DNA of 64,000 nt from Gracilariopsis chorda (taxonomy: Eukaryota; Rhodophyta; Florideophyceae; Gracilariales; Gracilariaceae): contig NBIV01000251.1 of assembly GCA_003194525.1 (NCBI GenBank), positions 1 to 64,000 of the forward strand, given 5' to 3'. The position numbers and the translations under genes are program-made. Shown in pieces: positions 1 to 64,000 of the stretch. Every line of letters begins with the position of its first letter. Within the stretch, counting starts at the first letter, position 1. The notes under the pieces are model-generated. The model did no database searches. It saw only the letters and a list, made by a program, of their open reading frames with translations, and was not told the origin of the DNA.

Positions 1-1663
1 CTGGGGGGCTTAGCTTGCCGTATGGCGTCAGTCGTCCTCGAGGCAACCTGTAGGCAGCCAGGGCGGACCACAATGGCCAAGATAATCCACAGAGGACTGG
101 AAAAAGAAGCACTTGGGGAGCTTCAAAGTTATTCCGGCCTCACGGAGAATCCTCAGGACTGTTCTAACATGGGAGAAATGTTCACCAATGGTCTTCGAAA
201 AGATGATAACGTCATCCAAGTAGACCAGCGCGAACTTCCATTTGACCCTAGATAGGATAATGTCCATTGCCCTCTGGAACGTCGCGGGTGCGTTCATTAA
301 TCCAAAGGGCATCCGAATGAATCGGAAAAGTCCCTCGTGGGTCGTAAACGTGGTCAGCGGCTTCGCGTCATCGTCTAGTGGTATTCGCCAATATCCCCAA
401 TTGGCGTCCAAGGTGGTAAAGACAGCTGCCTCTCCTAAGGAATCGAGACAGTCGTCCATCCGGGGGATAGGGTACGAATCCCGTTTGGTCATAGCGTTGA
501 GCTTCCTATAGTCAACGCAAAACCTGACGGAGCCATCCTTCTTGGCCACAAGGACAAAAGGGCTTGCCCATTCGGACTGATGAGGAGGAGCTGGCTCGAT
601 GACGTTGGCCCTCCTCATCTTGTCCATCTGTTCGGCCACGATGGTTCTTCCTTTTAGGCCCGTCCTATAGGGGTGCTGGTACACTGGCTTCGCGTCGTCC
701 TTAAGGTCAATTCGGTGCTTTGTCGCCCGAATCTCGCCTAGCTGGCCAGACCACATGGATTTGAATTCCGAAGGAGCTCTTATAACCTGAGGCCTATAGG
801 ATTCGAATTCGTCGCCCATGTTGACGTCCCCCTCCCAGGACTCGACGTCCTCGTCGTCGTCCGGTTGGGAGTTGTCCATATTGGTTTCCATAATGGCCAC
901 AGGAGCTGGCAGGGCGATGCCAACTACTGTTCCTTTAGGTAATCGAACCGGGTGGTCAGTGAAGTTACTGATACTGACCACAAAGGGCTGCCGCGGACGG
1001 ATGTCCATAACTCCATTGGCCATAAGGGTGAGTTGACGCCGGATCGTCTTGGGATGATTCTGCAGCGTCAAAAGACCAGAGGACTCGCACTGAACCCAAG
1101 CGGTGGTCTGAGTCATCGCAGGGATGACCAGGGCTTTTGTGAGCCTGACCTTATTGGACACAGTGTTTCGTCGCCAGTGGAGGTTTCCGCGGGTTTGCCT
1201 CAGGTCCCGGCTTGGAACCTATCAGGGCCACAGGATGTGCGCGATAGAACGCGACTTTCCGAAGGCCAGGGTAGATGGCCTTCACGTAGCGGTCGATGAA
1301 GGAAGTCCCAAGGATACATTCCGCTCCCAAGTTTGGACATACGAGGAACCACGTGCGGACTCGCAAACTGCCCAGTTGGACAAATAAAGAAATGATTCCT
1401 TTAATGGCCATTGGTCTGCGCGAAGCATCAGTGATCCTAGGGGTCTTCCTCACCTGAACCTTGTCTTCCCAACCACTCGGTAGGACCTTAGGATGTACCA
1501 AATTGGGCCCAGCGCCCGTGTCCAGCACACTCGTAGCCACTCTAGAGTGTGAGGGGCGGAGTCCTATGGTCATTCGAACTTTATAGTTCTCCTTCCTCAG
1601 GACACAAATAGGGTCCTGGTCATCCAGCGACGGCTCCAAAGGGTCGTCGATCCATTCGTCCAT
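1..1663 (-). CDS. Pol of the LTR element: protease then reverse transcriptase (partial)
   Basis: Read on the minus strand, the right part (about 1200-1663) encodes an aspartic protease with a DTGAGPN motif and a downstream ILGTSFID segment. The left part (to the window edge) encodes reverse transcriptase with VDYRKLNAMTKRDSYPIP, the TTLDANWGYW block, and the YLDDVIIF catalytic block. This motif order is typical of Ty3/gypsy pol. The rest of pol lies outside the window. Confidence 0.88.
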
Positions 1664-1764
1664 TGGTTGGTGAGACTCCGAAGGACTTCTGGAGTCAGAT
1701 GACTCCTGTCCATCGGGGTTGAGGCAGGGATTCTCAGAGGGGCGGCTTGCCTCAGGTCGCTCCT

Positions 1765-3939
1765 CTACGCGTTTTCCTGTTCGGTCTTTCCGTGACGGTC
1801 CACTGGAGCTTCCACGGGGGTCACCTGAGGGACAGTATCCGTATCGGAAATATCGACAGCGTTGACCTGAGAGGCTGGAGCCTCCCGCGGCGTGGCGTAT
1901 CGACTAGACCCTGAGGACTGATTCCGCTGGTACTGACGAGGGTAATTTCCCTCCGCCCTCCTGGCCTGGAAGTTCTCATCCCTTAGGGCCAACAGGTTCT
2001 TGCGAACGTCCTCCGGCATGAACTTCATGCAATCACACGGCCTGGCCGTGGAAAGGCAGAGGTAGCAAGGGGGCCCGCGGGTGAATACGTCCTTCCTAGG
2101 TTGGACGAAAGTATACCGCGGCGTCGTTTGTCCAGATGGAGTAGTAGTAGTTCCAGTGGCCGATATGGATGGAGCACCAGACGGAGCGGAAGAAAAAGAG
2201 ACCGCAAGGATATCTCCTTCTTCCGAACGGATGTTACCAGTGGACTCGCTTTCAGAAGAGTTGACCATATGGACTTTGGAACTCTTCCTTAAGGGTGATG
2301 CTCGGCCTCTGGTATCCAAGTCAGCCGCTCGGCGGGATGTCCTATAGGTCTTGCCGTATCCTTCGGCATATGTGACCAGCTGTCGGAACGAGAGGCGTTG
2401 GTTGTCCGAGTGGTGATTACGCACGTGAGTCCTAATGGCCGGCAGCAATCCAGCGATGAAGTGCTGCTTGAGTCGCCCTTCGGAAAACACATTCCCACAG
2501 CGGTACGCCTTCTTCCACAGTTGGTCAGCAAAGTCCGTTTCGGTTACGTTAGTGCTTTGCCTAAAGGAAATCACGTCCTGATGGGCATCCATGATTACGT
2601 CATCAGTGGCGTACGTCTCCAAAAGGTAATGGACGACCTCTGGGTAGGACCTAAGGAGCTCCCTATCGGTCGCATCCATTGGGTCACTGGAACCGGAGAT
2701 CTTCGAAACCACATGGTCACGCGCTTGTCCACTGAGGAAAAACTGAGACAGATACAGAGCGGCTCCCTCGTGGACGCCGTTCTGGTCGCAGGCCGTACGG
2801 AATTGAGACAGAAACCTAAGGACAGCAATCGGGTCAGCGCCCGAGAATTTGTCCGTGACGGTAAGCTGCATCCGTTTGGCCCACTTGGTGACTCGTCGAG
2901 CCACCGAACCGGAATACCTTGAGGACCTGTTGTCCAGTCGGTAAGTCCGATAGTCCAACACTTTCTTAAAAAGTTCGTTGGTGGTTGCCAGCGGCCTGAG
3001 GCGTCGAACAGCCGCCTCATCCGCGTCCGTATCGGTCGAAACTGACGAGTCCGAACTGGACCCGTCATCGCTCTCGTCCGAATGGTCTCTCCTCTTCCTC
3101 GACTTCTTGTTCCTTCTAGGTCTTCTATTCTTCCTTCGGTCAGCACTTCGCTCGTCCAATGGAGCGATCTCGACATCGCCAAATCCGATGGGTCTGCGGG
3201 CCTGCTGGGAGCCCTGGTACCTCATGGGTCGTGCAGTCATTAGGCCTTCTTGCCGGGGAGGCTCTCTTCCACTCCCTGGGTGCACTTCCATTTGGTCGTC
3301 CTGTTGGTTTACCCGGCGAGGGGCTGGTAAAGCAGCCACTCCCGGGGGTTCGGAGTGTGGTTGCCACACGGAGGCCGATGGAATACTTTGAATATTGGCC
3401 GCAAGGGCCGGGGTGCCTACCTGGCGTGTGACCTCCGTCCGTATGGTCGAGGCCATGGCTTCCACGAAGGTCGTGGATTCCAGGACCTGAGGAACGAGGC
3501 GAGTAATCCGTTGGTCAATCATTCCGTCAAGGACCTCTGGAACACGCGTATCCAAAAGGGACTGGACGTGCTCCTCACAGAGCCGTTTCAGCTGCGGCCA
3601 AAGGACATCTGCGAGACCCCTGGAGAGGTCTTCCCTCACATCTGGAGAAGCTTCCTGTAGGTCTTGCGTCGGCGTGGCCGGCTGGGAATTGATCCTGTTA
3701 AGGCGTGAGCGGAGACGAGCGGCCAAATTGGACTCTCTCGCAATCCGTTCAGGATTATCCACGGGGGTCAATGGACGCCCTAAAGGTTGACTGCGCGTAC
3801 TCCGTCGGTCACTGCTCGCATCGGCCGCGAGGCCAATGGTTTCAGGAACCGTCGACAGTCCACTGGGGCCAGCCTGTGGCGTCCTCTGGTCATCTGGTCG
3901 GTTGTTATTTTCGGTATCCATGGGGCGGTTGCTTGTCAT
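1765..3939 (-). CDS. Gag-like structural polyprotein of the LTR element
   Basis: A 724-residue open frame just inside the LTR, in the position of gag. The first third is rich in Pro, Arg and Gln; a basic Arg/Lys stretch and an Asp/Ser-rich segment follow around residues 265-310. A retrotransposon-gag-like helical region follows (about 350-540, with the FLSQFRTACDQNG and YLLETYATDDV segments). A cysteine cluster (CYLCLSTARPCDC) near residue 645 may be the nucleic-acid-binding part. It is a fossil or resident element protein, not a host gene. Confidence 0.75.
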   Translation of the reverse strand: MTSNRPMDTENNNRPDDQRTPQAGPSGLSTVPETIGLAADASSDRRSTRSQPLGRPLTPVDNPERIARESNLAARLRSRLNRINSQPATPTQDLQEASPDVREDLSRGLADVLWPQLKRLCEEHVQSLLDTRVPEVLDGMIDQRITRLVPQVLESTTFVEAMASTIRTEVTRQVGTPALAANIQSIPSASVWQPHSEPPGVAALPAPRRVNQQDDQMEVHPGSGREPPRQEGLMTARPMRYQGSQQARRPIGFGDVEIAPLDERSADRRKNRRPRRNKKSRKRRDHSDESDDGSSSDSSVSTDTDADEAAVRRLRPLATTNELFKKVLDYRTYRLDNRSSRYSGSVARRVTKWAKRMQLTVTDKFSGADPIAVLRFLSQFRTACDQNGVHEGAALYLSQFFLSGQARDHVVSKISGSSDPMDATDRELLRSYPEVVHYLLETYATDDVIMDAHQDVISFRQSTNVTETDFADQLWKKAYRCGNVFSEGRLKQHFIAGLLPAIRTHVRNHHSDNQRLSFRQLVTYAEGYGKTYRTSRRAADLDTRGRASPLRKSSKVHMVNSSESESTGNIRSEEGDILAVSFSSAPSGAPSISATGTTTTPSGQTTPRYTFVQPRKDVFTRGPPCYLCLSTARPCDCMKFMPEDVRKNLLALRDENFQARRAEGNYPRQYQRNQSSGSSRYATPREAPASQVNAVDISDTDTVPQVTPVEAPVDRHGKTEQENA

Positions 3940-4029
3940 TACCAGTCCGTCGGTCCAAAGTCCAAAGGTAGAATCCCGTAAATTCTTCTTTCCTAAAGGT
4001 CTGTATCGAAACGTCCAAAGGGGATTCTA

Positions 4030-4042
4030 GGTCGGGAGACCA
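4030..4042 (-). other. Putative tRNA primer-binding site
   Basis: On the minus strand the sequence TGGTCTCCCGACC follows the LTR by 2 nt. It starts with TGG, complementary to a tRNA CCA end. I do not recognise which tRNA it would pair with; it is not the common initiator methionine site. Confidence 0.5.
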
Positions 4043-4044
4043 AA

Positions 4045-4522
4045 TGTAGGATAGTGAGCCAAGTGGGCAAGCTCCTAATGGTCTCGTGGTAGCGTGGCAG
4101 AGCTGGGGGGTCCTAAGGTCAATGAAGCGGCGGCGACACCTCTGGTAATGTTGGCGCAATGGGGTGGCGCTGACTACGCAGTCCTACAGGTCGGAATTGC
4201 GGTAGCGATACCTTGAAGGCCAAAGGGAATTGTGAGTACCGAGTACGGGGGTGCTCAAGACTCACAAGGGTGTCTGAGTTTACTGTCCCTAGGGGAGGCG
4301 CAGCTCGAGGTGCCTAAGTATCGGCACCGAGGCGCCTCGACCCTGTGGCACTGTAAAGTGCCCTACTCTACAGTAGCTATATCTAGTCCTATGGTTACTA
4401 ATTCAATAAAATTAAATAAATTATATAAAATACAGATAGCCATCCTTGGGCCAGATACACAACGTGTATCGTCCACATGGGTCTCCAGAGTTGCGGAATC
4501 CACTGGACTTCACTATCTCACA
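4045..4522 (-). repeat. Putative 5' LTR of the Ty3/gypsy element
   Basis: On the plus strand the stretch opens with TGTAGGATAG and closes with CTATCTCACA, so the ends form a short imperfect inverted repeat (8 of 10) bounded by TG and CA, as LTRs are. It abuts the putative primer-binding site with a 2-bp gap. The length of 478 bp is usual for the family. The second LTR lies outside the window, so the outer boundary at 4522 is inferred from the terminal inverted repeat alone. Confidence 0.55.
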
Positions 4523-5266
4523 GTGTCCAGTTTATATGTGCGCAGGCTACTCTATGGGTTAGTATTTGCTTGGAACTGTCACTTCCTTGCTATTCTTTTC
4601 TTTCTTTCCATCATGAACGCGCGATTAGACAAGTAAATACTTGATTCTGCGTGAAATCCGTTTCCTATAGTTGAACCATTTATGTTTCATTGCGATATCC
4701 GTTGCAGCAGTCATAATTAGCAGCAGTATAGTGGGCACTAACAGTAATGCAAACTAGGGTAGAGGAGATGGGGCTGCAGTTGGTGGTGATGGACTGATCG
4801 ATGAAGTATATGGGCGGCACGGCAAGGGTGTTTGGCAGCGGCGACAAGGTTAAGGGGGCAATGTGACGGCGCGACGACACCAAGATGGTGCATGGAGCGG
4901 CGCAGCAGCGTGCAGAAAAGTTGTGGTGGTGGCGTGCGGCGTGAAATACAGAAAGTTGGAGAGCTTTGCGGCAGTATGAAAGATGGGCAACAGCGCTAGA
5001 ACAGGAGGGCAATTCGACGCGACGAAGTCCACGGAGTAGCGTTGTTTGTATTGGAAGCAAGTAGAAGGGGGGATGGTCCCGAAATGAGATAGTATCTCAT
5101 ACGGACTCTCTCACCCTCTCCATTTAGAGCAACAAATAAGAAGAAAAGAAAGAGTGGACGAAAGGACATTTTCCAAACTTTGTGGCAGCAATTTCAGGCA
5201 TTTTCGAATTTTCGTTCGCTTGTTGTTTTCAAAAGTATGGAAACTGCAAATTCTTGGAAGCATCTA
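4523..5266. other. Non-coding gap between LTR element and Helitron
   Basis: About 740 bp with no reading frame that resembles a protein family. Short open frames on the minus strand (about 4680-5060) have low-complexity His/Cys-rich translations and no supporting features. I see nothing else in it. Confidence 0.5.
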
Positions 5267-5321
5267 TTAGATATGGGACAAGAAATAGCGGCCTTCGGCC
5301 ACAGGCGGCGCTTCGCGCCGC
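5267..5321 (-). repeat. Helitron 3' terminus with double hairpin
   Basis: On the minus strand a 7-bp stem with a 3-nt loop (GCGGCGC-GAA-GCGCCGC, 5305-5321) is followed by GGCC-GAA-GGCC (5290-5300). After about 20 nt comes CTAA and then T. The arrangement matches a rolling-circle transposon terminator, though the spacing to CTAA is longer than usual. Confidence 0.6.
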
Positions 5322-5385
5322 AGCCAAAAGTTACATAAGATATCTGCACAAATTTTGGTTTACGCATATGCTAAACTATGTCAAA

Positions 5386-7251
5386 CTAATGACGACCCTC
5401 TAAAAAGTCTACAGCTTCTTGTAGAACAGGGTTTTTGATGCTCACTGGCATTGGATAGAAATCCTGCGCATTTCGAGGCGTCTCGTTTTCACTATGCAGC
5501 AATAACACATCATCAGATGTTCTGACACGCAAAAGTCCAACATAGACCTGACCCGGCGGAAAAAGGTTTGTTCGAAAGTCAATTATCATTTTCTTCAGCG
5601 TTTGTCCTTCTGCTTTATGCACAGTTGCTGCAAATGCCAATCTGATGGAGAACTGTCGACGTTTGATTTTCACACCTGCAAACTCGAAAACAAAGTCAAT
5701 GCGGTGCAGTAAAAAGCTTTGCTGAATTTCCCCATGTTCATCAATGACCGAAAGTCGAATCACTCTGCGAGAAATGCTGGTAACGATAAAAATCTTTCCA
5801 TTGAGCAAGTGCGGATGAAGTACAATTCGAATCACCATAACAGGAACACCCAATTTCAGTTTCAAATGGTGGTGCGGGACTCCAGTTGGAGCGTAATTAT
5901 ACGTCAGTTCAGGTCCAATGATACTATTTGTGTGAAAGTTTTCACCGGTTGGCCCTCGGTTGGGAACGATCGTGGTTGCAGACTTCAAGTCAAACATCCT
6001 TCCTGGAAAGTACTCCAATGCGTTTTGGTTATGTTCCTCCACTAATTGGTTTGTTGGCGCAGCAATCAATCGGTTGAGCTTGACATCTCCTTTCTCCCGT
6101 GTTGTAAACCATTTCCAAAGCAACTTGTATGCTTCGTGTACATGTGACGTAGACATAAGCGGAAGCCTTGCTGATGCTGGAAACGTCCCACGACCAAGAC
6201 TGAGCAAACCTTTTGCAAGAACTGGATCATCTTGTTGACGAACCTGTTCTGTAAGGCGAAGAACCTTGACTCTTCTGTCCCAAAGCTCGCAAGAGTACCA
6301 TGGAAGCTCCCGTAGGAGACTCACTGGGATAAAACGAATTGTTCCATCCCTTTCGGACACTGTTCTTGTTCTTGGAACGACTGGAAGCAGTTGCATATAA
6401 TCGCCTGCCATAACTACGACCATGCCTCCAAAGTATTTCGTAGATTATCTTAAGTCCTTCAGTACAGTGTTCACAATCTCGAAGAGCATTTTTGGGCACA
6501 TTGAAGCTTCATCAATTACCAGCAAAATAGTCTTCCGTACTAGTTCTGCTCTCTGTGATCGTGGTCCGTACTTGGAAAGTCTCCGATGCTCTCTACTCTG
6601 CGAATCTTTGTTGTCATCAACTCCCAATCCAAGAAAACTATGCAAAATTCTTCCGCCTTCATATAGGGCAGCAGCAATACCTGTTGTGGCTGTCATCTGC
6701 ACCAATTAGCCTTCGTGCTCAACAATATCTCTCAGCAAAGATAGGAGATAGATCTTCCCTGTCCCCGCTCGTCCTTGTAAGAAGAAAACGCTTCCGTGTG
6801 TGTTGCGTCTTCCAGACTCTCCCATTCTATCTCGGTATTGTATTTCTTTCATTATTTTGTCAAAAACTTGCTTCTGGCCTTCTTTGAGATCCTCATATCG
6901 CTCTTTTAACCTTCGCCTGGACCTCGAAGAAGAGTTGCGACGTACTTCAGCTTGTTGCTCTGCTAATTGCAGTTCGCGCTCTCTGAGATGAAGTTGTGAT
7001 ACAGTATGATGAAAGAACGGATCTTTTCTGATAAGCCGACCGCCATGTCTGTCCAAAATCTCAATGGTTCTTCGAAGTAGTTCTTCTCTTCTTTGTGCTC
7101 TGTTTCCCTCGGTTATATCTGCAGTTAGAGCTCGTTCGTGCTTTTCATTCACAGTTTTAGGATTTATCCCTTGTTGAAAGGAAGTGACGACCAAGTAACG
7201 CAGCTCAGCAGGAGTAGCATGGTATCCTACTGCCTCATCAAAAGCCGTTTC
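5386..7251 (-). pseudogene. Helitron RepHel, PIF1-family helicase part, broken by in-frame TAA codons
   Basis: Continues the Rep frame without any shift. It is interrupted by TAA at 7252-7254, 6706-6708 and 6445-6447, and ends at a TAG (5386-5388). PIF1 motifs are visible: Walker A-like GRAGTGKIYLL, TATTGIAA, Walker B LLVIDEAS, GDYMQLLPV, and the C-terminal HKAEGQTL and VYVGLLRVR blocks. Two core residues are changed: the Walker A Thr after GK is Ile (ATC, from ACC by C to T), and the usual Ser in the ALSR motif is Leu (TTG, compatible with TCG). The helicase is therefore unlikely to work. The last TAA sits at a position that is usually Gln in Helitron helicases, as I remember the family. Confidence 0.88.
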
Positions 7252-10197
7252 TTACTCGTCACCATGGATATATAGTCCACGGGCTACTGCCGCTTCTCTA
7301 TAAGTTGAGTAGAATTCGCTCCCAACACGTTTCGGATCATCAAAGGAGCTGAATGCAGAGTTCATGAGCAATATTCGAAGAGCGAATAGTTCGGGATTTG
7401 CGGGAGAAGCAAATCTAATTCGAGTCACAGTTCGATCATTTTCGGATCGCGGCACTACGTACATTCGTGGACTTCCTCCATCGCGAGTGGAGTCATATTC
7501 TGGTACAGAGCAGGGTAGCTTATCGTATACACGTACAGTCTTGTAGTATGTCATGTAGTCCAATTCCATGTACCGGGAGGGTCTTCTGAAATATCTTTCC
7601 AGCAGGGAAGACTTCAGACGTCTAGGCAGTCTTACGTTTCGAATCAAAACCTGTCGCTCTCCACGGAGATGTATGTCAAGTTCCTGTACAGTTGGATTGA
7701 TGCGAACATGCCTGAACTCAAAGAGGTTCCATGCAGCTTCAACGGCGCCCACCACTCTCGCTCTCATGTACGCCCTGATCTCATTTTGAAGCATGTCCCT
7801 CTGTGCACTTGATTGGGTTTCCGCTCGATTTGATACAACCAAATCCTGTTCTTTGGCACTCTTGAAAGCATAATTCATCAAGTATGCTACGGCGCTGCCA
7901 CTTTGGGTTCTTTCAACATTGATGTGAGCCTTGTACTTCATTGCGAGATCTGGATTGTACGGAACAACTTTCAAATCTTCTGTCCTTCTTCTTCGGTAGG
8001 TCACTCGATTTGTGTACTCATTTATCGTTGTTTCAGCCACAATTTCTTGTCGATCATACCCAAATCTGCACCTCCCGTCAGAGGTACGACCATGGCAATA
8101 TGGAGAGTGTCTGTGCATATTGAATTTCTTCACCAACTTTCGGAGTTCCTGGTCCTCAGTCGAGTCACCCCGAGGCAGTTCGGCTTTGATCAAAGTGTCA
8201 ATGATCTCAGGATCTTCAATTACGCCCCCCTCCAACCAAAGAAGAATGTGATGATGTGGAGTATTTCTCTCCTGGAACTCAAGTTTGGCGGCAATCCCAA
8301 TGCATTTCAAGCCAAAGAGCTCTTCTGAATTATTCTGTAGATCCTTCATGATTGAATTTGCATACTGATTGTACACTCTTGCAATAAGATCTGGCCTATC
8401 AAAAGGACGGCATCTGTCTCCCTGTGGAGAAAATGCTCCGGTGTTTTCGTTGTCCATACTAAGCCTCTTCATCTCTTCCCGCCATACGTTCATTGTGACT
8501 GTGACGAAAAGCGTCGGGGAGCCCAGTCTAGCTACCATTGCTTGCACATCCAGTCGTTTTTGTCTCCAGTACGCCGGAGAGTTTTTGTGATTACCGGGAA
8601 GGAAGAGTTTACCGGGAGGGCCAAGTTCATCTGTTCCGGTATGGGTTCCAGCCTGCAGCTCCCGTTCTTCAACCATTCTCATCTGTTCTGTTTCCAAGTA
8701 ACGAAGTCGCAAGTCTTCAATGTTTGTGCTAGTACGAAGCATCCATTGCTGAAGAAGAGTACCAGAGTTCAGCAGCACATTATCGGTGTAGAGTCTTCGT
8801 TTAGAGTGTTCTGCCCATGTTAGGCTCCTTTCGTCTCGGTTGTTCGCATCCCTCGATGAAATATATGTTGCTGTATCATAAGGGGCATGAATCTCACCGT
8901 AAGGGTAGAGAAGTGGAAAAGCTCCCTTCTCAGCTTCCATTGAATCAGGATTCAAACGCTTGTACTTGACAACTCGACGTCGAAGATTTCCGGTTGACAT
9001 GTGATGGGATTCTCTTCCGCCTACGAGCTGGGCAACTGGGGCTTCCGACCTGAACAGTCCACTTGGCTCTAAGACGAAAGCTCTCATTGCAAGAGGTCGG
9101 CCTTGGCTGTCTTCTGGTAACGGTCCTGCACCAGAGCTCACCTCGATTCGGGCTTCATGGGCACCTTGATAATTCCGTACAACTATTCCTTCCTGAATAG
9201 CGTCTGCAGAGATGTCCAGAGTAGACTCGTCCGCGTTTGATCTCCTGCGAACACTTTCGTCTGGTCTGAACAAATTTCTATATCTTTGTCGGACAATATC
9301 TGGTCTTGGTTGCATGAGATCGTACAACTTTGGGACCAAGTATCGAATATTCGGGTTAGACACCATTCTTTTCGTGAAAGAAGAAGAATAATCCCGTGAA
9401 TTAAGACTGAGAGGACCTTCCGACCACAAATATGTGTAGCGCACGTCCTGGCCTGGAACAGAAAGAGACACATTGCCTTGAAGTCGAAAAAATGACGGAC
9501 CTCCACCCCGAACGTACTTTATATCCATGAATGTGACAACGGTGGCATATAACACATTTAGGTGTTTTGATAGCGTTTGAAAAGAACGCAAGCGATATAT
9601 GTCTTCGAGTTGCGAATTGATATGCACTCGTCTGAAAGAAACTCCAAGCGATCTGGAACTTTTATATCCACAGCATGTTCCTTCGGTCTCTGCACCAAGC
9701 AGAACTGCGCCACAATATTTGCACATACGAATACGAAGCACCCACCCCGAATCTTTGAGAGGACACCGAGGTGCTCGATGGCCATTTGCACGGCGCGTCC
9801 CACAACACGCTGGAAGTGTGCCAGTGACTGGATGGTACTCCGGATATGAAGAGCTTGGACGTGCGAGGCCTTGACGAATATTTTCTGCCCTTGCATCCCA
9901 GACATATTCTGCTCCATAGCGAATGCCTTGGCAAGGTCTCCCACCGAACCGCTTAATCGTCCTATCTCGTTCCTGTTGGATACCGGAAGAATGAGAGGAG
10001 TTCAAGTATATCTCTTCAGGGTTATGAGGTTCCGTAACATTTTGAGGAAGCTCGGTTCTAGTTCCTAAGTCCACCTGCGCAAGCTCATCGGATACGTCTC
10101 GTTGATGCACGGGCTGTATATTCTCTCTTGGCCGACGGCCTGCTCCTGACCGGCAAACACCACGTCGTGATGGGGGTCGACGCGAAGAAGAACTCAT
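7252..10197 (-). CDS. Helitron RepHel protein, N-terminal Rep (HUH endonuclease) part
   Basis: 981 codons from an ATG at 10197. The central and C-terminal part matches the Helitron-like N domain. It carries the HUH motif PHHHILLWLE at about residues 647-656, with the two metal-binding histidines. About 130 residues on, AYLMNYAFK provides the Rep tyrosines (Y-x4-Y). A Cys-containing segment (residues 150-175, CKYCGAVLLGAETEGTCC) may bind zinc. Rep nicks and joins single-stranded DNA during rolling-circle transposition. The frame is closed by a TAA at 7252-7254, but the same frame continues straight into the helicase, so this is the first part of one longer RepHel protein. Confidence 0.9.
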   Translation of the reverse strand: MSSSSRRPPSRRGVCRSGAGRRPRENIQPVHQRDVSDELAQVDLGTRTELPQNVTEPHNPEEIYLNSSHSSGIQQERDRTIKRFGGRPCQGIRYGAEYVWDARAENIRQGLARPSSSYPEYHPVTGTLPACCGTRRANGHRAPRCPLKDSGWVLRIRMCKYCGAVLLGAETEGTCCGYKSSRSLGVSFRRVHINSQLEDIYRLRSFQTLSKHLNVLYATVVTFMDIKYVRGGGPSFFRLQGNVSLSVPGQDVRYTYLWSEGPLSLNSRDYSSSFTKRMVSNPNIRYLVPKLYDLMQPRPDIVRQRYRNLFRPDESVRRRSNADESTLDISADAIQEGIVVRNYQGAHEARIEVSSGAGPLPEDSQGRPLAMRAFVLEPSGLFRSEAPVAQLVGGRESHHMSTGNLRRRVVKYKRLNPDSMEAEKGAFPLLYPYGEIHAPYDTATYISSRDANNRDERSLTWAEHSKRRLYTDNVLLNSGTLLQQWMLRTSTNIEDLRLRYLETEQMRMVEERELQAGTHTGTDELGPPGKLFLPGNHKNSPAYWRQKRLDVQAMVARLGSPTLFVTVTMNVWREEMKRLSMDNENTGAFSPQGDRCRPFDRPDLIARVYNQYANSIMKDLQNNSEELFGLKCIGIAAKLEFQERNTPHHHILLWLEGGVIEDPEIIDTLIKAELPRGDSTEDQELRKLVKKFNMHRHSPYCHGRTSDGRCRFGYDRQEIVAETTINEYTNRVTYRRRRTEDLKVVPYNPDLAMKYKAHINVERTQSGSAVAYLMNYAFKSAKEQDLVVSNRAETQSSAQRDMLQNEIRAYMRARVVGAVEAAWNLFEFRHVRINPTVQELDIHLRGERQVLIRNVRLPRRLKSSLLERYFRRPSRYMELDYMTYYKTVRVYDKLPCSVPEYDSTRDGGSPRMYVVPRSENDRTVTRIRFASPANPELFALRILLMNSAFSSFDDPKRVGSEFYSTYREAAVARGLYIHGDE

Positions 10198-10562
10198 GTC
10201 AGACTGAGAGAACCGGAGAGAGGTTGAGAGATTTGTTAATCACCTTTCAATGGAACATGTACCGTCTCTGTCCCTTAGGTAGAGAACTGGTGTTGCACAA
10301 TAGTTTCCCGCCTGACATATACGTATAAAAGTTGTCTTCATTGTCTCAAGAAGTTCCTGACACCATCAGTACCTGGATAGTTGACATTCGCAGTACTTTA
10401 CCAAGTATATATGCATTGCATTCTTATTTGGTCTTGGTTTCAGACGTCAATACATATGGAGTACGATTTACCTAGGTATGCAATGTATAGTTTGCTCCTA
10501 TTCTTGTCACAGCGTACTACGTTTCTAGAACTATATGGCCTACTTATGCTCTACATAGATTA
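10198..10562. other. Upstream region of the Helitron gene
   Basis: AT-leaning sequence that should contain the Helitron promoter and its 5' TC end. A TATAAAAG stretch near 10325 is on the plus strand, away from the Helitron gene. I cannot place the transposon end. Confidence 0.4.
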
Positions 10563-10726
10563 AAACTATTTTTGTTAGAAGGGTATACGTTTGCAACACT
10601 GCGCAGCTTACGTATGCGCTACGTAAACTATAACTATTTTTTTAGAAAATTATACGTTTACAGTACTGCGCAGCCTACGTATGCGCTACGTAAACTATAA
10701 CTATTTTTGTTAGAAGGGTATACGTA
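10563..10726. repeat. 67-bp tandem repeat, about 2.4 copies
   Basis: The motif TACGTATGCGCTACGTAAAC recurs at 10609 and 10676, a period of 67 bp. The surrounding AACTATTTTTGTTAGAAGG segment is seen three times. Each unit carries TACGTA inverted arms around GCGC. The array lies 190 bp upstream of the small gene at 10914. Confidence 0.85.
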
Positions 10727-10809
10727 GGTTGTACTATGCGTAATTTATTTTGTAGTTTGAATAGGTTACGTTTCTATTTTACCTATTGTCTAATGTGCTG
10801 AAGATTGTG

Positions 10810-10817
10810 TATTTAAG
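10810..10817 (+). promoter_or_regulatory. TATA-like box (TATTTAAG)
   Basis: Lies about 100 bp upstream of the ATG at 10914, a reasonable distance for a core promoter plus short leader. Downstream sequence is pyrimidine-rich up to the ATG. Position and sequence only; no other support. Confidence 0.35.
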
Positions 10818-10913
10818 CTAGAGCATACCGTAAAGTCGCAGAAAACTTTTTTCAAAGCAGTCACCTACAACTCATTCTACTCTACTTCTTCTTTTCAACT
10901 ATTCTCTAACACC

Positions 10914-11315
10914 ATGGCCTATATGTCCCAAACAGAGGTTCGCTACCTACAACTATGGCGTTTGCGCGACCGCAAGGATGCTATTTTACCGCGCTTGGGA
11001 ACATTATTGGAAAAAATGTGCATCATACAGGCTGCATTGAAGCACATTGATATGCACCGTGGCAATGTCAATTGGTTTTTTTTGGAAGAGATTTTGTGCT
11101 CCATTGGCCCGAAAATCGACACAGTGTACACGGAATTGGAAGACTACCGCGTGATTGGACGCAGCAAGGATTTGCCTGTTGGACGCAGCAAGGACTTGCC
11201 TGTTCGCTGGCCGTCAGAGATATCCACGTGTGAGACGGGTTCAACGGGGCTGATAGAAGTTGAGGCTGTCGAGAGTGAAAGATCATACACGTGGTCGACT
11301 GATTCGCGCCAGTAG
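10914..11315 (+). CDS. Hypothetical protein, 133 aa
   Basis: I do not recognise a family. The ATG has a favourable context (AACACCATGG). The N-terminal 75 residues look helical (RYLQLWRLRDRKDAILPRLG and following). Residues about 83-98 contain an exact 8-residue duplication, GRSKDLPV twice, also visible as a 24-bp DNA duplication with one mismatch. The C-terminal 35 residues are acidic and Ser/Thr-rich. An AATAAA-containing stretch (GGAAATAAATG) follows about 40 bp after the stop. It sits alone between two transposons, so it may be a gene carried or stranded by them. It could also be a chance frame. Confidence 0.45.
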   Translation: MAYMSQTEVRYLQLWRLRDRKDAILPRLGTLLEKMCIIQAALKHIDMHRGNVNWFFLEEILCSIGPKIDTVYTELEDYRVIGRSKDLPVGRSKDLPVRWPSEISTCETGSTGLIEVEAVESERSYTWSTDSRQ

Positions 11316-11656
11316 GAAAAGTACTTTGATTACCATTGGCTAGTCATTTGGAGGGAAATAAATGTGCGTTTATTGATGTATTCTAAGGGGTCAACTTGCT
11401 CGTTGTCAGAGCAATCCTTAGGTAGGTTAGACTTCCGGCGAGATTTCCGCAGTTCCAATCGAGTCAAACCAAAAAAGGGGTGGTAGTCTGCAACGCAGTA
11501 ACAGTAACAATCGGGTAGAATTGTTCACAAAAATTATACACAAGACTGTCAGCTTTTGAGTATTTGAAAATAACTTTGAAATAAAATGTGCAAAGACGAC
11601 GTCATCTTAACACCCCCAGTACTACATTGATTTGTTTATGTATTAGAGGGGTGTTG

Positions 11657-11752
11657 TTGATTGACGGGAGGCGTTGCTCCAAAAACTCCCCTTGCACGCC
11701 CCCGTCCGTGCTTGCAATTTTCACTTTGGCGCAACGCCTCCCCATTAATCAA
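11657..11752. repeat. 96-bp inverted-repeat (MITE-like) segment
   Basis: A 12-bp perfect arm GGGAGGCGTTGC (11666-11677) is mirrored by GCAACGCCTCCC (11731-11742). Similarity extends outward through TTGATT (11657) and AATCAA (11747-11752), giving about 21 bp of imperfect terminal inverted repeat around a 53-bp core. It could be a tiny miniature transposon or a structured RNA. No target duplication is obvious. Confidence 0.6.
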
Positions 11753-11759
11753 AAAACTT

Positions 11760-11783
11760 CAGCAGCAGCAGCAGCAGCAGCAG
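11760..11783. repeat. (CAG)8 microsatellite
   Basis: Eight perfect CAG units, non-coding as far as can be seen. Confidence 0.95.
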
Positions 11784-12002
11784 CAAAGCACAATGCTTAT
11801 TATCTGCTTGACTGCTGCTGCATGTTGAATGTTCTTGCTGGTGAGTGGCTGGGACTACAGTAAATGGCTGCAGATCCAGCCGGTGGAAATCAATTGAACA
11901 TCTTAATCCCCATGTAGTGGCCAAAAGTAACAAAAACTGAAAGTGACACTGAAGAGTTACCACTTTCTTTTTGGAAAAATAAGTAGATTTATTGCTTGCA
12001 TT

Positions 12003-14761
12003 CAGGCCCGTACATGTGACTGACTGACTACCACCCAATTTTAGGTGACTAATGACTGATTGACTACCGACCCGGTTTCGAAGTCACTCGATAATCACAT
12101 TAGTATTACAAGTGTGTACGTGTACACGTATCACAACCCAAGCGCACGTCCAAGCTGGTCGGCACCGTCGCCGCTGCTCCCTCGCAGTCCCTCAGCAACC
12201 GCATCACGCGAAACCGTCCGCTACATACTGCCGTCATCCGTCCATTGTCCTTGTGAAACCCACCTCCACCCTCTCCCCCTTCCTGTGAGGATCAACAGCT
12301 TCCGATTCCCCACAATCGCCATGTCCAACAAGCGTCAGCACGAACGTGGAGGATCCACAGATGCGCAGCTCGGCGAAATAACTGAACGAGAAGTCACTGC
12401 AAAGGAACTTGTGCAGCAGCAGCATGAAAAACAGAAGAAACATCGCACTGTAGGTGGCGGTCGTGGGTCAAGTACCAAGACCTCGCTGTGGAGCACCCTT
12501 GCTTCTTCGATTGAGAACAACGGCAATTCATTTCACTTCTTCTGCAAAGTATGCGACGCCGAGAGAGCCATGAACGGAAATTTCTCGACGAGTAACATTG
12601 TCAAACACTATCGGACAACTCATCGCACTCTTTATGATACGCTCATGACTTTGGAACGATCAAACGCGACGGAAGTCACTATTCAATCCCGTATAGAACG
12701 TGAGAGAAAGCGAACCGTACAACGGCGCAGCAACACAAGCATCGCTCGTTTTTCTTGGCCCACGGGCCGGACAAGAAGCACGAAACGTTGGAAATGATTC
12801 CTCAGGAAGCTCTCAAGATGTACCAAGCGCCGTATTGCAAGCGATCGCCGTTCTTTTGTTTGCCTGCGCTACAGAGCGAATGGCTTCCCCTTTGTTGCAG
12901 GGTCCGGTTGACGTTTTCGGCGGGAGGGCGCAGTTCTCCAGCAAGGATCAGGTGAAAGAAGTACTTTATGACACGTATACCGCTATTTGCTGCATACTGA
13001 GGCGTTCTGTAACGAATGCTAAGACGGGATCGATCACGGTGGAAGCCTGGAGCGCAGCGCTAGGAGCGCCGATTCTGGGCATGACTTGGCATTTCATCGA
13101 TAGCAACTGGAAGATGCGCTGCGTTCCGAATTCCATTCTTAACATGAGCACTGCCGTCAAGACTGGCCAGCAAATGAGATGCGTCATCGAAGAAGTGCTT
13201 GAACAGAGTCCCATCTTCGGCTCCGACGACATACATGTGTACACAGCGACAAGCGACAAAGAAGCGGCGACTGCCCTCGCGGTGGATCTGCTCACTAATT
13301 TCGTCGGCTCCGTTCGGTGCGTTGTGCATACTCTGGCATTGGCTGTGAATGACGTCTTTGAAGACGAAACGGTGTGGGGCAAGTACTTGCAGCATGTTAA
13401 CAAGGTGAAAACCTATTTTAATCATCACCAGAAAGCAGCACAGCTGCTCTCCCTCAAGAATATGGATGAAGGCAACACTCAGGACCGCATACAGAGGTTC
13501 AAGCATGATATACCGACTCGTTGGCACTCCCGATTGGCGGCCATGTTCCTTTATTTGTGTCGAATCGGTACAATCAATGCTGTAGTACATCAGGTAAACA
13601 TCAGCTCAGAAGACGTTCCCTCACTCACCACCGAATAGCCGGATGTTCTCGAGGAGTTTATTGCGGTTCTGGTTGAGGTACAATGAGTCGCTCGGCGACT
13701 CAAAGCGGACCAAAAGGTAACAATGTCCCGTGCCCCGCGATTACTACGGGAGCTGTATGAGACGCTTCTGATCACGGTGGGTGACATGCTGCCAAGTAGT
13801 TCTACGGCTGTGGAAGGGTCGCCTGGAGGGGCACTACTGGATGAAGAAGACAGTATTCTCGATGTTCATGCGTTGCCGTGTCGTCCAAGCTCGGCTCATG
13901 CCAACCGTGAGCGTGACAAGGCCCGCCAGATTCGGCTGCAGAAAACGCACCCGAAATCCCTGGAAATCAAACTAGCAGATCGTATCGGACATCGCCTTGG
14001 CGATCTTTGGAAAAAAGTTGACATTGAGTCGGCAATGTGGGCTCCGATTGAGGATGAAGCGACTGAACCTGACCGCGAGATCCATCGCCCCAGACGGGTC
14101 TTGCTATTCCACGTCGCAGCTGTTCTCGACATTAATGAATGCTGTCTGGACTTCATCAAGGCGGAAGACTTTGAACGCGAGTCATACATGAAAATTTCAC
14201 ATGTTGCTGTCCTTCGCAAAGCAGCTGAGCGTGGCAGCTCTTCTGCAGCCAAATTGCAAGATCTCGAAGTTGTTGTCGGTCTGTTTCACAAGGTTATGCG
14301 TGATAAACTTACTACTGAGGGAAGGAGAGAACCGTTTGCAGCACTGTCTTTCTGGAATGAAGAAAACTACGGGTCCGCTCTCATTAGCCCGGTGACCTTC
14401 AATAAAATCGCAAGAGCTGGATTGTCCGCCCAGGCCTCCCCAGCTCCAGCAGAAAGACTCTTTAGTAATCTTGGTCGTGCCGAGGGCAACCAAGCACAGT
14501 CGCTGCTGTCCAGTACGCTCGAAATGGCGGAGATGATACGCGTTTATGTTGAAAATGAGCTCAAGGATAAATGTCTGCCCCAGAGCGGTCGCTTGCATCC
14601 CCAAGCCGAGACGTTCAAGCGTTTGGCACAAGTTGTGGCGCGCGAGATACGCAACAATTAGAGATGACTTTATTGTGACTATAAATGACTGAATACGGGT
14701 TAAAAGGGGCTGAATACTGACTTCGACAGCCCTGAAAAAAGTATTCAAGAATACGGCCCTG
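12003..14761 (+). mobile_element. hAT-superfamily DNA transposon with TIRs and 8-bp target duplication
   Basis: Left end CAGGCCCGTA (12003-12012); right end TACGGCCCTG (14752-14761), whose complement CAGGGCCGTA matches 9 of 10. Flanks are CTTGCATT (11995-12002) and CTTTCATT (14762-14769), an 8-bp target duplication with one mismatch, as hAT elements make. A second CAGGGCTGTCGAAGTCA copy near the right end and CGAAGTCA near the left end look like subterminal transposase sites. The transposase at 12321-14661 is broken, so the copy is dead unless helped in trans. Confidence 0.88.
12321..14661 (+). pseudogene. hAT transposase, broken
   Basis: Starts at ATG 12321 (context CGCCATGTCC). The first part encodes a BED-type zinc finger: Trp at SLWSTL, then FCKVCDAE (Cys-x2-Cys) and HYRTTHRTL (His-x4-His). 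A frame change between about 12700 and 12820 joins it to the catalytic region (VEAWSA, the CVVHTLALAV block, and RWHSR). Further on are in-frame TAG (13636-13638) and TGA (13684-13686) codons. The last part carries the hAT dimerisation domain, recognisable by SPAPAERLFSNLGR. Both stops can come from CAG and CGA by C to T. The catalytic parts are otherwise well kept, so death was fairly recent. Confidence 0.88.
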
Positions 14762-15523
14762 CTTTCATTTCAGTGGTTGATGCCACAGAAACAACCGCAA
14801 AGCCAGCCACTTAGCACTGTATGGTTAATTTTTAAACGGTTTTATAGTCAGTCGCGATGTTGCAGCGTTGATTGGTTTGCAGGCTTTTTGCGAGCGATAG
14901 CAAGCGAAAACGGTCTGCAGATCCTCGATGTCACCGTCATTCAGTGGCGTGCAGTGCTGCCTTTGGCCGAAGGCCGTTTCTACTTGATGTTTACAAGTTC
15001 TAATAAACATTGCACGCTCATCCAAGAACTGCGTGATATGAAGGTTTAAGAAAATAGTTGAAGGTTTTTCTTTTTAAATAGCGCCTCACGTTTAGAACTG
15101 GCCAACCTCTATCCGATGAAAATTTGGTTCAGGTTTCTTCATCTCGAGGTGTGCTCTCGGGGACCTGTGCACGTGATTGGTTGAGATCTTACTCATCGCA
15201 CAACACGTGTTCTCGGCGTATCCTACCTTGAGCGGGCTATGGAGTCCATAGTATGGACCACCTCGAGATCGCCAGGAGAGAGCTTCTAGAACTTCGGTCA
15301 CGATAAGCCTGATACATAAACTAATTGTAGTGAAATAGATACAAATACTGCATTGGCCCTGATGTAATACTGTGATGAAAGGAATTTTCTTTTACTCTTT
15401 TCCCAGATTATGGGGAGGGGGATGCAAGGAGGTCTCCGAGCAGCGAAGAACTAGCAGAAAAGAAAGAGAGAACAATTGTAAGAAAAAGTTTCTTGATGCA
15501 GAATCCAGGAATTTGCCATGGCC
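14762..15523. other. Gap between hAT and first host gene
   Basis: Contains the right target duplication (14762-14769) and a second Helitron 3' end (14938-15003). From 15004 to 15523 I see no gene or repeat. Confidence 0.55.
14938..15003 (+). repeat. Second, diverged Helitron 3' terminus
   Basis: Shares the 13-mer TGGCCGAAGGCCG with the Helitron end at 5.3 kb, followed by TTTCT and ending in CTAA (15000-15003) before T. The 19 bp corresponding to the upstream hairpin match at 14 of 19 positions. Four of the five differences are C to T at CpG sites of the perfect hairpin. Weaker similarity extends upstream (TGCAGAT then ATGT). It is probably the end of a non-autonomous Helitron in the opposite orientation, perhaps the one into which the hAT inserted. 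Confidence 0.5.
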
Positions 15524-15916
15524 TTAGTTCTCAGTGACAATCACTTCAAAGACATCATCTGGGAAGCACTTCTTTCGAATAACATTGAGCAGCACCTCGA
15601 TTAAGTGAACTTTCAGCGATCCATCACCTGTCATGAATCCATCACACGGGTTTTCAAGAGCCAAAATTGCTTCCTCCGAGCCGAAGAACGCAAGGCAATC
15701 ACTTTCGGCTCTCTCTTGAACGTTCACGCTCACGATGTCATTGAAGAGTGCGTTGCAGAAACACCTGGCAACTGGCACGATTACAGCTTCGGTGAATGCC
15801 GGCTTACACACGCCGACCATTCCAGGGGAGACCTGACGAGTGTTTACGGACGGCAACGTCGGAGCGGCAAAGGCTAGGGCAAAGCACCAAACGAAGACGA
15901 GGATGAACTTGATCAT
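15524..15916 (-). CDS. Small secreted cysteine-containing protein, 130 aa
   Basis: The start at ATG 15916 is chosen because it opens a clear signal peptide: MIKF, then a hydrophobic core (ILVFVWCFALAFA) with likely cleavage after AFA. The mature part of about 110 residues holds six cysteines (GVCKP, RCFCN, DCLAF, NPCDG, KKCFP), which suggests disulfide bonds. No family is recognised. It may be an extracellular or cell-wall protein. Its position at the edge of the transposon zone is compatible with a fast-evolving gene. Confidence 0.6.
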   Translation of the reverse strand: MIKFILVFVWCFALAFAAPTLPSVNTRQVSPGMVGVCKPAFTEAVIVPVARCFCNALFNDIVSVNVQERAESDCLAFFGSEEAILALENPCDGFMTGDGSLKVHLIEVLLNVIRKKCFPDDVFEVIVTEN

Positions 15917-17307
15917 TATCGGTAGGAGGCCTTGTGAAGGACTATGAAAATGTCGGACAGTGAGACTGGTAGGGGTGTTGTGGATGCTCTCTATGTTTCG
16001 AAGCCCGGAGCATGATCCTCTTTTATACGGCCTCCTCTGGCTTCCGCTTGCCGCTCCTGCGTGCTTGTTTGTCATGCCATCGGGCTTTGGAGGTTAGCTT
16101 CTACGTCATGAAAATGTCATCAGAACTGTACCAGAATTTGTGCAGATCGAAGGATACAAGCCACGTTAGTTCTGGAGACAGGAACACCCAGCCTGCTTTG
16201 ATTCAAAACACAGGTGCGCATTTCTAACAATTGTCAACACAGAGTAATGGGTTCATCACCGTCAACTCAAAGCGTGTTGCTCAAGTAGCGTCAATCGTTT
16301 TCGGTTCCATATGTGATTGACCGGGAGGAGCTTCCCGGCATTGAAGCTTCCGTTTCCTCCAAGCAACTCGTTTTTTGTCGGTTTCCGGCTCCAGACAGGA
16401 ACTTGGCAGTCATCCCGCTACGCGCAAAGCGCCAGAGGTAGATATTGTTGACCAGACGCAGGTACCCTCGTGGATCAGGCTACATCTGTGCCTCCATTGA
16501 ATTTACGAGTCGTCACATACATCTGACATAATGGCGGAGAGCATTGCAGAGAATGGAGCAAGCAAGCTATCTAATGTATCTACATACTCCCTGTTGGGCC
16601 TGGTTGCCAAAGGTGGATACGTGTATTGTGTTGGGCTTCCAAAAGGCGACACTGTGCTGCTGCGACACAGCTTGGTCTCACCGGCCAAGATGGAACCGCT
16701 TCACTCGCTAAAAGGTTGACGTGAATTGCTTCCGCAGAGACCCACTCTATTGCGACAAACATACATTCTACCGTGGACTTCTACGAGAGTTATGTACCAA
16801 ACGTGACTACGAAGCAAATCACTTTCTGGAGAGTCTGAAGTGCACAAGAAAGGAGTTCGACAATGGCTTCGTAATCTAAGATACGAAGAGCAGCTCCGAA
16901 GCCTCCAAAAGCAACGCAAGAATGCCTATATCCTCGTAGAGATCGAACTATTACCTCGGAAGATTATTTAGACTTCTTGGAGGTCCAAAATAATGCTCCA
17001 GGCTCTACTATGCGACAGCTTCAGAATAGCCCTTAACTCAACCACACACCTCGATGAGTTTCGGTACATAAGCTAGAAGGACATGGTCGGTAATCGCACA
17101 GGGGTACGGTTATAAGAATACGAGGTAATCCGACACTTTGAGCCTACAGCAGGTTGGAACTCTGTGAAGGCAAAGTTGCCCGGAGCGGACTCAATCGCTG
17201 ATCCATGTCGCTTTCCCTTGCGGGAACGTCAACAAATCACGACGGGCGGAACGCATGCGCCGCAGGGCTCGGCTGTCAATTTATGTTTATTGACACTGAT
17301 ACGTCTA
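15917..17307. other. Intergenic, nothing recognised
   Basis: About 1.4 kb. Several frames of 60-90 codons exist on both strands, but none has a recognisable motif or consistent codon pattern. The promoter of the secreted-protein gene should lie at 15917-16100, where a TTTTATA stretch (16019-16025) is present. Confidence 0.45.
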
Positions 17308-19086
17308 TCAGCCTTTCCCGCTCCACCACCGCCCAAGACGCGTTGAAGTCATCGCAGAGAACGATGACAACCCACCCTGCGATGAATCTGATACCACCTT
17401 ATCCGCTTGAGTGTCAGCTTGCTCAGGCCGGGGGACATCGCCAGGGAAACGAATACCGTCGATTGCAAGGTCAAACAAGACCGGCTTGCAAGGAATGGCC
17501 TCCAATGCAGGCGGCATATCACAAATGACGCGATTGCTATCCGCACTGGGCGCAAACGATTCGCACGCATCGAGATGATCGATCATACGTTTCGTGCTAA
17601 CGTACGCGCCTTTCTCGGAAATGCTCATATCCTTCACACGGTTAGCTAGTTCTGTTTCTCGAATATACGCTTCGGCAACAGCGCGACACTTCAATCCCTT
17701 GCTCTCGTTGACCACCGCTTGCGCCTCCTCTCCGTACTTTCCTGAAAGCGCTTTAGCGTGAACAGCAACCCTGTCATACAAGGCAGCAGCTTCCTTCTGC
17801 ATATGAGCCGCTTGATAGCACTGAGCCAGATGGTAACAGCGGTGAGCACGAAAGAGCTTGCGTCGACTTTCAGAATCTCCAGCCACCTGTGCGTCATTTT
17901 CAACGCCCTTAAGCGCAAGCACGTCATTCATGTTAGCAATAAGATTGTCAAATAAGCGCACAAAGTCCTCCGGTTTAGAAGAACGCTTGCTCTTGTAAGA
18001 CTGAACCAAAAGCAGATTGCGTGAGATGGTATGTTGCAAGCGACTGAAAGTTAGATAGGCGATGAGATGCTCGAGTTCCTCAATACGATCATCTGCAGCA
18101 GCTGATGAAGATCGAAACTGTGCAAGTTCATCAGAGACAACTTTAACAGCGTCATTATACTTGAGAAAGAGCTTGTCATACGCATCGACGCCGGCCGATT
18201 TCTGTGAAAACAGCTTGCTTTCCTCAGAAGCCATCAAGACAGCTTCACGAACGCGCTCCGCTCGCAGCGGTATAGTGACACCGCACCATGTGACATCACC
18301 AAACGAAAGCGCAGCGCGTTTGCGAGCCTCACTCAGCGCAGTCTCAATCTTGTCTGAAAGTAGGTCTTGGGAGGCGGAAGCATCTTCCCGCAAGCCCTGT
18401 AGGAGAGTTTCGTCGGTCTGACCAGACGATCTTGCCAGATTGTACTTGCAAAAGCGGATGCCCTGTGCGACATCTTCCAGGCGTTTCTCAAAGAGTGATG
18501 CTGCGGCAGTTCCAGCACGCATGCCAGCCATACCGGTGTAAATCTTGGTGGCGCTTTCGTAAGCATGAAGGGCAGTAGCCCATTGTTCTCGCTCCAGGGC
18601 GAGAGCGGCTATCATGGTCTTTGCATATGCCTCTGCCTCCAGCACAGTAGAATCGTCTGCCACTTGACGACAAAGCGCTGCGAAATGCTCAGCATGGTGA
18701 ACGGCACGAGAAAGCTTGGCAAGAATGGTGCGTCGCGTTCGGGACGGGCCAGCAGCCTGTTCTCGTTTCACGTCCATGGCAAAAGCCCATTCACGCTCGG
18801 CGAGCACGAGGGGAATCTGCAAGGACCTTTCATTGGAGAGGATCTTTTCGACGGTGATCGGGCAGGCGTGATAGCGATGGTGGTGTCCGGGATGCTTGTT
18901 GGACGTGTTCGTGGCTGAGCGCAATCTGGAAAGGCGACGAGTACAATAGCGGCGGTAGCGTAGATGATCGGCGTGTTTGAGACCGTGGGAACTCTGCGCG
19001 GCGGTTATATCAGAGAGGACGGCGAGGGAGATCTTCAACGCGCCGCCGTTGAGCGACGGCGCTTCCGGCGCAGCGACGGCCACCAT
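17308..19086 (-). CDS. SRP68: Signal recognition particle subunit SRP68
   Basis: 592 residues from the ATG at 19086; an in-frame ATG at 19146 is an alternative. The N terminus carries the family's RNA-binding signature, LKISLAVLSDITAAQ followed by HGLKHADHLRYRRYC and RRLSRLR, which binds SRP RNA. The middle is TPR-like helical (EAEAYAKTMIAALALEREQWATALHAYE). The C-terminal part is the expected SRP72-interaction region. Human SRP68 is about 630 residues, so the length fits. It acts in cytosolic SRP, which targets ribosomes making secretory proteins to the ER. It is divergent from the BAR-J gene across 473 bp. Confidence 0.93.
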   Translation of the reverse strand: MVAVAAPEAPSLNGGALKISLAVLSDITAAQSSHGLKHADHLRYRRYCTRRLSRLRSATNTSNKHPGHHHRYHACPITVEKILSNERSLQIPLVLAEREWAFAMDVKREQAAGPSRTRRTILAKLSRAVHHAEHFAALCRQVADDSTVLEAEAYAKTMIAALALEREQWATALHAYESATKIYTGMAGMRAGTAAASLFEKRLEDVAQGIRFCKYNLARSSGQTDETLLQGLREDASASQDLLSDKIETALSEARKRAALSFGDVTWCGVTIPLRAERVREAVLMASEESKLFSQKSAGVDAYDKLFLKYNDAVKVVSDELAQFRSSSAAADDRIEELEHLIAYLTFSRLQHTISRNLLLVQSYKSKRSSKPEDFVRLFDNLIANMNDVLALKGVENDAQVAGDSESRRKLFRAHRCYHLAQCYQAAHMQKEAAALYDRVAVHAKALSGKYGEEAQAVVNESKGLKCRAVAEAYIRETELANRVKDMSISEKGAYVSTKRMIDHLDACESFAPSADSNRVICDMPPALEAIPCKPVLFDLAIDGIRFPGDVPRPEQADTQADKVVSDSSQGGLSSFSAMTSTRLGRWWSGKG

Positions 19087-19559
19087 TGCGCGCCACAACA
19101 ACGACCGCTCCGCGAAGTTGTTGTTGGAGACGCCGTGCGGCCGCATCCCACACGCACCCGTGTTGCAGAGTCCCTCGCCACGCAGCACACGTGTACACGC
19201 GGACAGCAATAAGTACACGTCACGGAAATTTACAGTTGGGGAATTGCTGACAGGTCGCTAGTGTCAGCGCTTTACGGCGCACTGGCGCTGCGCCGCGCCG
19301 AGTTGGGTGCGGCGGAACAGCCGCAGAGCACTCGTGTGCGCGCTGCTCCTGTGCCTCACGTAGACATACGAACGCCGCGGCCGCGTCCGCTTCCACCTTG
19401 CAAGTTGCAACTCCCTCCTACCAACGGTACCTCCGCACTGCTCCGCGCACACTCCGTCTCCGCAGCCTCTCGCGCCTATCTGACCCTTCTTCCTCAGACT
19501 GATGCGCCTGCTTTTTTTCTCAGCTCTGTAGACTTTCCTCACACCCCCTAACTCTGGCC
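19087..19559. promoter_or_regulatory. Shared promoter region SRP68 / BAR-J gene
   Basis: 473 bp between two start codons facing apart. It is GC-rich in the middle (GGCGCACTGGCGCTGCGCC near 19277), with a pyrimidine-rich leader before 19560. No clear TATA box. Confidence 0.5.
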
Positions 19560-22082
19560 ATGAACATGGATGGCAGCGCCTTTGTAAAAGGCTTCAAGAA
19601 CATTCGAAACGGAGTCATTCGTACCGCTGAGCGTGCTAGCGTCGAGGTGCGAAAGGCTGTCGGTCTCTCTAACCTCTCTCTGCCAGAGTCTTTTCCCGAA
19701 TACGACCACCTCGCCGTCGAGTTCAGAACCCAAACGAAAAACCTCGAAACCCTACACCACGACGCCTTGTCCGCATACGAGTCCATTCAGCGCTCCACCG
19801 GCACGGCATACACCTTAGCTGCCAAGCTTCGTGACTCGTTGTCATCCAACTCCACTGGAGCACCCTACCTTGCTGCAGATGCGCTCGTCAACGTCCAGGC
19901 AGCCATTGTCGACGATGTCTTGCCGCGCGTGGAACGACGCGTCAAGAAGAGAGTTATAGACCCTACTAAAACCGAACTCAACAAAGCAAGGCAAGTGAAT
20001 ATCCATATGGAACAGAGAAAACGTTGTTATCTTGATGCTGCACGCTACCATGAGCGCATTTCCGATGCGTCCGCTTCTCCGGACGATGTGCGAAAGGCGG
20101 AGGATAAAATGGCCGAACTTATTCAGCGAACCAACGAACTCCTCTCTATTATGTCGGAGGCTGTTAAACGTCGCGCTGCACTTGTCGAATCTATCGTCGC
20201 CGAGACCATTGAATTTCAACGTCGTTTTTATGTCGATTCTGCGCGTTCTATGGAACGCGCTATTGACGCAATTGGATCCACTAAACTTGCGGCTATGCGT
20301 GCCAATGCTGAAGACGGCACTGAACGTCGAAACACTACGGGTATCAATACCCAGCAGAATGAACCTCCCGTGCATGCGCCTCAACCGCCACCGCCTAGAC
20401 GTGCCACTACAATGCCGGTGCATGATACTAGTAGCATTTGGAATGAACTTGACGATGATGACGATGACGATCCTGAACCAGATGAAGATGCTTATGAACC
20501 GCGCCCGAAATCCAACATCTATACTGATAACATCTTCGATGATCCGCCTGCCGCGCAACCAGAAGTTGAAAATCCACGACGCTCAGATGCTGGATCTGCA
20601 TCTGATTCCTCCACCGGAATTGCAAATCCGTTCGGAAGAGAGCGAACGTCAACGTCTTACCCAGCCAATGGAATCGGAAAGCGCGAAGCTACCTATCCCA
20701 CCGCTGCCGTAGGCCAGAAGGAATCTGTAAGCAGTTATCCAACAGGTGGTTCTCGATCAAGAGACAAGTATCCCAGCGCCCGCTCTCGTACCGCCCCTAA
20801 ACCTCCTCCGGGTCCAACTTCGTCCTTCGCTCCGTCCTCCAGTAGAGAAAGTACCACTGAAAAGTCGAGAACGAGCAGACGAGCAGAACCGGAACCCGAT
20901 TTGTTTGGGTTTGACACTCCCACTCCGCCGAAACCGGCAAGGAGTAGGCGATCGCCATCTCCTCCGGCTGTATCCAGTACAGAGGATCTTTTGGACCTGG
21001 GTGGAACAACGTCTAGCTCAACTACTCAGCGTCCCATGGGTAGAAGTTCATCGGCTTCAGCAATGGAGGGTGATCTATTAGGCGATTTGGGCGCCACTCC
21101 CCAACCTCGACCGCGCTCCACTCAATCGCGAAGTATGAAGTCGCCATCTCCTCAGCCGTCGTTCTCTGCACCGTCTATGAGCTCCCAAACGAAAGGCTCC
21201 CCGAATCCGTCCACATCCTCGACATTTTCACACGCCGAGGAACTGCGACGGCGTGAGCAACTTCACCAACAACATGAAGATGAAATCAAAGCGAGAGCGG
21301 ATGAAAAGCTTGCTGCAGTGCGAGAAAGAGAGAAGGCTCACGCTAAAGAGCGTGAAGAAAAGGATAACGCCCGATCCGCCGCGGAGAGAAAAATCAACGG
21401 GTGGACAGGTAATGGCACTCGTCGTGGAAATCTTCGTGCTTTACTTGCCTCTTTGGACACGGTTTTGTACCCAACAGCAACTTGGAAGCCTGTGTCTATG
21501 GATATTCTAAAGGAGAACTCAAAGGTCAAGGTCAACTATCACAAAGCCATTCTGCAGGTGCATCCAGATAAGATTAATTCGAAGAATCTTCCTCCAGACC
21601 AACTCGTCCTTGCGGAACTCGTATTTGACGAGCTTAAAAATGGGTACGAAGTTTGGAGTGCGGAGTGCGAAGGTAGACCGCCACCACCAGGTTCTGTTGG
21701 TCCCAAGGGAGCTCAGGCTCAGACTTCAGGGTTTGGTGGAATGAGTGGTATGTCGGGAATGTTCAACAACATGGGTAGAGCAGGCATGGGAAGTATGGGA
21801 AGAGGTGGAATGGGCGGCATGGGCATGGGAGGAATGGGCATGAGTGGTATGGGAGGAAGAGGTATGGGAGGAATGGGAATGGGCGGAATGAGCATGGGGG
21901 GTATGGGAATGGGCGGTAGAGGAATGAGCGGAATGGGAGGGCGAGGTATGGGCGGCATGGGTGGTATGGGTGGTATGGGTGGAATGGGCGGTATGGGTAA
22001 CATGGGAGGAATGGGAAGACGTGGTACCAAGATGAGCGGTATGGCTCAAGGGTACGGACGAGGAATGAACTCCAAGAGATAA
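19560..22082 (+). CDS. BAR domain + auxilin-type J-domain protein
   Basis: 840 residues. Residues 1-240 resemble an amphiphysin/Rvs-type BAR domain: FPEYDHLAVEFRTQTKNLE, then VIDPTKTELNKA, a basic RKRCYLDAARYHERI stretch, then a KAEDKMAELIQ helix and RRFYVDSARSME. Residues 240-600 are disordered and Ser/Pro-rich. They hold endocytic short motifs: DLFGFD (about 447), LLDLG (about 475, clathrin-box-like) and LLGDLG (about 507). Residues 615-705 form an auxilin-type J domain with WKPVSMD and the HPD triad (668-670). The tail (about 720-835) is Gly/Met-rich. BAR bends membrane; auxilin J domains recruit Hsc70 to strip clathrin. Both functions are inferred from the domains. Confidence 0.85.
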   Translation: MNMDGSAFVKGFKNIRNGVIRTAERASVEVRKAVGLSNLSLPESFPEYDHLAVEFRTQTKNLETLHHDALSAYESIQRSTGTAYTLAAKLRDSLSSNSTGAPYLAADALVNVQAAIVDDVLPRVERRVKKRVIDPTKTELNKARQVNIHMEQRKRCYLDAARYHERISDASASPDDVRKAEDKMAELIQRTNELLSIMSEAVKRRAALVESIVAETIEFQRRFYVDSARSMERAIDAIGSTKLAAMRANAEDGTERRNTTGINTQQNEPPVHAPQPPPPRRATTMPVHDTSSIWNELDDDDDDDPEPDEDAYEPRPKSNIYTDNIFDDPPAAQPEVENPRRSDAGSASDSSTGIANPFGRERTSTSYPANGIGKREATYPTAAVGQKESVSSYPTGGSRSRDKYPSARSRTAPKPPPGPTSSFAPSSSRESTTEKSRTSRRAEPEPDLFGFDTPTPPKPARSRRSPSPPAVSSTEDLLDLGGTTSSSTTQRPMGRSSSASAMEGDLLGDLGATPQPRPRSTQSRSMKSPSPQPSFSAPSMSSQTKGSPNPSTSSTFSHAEELRRREQLHQQHEDEIKARADEKLAAVREREKAHAKEREEKDNARSAAERKINGWTGNGTRRGNLRALLASLDTVLYPTATWKPVSMDILKENSKVKVNYHKAILQVHPDKINSKNLPPDQLVLAELVFDELKNGYEVWSAECEGRPPPPGSVGPKGAQAQTSGFGGMSGMSGMFNNMGRAGMGSMGRGGMGGMGMGGMGMSGMGGRGMGGMGMGGMSMGGMGMGGRGMSGMGGRGMGGMGGMGGMGGMGGMGNMGGMGRRGTKMSGMAQGYGRGMNSKR
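21719..22030 (+). repeat. Gly-Met-rich coding repeat (GGMG / GMGGM)
   Basis: About 100 codons built from degenerate GGNATGGGN units at the end of the BAR-J gene. Similar low-complexity Gly/Met tails occur in some chaperone co-factors; here it follows the J domain. Its role is unknown. Confidence 0.9.
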
Positions 22083-22585
22083 ACTAGATTAGGCATAGTA
22101 CTGCTATAAGAGGTGCATGCCATCGGCTCGCTCCCAGCTTACTACACCGTCAAGACGCAACGCAAATGGGAGTACTGTCTTGTGAAGCCGGTTGCTGTAG
22201 TTCGTGTGGGACACCTTTTTGACGGAAGCGCCGTGGGAAAGGCTCCACGTCTTTAGCTTGCGTCGATGATGTGGTGTAGTGCGTGTTCGAATTTTGGCAA
22301 AGGAGTTGCCGCATGGCCGCAGCACTTTCTTCCTCGATGCTGTATCGGTTTCACCCGTTCACATGAAGCAGCTTCGAAGCCACCAAAGAGCTTGCTTGTC
22401 TAGCCACTCGGGATACCGCGCCGCAGTTTGTGTTGGGTTTCCGACAAGACCAGATGTCTTACCATTTCAGGTCCATGTAGTTGTGGTAGCGCGCGTTCCT
22501 TTTTCTGAGACCACGGTAGAGGGTGTTCGACAAAAAGACTCTTCGTCCTCGTTTCTGGTTTGAATTTACAGCTTCTTCGAAAGCA
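22083..22585. other. Convergent gap between BAR-J gene and lipase gene
   Basis: Non-coding, about 500 bp. Expected to hold both 3' UTRs. No strong repeat or RNA seen. Confidence 0.5.
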
Positions 22586-22651
22586 CTAACTGATACTTTC
22601 CATTACAGATCTTTTCACAACTTGATGCATTGCGGTAAAGTAAGAGCATTC

Positions 22652-22763
22652 CTGTATAGATTGAGCACAAAGCATAGGAGCATTAAAGCCCAAGAGACAG
22701 TTAGAATACGATGCTCTTGGACAGTTTGATACATGAACAAAGGTGCAGAAATCCGGTGCTTAC
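22652..22763 (-). other. Possible 112-nt intron at the 3' end of the lipase gene
   Basis: On the minus strand: donor ATG|GTAAGC, branch-like TTCTAAC (22700-22706), acceptor TATACAG, with 49 nt between branch and acceptor. Splicing would replace 19 C-terminal residues with a 21-residue tail. It resembles the SelK intron in layout. RNA evidence would decide. Confidence 0.45.
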
Positions 22764-25028
22764 CATATGATGCTGAACCGACCTGCCAGAAAGCAAGTCA
22801 TCCCAGAGTTTTTGTTCCACCTCTAGCATATCTGAGGCATTGCAGTACCGTTCTTGAATCACATCAAAGACTGATCTTCCTTTCTGCAGCACCGACTCGT
22901 TAACACCTTCAATCCAATACTCGCCTTGTCTATTGACAAGAACCGTTCTCCCAGAATGCTTGTATTTACTAATCTTTTCCCCAGAAACTGAACGCGGCAT
23001 ACGAGAAATAATGTCGGTATCATTGATGACTCGGAAGGAGTTGGGAACAAGGTCGTTGTACATTCTTGCAAAATTCAAGTTTCCAACCTTCGGGGCTCCG
23101 TACGACATACAGCACACTTTTTCCCTTCGGTGTCGTGCTACAAAGTCTGCAGCCGCTACAATAGCCAAAGCTCCACCCAGAGAGTGGCCTGTAAAGTAAA
23201 TCTTATAATCTTCCTCAAGATTAGATGTTAGAGATAAAATACAACGGAGCAGTGTGGTTTGCACACTTAGGTAAGCACGAAGAAAGCCATAGTGAACCGC
23301 TATCGCATCGTCTGGAATAGGATCACTCATATTCCGTGCTTGAAGAACATTCGGAACTAAGTCTTGGAGACCTACTGTGAGATCTCGCCGAATTGTCAAG
23401 TCTATATCCTCTCCAGGCACCCACCTTTGCAAAAAGGCCTGTGCGTCGGTGAAGAAATCTTGCCATTTAACCTGCTCAGTTCCTCTAAAAGATATGATAA
23501 GGTTCTTATCGGTCTTATCATGAAATAGCCAGACCTGGGTATCGGTCGACAGAGATTCTAAGAACAAGGTTCCATCCGCGAGCCTGGTTAGGCCTCCAGC
23601 GCCTGCTATAGTAGTCTCCTTATTCTCCACAGTTTCATACAAGGAGGATGCTGCGATAATGAAGCGGTTCCAATCCGATGGAGTTGGCATGACTCCATCT
23701 GGTAGCTTCGATCGCAACAGATCCTTCACAGCCTCTCGCGCTTTCTGAGCACTAACTCCCTTATCTTCTTCATCTTGATACTCGCTGGTGTTTCGGAGTG
23801 ACGTCTTCTCAACGGCGTCGCGAAGTACAGTTAATGCTGTTTCTGCTATAGCTTCAAGGTGCGGTGTGATAAAGCTTCTTCGAACGACCCTAGGCTTTGG
23901 TTCAGTAGACGTTGCAGTCTTCTCATCGCCAATAAACGGTACGAAGCTTACTTGAATACTCGCGCAAATTGCTTCGTTCTTGTCCTCTTCCGTCCTGGTG
24001 GCGCGTTTCGAAGAAAAGGGAAAGGACGGCATTTCAAAGCCAAGGTCAGTCGGCCATGAGAAGTTAAAGTAGTTGGAGCGACTCTGTTCCGATGCTTCCG
24101 GATGGAAAACAATACGATGTGGTTCTCTATGGACAGTCTCTTGTAATTTGTTCGCCTCTTCTACAATACTATGAACGTCAACACTCGCGGAGTGTGTTGG
24201 CTGTGCGCCAGATGTGTAGTCCTCCTTTGATGCAAAGATTTGTAGAGTAAGCAGATCGTTTAAGACTTGTTCGTTGCCTTCACCGCGGAGTTCACATCTC
24301 AGAATTGTAACGTGTTTCAGAGCAAACAGATTTTCGGATATCGCTCGGTTAATAGTAGCGGTAACAAATGCATCCCCGATATCAGCTGTTGCGTGAATCA
24401 TGAAAAGGCCAGTCGCGGCAGAGGCTATGAAAGATGTGTCAAGATAAGCCAGACGGTTGTGTACCACGTTCGTCTTGGAGGTTGGCAAATCCGATGTAAG
24501 AAGTTCCCAATATGCGGACGCTGGCGGATCTAAATACGCGCGAAATGCATAGGCTGCTAGCTGTAGACTAAGAATAGGATCAAACAATGGTGCACTTGGT
24601 ATTGGCAATGGAGGTTCATCTTGGAATACCCATTTTTGCTCAACGAATTGTAAGAGCACATCGTTAAACGCAGACAACGACGTAAGCGCGTACACAGGTG
24701 CACCCGGGCTGCTTGCGAGTTGCCAAAGTTCAGAGAACTGTTCATATAGTACTTGGACTTTTTCACTGGGAAGAGAAATGCGCTGAGAAAGTGCCAGAAA
24801 ATCTGGCAGTGATGGTAGTGATGGTAGTGATGGTGATTGAAAAGATCGCGAAAGCGCCCTATTAGGTGGGGTTTTCGAAACATCACCTTTCTCGCTGCCT
24901 GGGATATTGTCGGAGCATCGCGGACAAAGGTAATGACGCCGCGTTGTTCGGTGAAGAAGCAATGGATACGCAGTGCCAACGAAGAGAGGCGCTGCCTTGG
25001 GCTTGCGTTTTATCGAGGTTGAAACCAT
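22701..25028 (-). CDS. Class 3 lipase (alpha/beta hydrolase)
   Basis: 775 residues from ATG 25028; ATGs at 25079 and 25163 are possible but their leaders look untranslated. The N terminus (MVSTSIKRKPKAAPLF) is basic and Ser-rich, compatible with an organelle signal. The catalytic region at about residues 470-720 has ISFRGTEQVKWQDF, the nucleophile elbow GHSLGG (Ser near 613), YGAPKVGN, and NDTDIISRMP with the probable catalytic Asp. These are hallmarks of fungal/plant-type lipase_3 enzymes that cleave acyl esters of glycerolipids. The upstream 450 residues are family-unknown. The coding end may be spliced: GTAAGC starts at 22763 and an ACAG acceptor ends at 22652. The alternative last exon runs to a TAG at 22586. 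Confidence 0.85.
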   Translation of the reverse strand: MVSTSIKRKPKAAPLFVGTAYPLLLHRTTRRHYLCPRCSDNIPGSEKGDVSKTPPNRALSRSFQSPSLPSLPSLPDFLALSQRISLPSEKVQVLYEQFSELWQLASSPGAPVYALTSLSAFNDVLLQFVEQKWVFQDEPPLPIPSAPLFDPILSLQLAAYAFRAYLDPPASAYWELLTSDLPTSKTNVVHNRLAYLDTSFIASAATGLFMIHATADIGDAFVTATINRAISENLFALKHVTILRCELRGEGNEQVLNDLLTLQIFASKEDYTSGAQPTHSASVDVHSIVEEANKLQETVHREPHRIVFHPEASEQSRSNYFNFSWPTDLGFEMPSFPFSSKRATRTEEDKNEAICASIQVSFVPFIGDEKTATSTEPKPRVVRRSFITPHLEAIAETALTVLRDAVEKTSLRNTSEYQDEEDKGVSAQKAREAVKDLLRSKLPDGVMPTPSDWNRFIIAASSLYETVENKETTIAGAGGLTRLADGTLFLESLSTDTQVWLFHDKTDKNLIISFRGTEQVKWQDFFTDAQAFLQRWVPGEDIDLTIRRDLTVGLQDLVPNVLQARNMSDPIPDDAIAVHYGFLRAYLSVQTTLLRCILSLTSNLEEDYKIYFTGHSLGGALAIVAAADFVARHRREKVCCMSYGAPKVGNLNFARMYNDLVPNSFRVINDTDIISRMPRSVSGEKISKYKHSGRTVLVNRQGEYWIEGVNESVLQKGRSVFDVIQERYCNASDMLEVEQKLWDDLLSGRSVQHHMVSTGFLHLCSCIKLSKSIVF

Positions 25029-26230
25029 TTCGAAGGTAGAATGAGAGACAGTAGCATGTACTGCCCGAGACAGTAGCATGACCTGCCCCAACCTCGTCAA
25101 CAAGATGGCTTTCTGCAAAACCAGTCTGGAGCAGTCGGTGAGCCATGTCAAAATATTACGCACTTGAACCTTACGATAAGAATGGTACAGTACTGTATAC
25201 TACAGTACTGTACTTCAAGGAACGCAGAAGACGATTTGTCTGCTTGGCAGACATGGCAGCGGAATGAGCAGCGGGCGCTGATCCGGGCCACGGGGCTGGC
25301 GCTCACTGGTCCCAGCTCTTGAATGAAATCTCCGTAAGAACTCGGGCGATGTTGAAGCTCCTGGGATTTGCTGCCAAAGCATGACAACCGGTTGCCTTTG
25401 CCATGCTAGTTCCGTGTTCTATTAAGATACAGGTTCTATCGAATGCCAGAACAGCACGTTGGTCGCCAAAGTACATTGCCTCGCCCACCGCAGCGCCGAT
25501 GATCGCAATGAAGGAGAACAAAGTTCGAGCGATGCCGACATGCGCATTCTGTCGCTCATGCTTCGTACTACTTGGTGAAGTTCATTGACACTCGTCACAA
25601 AGGTTGCATGTGTCCAACCATTAGAGGGTTTCTTTCGCAGGGTTTAGCATACTCTCTTCATGCATTCTCTGTCCAGCATGCGATACTACCACTCTCGCTT
25701 CCAGATTCGATATTTTGTCAAAGATAGCGCCCATTTTTCCTGTTCACCATCTCTTAGCTTTCGTTCATGTCTCCCTCCAAAGCTCCCTGTTCACAACATG
25801 GTTTTCATTCCGTTTGTCTTTTACTTTGAAGCTACACACCTAGTAAGACAAGGAAACGCCTAGCTCAAACTATGCTCCCCAACCCCATTCCTTTTCATCC
25901 CCTTTGAGTATTATTTGGAGCTGAGGGTATATTGCTTATTCACCGGTTTCCAAGTACAGCAAAATGGTAGAAAGCAGAGGTTGCGCTTGCTCAACTCTTC
26001 TGGACGTGTCCATGTTGATCCAAAGGTCGAGAAATCCAGTGTTTCTGTGCGTTAAGTGACGAAAACAGTTTAGCCATACCAAGGTTGTCCAAAGCTCTAG
26101 CTAGAGATGGAAGTGCCGAGAGGGCCTATACACTTCATTCTGGGCTCAACCTCGATACTTCTTCTGAGTATGTAACGCGGCAGTGAATATCACGTAGTTA
26201 AGAAAGCGCCGCAAGTTATTCTGACTGTGT
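25029..26230. other. Intergenic, nothing recognised
   Basis: 1.2 kb between the lipase start and the 3' end of the RCC1 gene. A short TACAGTACTGTA-containing stretch (25186-25212) is a near-palindrome and may be part of the lipase promoter. No supported coding sequence. Confidence 0.45.
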
Positions 26231-28621
26231 TTATGATATTGTACATCCACGAAGAGTACGAATCCTTCTTCCGCGGTCATGTTCATTGCTTGCATTTCCT
26301 TGCGGACAAGAAGCACAATCTTCTTGTCGGAATTTCCACTCATCTAGTCTAATATCTCCTTCTCCAATCTGAATACCTTCCATTTCAACGGCTTCTTGGA
26401 GAGTTTTGGCCACTTCGTTGGTGCTCAAATGCCAGTCACAAAATACCCTTGCTCGTCGGTAGGTTCTCAATGCCTTTCGTTCCGCTTGAGCTGTATCGAA
26501 CAATGCATCAGCAAGTGAAGAAGATTCTTCCATATTTTTCACTCTAATGTGCTCATGTTTCAATCTAATGGAAGCACAAACTGAATCCGAAATATGCAAA
26601 AGCTTTTGGAAAGCATGTGTGCATCCCGTTTCTTTGGTGACATGAAGCGCAGTCCACCATAAAGACATGCTGATTGATGAGTTAAGGTGCTGCACAAGTT
26701 GACGTTCTGCTTCTAAGAGTAGCAGACTAATTTGAAGACATGCAGATATGCGGATTGCATCAAGTAGCACTGTTACCCTTTGACTTTGAGCTTCAGATTC
26801 CAGGAATCTGGGATTCTCATCACCTCGAAGCCATCCTTTCAAAAATGTAACAGCGTCCTCATGAATTCCTCGTCCTTGCAAAGACTGGACCCATTGCAGT
26901 GAAGCAGCGTAACCACGTTGCTGAAGTTGGGATGAAAGATACTCTCGGAAGCCTACAGAATGTGCGCAAGCAACAATAGGGTCTATGGGGATTTGAATGA
27001 CATCTTCATTGCATGGACCATATTTGAAACAAATCTGTACACTTTCCGAAACTTGCAGACGCCCGAGTATACCTCGAAGTCGACGTTCAGTTCTGCTCTC
27101 GGGAATACTGTCGTACGCATCCCAGTAGTCTCGAACTTGCGCAGAACGTCTCAACAGCCTTGTCATCAAAATCTCTGCTACAATTCTTTCATGGAGATGA
27201 GCTCCGCAACGCGTCAAGAGCTCGGACATCCCCTGCAGAGTTGAGATAGCAACGTCCTCGTTGACGATACCGCAGCAGATTAACTTGATAGTTCTTGTGA
27301 CACACTCTTTACTGTGATCCGACCAATCAAGATGATCACGGTTTCGCTGCAGTTCAGAATGAATCGAGTCCGAACCGGTTGCAAGCAGAGGGCCGTAGGC
27401 CAGGACAAAACAGTGTTCGCAACGACCGGCCCCGTTGTCAGAGCATGAACATGTGTGATACACACGAACTCTTTTCATTTCGCTTAGCAAATGACCGTCA
27501 CAGAACGAACTGAGAAACGCTCGCATGCTACGAACGGCAGTACTAGGTGTAAATATATTGGGTGCTGCGATGAATGCGGTAGATGCAAACGCTTTCATTT
27601 GTACACAATAGGAGTTGGGAAAAGACGAGACGATTCCCGTAAGTCCATGCCTTAGTCTTCTAGGCTTAGTGACACCGTTACCCCAAGTGAAGAAAGAACC
27701 CTCCTGAGATAGCGCAATTGCGAACGAATCCGATGCTTCAATGTTCACAATGAAATGACCAAGCAATCCTGGTATGACGCACGCATAGCTACGCCCCTGT
27801 GCATCGCCAACACCCAACTGGCCCTGATCACCATTTCCCACCGCGAACACAACGCCGTCTTCTAGAAGACAAAGAGTGAATTGGTTGCCCGCACTGATTT
27901 TGATGACGTTTTGTTCCGGGAGCCTTGGGATTGTTCGTGGGAGGTCTTGACGAGTGGATGGAAGACCGTCTGCACCCCACGTCAAAACTTTGCTAACATT
28001 TGAGTCAGTTTCGAGTAAGACAACGACGTGAGCGTGTCCTGCAGCAACATGTCGCAACGAACCCTGAAGAGCGATACGCGTAGGCAGCGCTTCAGATGGA
28101 AAATATCCATGACCGAGCTGACCGTCCTTACCGCCGCCCCAGGTGTACAGCGAACACCTATCTTCAGGAACGGCGACTGAGAAATTCCAACCAGCACAGA
28201 TGTGAGTGATAGGAACAGGTATGAGCACTTTTGCAGGAAGGGGGTCGGGGTTTAGACGGCCCAATTGGCCGCAGTCATTCGAACCAAGAGAAAAGACGGT
28301 GCCATCAGACGCCAGCACGACAGAGTGGTTGGCGCCAGACGCGCAAGCGATAATTGCAGAATTGTCGGGAATGTGAACGGGGGTGGGCTCGGTATCTGTG
28401 TGGTGTGCGGGAATTGAGCGACCGAGTCGCTGGAATTCGGCGTTGAATCCCCATGAGTATAATTGGGACGCTTGGTCTACAAGCAGAGCAAAGTTGAAAC
28501 CGACTGAGAACGATTTGATGCTGGATGGAAGACGCACAATGCCTGCTGGTAGGCTGGAGTGGGTATTTGATGGGGATAGAACTACTAAGGAAGAGAGTAG
28601 AGTATTGCTATATGGTTGCAT
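26231..28621 (-). CDS. RCC1-repeat protein with BTB-like C-terminal region
   Basis: 796 residues from ATG 28621. The first 370 residues hold RCC1 beta-propeller repeats: YSWGFNAEFQRLG, SLGSNDCGQLG, YTWGGGKDGQLGHG, AVGNGDQGQLG and FTWGNG. A Cys/His-rich patch (CSCSDNGAGRCEHC) follows near residue 415. Residues 560-700 look like a BTB/POZ fold (VACAHSVGFREYLSSQ, then VTFLKGWLRGDEN and LLDAIRISACLQ), as in RCC1-BTB adaptor proteins that feed substrates to cullin-3 ligases. The BTB call is by pattern only. The last 30 codons read oddly (CASCPQGNASNEHDR), and another frame at 26146-26343 reads more protein-like, so the 3' end may be mis-modelled. Confidence 0.8.
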   Translation of the reverse strand: MQPYSNTLLSSLVVLSPSNTHSSLPAGIVRLPSSIKSFSVGFNFALLVDQASQLYSWGFNAEFQRLGRSIPAHHTDTEPTPVHIPDNSAIIACASGANHSVVLASDGTVFSLGSNDCGQLGRLNPDPLPAKVLIPVPITHICAGWNFSVAVPEDRCSLYTWGGGKDGQLGHGYFPSEALPTRIALQGSLRHVAAGHAHVVVLLETDSNVSKVLTWGADGLPSTRQDLPRTIPRLPEQNVIKISAGNQFTLCLLEDGVVFAVGNGDQGQLGVGDAQGRSYACVIPGLLGHFIVNIEASDSFAIALSQEGSFFTWGNGVTKPRRLRHGLTGIVSSFPNSYCVQMKAFASTAFIAAPNIFTPSTAVRSMRAFLSSFCDGHLLSEMKRVRVYHTCSCSDNGAGRCEHCFVLAYGPLLATGSDSIHSELQRNRDHLDWSDHSKECVTRTIKLICCGIVNEDVAISTLQGMSELLTRCGAHLHERIVAEILMTRLLRRSAQVRDYWDAYDSIPESRTERRLRGILGRLQVSESVQICFKYGPCNEDVIQIPIDPIVACAHSVGFREYLSSQLQQRGYAASLQWVQSLQGRGIHEDAVTFLKGWLRGDENPRFLESEAQSQRVTVLLDAIRISACLQISLLLLEAERQLVQHLNSSISMSLWWTALHVTKETGCTHAFQKLLHISDSVCASIRLKHEHIRVKNMEESSSLADALFDTAQAERKALRTYRRARVFCDWHLSTNEVAKTLQEAVEMEGIQIGEGDIRLDEWKFRQEDCASCPQGNASNEHDRGRRIRTLRGCTIS

Positions 28622-29080
28622 TAGAGACGGCGCTTGCAAGTTTGGCCTGTTCTTTGACGGGTAGCGAATACGGCAGGGAGGCTGTGTGGTAGCGAGCCGG
28701 CCAGTGTTCTTCGGTGCGATGTTTGCGAGACATGGAAGAGAAACTGCAGTGGGAGAAGGACGTAGCCCTACGGGAAGGGGAACAGCAGTGTGTAGAGAGT
28801 TACCAACGGTAGTGGCTGTGGTATTGCGGTTGGAACGAATGTGTGGCGAGACTGATGCGAAACTTCAGCTAAAGACCTCCGTACATAGAGCTCCAAGAGC
28901 ATCGTCCATCATCACGATGATGGACGCGATGGCGCGAACAAGTCTTACAGTGAAATTGGCATTACACAAAATCTGCCGTGGTAACGCGCTCGTACAGTAC
29001 GAAGTGTATAGTACATAGATACAACCAAGTGGATCCCTCCATGCGCACCGTAGCCAGTGCTGCCGCCGTCCGCCCCAAAC
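28622..29080. promoter_or_regulatory. Shared promoter, RCC1-like / zinc finger genes, with palindrome
   Basis: 459 bp between divergent starts. A near-perfect palindrome sits close to its middle: 11-bp arms CGTCCATCATC and GATGATGGACG around AC (28903-28926). It could be a dimeric factor site serving both genes. Confidence 0.5.
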
Positions 29081-29950
29081 ATGATCAAGCGACTCAAGTG
29101 GAACGTAATTCACGACGACGACGTCGATGCAGTCGACGCAAGGTCTTCCTCCGACGAATCTGACCGAGGTGCAGGAGCGCTTCAAAGGCTCATTGACAAT
29201 GACCCCGACTTGAAAGCGCTCCATTCCGGTACCCGCCCGCGTCAAAGGCGAAGCGAATCTCCCGCCGCCTCAAGGCCACAACCTCAGCGTCACCAGCGTA
29301 GCAAAAGCGCAACTGTGCGCGTGGAACATGACACCCACTCCGATAGTGACGGAAGCGCGCATTCAGACGCGCCACACGCTGACGATGAACAAGTCTACGC
29401 GCATGATGGCTCGGAAGGACAAGGCCCGTTTTATGAATGGAAGGAATGCGTTCTTTGTTCAAAGCAGTTTTATAATGACAACGACGTGCAAATTCATCTT
29501 TCTGCAAAGCGACATGTGGAAGCGCTCCGAAAGCAGAACAAGTCGTCGAACAAACAGCGTGTCCAGAAGCAAGCCCAAGACGGGGACAAAACAACGACAA
29601 AAACTGACAACGAATCAACGCCGGCAAAGCGTCTGCAAGATACCCTCAACACTTCCGCTCCGAAGTTAGCTGCTTCTCCCAATCCCTCATCTGCATCACA
29701 CGGTGCAGTTGGGGAAGATAACAACGATCGCGAAACGAGGCCATCCGTTGAGAACAACGAAAATGTCTCTGATGACAGCCGCGAAGGTAATGTACCCGAT
29801 GAACATACGCAGCAAGCCCAGACCGGCAACGCACGCAGAGCACCTGCAAAGAGAAGAAAGGCCGCCGCAAAACGAAAACTGAAGGCGTTGAAGAGGCGGA
29901 AATGGGAAAAGCGAAGGCAAGATGTTGCCGGTGGTGTTGCAGAAACATAG
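29081..29950 (+). CDS. U1-type C2H2 zinc finger protein
   Basis: 289 residues from ATG 29081. One zinc finger near residues 125-155: ECVLCSKQF then HLSAKRHVEAL, giving Cys-x2-Cys with His-x5-His spacing of the U1/matrin type that binds double-stranded or structured RNA. The rest is charged and disordered. The C terminus is strongly basic (KRRKAAAKRKLKALKRRKWE), a likely nuclear or nucleolar signal. The family hints at RNA processing or ribosome assembly; I cannot name the orthologue. Confidence 0.75.
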   Translation: MIKRLKWNVIHDDDVDAVDARSSSDESDRGAGALQRLIDNDPDLKALHSGTRPRQRRSESPAASRPQPQRHQRSKSATVRVEHDTHSDSDGSAHSDAPHADDEQVYAHDGSEGQGPFYEWKECVLCSKQFYNDNDVQIHLSAKRHVEALRKQNKSSNKQRVQKQAQDGDKTTTKTDNESTPAKRLQDTLNTSAPKLAASPNPSSASHGAVGEDNNDRETRPSVENNENVSDDSREGNVPDEHTQQAQTGNARRAPAKRRKAAAKRKLKALKRRKWEKRRQDVAGGVAET

Positions 29951-30386
29951 CATTCCTTCATACTCGGAACGCCTTGAGGCATGACACTGCAGCCGCTCGC
30001 GTGGCGCCATGATCATTCGTAAGTGTCGCCAAATTGTGCCTTCTCCGTGCTATATACCGTGGCGAGACGATTGGCAGAGCACCAGTAGCGGCGCCATGCC
30101 GGTGTTGCGCCATAGTAGTGTCTTCTCACCGTCGAGTCGCACATGACGGAAATCTACGTTCAATATATGCTGCGTTTAGATGGACGTATGTACACGATAC
30201 GCTAGGAGTACTTCGATGAAAACCATAGCTGAAGCTCTTGTAAACGACTCAACACTTCTGAACCATCTGAGATCTGCACGCACGTTGGGGCTCGATTAAT
30301 CAATCAGGTGTCATGTACAGTTCAGAAGGTGCGCCGTCCCGTGACACCAACGAAGCTCGCAAACTAAAATACGACGGCACAGACTG
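29951..30386. other. Convergent gap, nothing recognised
   Basis: 435 bp between the zinc finger and TAF11 genes; expected 3' UTRs only. Confidence 0.5.
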
Positions 30387-30989
30387 TTACCATAAAGGGT
30401 TTGCTTGTCCCGGACCATTGTATGTACATGGCATGGCCCCAGCGTTTCGTAAACGTCGGTATGCTTCTCTAATCTGTTTTGGGGTGAGCGCACCAACTTC
30501 GCCACGCTCCTTCCTCACCTCCAGAGCAGTTTCAACCACATCACCAACAAACAGTTTCGCCAACCCCTTGACGGCAATCACGTAAGGATCAGACGCCTTT
30601 TGCATCATCGGATTCAAAGCAGTGAGCACCTTTCTAACCTTAACGCTCTTCAGATCACTCCGTCGATACTGTTCATAGCGTCGTAATTGGGCCGGTGTCA
30701 GAGTGGAAACTTGGCTAAACTCGAATTCACGCATCTTCATGAGATCGAGTGGGGCGTCTTCATCATCCGGGTCTTCTACTTCTGGCGGCGGAAGCGCTCC
30801 TTTTGCTCCGGAATGAGCTGTTGAAGAATTGACAGTGGCGGTTTGTGGGTTGGGTCTGGCTTGTGTGTCGGGTGTTGCTTGAGGCTTCTTTGAGGGGGTC
30901 AGTTGCCCTTTGTCGGAGCTGGTCTCGACGATTTGCTTTGACGTGTCCTCTACTGTCGTTGTGTTGACATCTGGCCTTTCAACTTCCAT
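30387..30989 (-). CDS. TAF11: TFIID subunit 11 (TAF11, TAFII28-like)
   Basis: 200 residues from ATG 30989. The N-terminal 85 residues are disordered and acidic; a histone fold occupies about 95-190. Matches to the family core are clear: RYEQYRRSDLKSVKVRKVL, then ALNPMMQK, YVIAVKGLAKLFVGDVVETA and LTPKQIREAYRRLRNAG. TAF11 pairs with TAF13 in general transcription factor TFIID at RNA polymerase II promoters. The length is close to human TAF11 (211). Confidence 0.93.
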   Translation of the reverse strand: MEVERPDVNTTTVEDTSKQIVETSSDKGQLTPSKKPQATPDTQARPNPQTATVNSSTAHSGAKGALPPPEVEDPDDEDAPLDLMKMREFEFSQVSTLTPAQLRRYEQYRRSDLKSVKVRKVLTALNPMMQKASDPYVIAVKGLAKLFVGDVVETALEVRKERGEVGALTPKQIREAYRRLRNAGAMPCTYNGPGQANPLW

Positions 30990-31656
30990 CGCGACTGGCT
31001 CGTCTCCCGCGAAGATTGGCCTTGGTAGTGTAGCGTCAGTAGGACGGCAACGACCTAAGAAGGGTACGAGGGCAACCGTCAGAACAATTTTCTCCAGACG
31101 GGAAGGGCGCGGTTGGTCGAAGAGTGTACACTTTGGCTACGTTCGTGTTGTTGGGTACCGTAGGTACCAAAGGTACCAACGGTAGAGCTCTATCACGGCT
31201 AAAAGGCTCAACAGCCTCGTCTCCTGAGGGCAACGTGTTGCGTTCGCTTCTTGAAAAGAGCCTCGGCCCGACTATGCATTTAATACTTGTGCAGACTATG
31301 CGTGTAATACTTGTCCGTTGCGGGACACGTCGGATACGAGTCAATTCAGCACGTGTCCACGTGCGTAGCGTGGAGTTCGCCCTTACCCTGACACGGCCTT
31401 ACAAGCTTCGGATGATCCGCGAATTATCATATTATGACATAGCCTGGTTGGCTTTGTAACACGAGACTTGAGGCATCAACTCCGCAACCAGAAGCTATCC
31501 CCAAGTCTACCCGCGAAACATATTTATACACGATATGCGTACCCAGAAGAAGCCCAAGCCATAAGACATCCTCAATAAAAACCCTATTAAGGAAGCATTA
31601 ACCCTTTCTTCGCTCTATCTAACAGTCTAATCTTATTTGAAACAGATAAACGCAAG
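30990..31656. other. Intergenic with triple GGTACC motif
   Basis: TAF11 promoter side plus the 3' region of the NYN gene. It holds three GGTACC sites at about 10-bp spacing (31154-31177). The segment GGTACCAAAGGTACC recurs in inverted form at 36386-36400. No coding sequence seen. Confidence 0.5.
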
Positions 31657-32170
31657 CTAACAAGGCTCAACTGGTTTGAACTTTCGACTGTCATCAAAAG
31701 TAAAGAGCACACGTTGTGATTCAACGGCGTCCAAAACCTCATCATGTCTTTCTGGCGGAATATCACATTCTCCCGACGGCTTGTACTTGCGGTTCGACAC
31801 GAGAGGGATATCACGTTGCGCCGCATATTCAACCACGTGCCAATGAAACTCCAGTTCATCCACAATGAAACATACCAAACCATGTTCTTCAAGTAACTTG
31901 AGTACGCACGGATCATCCGCTAATCGATTCTCCTGAAAACGAAAGTCCACGCATCGGCGTGGAACGAACGCAAGTGGTTTCAGTCCTTGTTTGTGATAAT
32001 ACTTCAATGCGCGCACCACATTAACAGAGCGGAATCGTTTGGAGCCATGAAAATTGCCAACATTCTCTCCGTCGATTACAATGTCATAGTCGTCCGCATG
32101 TTTCGCCGATGACGTGTGTCGCTTTTCGGACGCGTGTGCCGAGGTATGCGGCTTGTCACTTGAAGAAGAG

Positions 32171-32205
<35 letters not shown>

Positions 32206-32460
32206 GGATGTATGTGGCGGTTTCGCGGCTGAACTTGACACGGAGGAGGTGCCGCTATGCGGCTGCGGAGCTTCTGACGCGGTTTTAGGCGGCGTGTGAT
32301 GAGAGGATTGTGGTTTGGATGACTTTTCGGTGCGCTTTGACGGACGCACACGGCAGAACTTGCAGCGGTACAAAACGGGCGTTCCGCGTTTGCAGGAATG
32401 TCGAGAATGGCATTTAGCACAAACAGCCATCATAGCGTGGTATGCATCATGCTTGGTCAT
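31657..32460 (-). CDS. Zc3h12a/NYN-like PIN-fold ribonuclease homologue, possibly inactive
   Basis: 267 residues from ATG 32460. The N terminus has a four-cysteine zinc motif (VCAKCHSRHSC, then YRCKFC). A polyserine tract follows, encoded by a GAA/GAG-type run at 32160-32209. Residues about 115-265 match the Zc3h12a-type NYN fold: IVIDGENVGNF (first catalytic Asp and Asn), then LKPLAFVPRR, CVLKLLEEHGLV, VDELEF and IPLVSNRKYK. In active family members the last block reads SND-x-YRD; here the Asp residues are Arg and Pro, so two metal ligands seem lost. It may bind RNA without cutting. It is divergent from MCM2. Confidence 0.72.
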
Positions 32461-33141
32461 ACCGGCACCGACCGTCGCTCCCGTATACTGCAGTTGACAA
32501 TGTTTCACCCCCTTGAGAAGGCTCTTTGGTGAGAATGGACAACGAAAGGGTGCTCCGCTCCGAGAAGAGCGAGGAGCGCAAATAAGAGGGCTGGTCGGCT
32601 ACAGCATCACGACGAAGGCGTATAGCCACAAGCGCGGAGTTCATAGCCATAAAGCGCGACTCGCTGAGCGCTGGCGCAGCGTGTGTTTGAGGGGCGCGTT
32701 GCATTACGGCTTGTCGTTGCTGATGACTTGGCGCACGTGCCGGCGAGCACATCCATCATCGTGTACGCACCAAGCGCGACCATCTCCGTGTCACTCCTTG
32801 TGGCTGCTCTCCCCACCTGCACCTCAACGCCCAACTTCTCCACGCGATTTACAGCTCTGTAATGCGCGCGTTCTTCCCAGTTTTGGCGCCAAAATGTCGT
32901 ACTCGCAGAACAGCGCTGCAAACGGCTGTGCAGAACGCAGCGCTCGCGCTGGTGGCCGTTGGACTGGCGCTTCCCGCCAAAACGGACTCGACGCTCGACG
33001 CTAAAGGGGCTTGTACTCGTTCCCGCGTGCTGAACTCACCGACTTCGCGCCATTCGACTTCCCCACCACTGCTCGCCGTTGGTCGCTTCCTTCTCATCCC
33101 GACCTGCATCTCAACACAGCTTCTAACAGCCGAACTTCACA
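32461..33141. promoter_or_regulatory. Shared promoter NYN / MCM2 with E2F-like sites
   Basis: 681 bp between divergent starts. It contains a perfect 14-bp palindrome TTTTGGCGCCAAAA (32881-32894), a TTCCCGCCAAAA site (32971-32982) and TTCGCGCCA (33044-33052), all close to the E2F/DP consensus TTTSSCGC. MCM genes are classic E2F targets in animals and plants, and algae have E2F and retinoblastoma-like proteins. Confidence 0.7.
32881..32894. promoter_or_regulatory. Palindromic E2F-like site
   Basis: TTTTGGCGCCAAAA, a perfect inverted repeat 248 bp upstream of the MCM2 ATG; a strong match to the E2F/DP consensus on both strands. Confidence 0.65.
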
Positions 33142-36060
33142 ATGTCCAATCGCCGCTCCTCTACCGACGATACAGGCGATCCTGCCCCGCCTTCCGCCTC
33201 CGCTCCGGGCACTGGCAACCCATCGTCTTTCGCCCCGGTGGAAAGTTCTCACAACCCTCTACCAGACTCGGACAACGTCGAACCGGAGAACAGCTACATC
33301 TCACACCCCCAAAGAGAGTTTGCAGTAGATGCAGATGTCGCCGAAGCCCAAGTGCTCACAAATCACCCGCAAGATGAAGAAGAAGATGAAGGCGAGGATC
33401 TTTTGGGAGACGATATGGTCAATGATTATCGTCCACTTGAGCAACTTGATCGATATGAAGTTGATCCTGCAGCCGAAAATGATCAAGTCGCCCCTATGAC
33501 CGCCGCTGCACGACGTCGTGCCGAACGTGAGCTTCATACCCGTGACCTTCGTGACAGACGTAATCAACATGCCCTGGCCGCTGCTGGTGACATTCGTATG
33601 AACGATTCGGACTCGGAGGAAGAGGGTGTCGCAGGTTTCCAAAGTCGACGTAACAGACGTCGTGCAATCGTTGCAGGAAGTCGCAGTCAACCTGCCCCGC
33701 CTGCTGGATCAGATGCCCCCACCCCTCAATCAGGCGCGCCAACCCCTGCGCTAAGCTTTGCAAATGAAGATATGCACATGCCCGTCAATGATGACCCGTT
33801 GGATTTGGATGCGAGCGCGTTTCAGGGACAGCCCATTTCTCAGATCGTGGAGGAAGAGCGCGTTCGAAAAGAACTCGCACGTCGCTTTGAAAGCTTCCTC
33901 AAGAGTTTTACAGACGAGAAAACGGAGTCGTTTGTGTACATGGATCGCATTCGAGCTATGGCCGCGAACAATGCTCAAAGTCTTGTCATTAATTTCCGTC
34001 ATTTCACGCAGAGCGAACCTACCGTTGCTACCTGGCTGGCAGATGCTCCGTCCCCTATCCTTGAGATTTATAACAAGGTTGCCACTGAAGTGACATTCAC
34101 CATTTTCCAGCAGTACCGTCGTGTACATCCGGAGATCTTCGTCCGTATAGCGGAGTTTCCTATTCTTGATAACCTGCGTGACATTCGTCATGTGCATCTT
34201 AATACCTTGATCAAGGTCAGCGGTGTGGTCACCCGACGTTCTGGCGTGTTTCCGCATCTTCGAATTGTCAAACTCAATTGTGAAAAGTGCAGAAGAGTTC
34301 TAACACCGCCGTCTACTACTACAATAAGGCCGGAACGCAGTATCAGATCATGTCCGGAGTGTGAGTCGAGGGGACCTTTCACCATCAATTCAGAGGAGAG
34401 TATTTTCGGTAACTTCCAGAAACTCACTTTGCAGGAGAGACCGGGCTCAGTTCCCGCGGGTCGTCTGCCTCGATACAAGGAGATCATTCTTCTCAACGAC
34501 CTTATTGACTGCGCTAGACCGGGAGAGGAAGTTGAAGTTACCGGTACTTATCGACATAACATTGATGCAGTTATCAATATTCAGAATGGATTCCCTGTGT
34601 TCTGTACCATAATCGAGGCAAATTATGTTCGCAAGGTAGAAGATGCTCGTGCTGAAAGTGAACTCACCGACGATGATATTGCGGAGATTCGAAAGTTGTC
34701 TAGGGATCCGCGTATTGCTGAAAGAATATTTGCCTCCATTGCACCGAGTATTTATGGGCATTCACACATCAAGCGAGCATTGGCATTGGCATTGTTTGGA
34801 GGACAAGCGAAGGAAGTTGGAGAGAAGCATCGCATTCGAGGAGATATCAATGTATTGCTTCTTGGGGACCCGGGAACGGCCAAGTCGCAATTCTTGAAGT
34901 ACGTTGAAAAGACTGCGAATCGTGCAGTGTACACGACTGGCAAAGGTGCATCAGCCGTTGGATTAACTGCCGTAGTGCACAAGGACCCAGTTACTAGAGA
35001 GTGGACTCTGGAAGGAGGAGCTCTGGTGCTTGCTGACAGAGGTGTATGTCTTATTGATGAGTTTGACAAGATGAACGACTCTGACCGTACATCTATTCAC
35101 GAAGCCATGGAACAACAAAGTATTTCCGTTTCAAAAGCGGGTATTGTTACCTCGCTTCAGGCTAGATGCTCGGTTTTCGCTGCAGCGAATCCAGTCAAGG
35201 GACGATATGATCCGTCTCTTTCGTTCTACGATAATGTTGATTTGACTGAACCGATTCTGTCTCGTTTCGATGTTCTTTGCGTGGTTCGAGATACCGTGGA
35301 TGCTTCCAAAGATGAGACATTGGCCAAATTCGTCGTGGACTCTCATATCCGTTCGCACCCCCAGCTGTTTGAGGACGAGGAGGAGGGTGCAGAGGGTTCT
35401 GAGAGTAAGATAAATCAGATCGTTGAGTATGGCACAAGCTCCGTGGAACTGATTCCTCAAGCGATGCTTCGAAAATACTTGCTATACGCCAAGCGGACTG
35501 TGATACCCAAGCTCAGCAATATGGATAAGGAGAAGATTTCGGCTTTGTACATAGACCTACGTCGCGAATCCATGTCGTCCGGTGGTATGCCCATCGCTTT
35601 ACGTCATCTCGAGTCAATTGTTCGCCTCGCAGAGAGTAACGCCCGGCTCCATTTGCGGGAGTATGTGCGTGAGGATGACATTAACACGGCTATCGCTGTC
35701 ATGTTGGAGTCCTTCTTCGCAAGTCAGAAATACTCTCTCATGCGACAAATGCGCCGACGCTTCCACAAGTACTTGGCCTTCCGAAGAGATGACAACGAAC
35801 TTTTGCTGTACATTCTGAACGGGCTCGTCAGAGACTACTCCACTACTCAAACAGCTATGCAAGCAGCTGGAGGAGAGGGAGAAGGAAGCGGTGAGTCTGG
35901 ACAACAACGGCGGCGTGTTGAAGTGGATATGGAAGACTTTGAAGCGAGAGCCAGAGAGCTCAATGTATATAGCTGCCAAAGGTTCTATGATAGTGGTTTG
36001 TTCAAGAAGTGGAACTTCTCAGTTGACCAGAATCGTCAAGTTATTGTCAAGGCATTGTAA
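33142..36060 (+). CDS. MCM2: DNA replication licensing factor MCM2
   Basis: 972 residues. The acidic N terminus with EGEDLLGDDMVNDYRPLEQL is typical of MCM2. A zinc motif (CEKC, then CPEC) lies near residues 380-410. The AAA+ core has Walker A GDPGTAKSQ (about 573-582), Walker B CLIDEFDKM and the arginine-finger motif LSRFD. The subunit type is best matched by SELTDDDIAEIRKLSRDP before the core and the ESxxRLHLREYVREDD sensor region after it. MCM2 is part of the MCM2-7 helicase that licenses and unwinds replication origins. The promoter has E2F-like sites. Confidence 0.96.
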   Translation: MSNRRSSTDDTGDPAPPSASAPGTGNPSSFAPVESSHNPLPDSDNVEPENSYISHPQREFAVDADVAEAQVLTNHPQDEEEDEGEDLLGDDMVNDYRPLEQLDRYEVDPAAENDQVAPMTAAARRRAERELHTRDLRDRRNQHALAAAGDIRMNDSDSEEEGVAGFQSRRNRRRAIVAGSRSQPAPPAGSDAPTPQSGAPTPALSFANEDMHMPVNDDPLDLDASAFQGQPISQIVEEERVRKELARRFESFLKSFTDEKTESFVYMDRIRAMAANNAQSLVINFRHFTQSEPTVATWLADAPSPILEIYNKVATEVTFTIFQQYRRVHPEIFVRIAEFPILDNLRDIRHVHLNTLIKVSGVVTRRSGVFPHLRIVKLNCEKCRRVLTPPSTTTIRPERSIRSCPECESRGPFTINSEESIFGNFQKLTLQERPGSVPAGRLPRYKEIILLNDLIDCARPGEEVEVTGTYRHNIDAVINIQNGFPVFCTIIEANYVRKVEDARAESELTDDDIAEIRKLSRDPRIAERIFASIAPSIYGHSHIKRALALALFGGQAKEVGEKHRIRGDINVLLLGDPGTAKSQFLKYVEKTANRAVYTTGKGASAVGLTAVVHKDPVTREWTLEGGALVLADRGVCLIDEFDKMNDSDRTSIHEAMEQQSISVSKAGIVTSLQARCSVFAAANPVKGRYDPSLSFYDNVDLTEPILSRFDVLCVVRDTVDASKDETLAKFVVDSHIRSHPQLFEDEEEGAEGSESKINQIVEYGTSSVELIPQAMLRKYLLYAKRTVIPKLSNMDKEKISALYIDLRRESMSSGGMPIALRHLESIVRLAESNARLHLREYVREDDINTAIAVMLESFFASQKYSLMRQMRRRFHKYLAFRRDDNELLLYILNGLVRDYSTTQTAMQAAGGEGEGSGESGQQRRRVEVDMEDFEARARELNVYSCQRFYDSGLFKKWNFSVDQNRQVIVKAL

Positions 36061-36464
36061 GGGTACACAACTTTCGACGATTCATGTGAGTGAGATAAAA
36101 CATTGCTAGAGTTTTTTTCGCAGTCGGTCAACTGGCTTGTACTCCATAGAAGCGCCGAGGGTAGCAGTTACGTCAACGCGTTGCTTACTGTAGTCCACAC
36201 TTCCCTGCCCTGCGAAACAAAAAACACTTCACTGACATGTGTTTCACGACATGTCGCCCCTCTCTAAAGAGTGTGAAACGTAGTCTCGACTTGGAAACGG
36301 CACAAGCTCGATTCCATAGGCCGAAGGTCCAATCGGTTGAGGACGGCCAAAACTTTGGAAGCACTTGGAAGACAAAAGGTTCACAGGTACCTTTGGTACC
36401 AAAACGTACAGAATGGTACTAATCCCCGTTAAAATGTATACGTTTACAAAGAGCAGTAGAACTC
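36061..36464. other. Convergent gap MCM2 / GlnRS
   Basis: 404 bp of 3' flank with GGTACCTTTGGTACC (36386-36400). Nothing coding. Confidence 0.5.
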
Positions 36465-38816
36465 TCAGCGCGAGTCTCGCAAAGAAACGGTCATGTTGAA
36501 TACCATCTTATCCGCGTTGCTATCTGAGTCCACTGTGAAGTACCCAGTTCGTTCAAACTGGAAAGTTTCTCCTGTTTCTGCCCCCTTGACACTAGTCTCT
36601 ATCAGAGAGTCCTTTAGCACAACCTCGCTGTTCTTGTTCAAATCGGATAGCCACTCGTCCTTCAAAACCGAGGGGTCTGGGCTCTTGAAAAGAGTACTAT
36701 ACAGACGAGCCTCGAACGGACAAGCATCTTCTCCAACCCAGTGGAGCACGCCTTTTGGTTTCACGGACTTCTCGTAGTCCATTTCGGCGATGAGCTCCGT
36801 TACCTTGTCATCGGTCTTAACGACGTCGACGATCTTGACAGGATACGCGTACCGCAACATCGCACTCTTACCCGGCGCCAAGCCATAGTAACCCTTCTCA
36901 TCTACCTCTCTGAAATCTGTGTCCTCAATGTAAACCGTCTTCGTGAGAATAACATCACGTTTGCCCATGCCTTCGTTCTTTGGGTGGTTCCCAACGCTTA
37001 ACACCTCCTTCTCTCTGAAGTTGCGTATGGTGACCTTCAGAGGTCTCAACACTGCAAACACCCTCTTGGCGTTTGTGTCATGCTCAGCACGTACCCAGTG
37101 CTCGAGCACGTGCATTCCAATCACGTTATTTGCTCTCGAAACTCCTATGGCGTTGCAGAAACGGTTGAGAGAGTTTGGCGAATAGCCACGACGTCGCATT
37201 CCGACCAGAGTTGGCATTCTTGGGTCATCCCATCCACGCACATACCCCTCTTCCACCAACTGCTTGAGCTTTCTCTTTGACATGACGGTGAACTGTAAGT
37301 TGAGCCTCGACGATTCCCACACAAAAGGTCGATACAAATCAAGCGCTTCTAACAACCAGTAATACGAGTCGCGTCTGATCTCAAACTCGAGCGTACACAG
37401 GGAGTGCGTAATCCACTCGAGCGAGTCGACGATACAGTGAGTGTAGTCATACGAAGGATACACACACCACTTGTCTCCAATATGTGGATGAGGAGCATGG
37501 ATAACGCGATATGCAACAGGATCACGCATAACCAAGTTGGGATGGTTCATGTCAATTTTCATTCTCAGGGTAGCCTCCCCCTCACCATACTTTCCTTTGC
37601 GCATGTCATCAAAAAGGCGGATATTCTGTTCAACAGAACGATGCCGCCATGGCGAATCAGTTCCTTCCTTCCTGCCCTTTGAGATGTCATCTGGCGTCTG
37701 GTGACACACATAAGCCTTTCCCCTTTTGATAAGTTGAAGCGCAAGTTCATACAGCTGTTCAAAATACTCCGAACTATACGTAATGCGCGATGGCTCATGC
37801 CCCATCCACTTGACCATTTCGATAACAGCGTGAATATACTCCTTCTTCTCAACGGTGGGGTTGGTATCATCAAAGCGTAAAATACACTCGCCGCCCATTT
37901 TGTTGGCATAACCAAAATCGATGAACATAGCCTTGGCATGGCCGACATGCAAGTAGCCATTAGGTTCTGGCGGGAATCGAGTGAGCACTTTGCCGCCCGT
38001 AGCGAGGCGATGTTTTTCAAGCAACTCCGGGGTGTTCTCCGCGCTAGACAAGCCGCGAGCCTCAAAGCGGTTTGGCACGCCTTCAAACGGATCTACAATC
38101 TGCTTTGTTCCCTCTTGTTGACGCGGGGCGGTGGGCGCTTTTTTAGACTTTGGCTTCTTGAGCTTTGGGGGCTTTGCCAGATCGGCTTGGGTCTTCGGGC
38201 CAAGAAGCTGCTCAACGCGGGAGCGAATGAGCGTGTTGACGGCCTTTCCGTCGGCAAAGCGCAGTTTTTGCATGACCGATCTCTGCATGAGACCCAGGTT
38301 GAAACGGTAGCGCTTTTCAAGCAACTGCGGTTTGTTACACTGTATAGCTTCTTGTACAGCTGCTTCGATGTGGTGCGGTGAAACGGTGACACCGACGCCA
38401 GCAGCGCGGTCAAAATCGGCGTGGTCGATTGCAACGTCGTCCAACTTGAGCTTTGCGTCCGGCACAGAGCCACCCGCGGTCTTGTAGACGGAGTTTAGCC
38501 AAGCAGCGGCGGCCTCGACGTGAGGGGCGTCAGAGATGTTATGGTGCGCAATGGCGCCGTACAGCAAGCTGCGACCGTTGTTTCCTACGAGCGCGTTGAG
38601 TTTTGTGGTGGCTGTGTACAGCAGCGCGGCTTTAAGAGGGGCGTTTTCGGACGCTGGAGTCAATTGCGCTGCGGAGAATGCATGGAGAAGTGCGTTGGTG
38701 GTCTTCTCACTCTTTGCTACGGTGTGCGCGAGACGCGATTCCAAGCCGTAGCGCAGCAGGCTGTTTGCACGCGCTTGGGCGTCTGCAGGTGCTTCCTTCG
38801 ATGGGTTGGACGGCAT
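36465..38816 (-). CDS. Glutaminyl-tRNA synthetase (cytosolic type)
   Basis: 783 residues from ATG 38816. The N-terminal about 190 residues match the eukaryotic GlnRS non-specific RNA-binding domain (helical, NALVGNNGRSLLYGA). A Lys/Pro linker follows. The class I catalytic core has TRFPPEPNGYLHVGHAKA (HIGH motif as HVGH, about 285), FDDTNP, and VMSKRKL (KMSKS motif, about 510). The C-terminal beta-barrel anticodon-binding domains end the protein. It charges tRNA-Gln for translation. The length matches animal and plant GlnRS. It shares a 462-bp promoter region with eIF3j. Confidence 0.97.
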   Translation of the reverse strand: MPSNPSKEAPADAQARANSLLRYGLESRLAHTVAKSEKTTNALLHAFSAAQLTPASENAPLKAALLYTATTKLNALVGNNGRSLLYGAIAHHNISDAPHVEAAAAWLNSVYKTAGGSVPDAKLKLDDVAIDHADFDRAAGVGVTVSPHHIEAAVQEAIQCNKPQLLEKRYRFNLGLMQRSVMQKLRFADGKAVNTLIRSRVEQLLGPKTQADLAKPPKLKKPKSKKAPTAPRQQEGTKQIVDPFEGVPNRFEARGLSSAENTPELLEKHRLATGGKVLTRFPPEPNGYLHVGHAKAMFIDFGYANKMGGECILRFDDTNPTVEKKEYIHAVIEMVKWMGHEPSRITYSSEYFEQLYELALQLIKRGKAYVCHQTPDDISKGRKEGTDSPWRHRSVEQNIRLFDDMRKGKYGEGEATLRMKIDMNHPNLVMRDPVAYRVIHAPHPHIGDKWCVYPSYDYTHCIVDSLEWITHSLCTLEFEIRRDSYYWLLEALDLYRPFVWESSRLNLQFTVMSKRKLKQLVEEGYVRGWDDPRMPTLVGMRRRGYSPNSLNRFCNAIGVSRANNVIGMHVLEHWVRAEHDTNAKRVFAVLRPLKVTIRNFREKEVLSVGNHPKNEGMGKRDVILTKTVYIEDTDFREVDEKGYYGLAPGKSAMLRYAYPVKIVDVVKTDDKVTELIAEMDYEKSVKPKGVLHWVGEDACPFEARLYSTLFKSPDPSVLKDEWLSDLNKNSEVVLKDSLIETSVKGAETGETFQFERTGYFTVDSDSNADKMVFNMTVSLRDSR

Positions 38817-39278
38817 GTCGAAGAAGATGTTTCACTGCGTGCGTGAATGAATGGGGGAGGGGGGGTGCGATAGGGCGGAAGCGCGACGCTGGTGATTTAA
38901 ACAGTGTGCGCGGAAGCGACGCGATGCGTTGGCGGAACGGGCGCATTGCTGATTGATGAACCGAAAAGCGGCCGTGGTGGTGACGATGCATTGCTGCACG
39001 CCGAGCGCACAGTGCCATGCGTGCGCGCACCTCCTTTGGCGCTGGCGCGCATTATCCGCGCCGTTCGCGGCTACTGGCGTTGCCAGCGCGCCCCTCAGCT
39101 GCACACTGTGTCGCACTGTGCTACACGGCGCTGCTTGTTGCGCTTTTTCTCCACCGCCGCGTCATATCACTCACAAACACCCGTGCGCCTGCTTCCCCAG
39201 CCCCCCCCCCACCATTCCAAACTCCACCAAGCCGCGAGCGCGACTGTGCTCAGCTCTCTCTCAAACGTGACAGCGCCC
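38817..39278. promoter_or_regulatory. Shared promoter GlnRS / eIF3j
   Basis: 462 bp, GC-rich, between divergent starts of two translation genes. A C-run (39200-39211) lies in the eIF3j leader. No TATA box recognised. Confidence 0.5.
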
Positions 39279-39992
39279 ATGGCAAGCTGGGACGACGACG
39301 ACGACTGGGATGCGCATCCCCCACCCGCCCCCACCTTCCATGCGTCATCCAACGCGCTGGGCAACTGGGACGACGAGGACCAATCCGACGATGAGCAAAT
39401 CGAGCTGAAGAAGGCGCCCGCGCCCATGAAGCCGTCCAAGCTGCGCGCAAAAGCGCTCAAGGAGAAGGAGGATCAACAGCGCCAGCGCGAGGTGCAGCGC
39501 GTTCTGGCGCGTCAGAAGGAGCTCGACGAAATGGACGCCGTGCAGCGCAAAATTCGGCAGCAGCAAATCGTGGAGGAGGCCGACCTTGAAAACGCCAAGG
39601 AGCTCTTCATGGTGGCCGCGCCGTCGGACGCAATGGCGCCGCCCTCGCAACCGACGTTGGATGACTTCAAGCCGCAGAGCGACGCTGATTTCTCCAAGTT
39701 TGCGCGCATGATGGGCGACCGATGCGCGGCGCTCAACGACAACCCGAAGAGAAGCGCCCGCTTCATGCACTTTATCAAGGAGATGCTGCGAGTGGCGGTG
39801 AAGGACTTGGGACCGGATGACACCAAGCAGCTGTCCACGTTTGTGGGCGTGCTCAGTAACGAGAAGAGGGACGAGTTCAAGAGGGCCAAGGGCATCAAGA
39901 AGAAGAGCAACAAGAAGAGTCACGTGCGCGTGGACAAGGCGACCGACATGCGCGACGATGTATACGACGACTTTGCAGACGACTTTATGTAA
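39279..39992 (+). CDS. Translation initiation factor eIF3 subunit J
   Basis: 237 residues from ATG 39279 (context CGCCCATGG). The start is chosen because MASWDDDDDWD is the conserved acidic/Trp N terminus of eIF3j/Hcr1. A second WDDED block follows. The middle is a charged helix (KALKEKEDQQRQREVQ) and the C-terminal half has the helical core FMHFIKEMLR, LSTFVGVLSNEK and a Lys-rich patch. The end DDVYDDFADDFM is the conserved acidic tail. eIF3j sits in the decoding centre of the 40S subunit and helps initiation and recycling. Confidence 0.93.
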   Translation: MASWDDDDDWDAHPPPAPTFHASSNALGNWDDEDQSDDEQIELKKAPAPMKPSKLRAKALKEKEDQQRQREVQRVLARQKELDEMDAVQRKIRQQQIVEEADLENAKELFMVAAPSDAMAPPSQPTLDDFKPQSDADFSKFARMMGDRCAALNDNPKRSARFMHFIKEMLRVAVKDLGPDDTKQLSTFVGVLSNEKRDEFKRAKGIKKKSNKKSHVRVDKATDMRDDVYDDFADDFM

Positions 39993-40213
39993 AGCAACAA
40001 AGACAAGTTGGAGCACGGCGGCGTGTTTCAGTCGCACAGCTTGCGTATGCGTACCTAAATGCATAGATGCGAACAGTGAGTGAACAAGCAATATGTAGAT
40101 AGCGCTGTTGTAATACGCTACCCGAGGTAAGCTAACACAGACAAAACAAAAACGAAAGGAAAGCACATGCTCAAGATACATGTACCCTTGGTAGGTAGGT
40201 AGATAGATGACGC

Positions 40214-41719
40214 TCATCTCCTGCCAGAGCGCTGCCTCCTGGAGTTACGTCTGTCCGACTGAATGTCCGACTTGTCTGCGGCCGAAGCGCAGTTTTGTTG
40301 ATTAGCGTTAGAATGAGCGCGTCTCCTCGATCGACCGCCCCTCTTGCGAGCTCGTCTCGGCGGCTCATCGTCTTCCCCAGGGCGACTCTTCGACGGCATG
40401 TCATCATGCTTCGGCGACACAGACGTTGCATCACGCTCGCGCTCTCGCTCTCGCTCCCATTGCGACGACTCGTAGTGAGCATGACGTCGACGTTTCGAGG
40501 CGCGACGATCGTCCGACCACTCCGGCGAATGCGAGCGGGAGCGTCGTCGGGAGGAAGAATTAAGAGGCGAGCGCTCGCGGTTGCGATCTCTCCTCCGCTC
40601 ACGATGTCGGTGTCGATTTCGTTGGCGCTCCCTCTCCCTCGCGCGGTCGCGCTCGGGCGAAAAGCGTGGCGGCGACACGGAGCGATCCGGCGACCGGGCG
40701 TGTCTAGAATGGCGTTCATTATGCATTCGTTCTCTCAAGCGCTCCTTGACCTCCTCCGGAATGTTAAGCTTTGCAGTGGAGTCATCATACTCGTCGGAAG
40801 ACTCCCTGGTGGTGCGTCGCGACGTAGACTTGCGTCTGACCTCCTCGTTGTCGTTGTCGGGGCGAAAGACGAGCACGCGTTCGCCGTACTTGTTGATAAG
40901 CAGCGTCTCGCGGCCCGCGGCGCGGCGCGGGCGGGCGCGGTCGGCGTCGGGCGGCGGCTGCGGCGAGTGTCTTCTTCTGGCGCGCGCGGGCGACGGCGTG
41001 CGTCGCGGGGAGCGCCTTCTGTTGTGCGGGGCGGGGCGGGGCGGCGACGCGTCGCTGGGCGGCGGCGGCAGCGGCGACGGCGAGCGCGACGACGGCGACT
41101 TGGACGGCGCGCGCGGCGACGGCAGCTGCCTCTGCGGCGGCGCGTGGGCGCGCTGCTGCTCCGGCGCGGCGGGGCGCGGCGCTTGCTGCTGCGACGGGTT
41201 GGGGGGGAGCCACATGAAGGGCGGCATGAAGGCGGGCGGCGGGATGCCGCGCGGCATGGGCAGGGTGTGCGGGAAGATGCGCGGCGGGAAGGGCGGCATG
41301 GCGGCGTGGTGCGGGAAGCGGGGGGCGGCGGCGGGGGGGGGGGCGGCGACGGGGGAGGGGGCGGGGGGGGGGTGCAGAAAGGCGTCGACGTGGTCGGGGG
41401 GGAGGACGGCGGCGACGACGGGGAGGTCGGCGGCGGCGGGGGGGGGGGGCGGGTGCAGCGCGGCGAGCGCGGCGCGCAGCGGCTCGGCGAGGTCGGCGGC
41501 GGACAGCGCGATGGCGACGCGCCCCAGGCTCTTGCCGCTGGCCGCGTGCGTGGCGAAGCGCACGTCGGTGAGCGCGCGGTGCGCCGCCGCGTGCGCGCGC
41601 TGCACCAGCGCGTCCACCTCGGCGTCGGTGGTCCACCACCCCAAGTTGCTCAACGCCACGGCCGCCATGTTGGGCGCTGCCGGCGGCGGCGCGGCCGCCT
41701 TTGCGTCGGCGCACACCAT
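40214..41719 (-). CDS. CFIm68 (CPSF6)-like RRM and RS-domain protein
   Basis: 501 residues from ATG 41719. Residues about 18-85 are an RRM of the cleavage factor Im 68 type (VALSNLGWWTTDAEVDAL, then SLGRVAIALS). The central 180 residues are Pro/Ala-rich with Pro-Met-Phe stretches. The last 170 residues are an RS/RD/RE-rich domain (RERERQRNRHRHRERRRDR and similar). CFIm68 pairs with CFIm25 to choose polyadenylation sites, and RS domains are phosphorylated by SR and CLK kinases. Other RS-type splicing factors are possible. Long open frames on the opposite strand are a by-product of high GC. Confidence 0.8.
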   Translation of the reverse strand: MVCADAKAAAPPPAAPNMAAVALSNLGWWTTDAEVDALVQRAHAAAHRALTDVRFATHAASGKSLGRVAIALSAADLAEPLRAALAALHPPPPPAAADLPVVAAVLPPDHVDAFLHPPPAPSPVAAPPPAAAPRFPHHAAMPPFPPRIFPHTLPMPRGIPPPAFMPPFMWLPPNPSQQQAPRPAAPEQQRAHAPPQRQLPSPRAPSKSPSSRSPSPLPPPPSDASPPRPAPHNRRRSPRRTPSPARARRRHSPQPPPDADRARPRRAAGRETLLINKYGERVLVFRPDNDNEEVRRKSTSRRTTRESSDEYDDSTAKLNIPEEVKERLRERMHNERHSRHARSPDRSVSPPRFSPERDRARERERQRNRHRHRERRRDRNRERSPLNSSSRRRSRSHSPEWSDDRRASKRRRHAHYESSQWERERERERDATSVSPKHDDMPSKSRPGEDDEPPRRARKRGGRSRRRAHSNANQQNCASAADKSDIQSDRRNSRRQRSGRR

Positions 41720-42066
41720 ACATACTACTGTGATAACCAAACGCACTAGCCCACAACTGCGCTGTCAACGATGGCAGTGACCCCCCTATGACAACGCACA
41801 CGTACAGTTGTGGATTAGATTGTGTTCAACACGTTGAACGCATGGACACGATGCGGGATAGAGCGGCTGATTGTTACATTGCTACATACAAGTGTGAAGC
41901 GGAACGAGCGCGACATGAATGAAAGGTCGCAAGAGAGATGCTCGTCGCGAGGAATGCACAGTTGCATTCGAACATCCGCAATGGGGTGTGAGAAACGCGT
42001 ATCCTAAGTGCAAGAGGCACTTGAGGACGCTCCGGTATTGCGGAGCTGAGCGAGGCGTTACTTGTC
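41720..42066. other. Promoter side of the CFIm68-like gene
   Basis: 347 bp with no clear element, leading into the satellite array. Confidence 0.45.
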
Positions 42067-43270
42067 TATATAAAAGTAAGAGAGTATGGCGCACCTCCAT
42101 AGTGCCGAATCGTGTCTTCCCGCAACATCAACTATTAGTCCCGAGTACTCGTTCTCTGATCAGGTCCGCTAGACACCGTCTCCTATCTCTCGTCCCTAAC
42201 GACTCATTGCCGAGTGTGTCTCCACGCTCTCGCTATCGATTCACAACAGTGTATCCATGTTGTGTCTATGAAAGTAAGAGAGTACTGTATGGCGCAACCT
42301 CCATAGTGCCGAATCGTGTCTTCCCGCAACATCAACTATTAGTCCCGAGTACTCGTTCTCTGATCAGGTCCGCTAGACACCGTCTCCCATCTCTCGTCCC
42401 TCACGACTCATTGCCGAGTGTGTCTCCACGCTCTCGCTATCGATTCACAACAGTGTATCCATGTTGTGTCTATGAAAGTAAGAGAGTACTGTATGGCGCA
42501 ACCTCCATAGTGCCGAATCGTGTCTTCCCGCAACATCAACTATTAGTCCCGAGTACTCGTTCTCTGATCAGGTCTGCTAGACACCGTCTCCCATCTCTCG
42601 TCCCCAACGACTCATTGCCGAGTGTGTCTCCACGCTCTCGCTATCGATTCACAACAGTGTATCCATGTTGTGTCTATGAAAGTAAGAGAGTACTGTATGG
42701 CGCAACCTCCATAGTGCCGAATCGTGTCTTCCCGCAACATCAACTATTAGTCCCGAGTACTCGTTCTCTGATCAGGTCCGCTAGACACCGTCTCCCATCT
42801 CTCGTCCCCAACGACTCATTGCCGAGTGTGTCTCCACGCTCTCGCTATCGATTCACAACAGTGTATCCATGTTGTGTCTATGAAAGTAAGAGAGTACTGT
42901 ATGGCGCAACCTCCATAGTGCCGAATCGTGTCTTCCCGCAACATCAACTATTAGTCCCGAGTACTCGTTCTCTGATCAGGTCCGCTAGACACCGTCTCCC
43001 ATCTCTCGTCCCTCACGACTCATTGCCGAGTGTGTCTCCACGCTCTCGCTATCGATTCACAACAGTGTATCCATGTTGTGTCTATGAAAGTAAGAGAGTA
43101 CTGTATGGCGCAACCTCCATAGTGCCGAATCGTGTCTTCCCGCAACATCAACTATTAGTCCCGAGTACTCGTTCTCTGATCAGGTCTGCTAGACACCGTC
43201 TCCCATCTCTCGTCCCCAACGACTCATTGCCGAGTGTGTCTCCACGCTCTCGCTATCGATTCACAACAGT
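42067..43270. repeat. 204-bp satellite, about 5.9 tandem copies
   Basis: The phase marker AGTGCCGAAT occurs at 42101, 42305, 42509, 42713, 42917 and 43121, exactly 204 bp apart. Copies are over 97% alike by eye, the first being the most diverged. Diagnostic changes make copies 2 and 5 alike and copies 3 and 6 alike, a three-unit higher-order pattern. Only the first unit starts with a TATA-like box, TATATAAAAG (42067-42076); the others read TATGAAAG. Because 204 is 68 codons, a 454-codon frame (41919-43283) runs through all units; variants at two sites change residues, so I do not call it a gene. Confidence 0.95.
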
Positions 43271-43402
43271 GTGTCTATGTTGATAGACACGGTATGTGTA
43301 GGAGATACACATACCATGATACACATACTATGTCTAGCTCCGTGTCGCACGCGTGGCCGCGTGGCCACGTACGTATCTATGTACATACACATAGTATGTG
43401 TA
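43271..43402. repeat. Cluster of perfect inverted repeats
   Basis: Three adjacent hairpins directly after the satellite. GTGTCTAT-GTTG-ATAGACAC (43271-43290). GGTATGTGTA-GGAGA-TACACATACC (43291-43315). A 13-bp pair, TACACATACTATG (43320-43332) with CATAGTATGTGTA (43390-43402). All arms are perfect. Confidence 0.92.
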
Positions 43403-43499
43403 GTAATGTGTACCATGTCTACCAACGTGGCCACGTATGCGCCACATAGCTGGCCACGGGGCCACGTACGTGCCACATAGCTGGCCACGTGGCCACACG
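43355..43499. repeat. TGGCCACG-rich degenerate repeats
   Basis: Several copies of CACATAGCTGGCCACG and GTGGCCACGT palindromic cores in tandem and inverted order. They lie between the hairpin cluster and the kinase leader, which holds long C-runs (43551-43635). Confidence 0.75.
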
Positions 43500-43635
43500 C
43501 ACGCCTCCCTCACTCGACTCTGCTCTGCCGCCAGAGTGCCGCACCGGTTGACGTTCCCCCCCCCACCCCCCCCGCGCACCCCCCACCACCACCACCCCCC
43601 ACCACCACCACCCCCCCACACCCCCCACCCCCCAC

Positions 43636-45276
43636 ATGTCGCGCCCCGCATCGCAGTCCGTCGCCGCCAGCGCAGTCCGTCGCGCAAGGACCCATTCGCT
43701 GTGCGCAGACCCCGCCGCCCCAGACCGCTCCGTCCCCCCCCCAGCCCCCTCCTCCCCCGTCGCCTCCTACCCGTTGAGACCCCGCAAGCGCGCCCGTCTC
43801 GCCCCTCCCCCAGACCCCCCCCTTTACTCTCCCACCCCCGATACCCCCACCTCCGCGACCATCACCACCACCTCCACCACCACCCCCACCACCCCCACCA
43901 CCCCACCCCCACCATCCCCACCATCCCCCCGTCGTCGCCACGACCCGCACCGATGCCCCCCCCCTCCCCCCCCCCCCCTCCTGCAGCACCCCCTCCGAAA
44001 ACCACAGCCCCACTACTCCCTCCCCACAAAAGATGACCCCGACGGCCACCTCATCTACAACCTCGGCGACGGCCTGCTGCCCAGCTCCAAGTTTCCCAAC
44101 GGCCGCTACAAGATTCTCAGCGACCTGGGCGAGGGCACTTTTGGAAAGGTGGTCGAATGCTGGGATCGCAGTCGCGCCCAGCGCGTCGCAGTCAAGATCA
44201 TCCGCAGCGTCACCAAGTACAGACAGGCCGCGCGTCTCGAAATTGACGTGCTCATGCACCTCAAAATGCACGACCCGCACCAACTCTACCACTGCGTCAA
44301 GCTGTACTCGTGGTTCGACTACCAGTCGCACGTGTGTGTCGTCTTTGAAAAGCTCGGCCCTTCGCTCTATGAGCAGTTACGACGCAATCGTTTTCGCCCC
44401 TTCCCGCTGCATCAGGTCCGCGCCTTTGCCTTCCAGTTGCTGCAAAGCATCCACTTTGTCCATAATCTAACCCTCATTCACACCGATCTCAAGCCGGAGA
44501 ACATTCTGCTCGCCGATTCGCAACGACCCGATGCAATCAAGCTCATCGATTTTGGAAGCGCCACCTTTGAGTCTCAGCACCACTCCGCCGTCATTTCCAC
44601 CCGACATTACCGCGCTCCGGAGGTCATTCTGGGCCTGGGCTGGACCTACCCCTGCGATCTGTGGAGCGTCGGCTGCATTCTCATCGAGCTCTACACGGGC
44701 AGAGCGCTGTTTCAGACCCATGACAATCTGGAGCACCTTGCTATGATGATCAGCGTCTTGGGTCCCATCCCAGATTCCATGATTCGACGCGCCGACTGCT
44801 CGGGCCAAAAGTACTTTACCCGCCATAACAGCGGCAGAAAGGCGCTCAACTGGCCGGCGGGCGCCTCCTCGTCCGAGTCCATCCGCTCCGTCAACAAGGT
44901 GCAGCCACTGCACACCATTATCCGAGACCCGCATGCACACGCCTCCTTTTTCGATCTTGTGCGACGACTGTTGACGTTTGAGCCCAGTACCAGATGCACG
45001 TCTGCGGAGGCTCTTCAACACCCGTTCTTTAATGACTCGCTTCGCGCCGCTTCTTACTTTGTGTCGCCGCCGTCCTTGGCTGCGGCTCAGCTTTCGTGCG
45101 ATGCGCTCCATAATTCGTGTCCCACTCCGCGCAAGCCACGCGCTTGTAAGAGAAAGTCCTCTGCTCAACGCGTCACTACCGTTAATAATTCTAGTGCTCC
45201 TTCGTCGAGCTCTAATGCTGTGTCCAATGTGGCTGTGCCAATTTGCGAGCACAATGACGCTCGGCCAAACTCGTAG
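43636..45276 (+). CDS. LAMMER-family (CLK/AFC-type) dual-specificity kinase
   Basis: 546 residues from ATG 43636. The first 130 residues are Pro/Ser/Thr-rich and disordered, encoded by C-runs. The kinase domain (about 150-490) has GEGTFGKV, AVKII, HTDLKPENILL (catalytic loop, with HTD instead of HRD as in LAMMER kinases), DFGSA, the RHYRAPEVILG loop, and EHLAMMISVLGPIP, the family's EHLAMMERILG equivalent. LAMMER kinases phosphorylate RS domains of splicing factors in the nucleus. The opposite-strand neighbour across the satellite is an RS-domain protein. Confidence 0.95.
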   Translation: MSRPASQSVAASAVRRARTHSLCADPAAPDRSVPPPAPSSPVASYPLRPRKRARLAPPPDPPLYSPTPDTPTSATITTTSTTTPTTPTTPPPPSPPSPRRRHDPHRCPPPPPPPLLQHPLRKPQPHYSLPTKDDPDGHLIYNLGDGLLPSSKFPNGRYKILSDLGEGTFGKVVECWDRSRAQRVAVKIIRSVTKYRQAARLEIDVLMHLKMHDPHQLYHCVKLYSWFDYQSHVCVVFEKLGPSLYEQLRRNRFRPFPLHQVRAFAFQLLQSIHFVHNLTLIHTDLKPENILLADSQRPDAIKLIDFGSATFESQHHSAVISTRHYRAPEVILGLGWTYPCDLWSVGCILIELYTGRALFQTHDNLEHLAMMISVLGPIPDSMIRRADCSGQKYFTRHNSGRKALNWPAGASSSESIRSVNKVQPLHTIIRDPHAHASFFDLVRRLLTFEPSTRCTSAEALQHPFFNDSLRAASYFVSPPSLAAAQLSCDALHNSCPTPRKPRACKRKSSAQRVTTVNNSSAPSSSSNAVSNVAVPICEHNDARPNS

Positions 45277-45299
45277 ACGAGTTTCTTTTTTTTTGTTTT

Positions 45300-45350
45300 T
45301 GGGGAAGGGGGGGTGGGGGGTGGGGGGTGGGGGGGAGGGCGGTGGGGGAA
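45300..45350 (+). repeat. G-rich tract, potential G-quadruplex
   Basis: More than eight runs of three or more Gs within 50 bp, about 24 bp after the kinase stop codon. In the mRNA this would be the start of the 3' UTR. Confidence 0.8.
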
Positions 45351-45858
45351 TGTTTTCCCATCTCCCTTTTCTTGTTTTGTATACTTTCCTAGCGAGTTAT
45401 TGTCGCTGTAGCACTTTTTTTTCCTTCGCTTTTGCTTTTTTATTCACAACTAACAAGACGCATCGTTTCTTTCATTCTCGTCTGTGCTCTTCTTTTTTGT
45501 GTGTGCATGTGCGCCGAGGTTGGTCGCGGTGGAAGATGGTTTTGTGGTGGTTTGTTGTATTGGATTGGTTCAATGTGTGTGTTTTTGCTCAACATACCGT
45601 CGGTACGCTTGTGCTTCTTGCTCAACTTCATTTGCTGTTCCGTCCTTGAGCGTGCGCTGTGAACGCACGTGCAAAAATCGTAATAAACAACTTACAAACA
45701 GAATATCTCGTTGTGAAAATATCACAACTTACTTGTTTTCCTGCCCGTGCTTCGTCGTGCGGCATCTCTCATTCCGCCCATCATAGACAACGCGCTCGTT
45801 GGAAGTGCAAGGCGAAAAGCTTACCAAACTAGCTTATCGTAAGTGCTGTTATCTACGG

Positions 45859-46275
45859 CTGTTGTCACAACAGTGTTGTTGAGGGGCTAGCGCTCACACC
45901 GGCTTTGTTTGAGAAATAGGTCAATTTGAGACGAACAACGGCCTGTTTGTACAGAAACAGTGCACACAAGGGTGCGCGGTCGGTGAGCTTGCGCCCCATT
46001 CGCGCTTCTCTATTGGTAGATAGCTACAGTACTGTTACGCCTTTGCACATGTGAAGCTCGCAAACGTACGTAGTTGTTGCGCAGAGCGTTCAGAGCTGTC
46101 ACACAGCTCTGAACGCTCTTTGCATCAACTAGCTCTGTGTCGGTGTGTGGTGTACCTTTGCTCTACGGCTGCAACTTATCGATGCTACCATTACACGGAG
46201 CATAAGGTGCGCTCGTAAAGGGACTCCCAAATCACGGAGTTGAACGAGTTTACGAGCTTGTCAGTTGCAAACTGA
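45859..46275. repeat. Set of perfect hairpins in the convergent gap
   Basis: CTGTTG-TCA-CAACAG (45859-45873). A 17-bp perfect stem, AGAGCGTTCAGAGCTGT (46083-46099) with ACAGCTCTGAACGCTCT (46103-46119), and a 3-nt loop. A two-stem structure, GCTCGTAAA (46211-46219) with TTTACGAGC (46249-46257), plus inner GACTCC/GGAGTT. TCAGTT-GCA-AACTGA (46261-46275). This could be a structured non-coding RNA or transposon remnants. Confidence 0.85.
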
Positions 46276-46388
46276 GCCCCCCAAAGGCACTGTACGCTAG
46301 CGATACTCGGTATCCAGTACGTTTCGTTAACCAATCGGAAGCACAAACAAGAATATAAAGGTCAGTCGTCCGCACACAATCCCTAAGC

Positions 46389-46499
46389 ATGTCTGGTCAC
46401 TCACGACGTGTCAATTACCGGGTAGTAAGGGTTAGCGAGCGCACCAATGGCAGCAAGCCTTTATATGATGCAACATTGGTCAGACGAGCATCCGTATAG
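46389..46499 (+). CDS. Possible 36-aa small protein
   Basis: ATG 46389 to TAG 46497-46499, 27 bp after an AATATAAAGG box (46352-46361). The translation is basic (MSGHSRRVNYRVVRVSERTN start). No family is recognised; the promoter-like box is the only reason to list it. Confidence 0.15.
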   Translation: MSGHSRRVNYRVVRVSERTNGSKPLYDATLVRRASV

Positions 46500-46580
46500 C
46501 ACTGCCGCCATTTTCCGTGCATCATTTTGCGATCCTGAAACGTCCCGCCCACTTTTCGTCGGCGCAGTTGTCATAACGTG

Positions 46581-46607
46581 CGAGCGCACGAGCGCACGAG
46601 CGCACGA
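46581..46607. repeat. CGAGCGCA octamer array, 3.4 copies
   Basis: Perfect head-to-tail 8-bp units in the convergent gap. Confidence 0.85.
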
Positions 46608-47768
46608 AACATGAGACGACATGCGCATCTTATGTGTGTGTTTTTCTATGGGCGTGAGTTGCCACCCACTGGCACCTTTTAGATATAGGGGGCCCACAGA
46701 TGACCGCCGCTGATCGTGCCGTGTCATAGCGTTCCTTCCCCCACAAGCGCTAAATATAAACTACCGGGGGGGGGGGGAGAAGGGCAATAATGCCACTTTG
46801 AGCTTTGCCACCCTCGATATAGTGCTACTGTACCTTCAGCAGCGTGGCACAACTGTAGACAGGGGGGGGGGGGGGAGAAGCAGGACTAGGAGCAGTGAAA
46901 TCCAGCCCCACCTGGGCGCTTTACAGACAGCCAAGGAGCCTTCCCGTCATGATTGTCCCACCTTCTCGGCCTACTCAAGAAGCGCACTCGTTTCACAATC
47001 GCGCAACCAATCCAAATCGCTCGCTTGCTCTCCAGGGGTCATAACGCAAGAGACATAATGAAAGAGTTTTTCCATGTGCCGTGTATCATCCGCGGAAGGC
47101 CCGAGCGGCGCTTCTAAACGCCAAAGTAACGAGTGGAGAGGCCGTCAGCGCCAATTGCTCACAACTGAAATGATGTAGACGACTTTCAGTCTCCAGTGCT
47201 TAGTAGTGCGCGCTTCGCCATAGTGCCAAGCCAGCGGATATGGCACGGGGTGGCACTGTTCAGTAGACTTCACTGTATCGCTTTTGCTGCTGAGTGGTTT
47301 GGCGCAAACCTGACCCATCAGAGAACTCCACTGCGACCGTGGACAAACGTCTCGGGTATCGATAGCGCAGCACTTTACTCTGTACATGGAACGCAACGTT
47401 CCTTGTACAGTACCATGCCAAAGGACTCCATTCCGATGACCGACAGCGTACGTATCTGGGATATCCCGCACCGGGCCTAGTGTTACAATTTGTATGGAAC
47501 CTGGGAAACAGTTAACAACCTTGGAGAGAAGCACCACTTTACATGATCCAACACCGAGTACATATCATCATGATCAACGCTGTTCCGTCTCCCATACCTA
47601 AACCGCGCATCGGGCGGCTTTTCTATTACGCCGTCCTCTGTACATGTTTGTCACTTCTTCCAGAAACGCCGCATTCCGGAACTCTCAACCACAGAATGAC
47701 AAAACTGGAGCTGCTCAGACTGGACGATATCCACAAGCTTTCCTGCGTTTCTGGAAATTCCAGTATCT

Positions 47769-50384
47769 CTAAACATCGATCTTAGCAGATCGCTTTGCTG
47801 TCCCGACGTGACAGCTGTTCACCTTCGCCGCAAAGCGGAGAGAGCACAGTGATTCGTTGAAGCTTTCTGGGGCGTGAGAAAGATTCACAAACATGAGCGC
47901 TTTCGAGTCACCCCCGAGCGAATCTTGTAGTAAGTGAGTTAGCTTAGAATTGCGATAGGGAATGTGCTTTTCTTTCGTCGCCAACGCCGAGATTACATCA
48001 CCTAGTGCAGAAAGACTCTTGTTGATGTGTCTGGTTTCGCGTAATCGTTCGCCTTCGGCCTTGCTCTTTTCTAGTCTTTCTGAACCGGCTAGGTCAATGA
48101 GATTCAGAAGCCCATCTCGACACTCCTTCGTTCCATCGTTCTCTCCATGCACATACAGGCGGAAAACTGAATGTGATCGCGAACTTCTTTCGTTTGATCG
48201 TGTAGCAGCAGTGGCACGGTTTTTCATTGATTGACTGATCAGCTTTTGAATATGTGCTTCGTCAATCACCGTCTCGACGGTAAGATCCGTCACAGTACTC
48301 AGCTTCTTGTCTTGGCTGAAGATAATACGGCGGTTTTCTTCTTTGGATTTCCCGTTAGAGTTTGCACTCGAATCAAGCAACAAGTCCCTGATTGACTCGT
48401 TGTAGATCTCAAGAAACGAAGCTTTGAGGGTAAACTCCCAGCCGTCCTTCTCCATGCTTCTTGCCGTCTCGAATACTTGTCGAATAGATCTCGGGATCAT
48501 TCCAAGGTTCGCGTCATTGCTGTTCCTTTCTCCGAGCATAGTGTAAGTCTTCCCAGATCCTGTTTGTCCATAAGCGAAAACACAGACTCTATAGCCATCG
48601 ATAGCACTCTGCACAAGCTGAGAGATCTCCTCGAATACATTGTCCTGAGAACAGGAAGGATCAAACACACGATCAAACTTGAAAGGATAACTTTGCACGC
48701 CACCCGGTCTTGTTCGCTCGTCTGCCGGTGGCTTCGCCACAACGCCTTGTCCCTTCTCATTATAAACAAACATTGGGTGATCAGTGGCGCGCTGTTCTTT
48801 CGGCAACGGAGGTCGAATCCGACAGAACACGCGAATATTGCCCTTGAGTTCCTGGATCGTGTTACGAAGTCGCCTTTTCTCAGCTGCATCTTCTCTGGCG
48901 AGGCTTTCAAGCTTTTCGATTTCCCGTTTCTGTACCTCACCGAACTCAATCAGTCTTTGCACCTCAGTCCTCGAATTAGCCAAATCCTTGTGCAACGCAT
49001 CTAGTTTGAGATCTTGCGTCATTTTATCAGACACTAGTGTCGAAACCTTTCTCTCCTGCAGGGCTACGGACTCCTTAAAGTTTTCGAGTTCTTGGATCTT
49101 GGCATTCATTATCGCTTCAAGAGCCGCATTTGCCTTCCGTAAGCTGTCGCGTTCCTCTTCGAGAGATTGTATTTGGGGCGTTACATCGTTCTTAAAAGCG
49201 CTGAAATTATTATCTAGCTCCTTCCTCGCGTCCTCACAGGTCGCTTTTTGTCGTTCAAGCTCGACCCGGGTCGCCTCAAGCTCATCGATCTTTTCCTGCG
49301 AGACCGCAATACGCTTGTTCAACGACTTCTCCACCTGCACGCGATCCGCTTCAATTTCGTCTTTTTCCCGTCTCATACGGCGAAGAGCTGTTTCGATGCT
49401 AGACTTTTCTTCCTCTGCAACCTCAGATCGTCGCAATGCATCTTTCAGCTTTGTGGTAGTAGTGTTCAAATCTGATTCAAGCATAGTCTGTCTGCCCTTA
49501 GCTTCAGTGTCAGCGGACAACTTCTGCTCGCGTAAGTCGTTCACGATCTGCTCAGCTTTCTTGAGCGCATTTTGGGCTTGCTCAAGTTCTTCACTTGAAG
49601 CGTTATTAGAAGCCTGAGTCTCGCGGACAGTTTTCAAATCTTGCTCGAGAGCCTGCACGTTGTCCTCGAGCTCCATGACACGTTTCCTTTCAACTTGGAG
49701 TTCACTCTGAACGTCCTTGATTTGTGCCTGTGCAAATGTGAGCTCAGTTTCGCATTTCGCTTTCTCTTCTGCAAGCTCTGTGCATTGTCTAGCGGTGCCA
49801 GTGTGTGCTTGCTCCAGCTGCGAAATGGTCTGGAGAAGCCTTTCACTGGTCTCCTTTCCTATTGAAAAGTCATTCTTGGTGTCTTTTAGGGCGGTAACGG
49901 ACTCCTGAACGCTTTCGAGCATGGACTGAATCTGTGTCATTGACGCAAGATCAGGCGAAACCTGCGCTTCCTTGCGAGCTTTAGCCAATCCTCTGGAAGG
50001 AACGCGAGATGCGGCAGTCCTATTCAACGTTAAGGTGTCCCTCCGGGATGCATCAGTGGCGGATCTGGAGGTGGTGCGAGTGCCCTGGCGCGCTTTGGCA
50101 GGCTGCGGAAAGCTGCGTTTTGCAGTTGCTGCCAAGCGCTTGTTGACTGGTTGCGGATCGTTCGACTGCACAGTTGAGCGGGTTCGAGGAATGGTCTGGC
50201 GGCGGGAAGACGGTGGTTGGGGAAGGGCTGAACTGTTAGAAGTGGATTTCGGATGAGGCTTCTTGATCATGCTCTTCGTCTGCGATACGCCTAATTTGAG
50301 GGCGCGTTGATTCTGGGAAACGGTGAGGTTGTCCTTTGCACCGGATGTGATTTCCTTCAGTGGAGCTCGAACTTTGGAATCCAT
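47769..50384 (-). CDS. Kinesin-14 (C-terminal motor, minus-end directed type)
   Basis: 871 residues from ATG 50384. The N-terminal 165 residues are basic and Ser/Thr-rich, with an RAPLKEI start that resembles a destruction box; such tails bind microtubules. Residues about 170-530 are a long coiled coil for dimerisation. The neck KGNIRVFCRIRP leads into a C-terminal motor (about 535-860) with AYGQTGSGKTYTM (Walker A near 604), NERSSRSHSVF (switch I) and LIDLAGSER (switch II). Motor-last order and the neck sequence place it in kinesin-14 (HSET/Ncd/Kar3-like), which focuses spindle poles. Confidence 0.95.
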   Translation of the reverse strand: MDSKVRAPLKEITSGAKDNLTVSQNQRALKLGVSQTKSMIKKPHPKSTSNSSALPQPPSSRRQTIPRTRSTVQSNDPQPVNKRLAATAKRSFPQPAKARQGTRTTSRSATDASRRDTLTLNRTAASRVPSRGLAKARKEAQVSPDLASMTQIQSMLESVQESVTALKDTKNDFSIGKETSERLLQTISQLEQAHTGTARQCTELAEEKAKCETELTFAQAQIKDVQSELQVERKRVMELEDNVQALEQDLKTVRETQASNNASSEELEQAQNALKKAEQIVNDLREQKLSADTEAKGRQTMLESDLNTTTTKLKDALRRSEVAEEEKSSIETALRRMRREKDEIEADRVQVEKSLNKRIAVSQEKIDELEATRVELERQKATCEDARKELDNNFSAFKNDVTPQIQSLEEERDSLRKANAALEAIMNAKIQELENFKESVALQERKVSTLVSDKMTQDLKLDALHKDLANSRTEVQRLIEFGEVQKREIEKLESLAREDAAEKRRLRNTIQELKGNIRVFCRIRPPLPKEQRATDHPMFVYNEKGQGVVAKPPADERTRPGGVQSYPFKFDRVFDPSCSQDNVFEEISQLVQSAIDGYRVCVFAYGQTGSGKTYTMLGERNSNDANLGMIPRSIRQVFETARSMEKDGWEFTLKASFLEIYNESIRDLLLDSSANSNGKSKEENRRIIFSQDKKLSTVTDLTVETVIDEAHIQKLISQSMKNRATAATRSNERSSRSHSVFRLYVHGENDGTKECRDGLLNLIDLAGSERLEKSKAEGERLRETRHINKSLSALGDVISALATKEKHIPYRNSKLTHLLQDSLGGDSKALMFVNLSHAPESFNESLCSLRFAAKVNSCHVGTAKRSAKIDV

Positions 50385-52336
50385 GTTGTCGGTAGTATGG
50401 AAAACTGTCCGTGATGGAGAGAAGCGGCTGTAGAGTATGTGGAACAACTGAGGGTTATGCGGGAAGAAAAAGTTAGGCTTCGTTCAATGTCGCGGTCAAA
50501 GTTTGGGAAGCAGCTAGCTATGCTATGCTTGCATGGCCGACGAGAAGTGAAGCGAAAGGTGGATGAGGCAGTGGCGTTCCGACAACGCTGGGTTGGAGCA
50601 GGAATTTCAGCCGTTGCGTTTCACGCAGCGGATGTCGTGAACGGATACATTGCAAAACGCACAGGGAGAGGGCGTGCTGCATCAACGGTAAAGATGCTGG
50701 TGCATCGCACAGCAGCTCCAACGCCAATGCAGCAGAAGTGGTTTTTGAAACGCAAGTTTGAATTTGAAAATTATTGATTTGACTTTCGAAGAGTGATGTG
50801 TGACATTTGGGGTTGTGACTGTGAAACGGTAACGGTCGCGTTGCCTTTAAACGAGGCTCCTTTCTTTTCTCTGCGATCGTTGCACCTGAGATTCTCAGGT
50901 GCGACGAAGCTGAGCCACTGGCTACCGCAATTATGCATTGCACCCAAGTGTGGGAGCTCTGTGTCGAACGAAGATCTGCTGCTCTTCTGCCGCACTTGTG
51001 GATTATCACCATCGCGAAAGTCTTTCTACAAGCGGAAAGTGTGATCCTCAAAGCCAGCATGTTCGCGCGGGAACCTTCAAACACAATGGTGAATGGCACA
51101 CCACTTCTTCCAGATTCGGACAATGAAACTGCAGTGCAGCCGTGCAGTGCAATACCTTGCCACCGTTTGTTGTCTGTATGCATGCGAAGCTTGGCTTCGG
51201 AGAAACGGGTCAACGGCTAGGATTGCTACCTCAGAATAGCTGTCCACTTGTGCAGTGCTGTCTACATTGCTAATTGGACAACTATTTGCACCCCTCGTTT
51301 CGTTACTTGAGTGCATTTCAATCACTCCTTTGCAGTCTTCACGCATTGCGCCTGTTATCCAACAATGTAGAAAGAGAAACATCATAAGAGCTCCCTCCGA
51401 TTAAACATAAGAACGCCGACGATGGGAATCATCAAGTATAAGCCACAAACCACAAGCGCTTGGAGTAGCAGCAGCAGTGACGAAATGGCCGCATGTAGTG
51501 TCGGCATTCTTGCGGAGAGAACAGTTCTTCGATAACAGCTCCTACCACGCTTTCGAAATTAGTAACGTGCGATCGTAGATATACATACATACGTGAACCA
51601 CAACCAACCCAACCAGCAAGCACAATTCTCATAAAGGCCACTTATCACTCCTCACGCACTCAATCACTTCTACAAATTAGTTTAATGGCATATCACGCAC
51701 AAGATACGATGCCGGTTGCACGGTGCCTCGCGCACGTTCCATATCAACAGCAGTACTATCCGACCACCAGCCTCCTATTTCCTTCACATCTACCCCGTTG
51801 CCACACGTTACTAGACAACCCTTTCCTATTCTAACTCCAACAAATATTCTCACAGACTCCAAGCAAGTTTTCCCGAATGCTAAGGGTCGGCAAAACCACA
51901 CGTATCGGTGTCTATGTACCTGCACAGATGAATCATTGCGACATTCCGTGCTGCTCCGTTCTGCTTAACGACACCGTGAATCCTCTTTCGAAAAACGGAG
52001 CGTTTCCATGAACCTGTGTAAACGAAAAGAAAAGAAAAACAGGTCGTTCCCTATCACAGGAAACCCATAGTTAGCAAGTCGAAAAGAAGAAGCCCGAGTG
52101 TATAAGATCAGCGCAGCCGCGCATATCAGCTCCACTATATAGCACACGGAGATGAAACTGAGCACGTCAAATACTATGTGTCTGTAACAAGTCTACTTCA
52201 TTTCAAAAGACAAGAGCTCAGCCGATACGAGTGTTTTCTGGCCTTGAATCCACGTATGAAACAGTGAGTGCCCCGCCACCACAAAAGAAAACTTGCAGAA
52301 CAAAACGCATGCGCGGGTAGATATGTTACAAATGAT
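50385..52336. other. Intergenic, nothing certain
   Basis: 1.95 kb between the kinesin promoter and the 3' end of the deubiquitinase gene. It holds a perfect 9-bp hairpin, GCACCTGAG-ATT-CTCAGGTGC (50882-50902). A basic frame at 50457-50777 and one at 51677-51925 lack any recognisable family, and I leave them out as genes. Confidence 0.45.
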
Positions 52337-54937
52337 TCACACTTTCTGTTCTTCTGTGTACACATCTTGCTCCACAACTTCAATATCCGAGCTCATGCGC
52401 ATAACTTCTTCTATTCTCTGTTTCGGAAGAAGCTCCTTGCTTTCATCAGCAATGTTAACCGGATGGTCATCCGGCTGAGAACAAGAAATGTATATCAAGC
52501 AATACGCCGACGCTCTACCACTTCCACCCGCAGAAAACGCATACATTTCTTCATCAGTAAGAAATGAAACCATAGAGTCACTCAGTTTCATCCAGTTCCT
52601 CGTAGGCTCACTGCTGTTCCAATCCCGTATAAACACCCAGTAGTGTCCACTTTCCGGAGCACCATCATGCACCAGCACGGCATGAAGCTTGTATTTCAGC
52701 TTACTCAGTCCACGATATGCATTCGACTCCGGCTCCACCGCTTTGAGCTCGCGCTCATATCCGTCACATTTATGCCGGTCATGGTCCAAAATTTTCCCAA
52801 GGGTGCCGAGAGAAGCCTCTATACTTTCCCGCGAAAGCCCTTCCACTTTGTAAAGTGATGAGCTCGGGTCGAGGGCTTCTCTCAAGCGCTTTTGCACCCT
52901 ACTTGCCGCCGAAAAGTATCCATCCTCATACGGATGTTTGACAGCGCGTGGTTCCTGAGTCGCACTGCTGCCTTCCTGAGCATCCTGGGTGTCTTCCAAA
53001 GGGAACCGTTGATAATGTTCGAGAAGGGTATTGAGACGTTCTTTCTCTGCCTTGATGGCCCGAACCCGGTGGCGAGCCAAGGTAGCCTCTTTGCGATTCT
53101 CTTCCATATAGCGATCGAATGCGATCTCGAGCGGAAAATCGTAGCGATCATGTACTTTATCCGCTTGCAGAGTGCTTCTGTTGTACTGAACGCGCTGAAG
53201 GTAAATCACGACAACTGGCGGAAGCGCGGTAAACCATACGGACTTCGTGGCAGCAGCTCTACGAGATTTTTTCGTAGGGGCTTGCAACTCTGAGTCCGTT
53301 GTAGAGCATATCATTTCTTTGTTCGACTGATCCATGTTCATTTCGTTGTTGTCTTCTACGTTCGTTTGATTGTTACTCATTCCTTTGTTGTTTTCCTCGT
53401 TCCACTGATCGTTGCCCATTTCTTTGTTGTCTGCAACGTTCCACTGCTCAAGGTACAGAGTATGTGCCCTGTTCTGCTCCGCGGACACAGTGTCATCATC
53501 ACTCGGTTCGATCCGCGTGAGCGTGTAGTCCTCCAAGCCACCGTGAAGATCGCGCTCCTTCTGAGAAGTAGCACTGACGATGATAGCAGTAGTTTCCCCA
53601 GAAGTGATTACAGGTTCGTCCGGCTCAGTGTTGATTCCAGATGCAACAGGCATGGAGCGATGAATCTCCTGTCGGAAGCGAATGGTAAAAAGATCCTTGA
53701 CAAGCGACGCGGGAGACTTGGAGTCGGAACGCTGCGGAGAGCTATCATCCATAGCGTCCTGGTCAATGCTAAGAGATTGAGAAGTATCTTGGTTAAGTCC
53801 TTTTTCAACCATATCAAGAAAAAGTTCGTTAAACTCTGAAGCGTCTTGTTGAGCGCCAATCACAATAGGCTCGCCATCCGAGTCGCGCATCGCCCTCGTC
53901 ACCTGGGTAGGATCAACGCAGTTGCGATTTCCCAAAGCCATAGAGGCAAAAAGTCGTTGCAGTTCAACAACAAAAGTAAGCGCGTTTCGTTTCATGGCTT
54001 GTTCACAATTTTGTGGCATATCTGTAAACGATCTAACATGCTCCTCTTCAGACAGTTGTACAGACGGTACGTCGTTGCTATCCCTAGGATCCGGAAGGAT
54101 TTCAGAAGTGGTTTCGCTCTTCTTCTCTGCCACGGTATAAATCTTGAAAGAATCAGCGACTTGTTGTTCTTGTTGTTGTTGTTCTATGGGGGCGCGGTAT
54201 TTCATAATGGCGCGTCGGAATGCCGGAAGATAGTAGTACACCTGAAGTAACGAATTCAAGTAACAAGTATTACCAATATTCCTCAGGCCGACCGGCTGGT
54301 GCGGACTGGTACGCAAATCGGTGTTGGCATTGATAAATGCATTGGACTGCCACGAAGCAGTGGGATCAACGTGTTGTTGATTATCCCTAAGGCTGGCTTG
54401 AATAGCGCGCATCATATCATGGTCCGGATTACTGGAAGCTACATAAACAGCGTCTTGCTTGGATGCCTGAATGGCGCGAGCAATATCGCGATCATCCTGT
54501 TCCTTCCTAGACAACTCAATCGCAAAGCGAAGATCGTCCTCCTGGCTGCGGTTCGGCAACGCTTCCGCAGCAGATGTCGGAGGAGCGTCGGTTGCGCTAT
54601 CGCCTACACGAGGGAGCGTATCGCGAGCATCGGTCATTGCGCCGAACTGAGGCTGTGGATAGGTTTGCGAAGCAAGATTGGAAAGCTCGGTAGATGCAAT
54701 GGGCGGGAAGCGCTCCACGTGATTAGTATCCAAGGATTCACCAAGGGTAGGCCACACCTGGGTGTTATCAAACGGCGGCGGAGCCGCAGGAGACGAAACT
54801 GAACGGTCCGCCACAAGTTCAACCGCGTCGGCCACATTGGTAGCACCAGAGCGCGCAGCGCGCATAACCTGATCATCGTCGAAGCCCATAGAGCGCATCT
54901 TGTTCTGCCAACTGCCGTCAAACTCGTCCGCGCCCAT
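52337..54937 (-). CDS. Ubiquitin-specific protease, USP25/28 (Ubp2)-like
   Basis: 866 residues from ATG 54937. A UBA-like domain (about 1-45, MRSMGFDDDQVMRAARSG) and two UIM-like helices (DDLRFAIELSRKEQ and DMMRAIQASLRD) precede the USP fold. The Cys box is GLRNIGNTCYLNSLLQ (catalytic Cys about 223). The His box is ESGHYWVFIRDW (about 762). The large insert between them and the N-terminal UBA/UIM set fit USP25/28 in animals and Ubp2 in yeast. It should remove ubiquitin chains. A Gln-rich run (QQQQEQQ) after the Cys box is encoded by a TTG microsatellite. A short degenerate repeat (NEEN, NVEDNNEMN) lies in the insert. Confidence 0.92.
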   Translation of the reverse strand: MGADEFDGSWQNKMRSMGFDDDQVMRAARSGATNVADAVELVADRSVSSPAAPPPFDNTQVWPTLGESLDTNHVERFPPIASTELSNLASQTYPQPQFGAMTDARDTLPRVGDSATDAPPTSAAEALPNRSQEDDLRFAIELSRKEQDDRDIARAIQASKQDAVYVASSNPDHDMMRAIQASLRDNQQHVDPTASWQSNAFINANTDLRTSPHQPVGLRNIGNTCYLNSLLQVYYYLPAFRRAIMKYRAPIEQQQQEQQVADSFKIYTVAEKKSETTSEILPDPRDSNDVPSVQLSEEEHVRSFTDMPQNCEQAMKRNALTFVVELQRLFASMALGNRNCVDPTQVTRAMRDSDGEPIVIGAQQDASEFNELFLDMVEKGLNQDTSQSLSIDQDAMDDSSPQRSDSKSPASLVKDLFTIRFRQEIHRSMPVASGINTEPDEPVITSGETTAIIVSATSQKERDLHGGLEDYTLTRIEPSDDDTVSAEQNRAHTLYLEQWNVADNKEMGNDQWNEENNKGMSNNQTNVEDNNEMNMDQSNKEMICSTTDSELQAPTKKSRRAAATKSVWFTALPPVVVIYLQRVQYNRSTLQADKVHDRYDFPLEIAFDRYMEENRKEATLARHRVRAIKAEKERLNTLLEHYQRFPLEDTQDAQEGSSATQEPRAVKHPYEDGYFSAASRVQKRLREALDPSSSLYKVEGLSRESIEASLGTLGKILDHDRHKCDGYERELKAVEPESNAYRGLSKLKYKLHAVLVHDGAPESGHYWVFIRDWNSSEPTRNWMKLSDSMVSFLTDEEMYAFSAGGSGRASAYCLIYISCSQPDDHPVNIADESKELLPKQRIEEVMRMSSDIEVVEQDVYTEEQKV

Positions 54938-55565
54938 GACGCGCACAAATGGGCACAGACCAGGCGAAAGGAAAAGCGCGAGTGCAACGGACAAGGAATG
55001 AGAGCGCTCTGGTCGTCAGAGGAGGGAAGCGCAGAAAGCTTGGGCAGCGACGTGGGCAGACATGGATGCAGACGGAGATGGACGCCGTGGCGCGCGGCGA
55101 CGAGCAGCGCGAGCGAAGAAGAAGGGGGGCGTAAAGCAACGGGCGCTCCCGCACAGGAGGCCGAATCGCGGGCGCCCAAGCCATGCGACCAACTTGCGGT
55201 AGACGGCGCAGAGTTGTTGCGTTTGGCGCTGTGTGCCGCCACTGCGCGCCCGCGGCTACTGGGCGGCTACCGCGCGGTAGCCGCGCCCGTCGCGCCTCAG
55301 CCACGTGCGCAGTTCCACTGCGCTGCGCTGCCGCGGCGTGGGCGACACGTCACGCGCCCGCCTCATCGCCGACGCGCCCCCCCGCGCCCGCCGCCCCGCG
55401 GCGATCCGCCGCCTCGCCACGCGCCTTTCGCGCGTCGTCCTTACCGGACGCCCTCCCCTTCCACCGCCGTCATCCACCACGAGCACCCCCACACGTCACA
55501 TCGCCTCAGAACTAGTACCGTCCTCCTCCGTCCGTCTCCATCCCACTGCATCCATCCTCGTCGTC
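54938..55565. promoter_or_regulatory. Shared promoter USP / mitochondrial carrier with 22-bp palindrome
   Basis: 628 bp, very GC-rich. A perfect 22-nt palindrome, GCGGCTACCGC joined to its complement (55263-55284), lies near the midpoint. It is a candidate dimeric factor site for both genes. Confidence 0.55.
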
Positions 55566-56540
55566 ATGGCTAGTCAGTCCTCCAAACCCTCTCCGAAGCA
55601 CTCCGCCAACAAGAATATCCTACAAAACATCTTGTTTGGTGGCGTTGCAGGCGTCATTGGCCAAAGTTCCGTTTACCCCTTGTACACCATCAAGACCCAT
55701 CTCCAACGATACCCCGCACACTACAACAACTTCGTCCAGGCCGGCGCAAAAATCTACCGTCAAACCGGCCTACGATCCTTGTACCGCGGCTTGGGACCCG
55801 CATTAATAGGAGTATTCCCCGAAAAGGCCATCAAGCTATCCGTCAATGACTACCTTACCGCCGTGCTATCGCGCCCAGACGGCTCCATATCAGTGCCTAT
55901 GGCAATGCTCGCCGGGGGCGGCGCAGGCTTATCGCAAGTCGTGGCCACCAATCCGATGGAAGTCCTCATGATCAACATGCACACTTCCAATCGATCTATG
56001 GCGCAACTCGTATCTCAACTCGGCATTTCCGGCCTTTACAAAGGTGCCTCCGCCACCTTGTTAAGGGACATTCCGTTTAGCATGCTGTTTTTCTCCATGA
56101 ACACCTTCATGCGCGCTTATTTCACTGATTCTAACGGTAATCTACCAATGTCCAAGGTCTTCATCGCAGGCATTCTCAGTGGATCCACCGCCGCAGCTGC
56201 ATCTACCCCTGCAGATGTCATCAAAACCCATCTGCAATACACCTCACATTCGTCTACCTCGCCGTCGAAATCAAACCCGAAACTTGCGTCAGCTTCACAC
56301 TCACTTCATTCTCAACCTCCATCATCAACTTCTGTACCCTCTCGTCCTCTCTCCTCATCCGCCGCCCCACCGCAGTACCAAGGCATCGCCCACTGCGCGA
56401 AGAGTATCTGGGCCTCCCGAGGGATTTCCGGATTTTTCTCAGGAGTCGGTCCGAGAGTTCTCACCATTTCGCCCCTCTTCGGAGTCACACTCTTCTTCTA
56501 CGATATCCAGCGCCGCCTTAAGGAATCGGGCAAACTCTGA
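55566..56540 (+). CDS. Mitochondrial carrier family protein (SLC25; glutamate or aspartate/glutamate carrier-like)
   Basis: 324 residues from ATG 55566. Three about 90-residue repeats with the carrier signature: PLYTIKTHLQ (first; Tyr in place of the usual acid), PMEVLMINMH (second) and PADVIKTHLQ (third). Each is followed by a loop such as YRGLGPALIGVFPEKAIKL. PEKAIKL and TNPMEVL are typical of glutamate and aspartate/glutamate carriers. A Ser/Pro-rich insert of about 45 residues breaks repeat three (HSSTSPSKSNPK and on). It is expected in the inner mitochondrial membrane. The substrate is inferred and uncertain. Confidence 0.88.
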   Translation: MASQSSKPSPKHSANKNILQNILFGGVAGVIGQSSVYPLYTIKTHLQRYPAHYNNFVQAGAKIYRQTGLRSLYRGLGPALIGVFPEKAIKLSVNDYLTAVLSRPDGSISVPMAMLAGGGAGLSQVVATNPMEVLMINMHTSNRSMAQLVSQLGISGLYKGASATLLRDIPFSMLFFSMNTFMRAYFTDSNGNLPMSKVFIAGILSGSTAAAASTPADVIKTHLQYTSHSSTSPSKSNPKLASASHSLHSQPPSSTSVPSRPLSSSAAPPQYQGIAHCAKSIWASRGISGFFSGVGPRVLTISPLFGVTLFFYDIQRRLKESGKL

Positions 56541-56678
56541 TTCCGGTCCGTGTACCATTACCATCATGTAATAAGTGTGTCACTTCTTCTGACTATTACA
56601 TATCGTGTAAAACTTCATTACTTACGGTAACTTTCACTACTTCTTCACTGTTTGGACGTCCTGTCACGCGTTGCCATG

Positions 56679-57569
56679 TCATCGTAAATAAGTCGCCCAC
56701 TTTGCAAGTGTACTATCACTTCCGTACCACTTCTTACTCGTCAGCATCGAATGATCACAATCATCGCAGAGAACCAGTGTACCATTCTCCGCGCAGGCTG
56801 CATCAACAGGAGTGACACCATCTCCATCCACATCTCCCTTCCCACACACAGCTGCATAGCTATAATACGCAATCAGTTCCGATACAGATCCACCCTTTCC
56901 GAATCCCTTTCCAACCGTTCCCGTTCCCGCTACGCAAACCAAATCCGACACAAGTTGGGAAACGTCACACCGCTCTTCAACGTATCGAAGTAACCCCCTT
57001 GTCTGGTCGATTGTCCCTTCAGGCGGGCCGCGGTTCGGAGTACCCAAAGTTAAAAGAGTCGATACCTGTAATCCCTCAGGAGCACGCTCAGCGATATATG
57101 CGCGACCCAGCCAACCTCCAGCACTATGACCAATCACATTGATCGCACCCCCGTCGTTCTGTTCCAGCAGTTCTGAAACAGCGCGGTCCACGCGCTTAAA
57201 ATACCAGTCTAGCACTAGTTCAGGCGTTAAGGTGGCGTTCCAGTAGTTCTTTTTGAGAAACCCCTTCGCGTTTTGCCCCCATTGCCACCGCCGTATTGGC
57301 ACCGTTGATACTGCTTTGTGCCCCCTATCTATCAGCTTTTGGCACAGTTCTTCATAGTCTGCAGAGGCGTTTCCTAGTCCGGGGAGGATTAGGACAGGGG
57401 CGTATGAGGCTTTTGTTTCTTCGGGTTCTGAATCTGTGCGAAGTGGCGCGGTTGCAGTCATTCTCTCACTGACTCGAGTGCGTGGTTGATATCGTTTTCG
57501 CGACAGACTGCTAGTGTGGAAATGTGGCGTGACCCGCAACTGAACGGCAAAGCTCGTCGTAAAAGCCAT
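56679..57569 (-). CDS. Alpha/beta hydrolase of plant/algal type, probably plastid-targeted
   Basis: 296 residues from ATG 57569; ATG 57581 is an alternative. The N terminus, MAFTTSFAVQLRVTPHFHTSS, is Ser/Thr/Arg-rich without acids, like a chloroplast transit peptide. The core has VLILPGLGNASADYEEL (oxyanion region), INVIGHSAGGWLGRAY (nucleophile Ser about 149), LGTPNRGPPEG and the C-terminal CDDCDHSML with the probable His. The family occurs in plants, algae and cyanobacteria, usually as uncharacterised lipase-like enzymes. The substrate is unknown. It is the best sign here of a photosynthetic host. Confidence 0.82.
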   Translation of the reverse strand: MAFTTSFAVQLRVTPHFHTSSLSRKRYQPRTRVSERMTATAPLRTDSEPEETKASYAPVLILPGLGNASADYEELCQKLIDRGHKAVSTVPIRRWQWGQNAKGFLKKNYWNATLTPELVLDWYFKRVDRAVSELLEQNDGGAINVIGHSAGGWLGRAYIAERAPEGLQVSTLLTLGTPNRGPPEGTIDQTRGLLRYVEERCDVSQLVSDLVCVAGTGTVGKGFGKGGSVSELIAYYSYAAVCGKGDVDGDGVTPVDAACAENGTLVLCDDCDHSMLTSKKWYGSDSTLAKWATYLR

Positions 57570-59209
57570 ACCGCCATGCATGTTCAGGATATTTGTTGCT
57601 GTTTTTCTTCTGTTATGTAGTTTCGGCATCCAAACAATGGCCGGTGAACCGATTGTTATCAACACGTTCCTGCAACTGCGATCGGTTTACGTGGTGCCTG
57701 CCCTTGCACATCAGTGGAGAAGTGAAGTCCGTGAATTTCGTTACGAACCCTTACCAAAAGATACGAGGTCAGGTCGAGAAGAATCTGCAGCCACACACGA
57801 GTTTGTATCCTGCACTTTTTTTTTATTGTGGCTATTCGAAGACACTGTCGTCGTCATGAGACCTTAACTGCCAAGTATCGGACGCAGATAATGACACTGC
57901 GTGCTGCTCAATTTTTGACCATCTCCTGCAGCACTCCCTGACAATATGGTTTGGGGACGCAGAGCATTCTACTCAGAGTTGGTCTACTTTGGTGACGCGA
58001 TTGCGCGTCAATTTCGCTCTCGCTACAAGGGTTAATGGGCTAACTGACGAGAGGGAAGAATGGTACATCTCGTAAAGACGGATCAGCTTGTGCCCACGCA
58101 GGGTAAGCTTTCAAAGTAGCTCTCCACAGTGATGAGATGATGGCGTCAATATCATCCCAAGACGCATATGTTCGCAATCATTGAGGATGCTCTTTCGTAT
58201 TGTGGGCTGCTTCGAAATCCTACTATGAAGACAACCCAGCAGTGAAAATGCACAGGAGAAGGCATGCTCTAAAACGTCCCACTTACGAGTAACGTGAATA
58301 CCGACAAACAGCCGTCGCGGAAAACATCTACCTAACTTGAGAATGAGTAGAGTCCACCCGAAGTGCATTGCGTTCAGAACTTTTGTTTTGCAGGAGTTCT
58401 CGAGCCTCCACTGCTTGCGTTAGCGTCCAGGTTTGCCACGCTAGCTGCTTGGCAAGCCATTGAGTCTGTCGGGAGTTGCTGATGGCCTTTCAAGGGCTCT
58501 ATACTCATCGCATGGACGTTCTGTCGCGTCGAGGCGCTCTCCGCTGAATAACATGTGCACTACTCGATGCAGGCAAAGAAAAGGACATAGTTGCTTCCAC
58601 GATTGCATTTGTGGCGTGAGCCTTCTCCAGGGAAGATTAGAGCATTGAAATGAGTTGTAATGCGCGGCACGAGAGGTGAAGTTGAGGACGCAATGATGGA
58701 ATGATAGTACGCTGAATGTCGTTGAGAGTGGTTAAATGTTAATCTGAAGAAAGCTTGTGCGAGAGCAAAAGGTCACATGATAGTCATGTGACTGTGATGA
58801 TCATGACGAATTCTGTTGGTGTGAGTGTGCGTGTGGTAGAAGGATAGCGTAGCACCAGAGAGGGTTAGCTACGTATGTACATCATGTATAAGGGTGCTGC
58901 AAAACGCTGCATGCAATTGATTGCTGAACAGTTATCGTTTATAGAAGCGCGCTGAAGTTGCAGTACATCATGCATACACGCAACTTGCCACGCGCACAAA
59001 GGTAAGCGCCGAACACGCCGCGCGGAGCAGGACAGGAAGGCGCACAGGGAACGCCACACGAATATCGGTGGGACGACAGTGCGGGTTCGCTACAGTGTAG
59101 CGCTTTCGTAATGAGGTGATGGAAGGGCACATGCGACAGTTTTTGAGGAGGATGAAAAGGTTGTTTGCCGATAACAATGGTTGATTAGAGTTATGTTGTC
59201 GACGGTGTC
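57570..59209. other. Intergenic, nothing recognised
   Basis: 1.64 kb between the hydrolase start and the end of the SelK-like gene. There are scattered short frames without family features. No RNA gene is recognised. Confidence 0.45.
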
Positions 59210-59682
59210 TCAACCGCATGTCATACAGGTCGAAGCGGCACTGCTGGGAAGACTGTCCATTCCGGCTGTCGGGAGGGATGGCGATGCATGTTACAGAAAG
59301 CAAGAACAAGAAAGCGAGTTAGAACGGGTCGGTAGACAGACATGAGGCATGAGGCAAGCTTTGCATTGTACGAAAGTAAGAACGTACCCACATGACCACC
59401 GCCAGGACCTCCACCACCACGGCCACCGCCGCCGCTTCCACCGCCTCCCCCTCCGCCACCGCCGCCGCCGCCTCCGCCACCGCCGCCTCCGTAGAACCTG
59501 GAGGAGCGGGGTGCAGGGCGACGAACGCCGGAAGCGGCGGCGGACGGAACAAAGATAGACTTTATGAAGACGGTGATGGCGGTCCACAGATGGAGCAGGA
59601 AGGAGAAACCAGGGATGAGACAGAACGGCCAGGGTCCTCGACTAGCCGTGTGCACCACACGTCCATTGCGAATGTGAACCAT
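59210..59682 (-). CDS. SelK/SelG-like ER membrane protein (two exons)
   Basis: Exon 1 is 59388-59682, exon 2 is 59210-59265; about 116 residues. The N terminus MVHIRNGRVVHTASRGPWPF matches the SelK start (MVYISNGQV...SPW). One transmembrane segment follows (LIPGFSFLLHLWTAITVFI), then FIKSIF and a long Gly-rich tail, as in SelK. The intron is 59266-59387 with donor GTACGT, branch-like TTCTAAC (59318-59324) and acceptor GACAG. The spliced C terminus ends CMTCG before TGA, where SelK normally has a selenocysteine near the end, so this may be a Cys form. SelK works in ER-associated degradation with p97 and derlins. Confidence 0.7.
59266..59387 (-). other. 122-nt intron of the SelK-like gene
   Basis: Minus strand: GTACGT donor, TTCTAAC 52 nt before the acceptor, pyrimidine-rich tract, GACAG acceptor. 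Without splicing, the frame runs on into a non-family tail. Confidence 0.6.
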
Positions 59683-60222
59683 GTCGAACAAGAAGCGCAG
59701 CCGCGAAGGTGGCGACTCCAACTCCGCCCCTCCGCACGGCGGAAAAGAAGCGCGCCGCTCGCAACACGCAACCAGGTGCCTGACAGCAATGCACGGCCGT
59801 CTCCGGCTCGAAAGCGACCAGAAAAAAATGTCAAAACTGCAACAGTCGCGCAGATTCGCATCTGGCAGCACCGGTGCACGGCCGCGCCGCCCGGTGCCGT
59901 TTGTTGGAAGGTGAGGCCACGCGCTCGGCAACCATCGGTTTTTCACCGCTGCGCCTCCTCAACGTCTCTGTCCACACCCCTCCGTCCGCGCTTGCGCCCC
60001 CGTCTCCCGCCACGCCGCCTTCTTCCCCAACAAAAACCCCCTCCAACCGCTCCTTATCTTCCAAATTCCCTCACATCTCCGTTAACCTCCTCCTCTCCAC
60101 CCCGCCTTCCACCTCCTTCACCTTCGCCTTCACACCTTGCGCTGTCCGTCTTCACCTCCCGTCTCCCCCTGTTTCTCCCGCGCCGCTTCATTACCCCCCG
60201 CCTGTATACAAATACATCCGCA
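59683..60222. promoter_or_regulatory. Shared promoter SelK-like / ubiquilin
   Basis: 540 bp between divergent starts. The half nearest the ubiquilin ATG is strongly pyrimidine-rich on the plus strand, like other leaders in this window. Confidence 0.5.
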
Positions 60223-62061
60223 ATGGCTATTACAATAATCGTCAAGAACACTGGCGGAACCCGTTTCGAAATGGAGGTAGCTGACTTTTCAGAAACCGTT
60301 GGCCAGTTCAAGACCCGACTGGCCTCCGTCAGTGGCATTCCCGCCAACTCACAGCGTCTCATCTTCCGCGGCCACATTCTAAAAGACTCACACACCTTTG
60401 AGCAAATTCGCGCCAAGCACGGCTTGGAATCTGGTCACAGCATGCACGTAGTGCCTTCTCCCTCCGCGCGAACCACCCCTTCATCCGCCCCAACCGCCCG
60501 CACCACTCCTGCAACCACGTCAGCGAACCCCACTCCACAACCGAATGGAAACCCCGCTCCAAATCCCCCCGCTAATAACATGGACCCGTTCGGTACGGGC
60601 GCGTTCGGAATGCCCGGAATGCCCGGAATGCCCGGAATGGGCGATATGAGACAGATGCTTCGTAATCCTCAACAGATGGAAGCTCTTCTCAACTCACCTA
60701 TCATGGATGGAATCATGAATAACCCGGAGATTGCTCGTAATATGATGATGAATACCCCCCAGATGCGAGAGCTTATGGAACGCAATCCTGAGATTGCACA
60801 TATCTTCAACGACCCTTCCACCTTTCGACAAATGGTCCAAATGGCTCGCAACCCCGCCCTCATGAATGAGATGATGCGCAATACCGACCGTCAAATGGCC
60901 AATATTGAGATGATGCCCGGTGGTTTCGATACCTTGCGCCGAATGCATGAGAACATCCAAGCACCGCTTATGGACGCGGCCCAGGATCACTTTACAAACA
61001 ATGCCACTAGTAATGAAGCTGGAAATGGAACTGATGATAATCCGTTTTCATCTCTCTTCCAGAACACCCCGTCGAATGCCCCCATGCCCAATCCCTGGGC
61101 CCCGAATGGTGGCATGCCCGCTCAGAACCCGTCCACGAATGGATGGGGCGGTGCTGGTGCAGACGCTGCGGGAGCCAATCTGTTTGCCTCTTTGTTTTCT
61201 GGCGCGCCTGATACTAATGGCTCGTCCAATGCTGCGACTGCTGGAGGTGGCGCTAACCCGGTTCCGCCGTTTAACATGGCTGCTGGTATGAACTCAGAAC
61301 ACATGCTACGGTTACTGGAAAATCCGGCCATGTTGCAGTTCATGCAAAGCATCTTGAGTGACCCGCAAATGTTTCAAACGATGGTTGCTGGCAACCCTCA
61401 ACTGCAGGCGCTTCAGCAGAGTAACCCTGAAATGGCGCGCATGTTGCAGAACCCGGAACTTGTCAGAGCTTTCCTGAACCCGGACGTTATGAGAGCTGTC
61501 CGTCAAATGCACGATGCTATGAATCCGAATGGAGCAAATGCTGGGTCACTTTTCGGACTTAACCCAACCGCTCCTGACGCGGGCACAACTGGAACGCGTG
61601 CTACTAGTAACGCCACCGCTGCGAACGCGGGCACTGGCACCAGCCGCACGCCGTCGCAGCAAGCAGCCAGCGGGCAACAAAGTGGTGAGAATGGTGCGAA
61701 TCGCACAGGCGCTGGCGCTCAGCACCCGTTTGCGGCTCTGATGAATGCGCTCAATGCGGGCGGTATGGGCGGCGGCGCGCAACAAGGCACGCAGACTGGT
61801 GCCAATGCAGCAGGGGCTGCGCAGAACCCTTTTGCAGCTATGATGAACGCGCTTAATGCTGGCGGAATGGGTGGGGCTGCGACAACGAACTCAACGCAAG
61901 AAATGACGCAAGAGCAACTGGAAGAAATGTACAGCACTCAACTTGAACAGTTGCGAGATATGGGATTCCTTGACAAGACCATGTGCTTGCAAGCGCTGCA
62001 GCAATCGCAAGGCAATGTATCGGCGGCTATTGAAAACCTGCTCAGCAGGTTTGGAGGGTAG
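60223..62061 (+). CDS. Ubiquilin / Dsk2-like shuttle protein
   Basis: 612 residues from ATG 60223, chosen because it opens the ubiquitin-like domain (MAITIIVKNTGGTRFEMEV, residues 1-78, with QRLIFRGHILKD). STI1-type repeats follow (about 145-225: MRQMLRNPQQMEALLNSPIM and RNPALMNEMMRNTDRQM; about 345-430: LLENPAMLQFMQSILSDPQM and MLQNPELVRAFLNP). The C-terminal UBA domain (about 565-611) has LEQLRDMGFLDK and GNVSAAIENLLSRF. Low-complexity Gly/Asn/Ala linkers lie between, including a duplicated FAALMNALNAGGMGG block. Ubiquilins carry ubiquitinated or ER-extracted clients to the proteasome. Confidence 0.96.
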   Translation: MAITIIVKNTGGTRFEMEVADFSETVGQFKTRLASVSGIPANSQRLIFRGHILKDSHTFEQIRAKHGLESGHSMHVVPSPSARTTPSSAPTARTTPATTSANPTPQPNGNPAPNPPANNMDPFGTGAFGMPGMPGMPGMGDMRQMLRNPQQMEALLNSPIMDGIMNNPEIARNMMMNTPQMRELMERNPEIAHIFNDPSTFRQMVQMARNPALMNEMMRNTDRQMANIEMMPGGFDTLRRMHENIQAPLMDAAQDHFTNNATSNEAGNGTDDNPFSSLFQNTPSNAPMPNPWAPNGGMPAQNPSTNGWGGAGADAAGANLFASLFSGAPDTNGSSNAATAGGGANPVPPFNMAAGMNSEHMLRLLENPAMLQFMQSILSDPQMFQTMVAGNPQLQALQQSNPEMARMLQNPELVRAFLNPDVMRAVRQMHDAMNPNGANAGSLFGLNPTAPDAGTTGTRATSNATAANAGTGTSRTPSQQAASGQQSGENGANRTGAGAQHPFAALMNALNAGGMGGGAQQGTQTGANAAGAAQNPFAAMMNALNAGGMGGAATTNSTQEMTQEQLEEMYSTQLEQLRDMGFLDKTMCLQALQQSQGNVSAAIENLLSRFGG

Positions 62062-62545
62062 AAATACGCCTTTTTCGTTCGTGTCGAAAGGAAAAAGCGG
62101 TGTACAAAATACGGATTCGCGCAGCATTATTGTGAAAGGTTTGTTACTGTACCCTTGGGTGCACCTTCCTCCCTTGTGCTTTTTTTTGTTCTGAGAGCAA
62201 GTTTTTGTTTTGTTTTCTGCAAAGTTGCACCTGTTTTTTTGTTTGTGTGTGTGTATGTGTGTGTCTTGTTCCTGAAACCATAAGCTTAGTACTAACCTAA
62301 TTTCCTAACCTGGGTAGAGTTGCGTGTGAGCTAGAAAGCATTTTGTTACCGACGAAGAGAAAGCCAACAAGTCTGTGAGCGGGCACGAGGAGTAAAACAG
62401 GAGTTTGGCCCTCGACTGTACCCACACTAGTATATATATAACACGTTTGGACTTGAGAGGTTCGTTTTTTGCTCGTTCTTAGTTGTTATTCATCAAAGTT
62501 GTGAAACCTAATACATTAACGCCAAATCCCGCACACCCTTTACAC
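62062..62545. other. Convergent gap ubiquilin / ALIX
   Basis: 484 bp, T-rich at 62180-62270 with a short TG microsatellite (62241-62263). Nothing coding. Confidence 0.5.
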
Positions 62546-64000
62546 CTACGGGTACTGGGATTGATGCCTCTTGTAGGGATGAGATTGAGCCGAGTTAGTG
62601 TTTCCTGGGTACGACGGAGTTGCATAATGTGACACGCCCTGCGAATACGGATTGGACGTTGACGGGTAGAACCCTTGATGAGAGCCCATTCCGGACTGAT
62701 ATTGTTTCCTAAGATCGCCCGCTTCTGAGCGACGTGCGGCGCTGAAATCGCTTATCTCTTGCAGCAGCTTGGCCAACAAGTCCTGCTCCTTGGCGTAGAA
62801 ACTTGCGCCGTGCTCAAGGTGATCGGAAATCTCCTTGAACTTCACGGCGGCCGCTTGAACGCGATACACTTCCTTCATGCGCTCCTCGACTTGCATGCGT
62901 ACCTTGTCCGCTTGTGGTCGTTGCTGCAATCTGCATATCATGTCGGTCAGAGCATCACATACGTGCAACATATCTGCGCGCAGCGTACGGGCATCATCTT
63001 TCAGGAACCCGTATTCATCCTGTATCACCTCCTGCACGCGATCGACGTTGAGTTCCTCTTCAGGAATTGCCAGCAGTATCTTGTGAGGCTCCTCGAGAGC
63101 TTTTTTCGTCTCAATGGCCTCAACCACATCATCCTTTCGCGAGAGCAGAACCTTGCTCGTGCCATGTTGAGCTTTCATTTTAGTGGCAATGGATTCCACG
63201 CGTGCAGAAAGATTGGCACTTTCAGTGGCATACACCGATGTGTCCGGCGCATCAAGCCCCTTCATCTGAATCTGTTCAACGTCCGCAATCGACTGTCCAT
63301 GCTTCTCAATCAACTTATTCACAATGGCGTCTGCGTTGGCAGCCTGTCTCAAATCGGCTTGCATCTTGGCCAACTTGGTACGATAAGCATGAGTTAGTTC
63401 TGCGCTACTCGCCCTCTGCACGGCAGGATACGAAGCGCGAAGTCGGCGATCTTCCTCATCTTCCGCGGCAAGCAACGATTCAATCTTCTGAACCTGTGTT
63501 CTGACATCACTCGCCATGTTCATGACTTGCACTTGCAACTCTCGAATGGTTCGCATTCCACCTTTGTTCTGCGTATTCTTCACAAGATCAATGGCGGTCT
63601 GGTCCGATTTCCGAGATTCGTCAGACACGGAACTGGTGTGCTGGGCCAAGGTGAGCACATCCGCACGAGACGTCTCAATAGCGTCTTCACTCCGTTTCAT
63701 CAAATGTCTCAAATCGGCCGACGAGGTATTGAGCGCGGCCACAACGCTCGCAAGTTGATGCGCAACCATATCGGAATACATGGAAATAAAGCCAGAGCGT
63801 TCTCCAGACACGGGTTCAAGAAAGTCTGCAAAAGCACGTAAACGCTGATCAACTGTTTGTTGCGCAATTATAGTATCCACATCAGCCGGTTTAACAGACT
63901 GACGACCCTGAATAGCAGTGATACTAGCAGCCGGACTCTGAAAGTAAATCTTTCTATTCTCCTCTTCCGCGTTCTCCTCACGTTCGACAATGTCCTTGTA
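62546..64000 (-). CDS. ALIX / Bro1-like ESCRT-associated protein, C-terminal part (runs off right edge)
   Basis: The frame is open to the window edge; 484 codons are visible. The right end (YKDIVEREENAEEENRKIYF, then SPAASITAIQGRQSVKP) matches the stretch that joins the Bro1 domain to the V domain. The visible remainder is the long helical V domain (ALNTSSADLRHLMKRSED, LEEPHKILLAIPEEELN, ISDFSAARRSEAGDLRKQ). A short Ser/Tyr/Pro-rich tail follows (SNPYSQGVSHY). The family links ESCRT-III and cargo during multivesicular body sorting and cytokinesis. The Bro1 domain and start codon lie beyond 64000. Confidence 0.88.
   Translation of the reverse strand, partial: YKDIVEREENAEEENRKIYFQSPAASITAIQGRQSVKPADVDTIIAQQTVDQRLRAFADFLEPVSGERSGFISMYSDMVAHQLASVVAALNTSSADLRHLMKRSEDAIETSRADVLTLAQHTSSVSDESRKSDQTAIDLVKNTQNKGGMRTIRELQVQVMNMASDVRTQVQKIESLLAAEDEEDRRLRASYPAVQRASSAELTHAYRTKLAKMQADLRQAANADAIVNKLIEKHGQSIADVEQIQMKGLDAPDTSVYATESANLSARVESIATKMKAQHGTSKVLLSRKDDVVEAIETKKALEEPHKILLAIPEEELNVDRVQEVIQDEYGFLKDDARTLRADMLHVCDALTDMICRLQQRPQADKVRMQVEERMKEVYRVQAAAVKFKEISDHLEHGASFYAKEQDLLAKLLQEISDFSAARRSEAGDLRKQYQSGMGSHQGFYPSTSNPYSQGVSHYATPSYPGNTNSAQSHPYKRHQSQYP

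What the first reader, a model, noticed from the sequence alone, without database searches (positions are those of the whole stretch)
19560..22082. BAR domain fused to an auxilin-type J domain in one protein
The sequence shows an amphiphysin-like BAR region (residues 1-240), a disordered linker with clathrin-box-like LLDLG and DLF-type motifs, an auxilin-style J domain with HPD, then a Gly/Met tail, all in one uninterrupted frame. In animals, yeast and plants, curvature sensing by BAR proteins and Hsc70 recruitment by auxilin are, to my knowledge, on separate proteins. A fusion would place the uncoating cofactor on curved necks directly and could time clathrin removal to scission. This is the best candidate here for an undescribed mechanism.
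Basis: partly seen in the sequence, partly recalled or inferred. Interest (0 to 1): 0.75.

Follow-up and report, generated by a model that had tools for sequence, protein, structure and literature searches.

The report
BAR domain fused to auxilin J domain
One gene of an apparently intron-poor eukaryote seems to join a membrane-bending BAR domain to an auxilin-type clathrin-uncoating cofactor, two parts that plants keep on separate proteins that bind each other, so it looks like a covalent version of a known partnership and still needs RNA and functional proof.

Summary
Window 19560-22082 (+) is one 840-codon frame; its frame scores best of the three forward frames in 14 of 14 windows. Residues ~608-703 are an auxilin-type J domain with HPD at 668 (3ag7 E 2.3e-12; auxilin 1n4c 2.5e-10). 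Residues ~46-255 look like a BAR three-helix domain. Pfam BAR is weak: E 9e-5 to 8e-4 in 7 of 11 stretches, always below the curated cut-off, absent for the whole protein. Single-sequence AlphaFold2 models list almost only BAR-superfamily structures (49 of 50 and 50 of 50 rows shown).

Most likely: a membrane-targeted clathrin-uncoating co-chaperone. There is precedent: Arabidopsis BAR proteins (SH3Ps) are reported to recruit AUXILIN-LIKE1 (PMC13176895 passages). The fusion puts that pair on one chain. Ten literature searches listed no such fusion, but no eukaryotic sequence collection was available, so its spread is unknown. Organism unidentified. New variant of a known kind.

The parts
19560..22082 (+). 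Whole gene: 840-aa protein, BAR-type domain + disordered linker + helix + auxilin-type J domain + Gly/Met tail
   Evidence: Single ORF; upstream in-frame stop at 19500; coding bias
19572..19661 (+). Residues 5-34: possible N-terminal amphipathic helix (N-BAR H0-like), net charge +5
   Evidence: Helix 5-34 and 6-33 in the two models, pLDDT mostly under 50; maximum hydrophobic moment 0.63, reached by 241 of 5000 shuffles. Suggestive only
19695..20324 (+). Residues 46-255: BAR-type three-helix domain
   Evidence: Helices 46-97, 101-167, 174-251; Foldseek rows shown: 49 of 50 and 50 of 50 BAR superfamily; Pfam BAR 47-232, E 9.2e-5 to 8.2e-4 in 7 of 11 stretches, below cut-off
20325..21230 (+). Residues 256-557: disordered Ser/Pro/Thr-rich linker (52 S, 46 P, 30 T of 302)
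   Evidence: No helix or strand in 256-557; block-mean pLDDT 31-48 over residues 261-550; composition
20625..20633 (+). NPF motif, residue 356 (EH-domain type, recalled)
   Evidence: DLF/DPF/NPF class: 2 observed, shuffle mean 0.13, P 0.005
20901..20915 (+). LFGFD, residues 448-452: match to the clathrin-box pattern (recalled), overlaps DLF 447
   Evidence: shuffle mean 0.011, P 0.011
20985..20993 (+). DLL motif, residue 476 (within DLLDLGG)
   Evidence: two DLL observed, 0 of 2000 shuffles reach two
21072..21080 (+). DLL motif, residue 505 (within DLLGDLG)
21231..21407 (+). Residues 558-616: long charged helix leading into the J domain
   Evidence: Helix 558-616, block-mean pLDDT 55-90
21381..21668 (+). 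Residues 608-703: auxilin-type J domain
   Evidence: phmmer to 3ag7 E 2.3e-12 and auxilin 1n4c 2.5e-10; 24 invariant columns in a three-row alignment; Pfam DnaJ 17.7 to 20.7 bits against 27.8, below cut-off
21561..21569 (+). HPD tripeptide, residues 668-670
21669..22079 (+). Residues 704-840: Gly/Met-rich tail, net charge +12 (27 GM dipeptides in 701-840)
   Evidence: tandem repeats with 9- to 69-base periods

Best explanation
The gene encodes a membrane-targeted clathrin-uncoating co-chaperone. The N-terminal BAR-type domain dimerises and binds curved membrane; the disordered linker holds clathrin through LFGFD and DLL motifs and perhaps EH proteins through NPF; the auxilin-type J domain recruits Hsc70 and triggers its ATPase so that it strips clathrin. 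Shown: one frame, the J domain by sequence, the motifs as patterns. Predicted: the BAR fold. Inferred: dimerisation, membrane and clathrin binding, uncoating, and use in clathrin-mediated endocytosis. It would do on one chain what Arabidopsis SH3P (BAR-SH3) and AUXILIN-LIKE proteins do as a pair, with BAR in the place of the PTEN-like domain that anchors animal auxilin to membrane.
For: Auxilin-type J domain E 2.3e-12, with HPD and 24 invariant columns against two solved domains. BAR fold: 49 of 50 and 50 of 50 rows shown are BAR superfamily; FAM92A BAR TM(target) 0.78 and 0.77, rmsd 2.7 and 2.8. Pfam BAR in 7 of 11 stretches and in none of the reversed sequence and 5 shuffles. Clathrin-type motifs enriched over shuffles. 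One coding frame. BAR proteins are reported to recruit or bind auxilin-like proteins in plants (passages).
Against: Pfam BAR never reaches its curated cut-off, is missed in 4 of 11 stretches including the whole protein, and the same region also has a weak match to Rep3_C (E 0.0014-0.0088, residues 127-155). No PDB BAR chain matches by sequence. The models are single-sequence, best of five, of middling confidence (mean pLDDT 67.0, pTM 0.58; 48.8 and 0.32 for the whole protein); many fold matches superpose poorly (the top row has rmsd 14.3) and only 3 per search reach E <= 0.001. The J domain is poorly modelled. No relative was found to show conservation. In Arabidopsis only about 5% of events recruit AUXILIN-LIKE1 and its deletion has no observable phenotype (PMC13176895). 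No RNA or functional data.
Confidence: 0.72

Rival explanations
1. Same two domains, but the protein works on endosomes or the trans-Golgi network rather than at plasma-membrane necks, as the J protein RME-8 does together with the SNX-BAR protein SNX-1.
For: SNX1-SNX5 structures are among the listed fold matches, one chain with TM(target) 0.82, rmsd 3.0. RME-8 sequences bind the SNX-1 BAR domain and the RME-8 J domain lowers that binding (passages of PMC9642905).
Against: The J domain is of auxilin type and the linker has clathrin-type motifs; no PX domain in the Pfam scan, though that scan also missed BAR. These do not exclude endosomal clathrin.
Confidence: 0.13
2. The N-terminal region is a helical dimerisation or membrane-binding domain unrelated to BAR, and the protein is an ordinary auxilin-like protein with a helical extension.
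For: Pfam BAR is below cut-off and boundary-sensitive, missed in 4 of 11 stretches; single-sequence models of long helices may resemble BAR bundles (inference); no sequence match to PDB BAR chains.
Against: The Pfam alignment spans 27-226 of 234 profile positions, and no BAR hit came from the reversed sequence or 5 shuffles, whose best hit to any family was E 0.012; the fold matches shown are almost purely BAR.
Confidence: 0.11
3. Two adjacent genes, or an assembly or gene-model error, look like one protein.
For: No transcript data could be examined.
Against: Unbroken frame with the best forward coding score in 14 of 14 windows, through the linker; the neighbouring ORFs (SRP68 divergent, lipase convergent) leave gaps of 341 and 618 bases.
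Confidence: 0.04

Closest known systems
Arabidopsis AUXILIN-LIKE / JAC1 J proteins (3ag7; that it is Arabidopsis JAC1 is recalled)
   Same: Auxilin-type J domain; closest solved J domain by sequence (E 2.3e-12)
   Different: No BAR domain in those proteins as far as I know (recalled); here a BAR-type domain is fused and a Gly/Met tail follows J
Arabidopsis SH3P1-3 (BAR-SH3), reported to recruit AUXILIN-LIKE1
   Same: A BAR protein placed with an auxilin at clathrin sites (passages)
   Different: There two proteins that bind; here one chain, and no SH3 match was found
Animal auxilin (DNAJC6) and GAK
   Same: J domain (1n4c E 2.5e-10); membrane targeting by another domain of the same chain, PTEN-like (table in PMC9798423)
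   Different: No PTEN-like or kinase match here; a BAR-type domain takes the N-terminal place
FAM92A, endophilin and amphiphysin BAR domains
   Same: Predicted three-helix fold (TM(target) 0.78 for 9uhd, 0.72 for 1x04, 0.76 for 1uru)
   Different: None carries a J domain (recalled); 12-13% identity in these structural alignments
Galdieria sulphuraria BAR protein (3caz)
   Same: A red-algal BAR protein of known structure, rank 50 (TM(target) 0.57, rmsd 5.5)
   Different: 10% identity; whether its gene also encodes a J domain was not examined

Membership tests
Auxilin family J proteins | J domain with HPD | tested here: met
   HPD at 668; E 2.3e-12 to 3ag7
Auxilin family J proteins | Auxilin-type segment around the J helices (KI..W, N.R.LL, WKPV) | tested here: met
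   Invariant in the three-row alignment
Auxilin family J proteins | Clathrin-binding motifs N-terminal to J | tested here: met
   LFGFD and two DLL by pattern; binding itself untested
Auxilin family J proteins | Stimulates Hsc70-driven uncoating | not testable with these tools
   Biochemical assay needed
Animal auxilin/GAK subfamily | PTEN-like domain | tested here: not met
   No such Pfam match at E <= 5
BAR superfamily | Recognised by the Pfam BAR profile | tested here: inconclusive
   E 9.2e-5 to 8.2e-4 in 7 of 11 stretches, but 19.5-22.6 bits against the curated 28.5, which is not reached
BAR superfamily | Three-helix BAR fold | tested here: met
   By single-sequence prediction only: 49 of 50 and 50 of 50 rows shown
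BAR superfamily | Crescent-shaped dimer that binds membrane | not testable with these tools
   Dimer not modelled
N-BAR subgroup | N-terminal amphipathic helix | tested here: inconclusive
   Moment 0.63, 241 of 5000 shuffles reach it; low pLDDT
SH3P / endophilin / amphiphysin type | SH3 domain after BAR | tested here: not met
   No SH3 match in the Pfam scan at E <= 5

The most novel reading that the evidence does not exclude
A lineage without SH3P-type adaptors has fused curvature sensing and Hsc70 recruitment into a single conserved auxilin, so that membrane curvature directly gates clathrin removal with no recruitment step.
Probability: 0.3. Interest if true: 0.7.

Novelty: new variant of a known kind. 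Interest (0 to 1): 0.5.

Why it matters
How BAR proteins and auxilin cooperate to remove clathrin is unsettled, in plants above all (PMC13176895 passages). If real, a natural fusion would be genetic evidence, independent of binding assays, that the two act at the same place, and it would give a single protein on which curvature sensing and uncoating can be tested together.

Tried and rejected
Relatives: the search for related loci with the whole protein (viral contigs, prokaryote genomes), the J region, the BAR region (viral only) and a three-row J alignment (viral only) confirmed none; not surprising for a eukaryotic gene in collections of viruses and prokaryotes. No genome is held for this window, so paralogues and the organism could not be checked. 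Sequence search of the BAR region in PDB gave only chance matches (chymase, ADAMTS13; E 0.62 or worse). The viral structure library gave no match at E <= 0.001; one listed row, rank 27, is a BAR domain-containing protein of a Sylvanvirus. NCBIfam gave a DjlA J-domain similarity (E 1.2e-5, 25.1 bits against 162), a TolA match (0.0016) and weaker ones, all under the cut-offs. tRNA scan: none. The bacterial promoter scan found none and is uninformative for a eukaryote. A two-gene reading was rejected on coding bias. PxxP motifs of SH3-ligand type in the linker are not clearly enriched (4 observed, shuffle mean 1.5, P 0.06), nor is DxF (P 0.40). The shuffled controls gave weak hits to other families (best E 0.012, Phage_fiber_2).

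Full report
The observation. Window 19560-22082 (+) holds a single 840-codon frame; the nearest in-frame stop upstream starts at 19500. Codon usage from 11 neighbouring ORFs scores its frame above the other two forward frames in 14 of 14 60-codon windows; a reverse frame is slightly higher in two of them, 421-480 and 781-840. The gene lies between an SRP68 ORF on the minus strand (341 bases from its start) and a class-3 lipase ORF on the minus strand (618 bases from its end). I see no sign of two genes, but there is no transcript evidence.

J domain. phmmer against PDB gives six distinct sequences at E <= 1: 3ag7 (2.3e-12), 1n4c (2.5e-10), 1xi5, 1nz6, 2qwn and 2qwo; five are named auxilin, and 3ag7, named a putative uncharacterized protein, is Arabidopsis JAC1 by recall. 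A three-row alignment has 24 invariant columns, among them WKPV and HPDK. Pfam DnaJ is below its cut-off (17.7, 20.7 and 20.3 bits against 27.8). The J region is poorly modelled, so this domain rests on sequence.

BAR domain. Pfam BAR matches residues 47-232 (48-232 in one stretch) with E 9.2e-5 to 8.2e-4 in 7 of 11 stretches given (257, 245, 251, 267, 300, 197 and 497 aa) and is not listed in 4 (233, 280 and 218 aa, and the whole protein), always under the curated 28.5 bits. The same region also matches Rep3_C weakly (E 0.0014-0.0088) and others more weakly. The reversed sequence gives no Pfam match at E <= 1; five shuffles give no BAR match and three weak matches to other families, best E 0.012. 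AlphaFold2 without an alignment gives helices 46-97, 101-167 and 174-251 (best of five models, mean pLDDT 67.0, pTM 0.58). Foldseek against PDB shows BAR-superfamily entries in 49 of 50 rows for the whole-protein model (the exception is a HAMP-Tsr fusion, rank 43) and in 50 of 50 for the domain model; rows titled ESCPE-1, SNX1-SNX5, GAS7, Pacsin2, syndapin, AMPH-1 and GEM interacting protein are counted as BAR family from recall where the title does not say so. 829 and 801 matches had E <= 10; only 50 are shown and only three in each search have E <= 0.001. Some top rows superpose poorly (rmsd over 10). The good superpositions include FAM92A (TM(target) 0.78, rmsd 2.7) and Drosophila amphiphysin (0.76, 3.5; 0.66, 5.4) and a chain of SNX1-SNX5 (0.82, 3.0). 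A BAR protein of the red alga Galdieria is rank 50. Sequence search in PDB found no BAR chain. I take the BAR assignment as likely, not proven.

Linker and tail. The 302-residue linker is Ser/Pro/Thr-rich and unstructured in the model. It holds a match to the clathrin-box pattern, LFGFD (1.1% of shuffles), two DLL motifs (0 of 2000 shuffles), and NPF plus DLF (0.5%); a relaxed pattern that takes LLDLG gives 0.45%. Two of the six classes tested, PxxP and DxF, are not clearly enriched. Motif meanings are recalled. The tail is Gly/Met-rich with net charge +12 and is repetitive at the DNA level; its role is unknown and it could be low-complexity drift.

How it most likely works. The BAR-type domain places the protein on curved membrane, the linker holds clathrin, and the J domain brings Hsc70 to strip it. 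Each step after the sequence and fold evidence is inference. The strongest outside support is that the same pair is reported to work together as separate proteins: a review says SH3P BAR proteins could recruit AUXILIN-LIKE1 to endocytic sites, similar to endophilin in mammals (PMC13176895, passages); another says SH3P1-3 promote uncoating through the auxilin-like factor (PMC12457278, passages); [quoted passage not shown] SH3Ps colocalise with it (PMC11112126, passages). Against a central role in plants, only about 5% of events recruit AUXILIN-LIKE1 and its deletion had no observable phenotype (PMC13176895). A second J-BAR pair is RME-8 and SNX-1 on endosomes (PMC9642905, passages), the main functional rival.

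Organism. Not identified. Several conserved genes on single ORFs, 51.5% GC and Helitron-type genes are compatible with a red alga, but this is inference. If it is one, it is of interest that a survey found no significant SH3P homologue in the Rhodophyta section of GenBank (PMC6888108, passages), so a fused BAR-auxilin could stand in for the missing adaptor; this is speculation.

Novelty. Ten literature searches showed no BAR-auxilin fusion in the titles and abstract starts listed; five of them listed only part of what they found (25 of 80, 20 of 567, 15 of 54, 10 of 61, 15 of 379). I read passages of seven papers; that was only a reference-list entry. Most subscription papers are not held and no eukaryotic protein collection could be searched. 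I file it as a new variant of a known kind: an auxilin with a BAR-type domain as membrane anchor.

Noticed in passing
5386-10197, minus strand: Helitron-like pieces: a Helitron_like_N protein (7252-10197) and a Pif1-type helicase fragment (5386-6423).
   Followed up: no
47769-50447, minus strand: Kinesin with its motor at the C-terminal end (residues 543-878 of 892), a kinesin-14-like arrangement (the name is recalled).
   Followed up: no
62546-63880, minus strand: Protein with an ALIX V-shaped domain; no Bro1 domain matched in this ORF, which may continue beyond the window end.
   Followed up: no
21770-22016: The Gly/Met tail is tandem-repetitive DNA with several overlapping periods (9-69 bases), a possible site of length variation.
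   Followed up: partly
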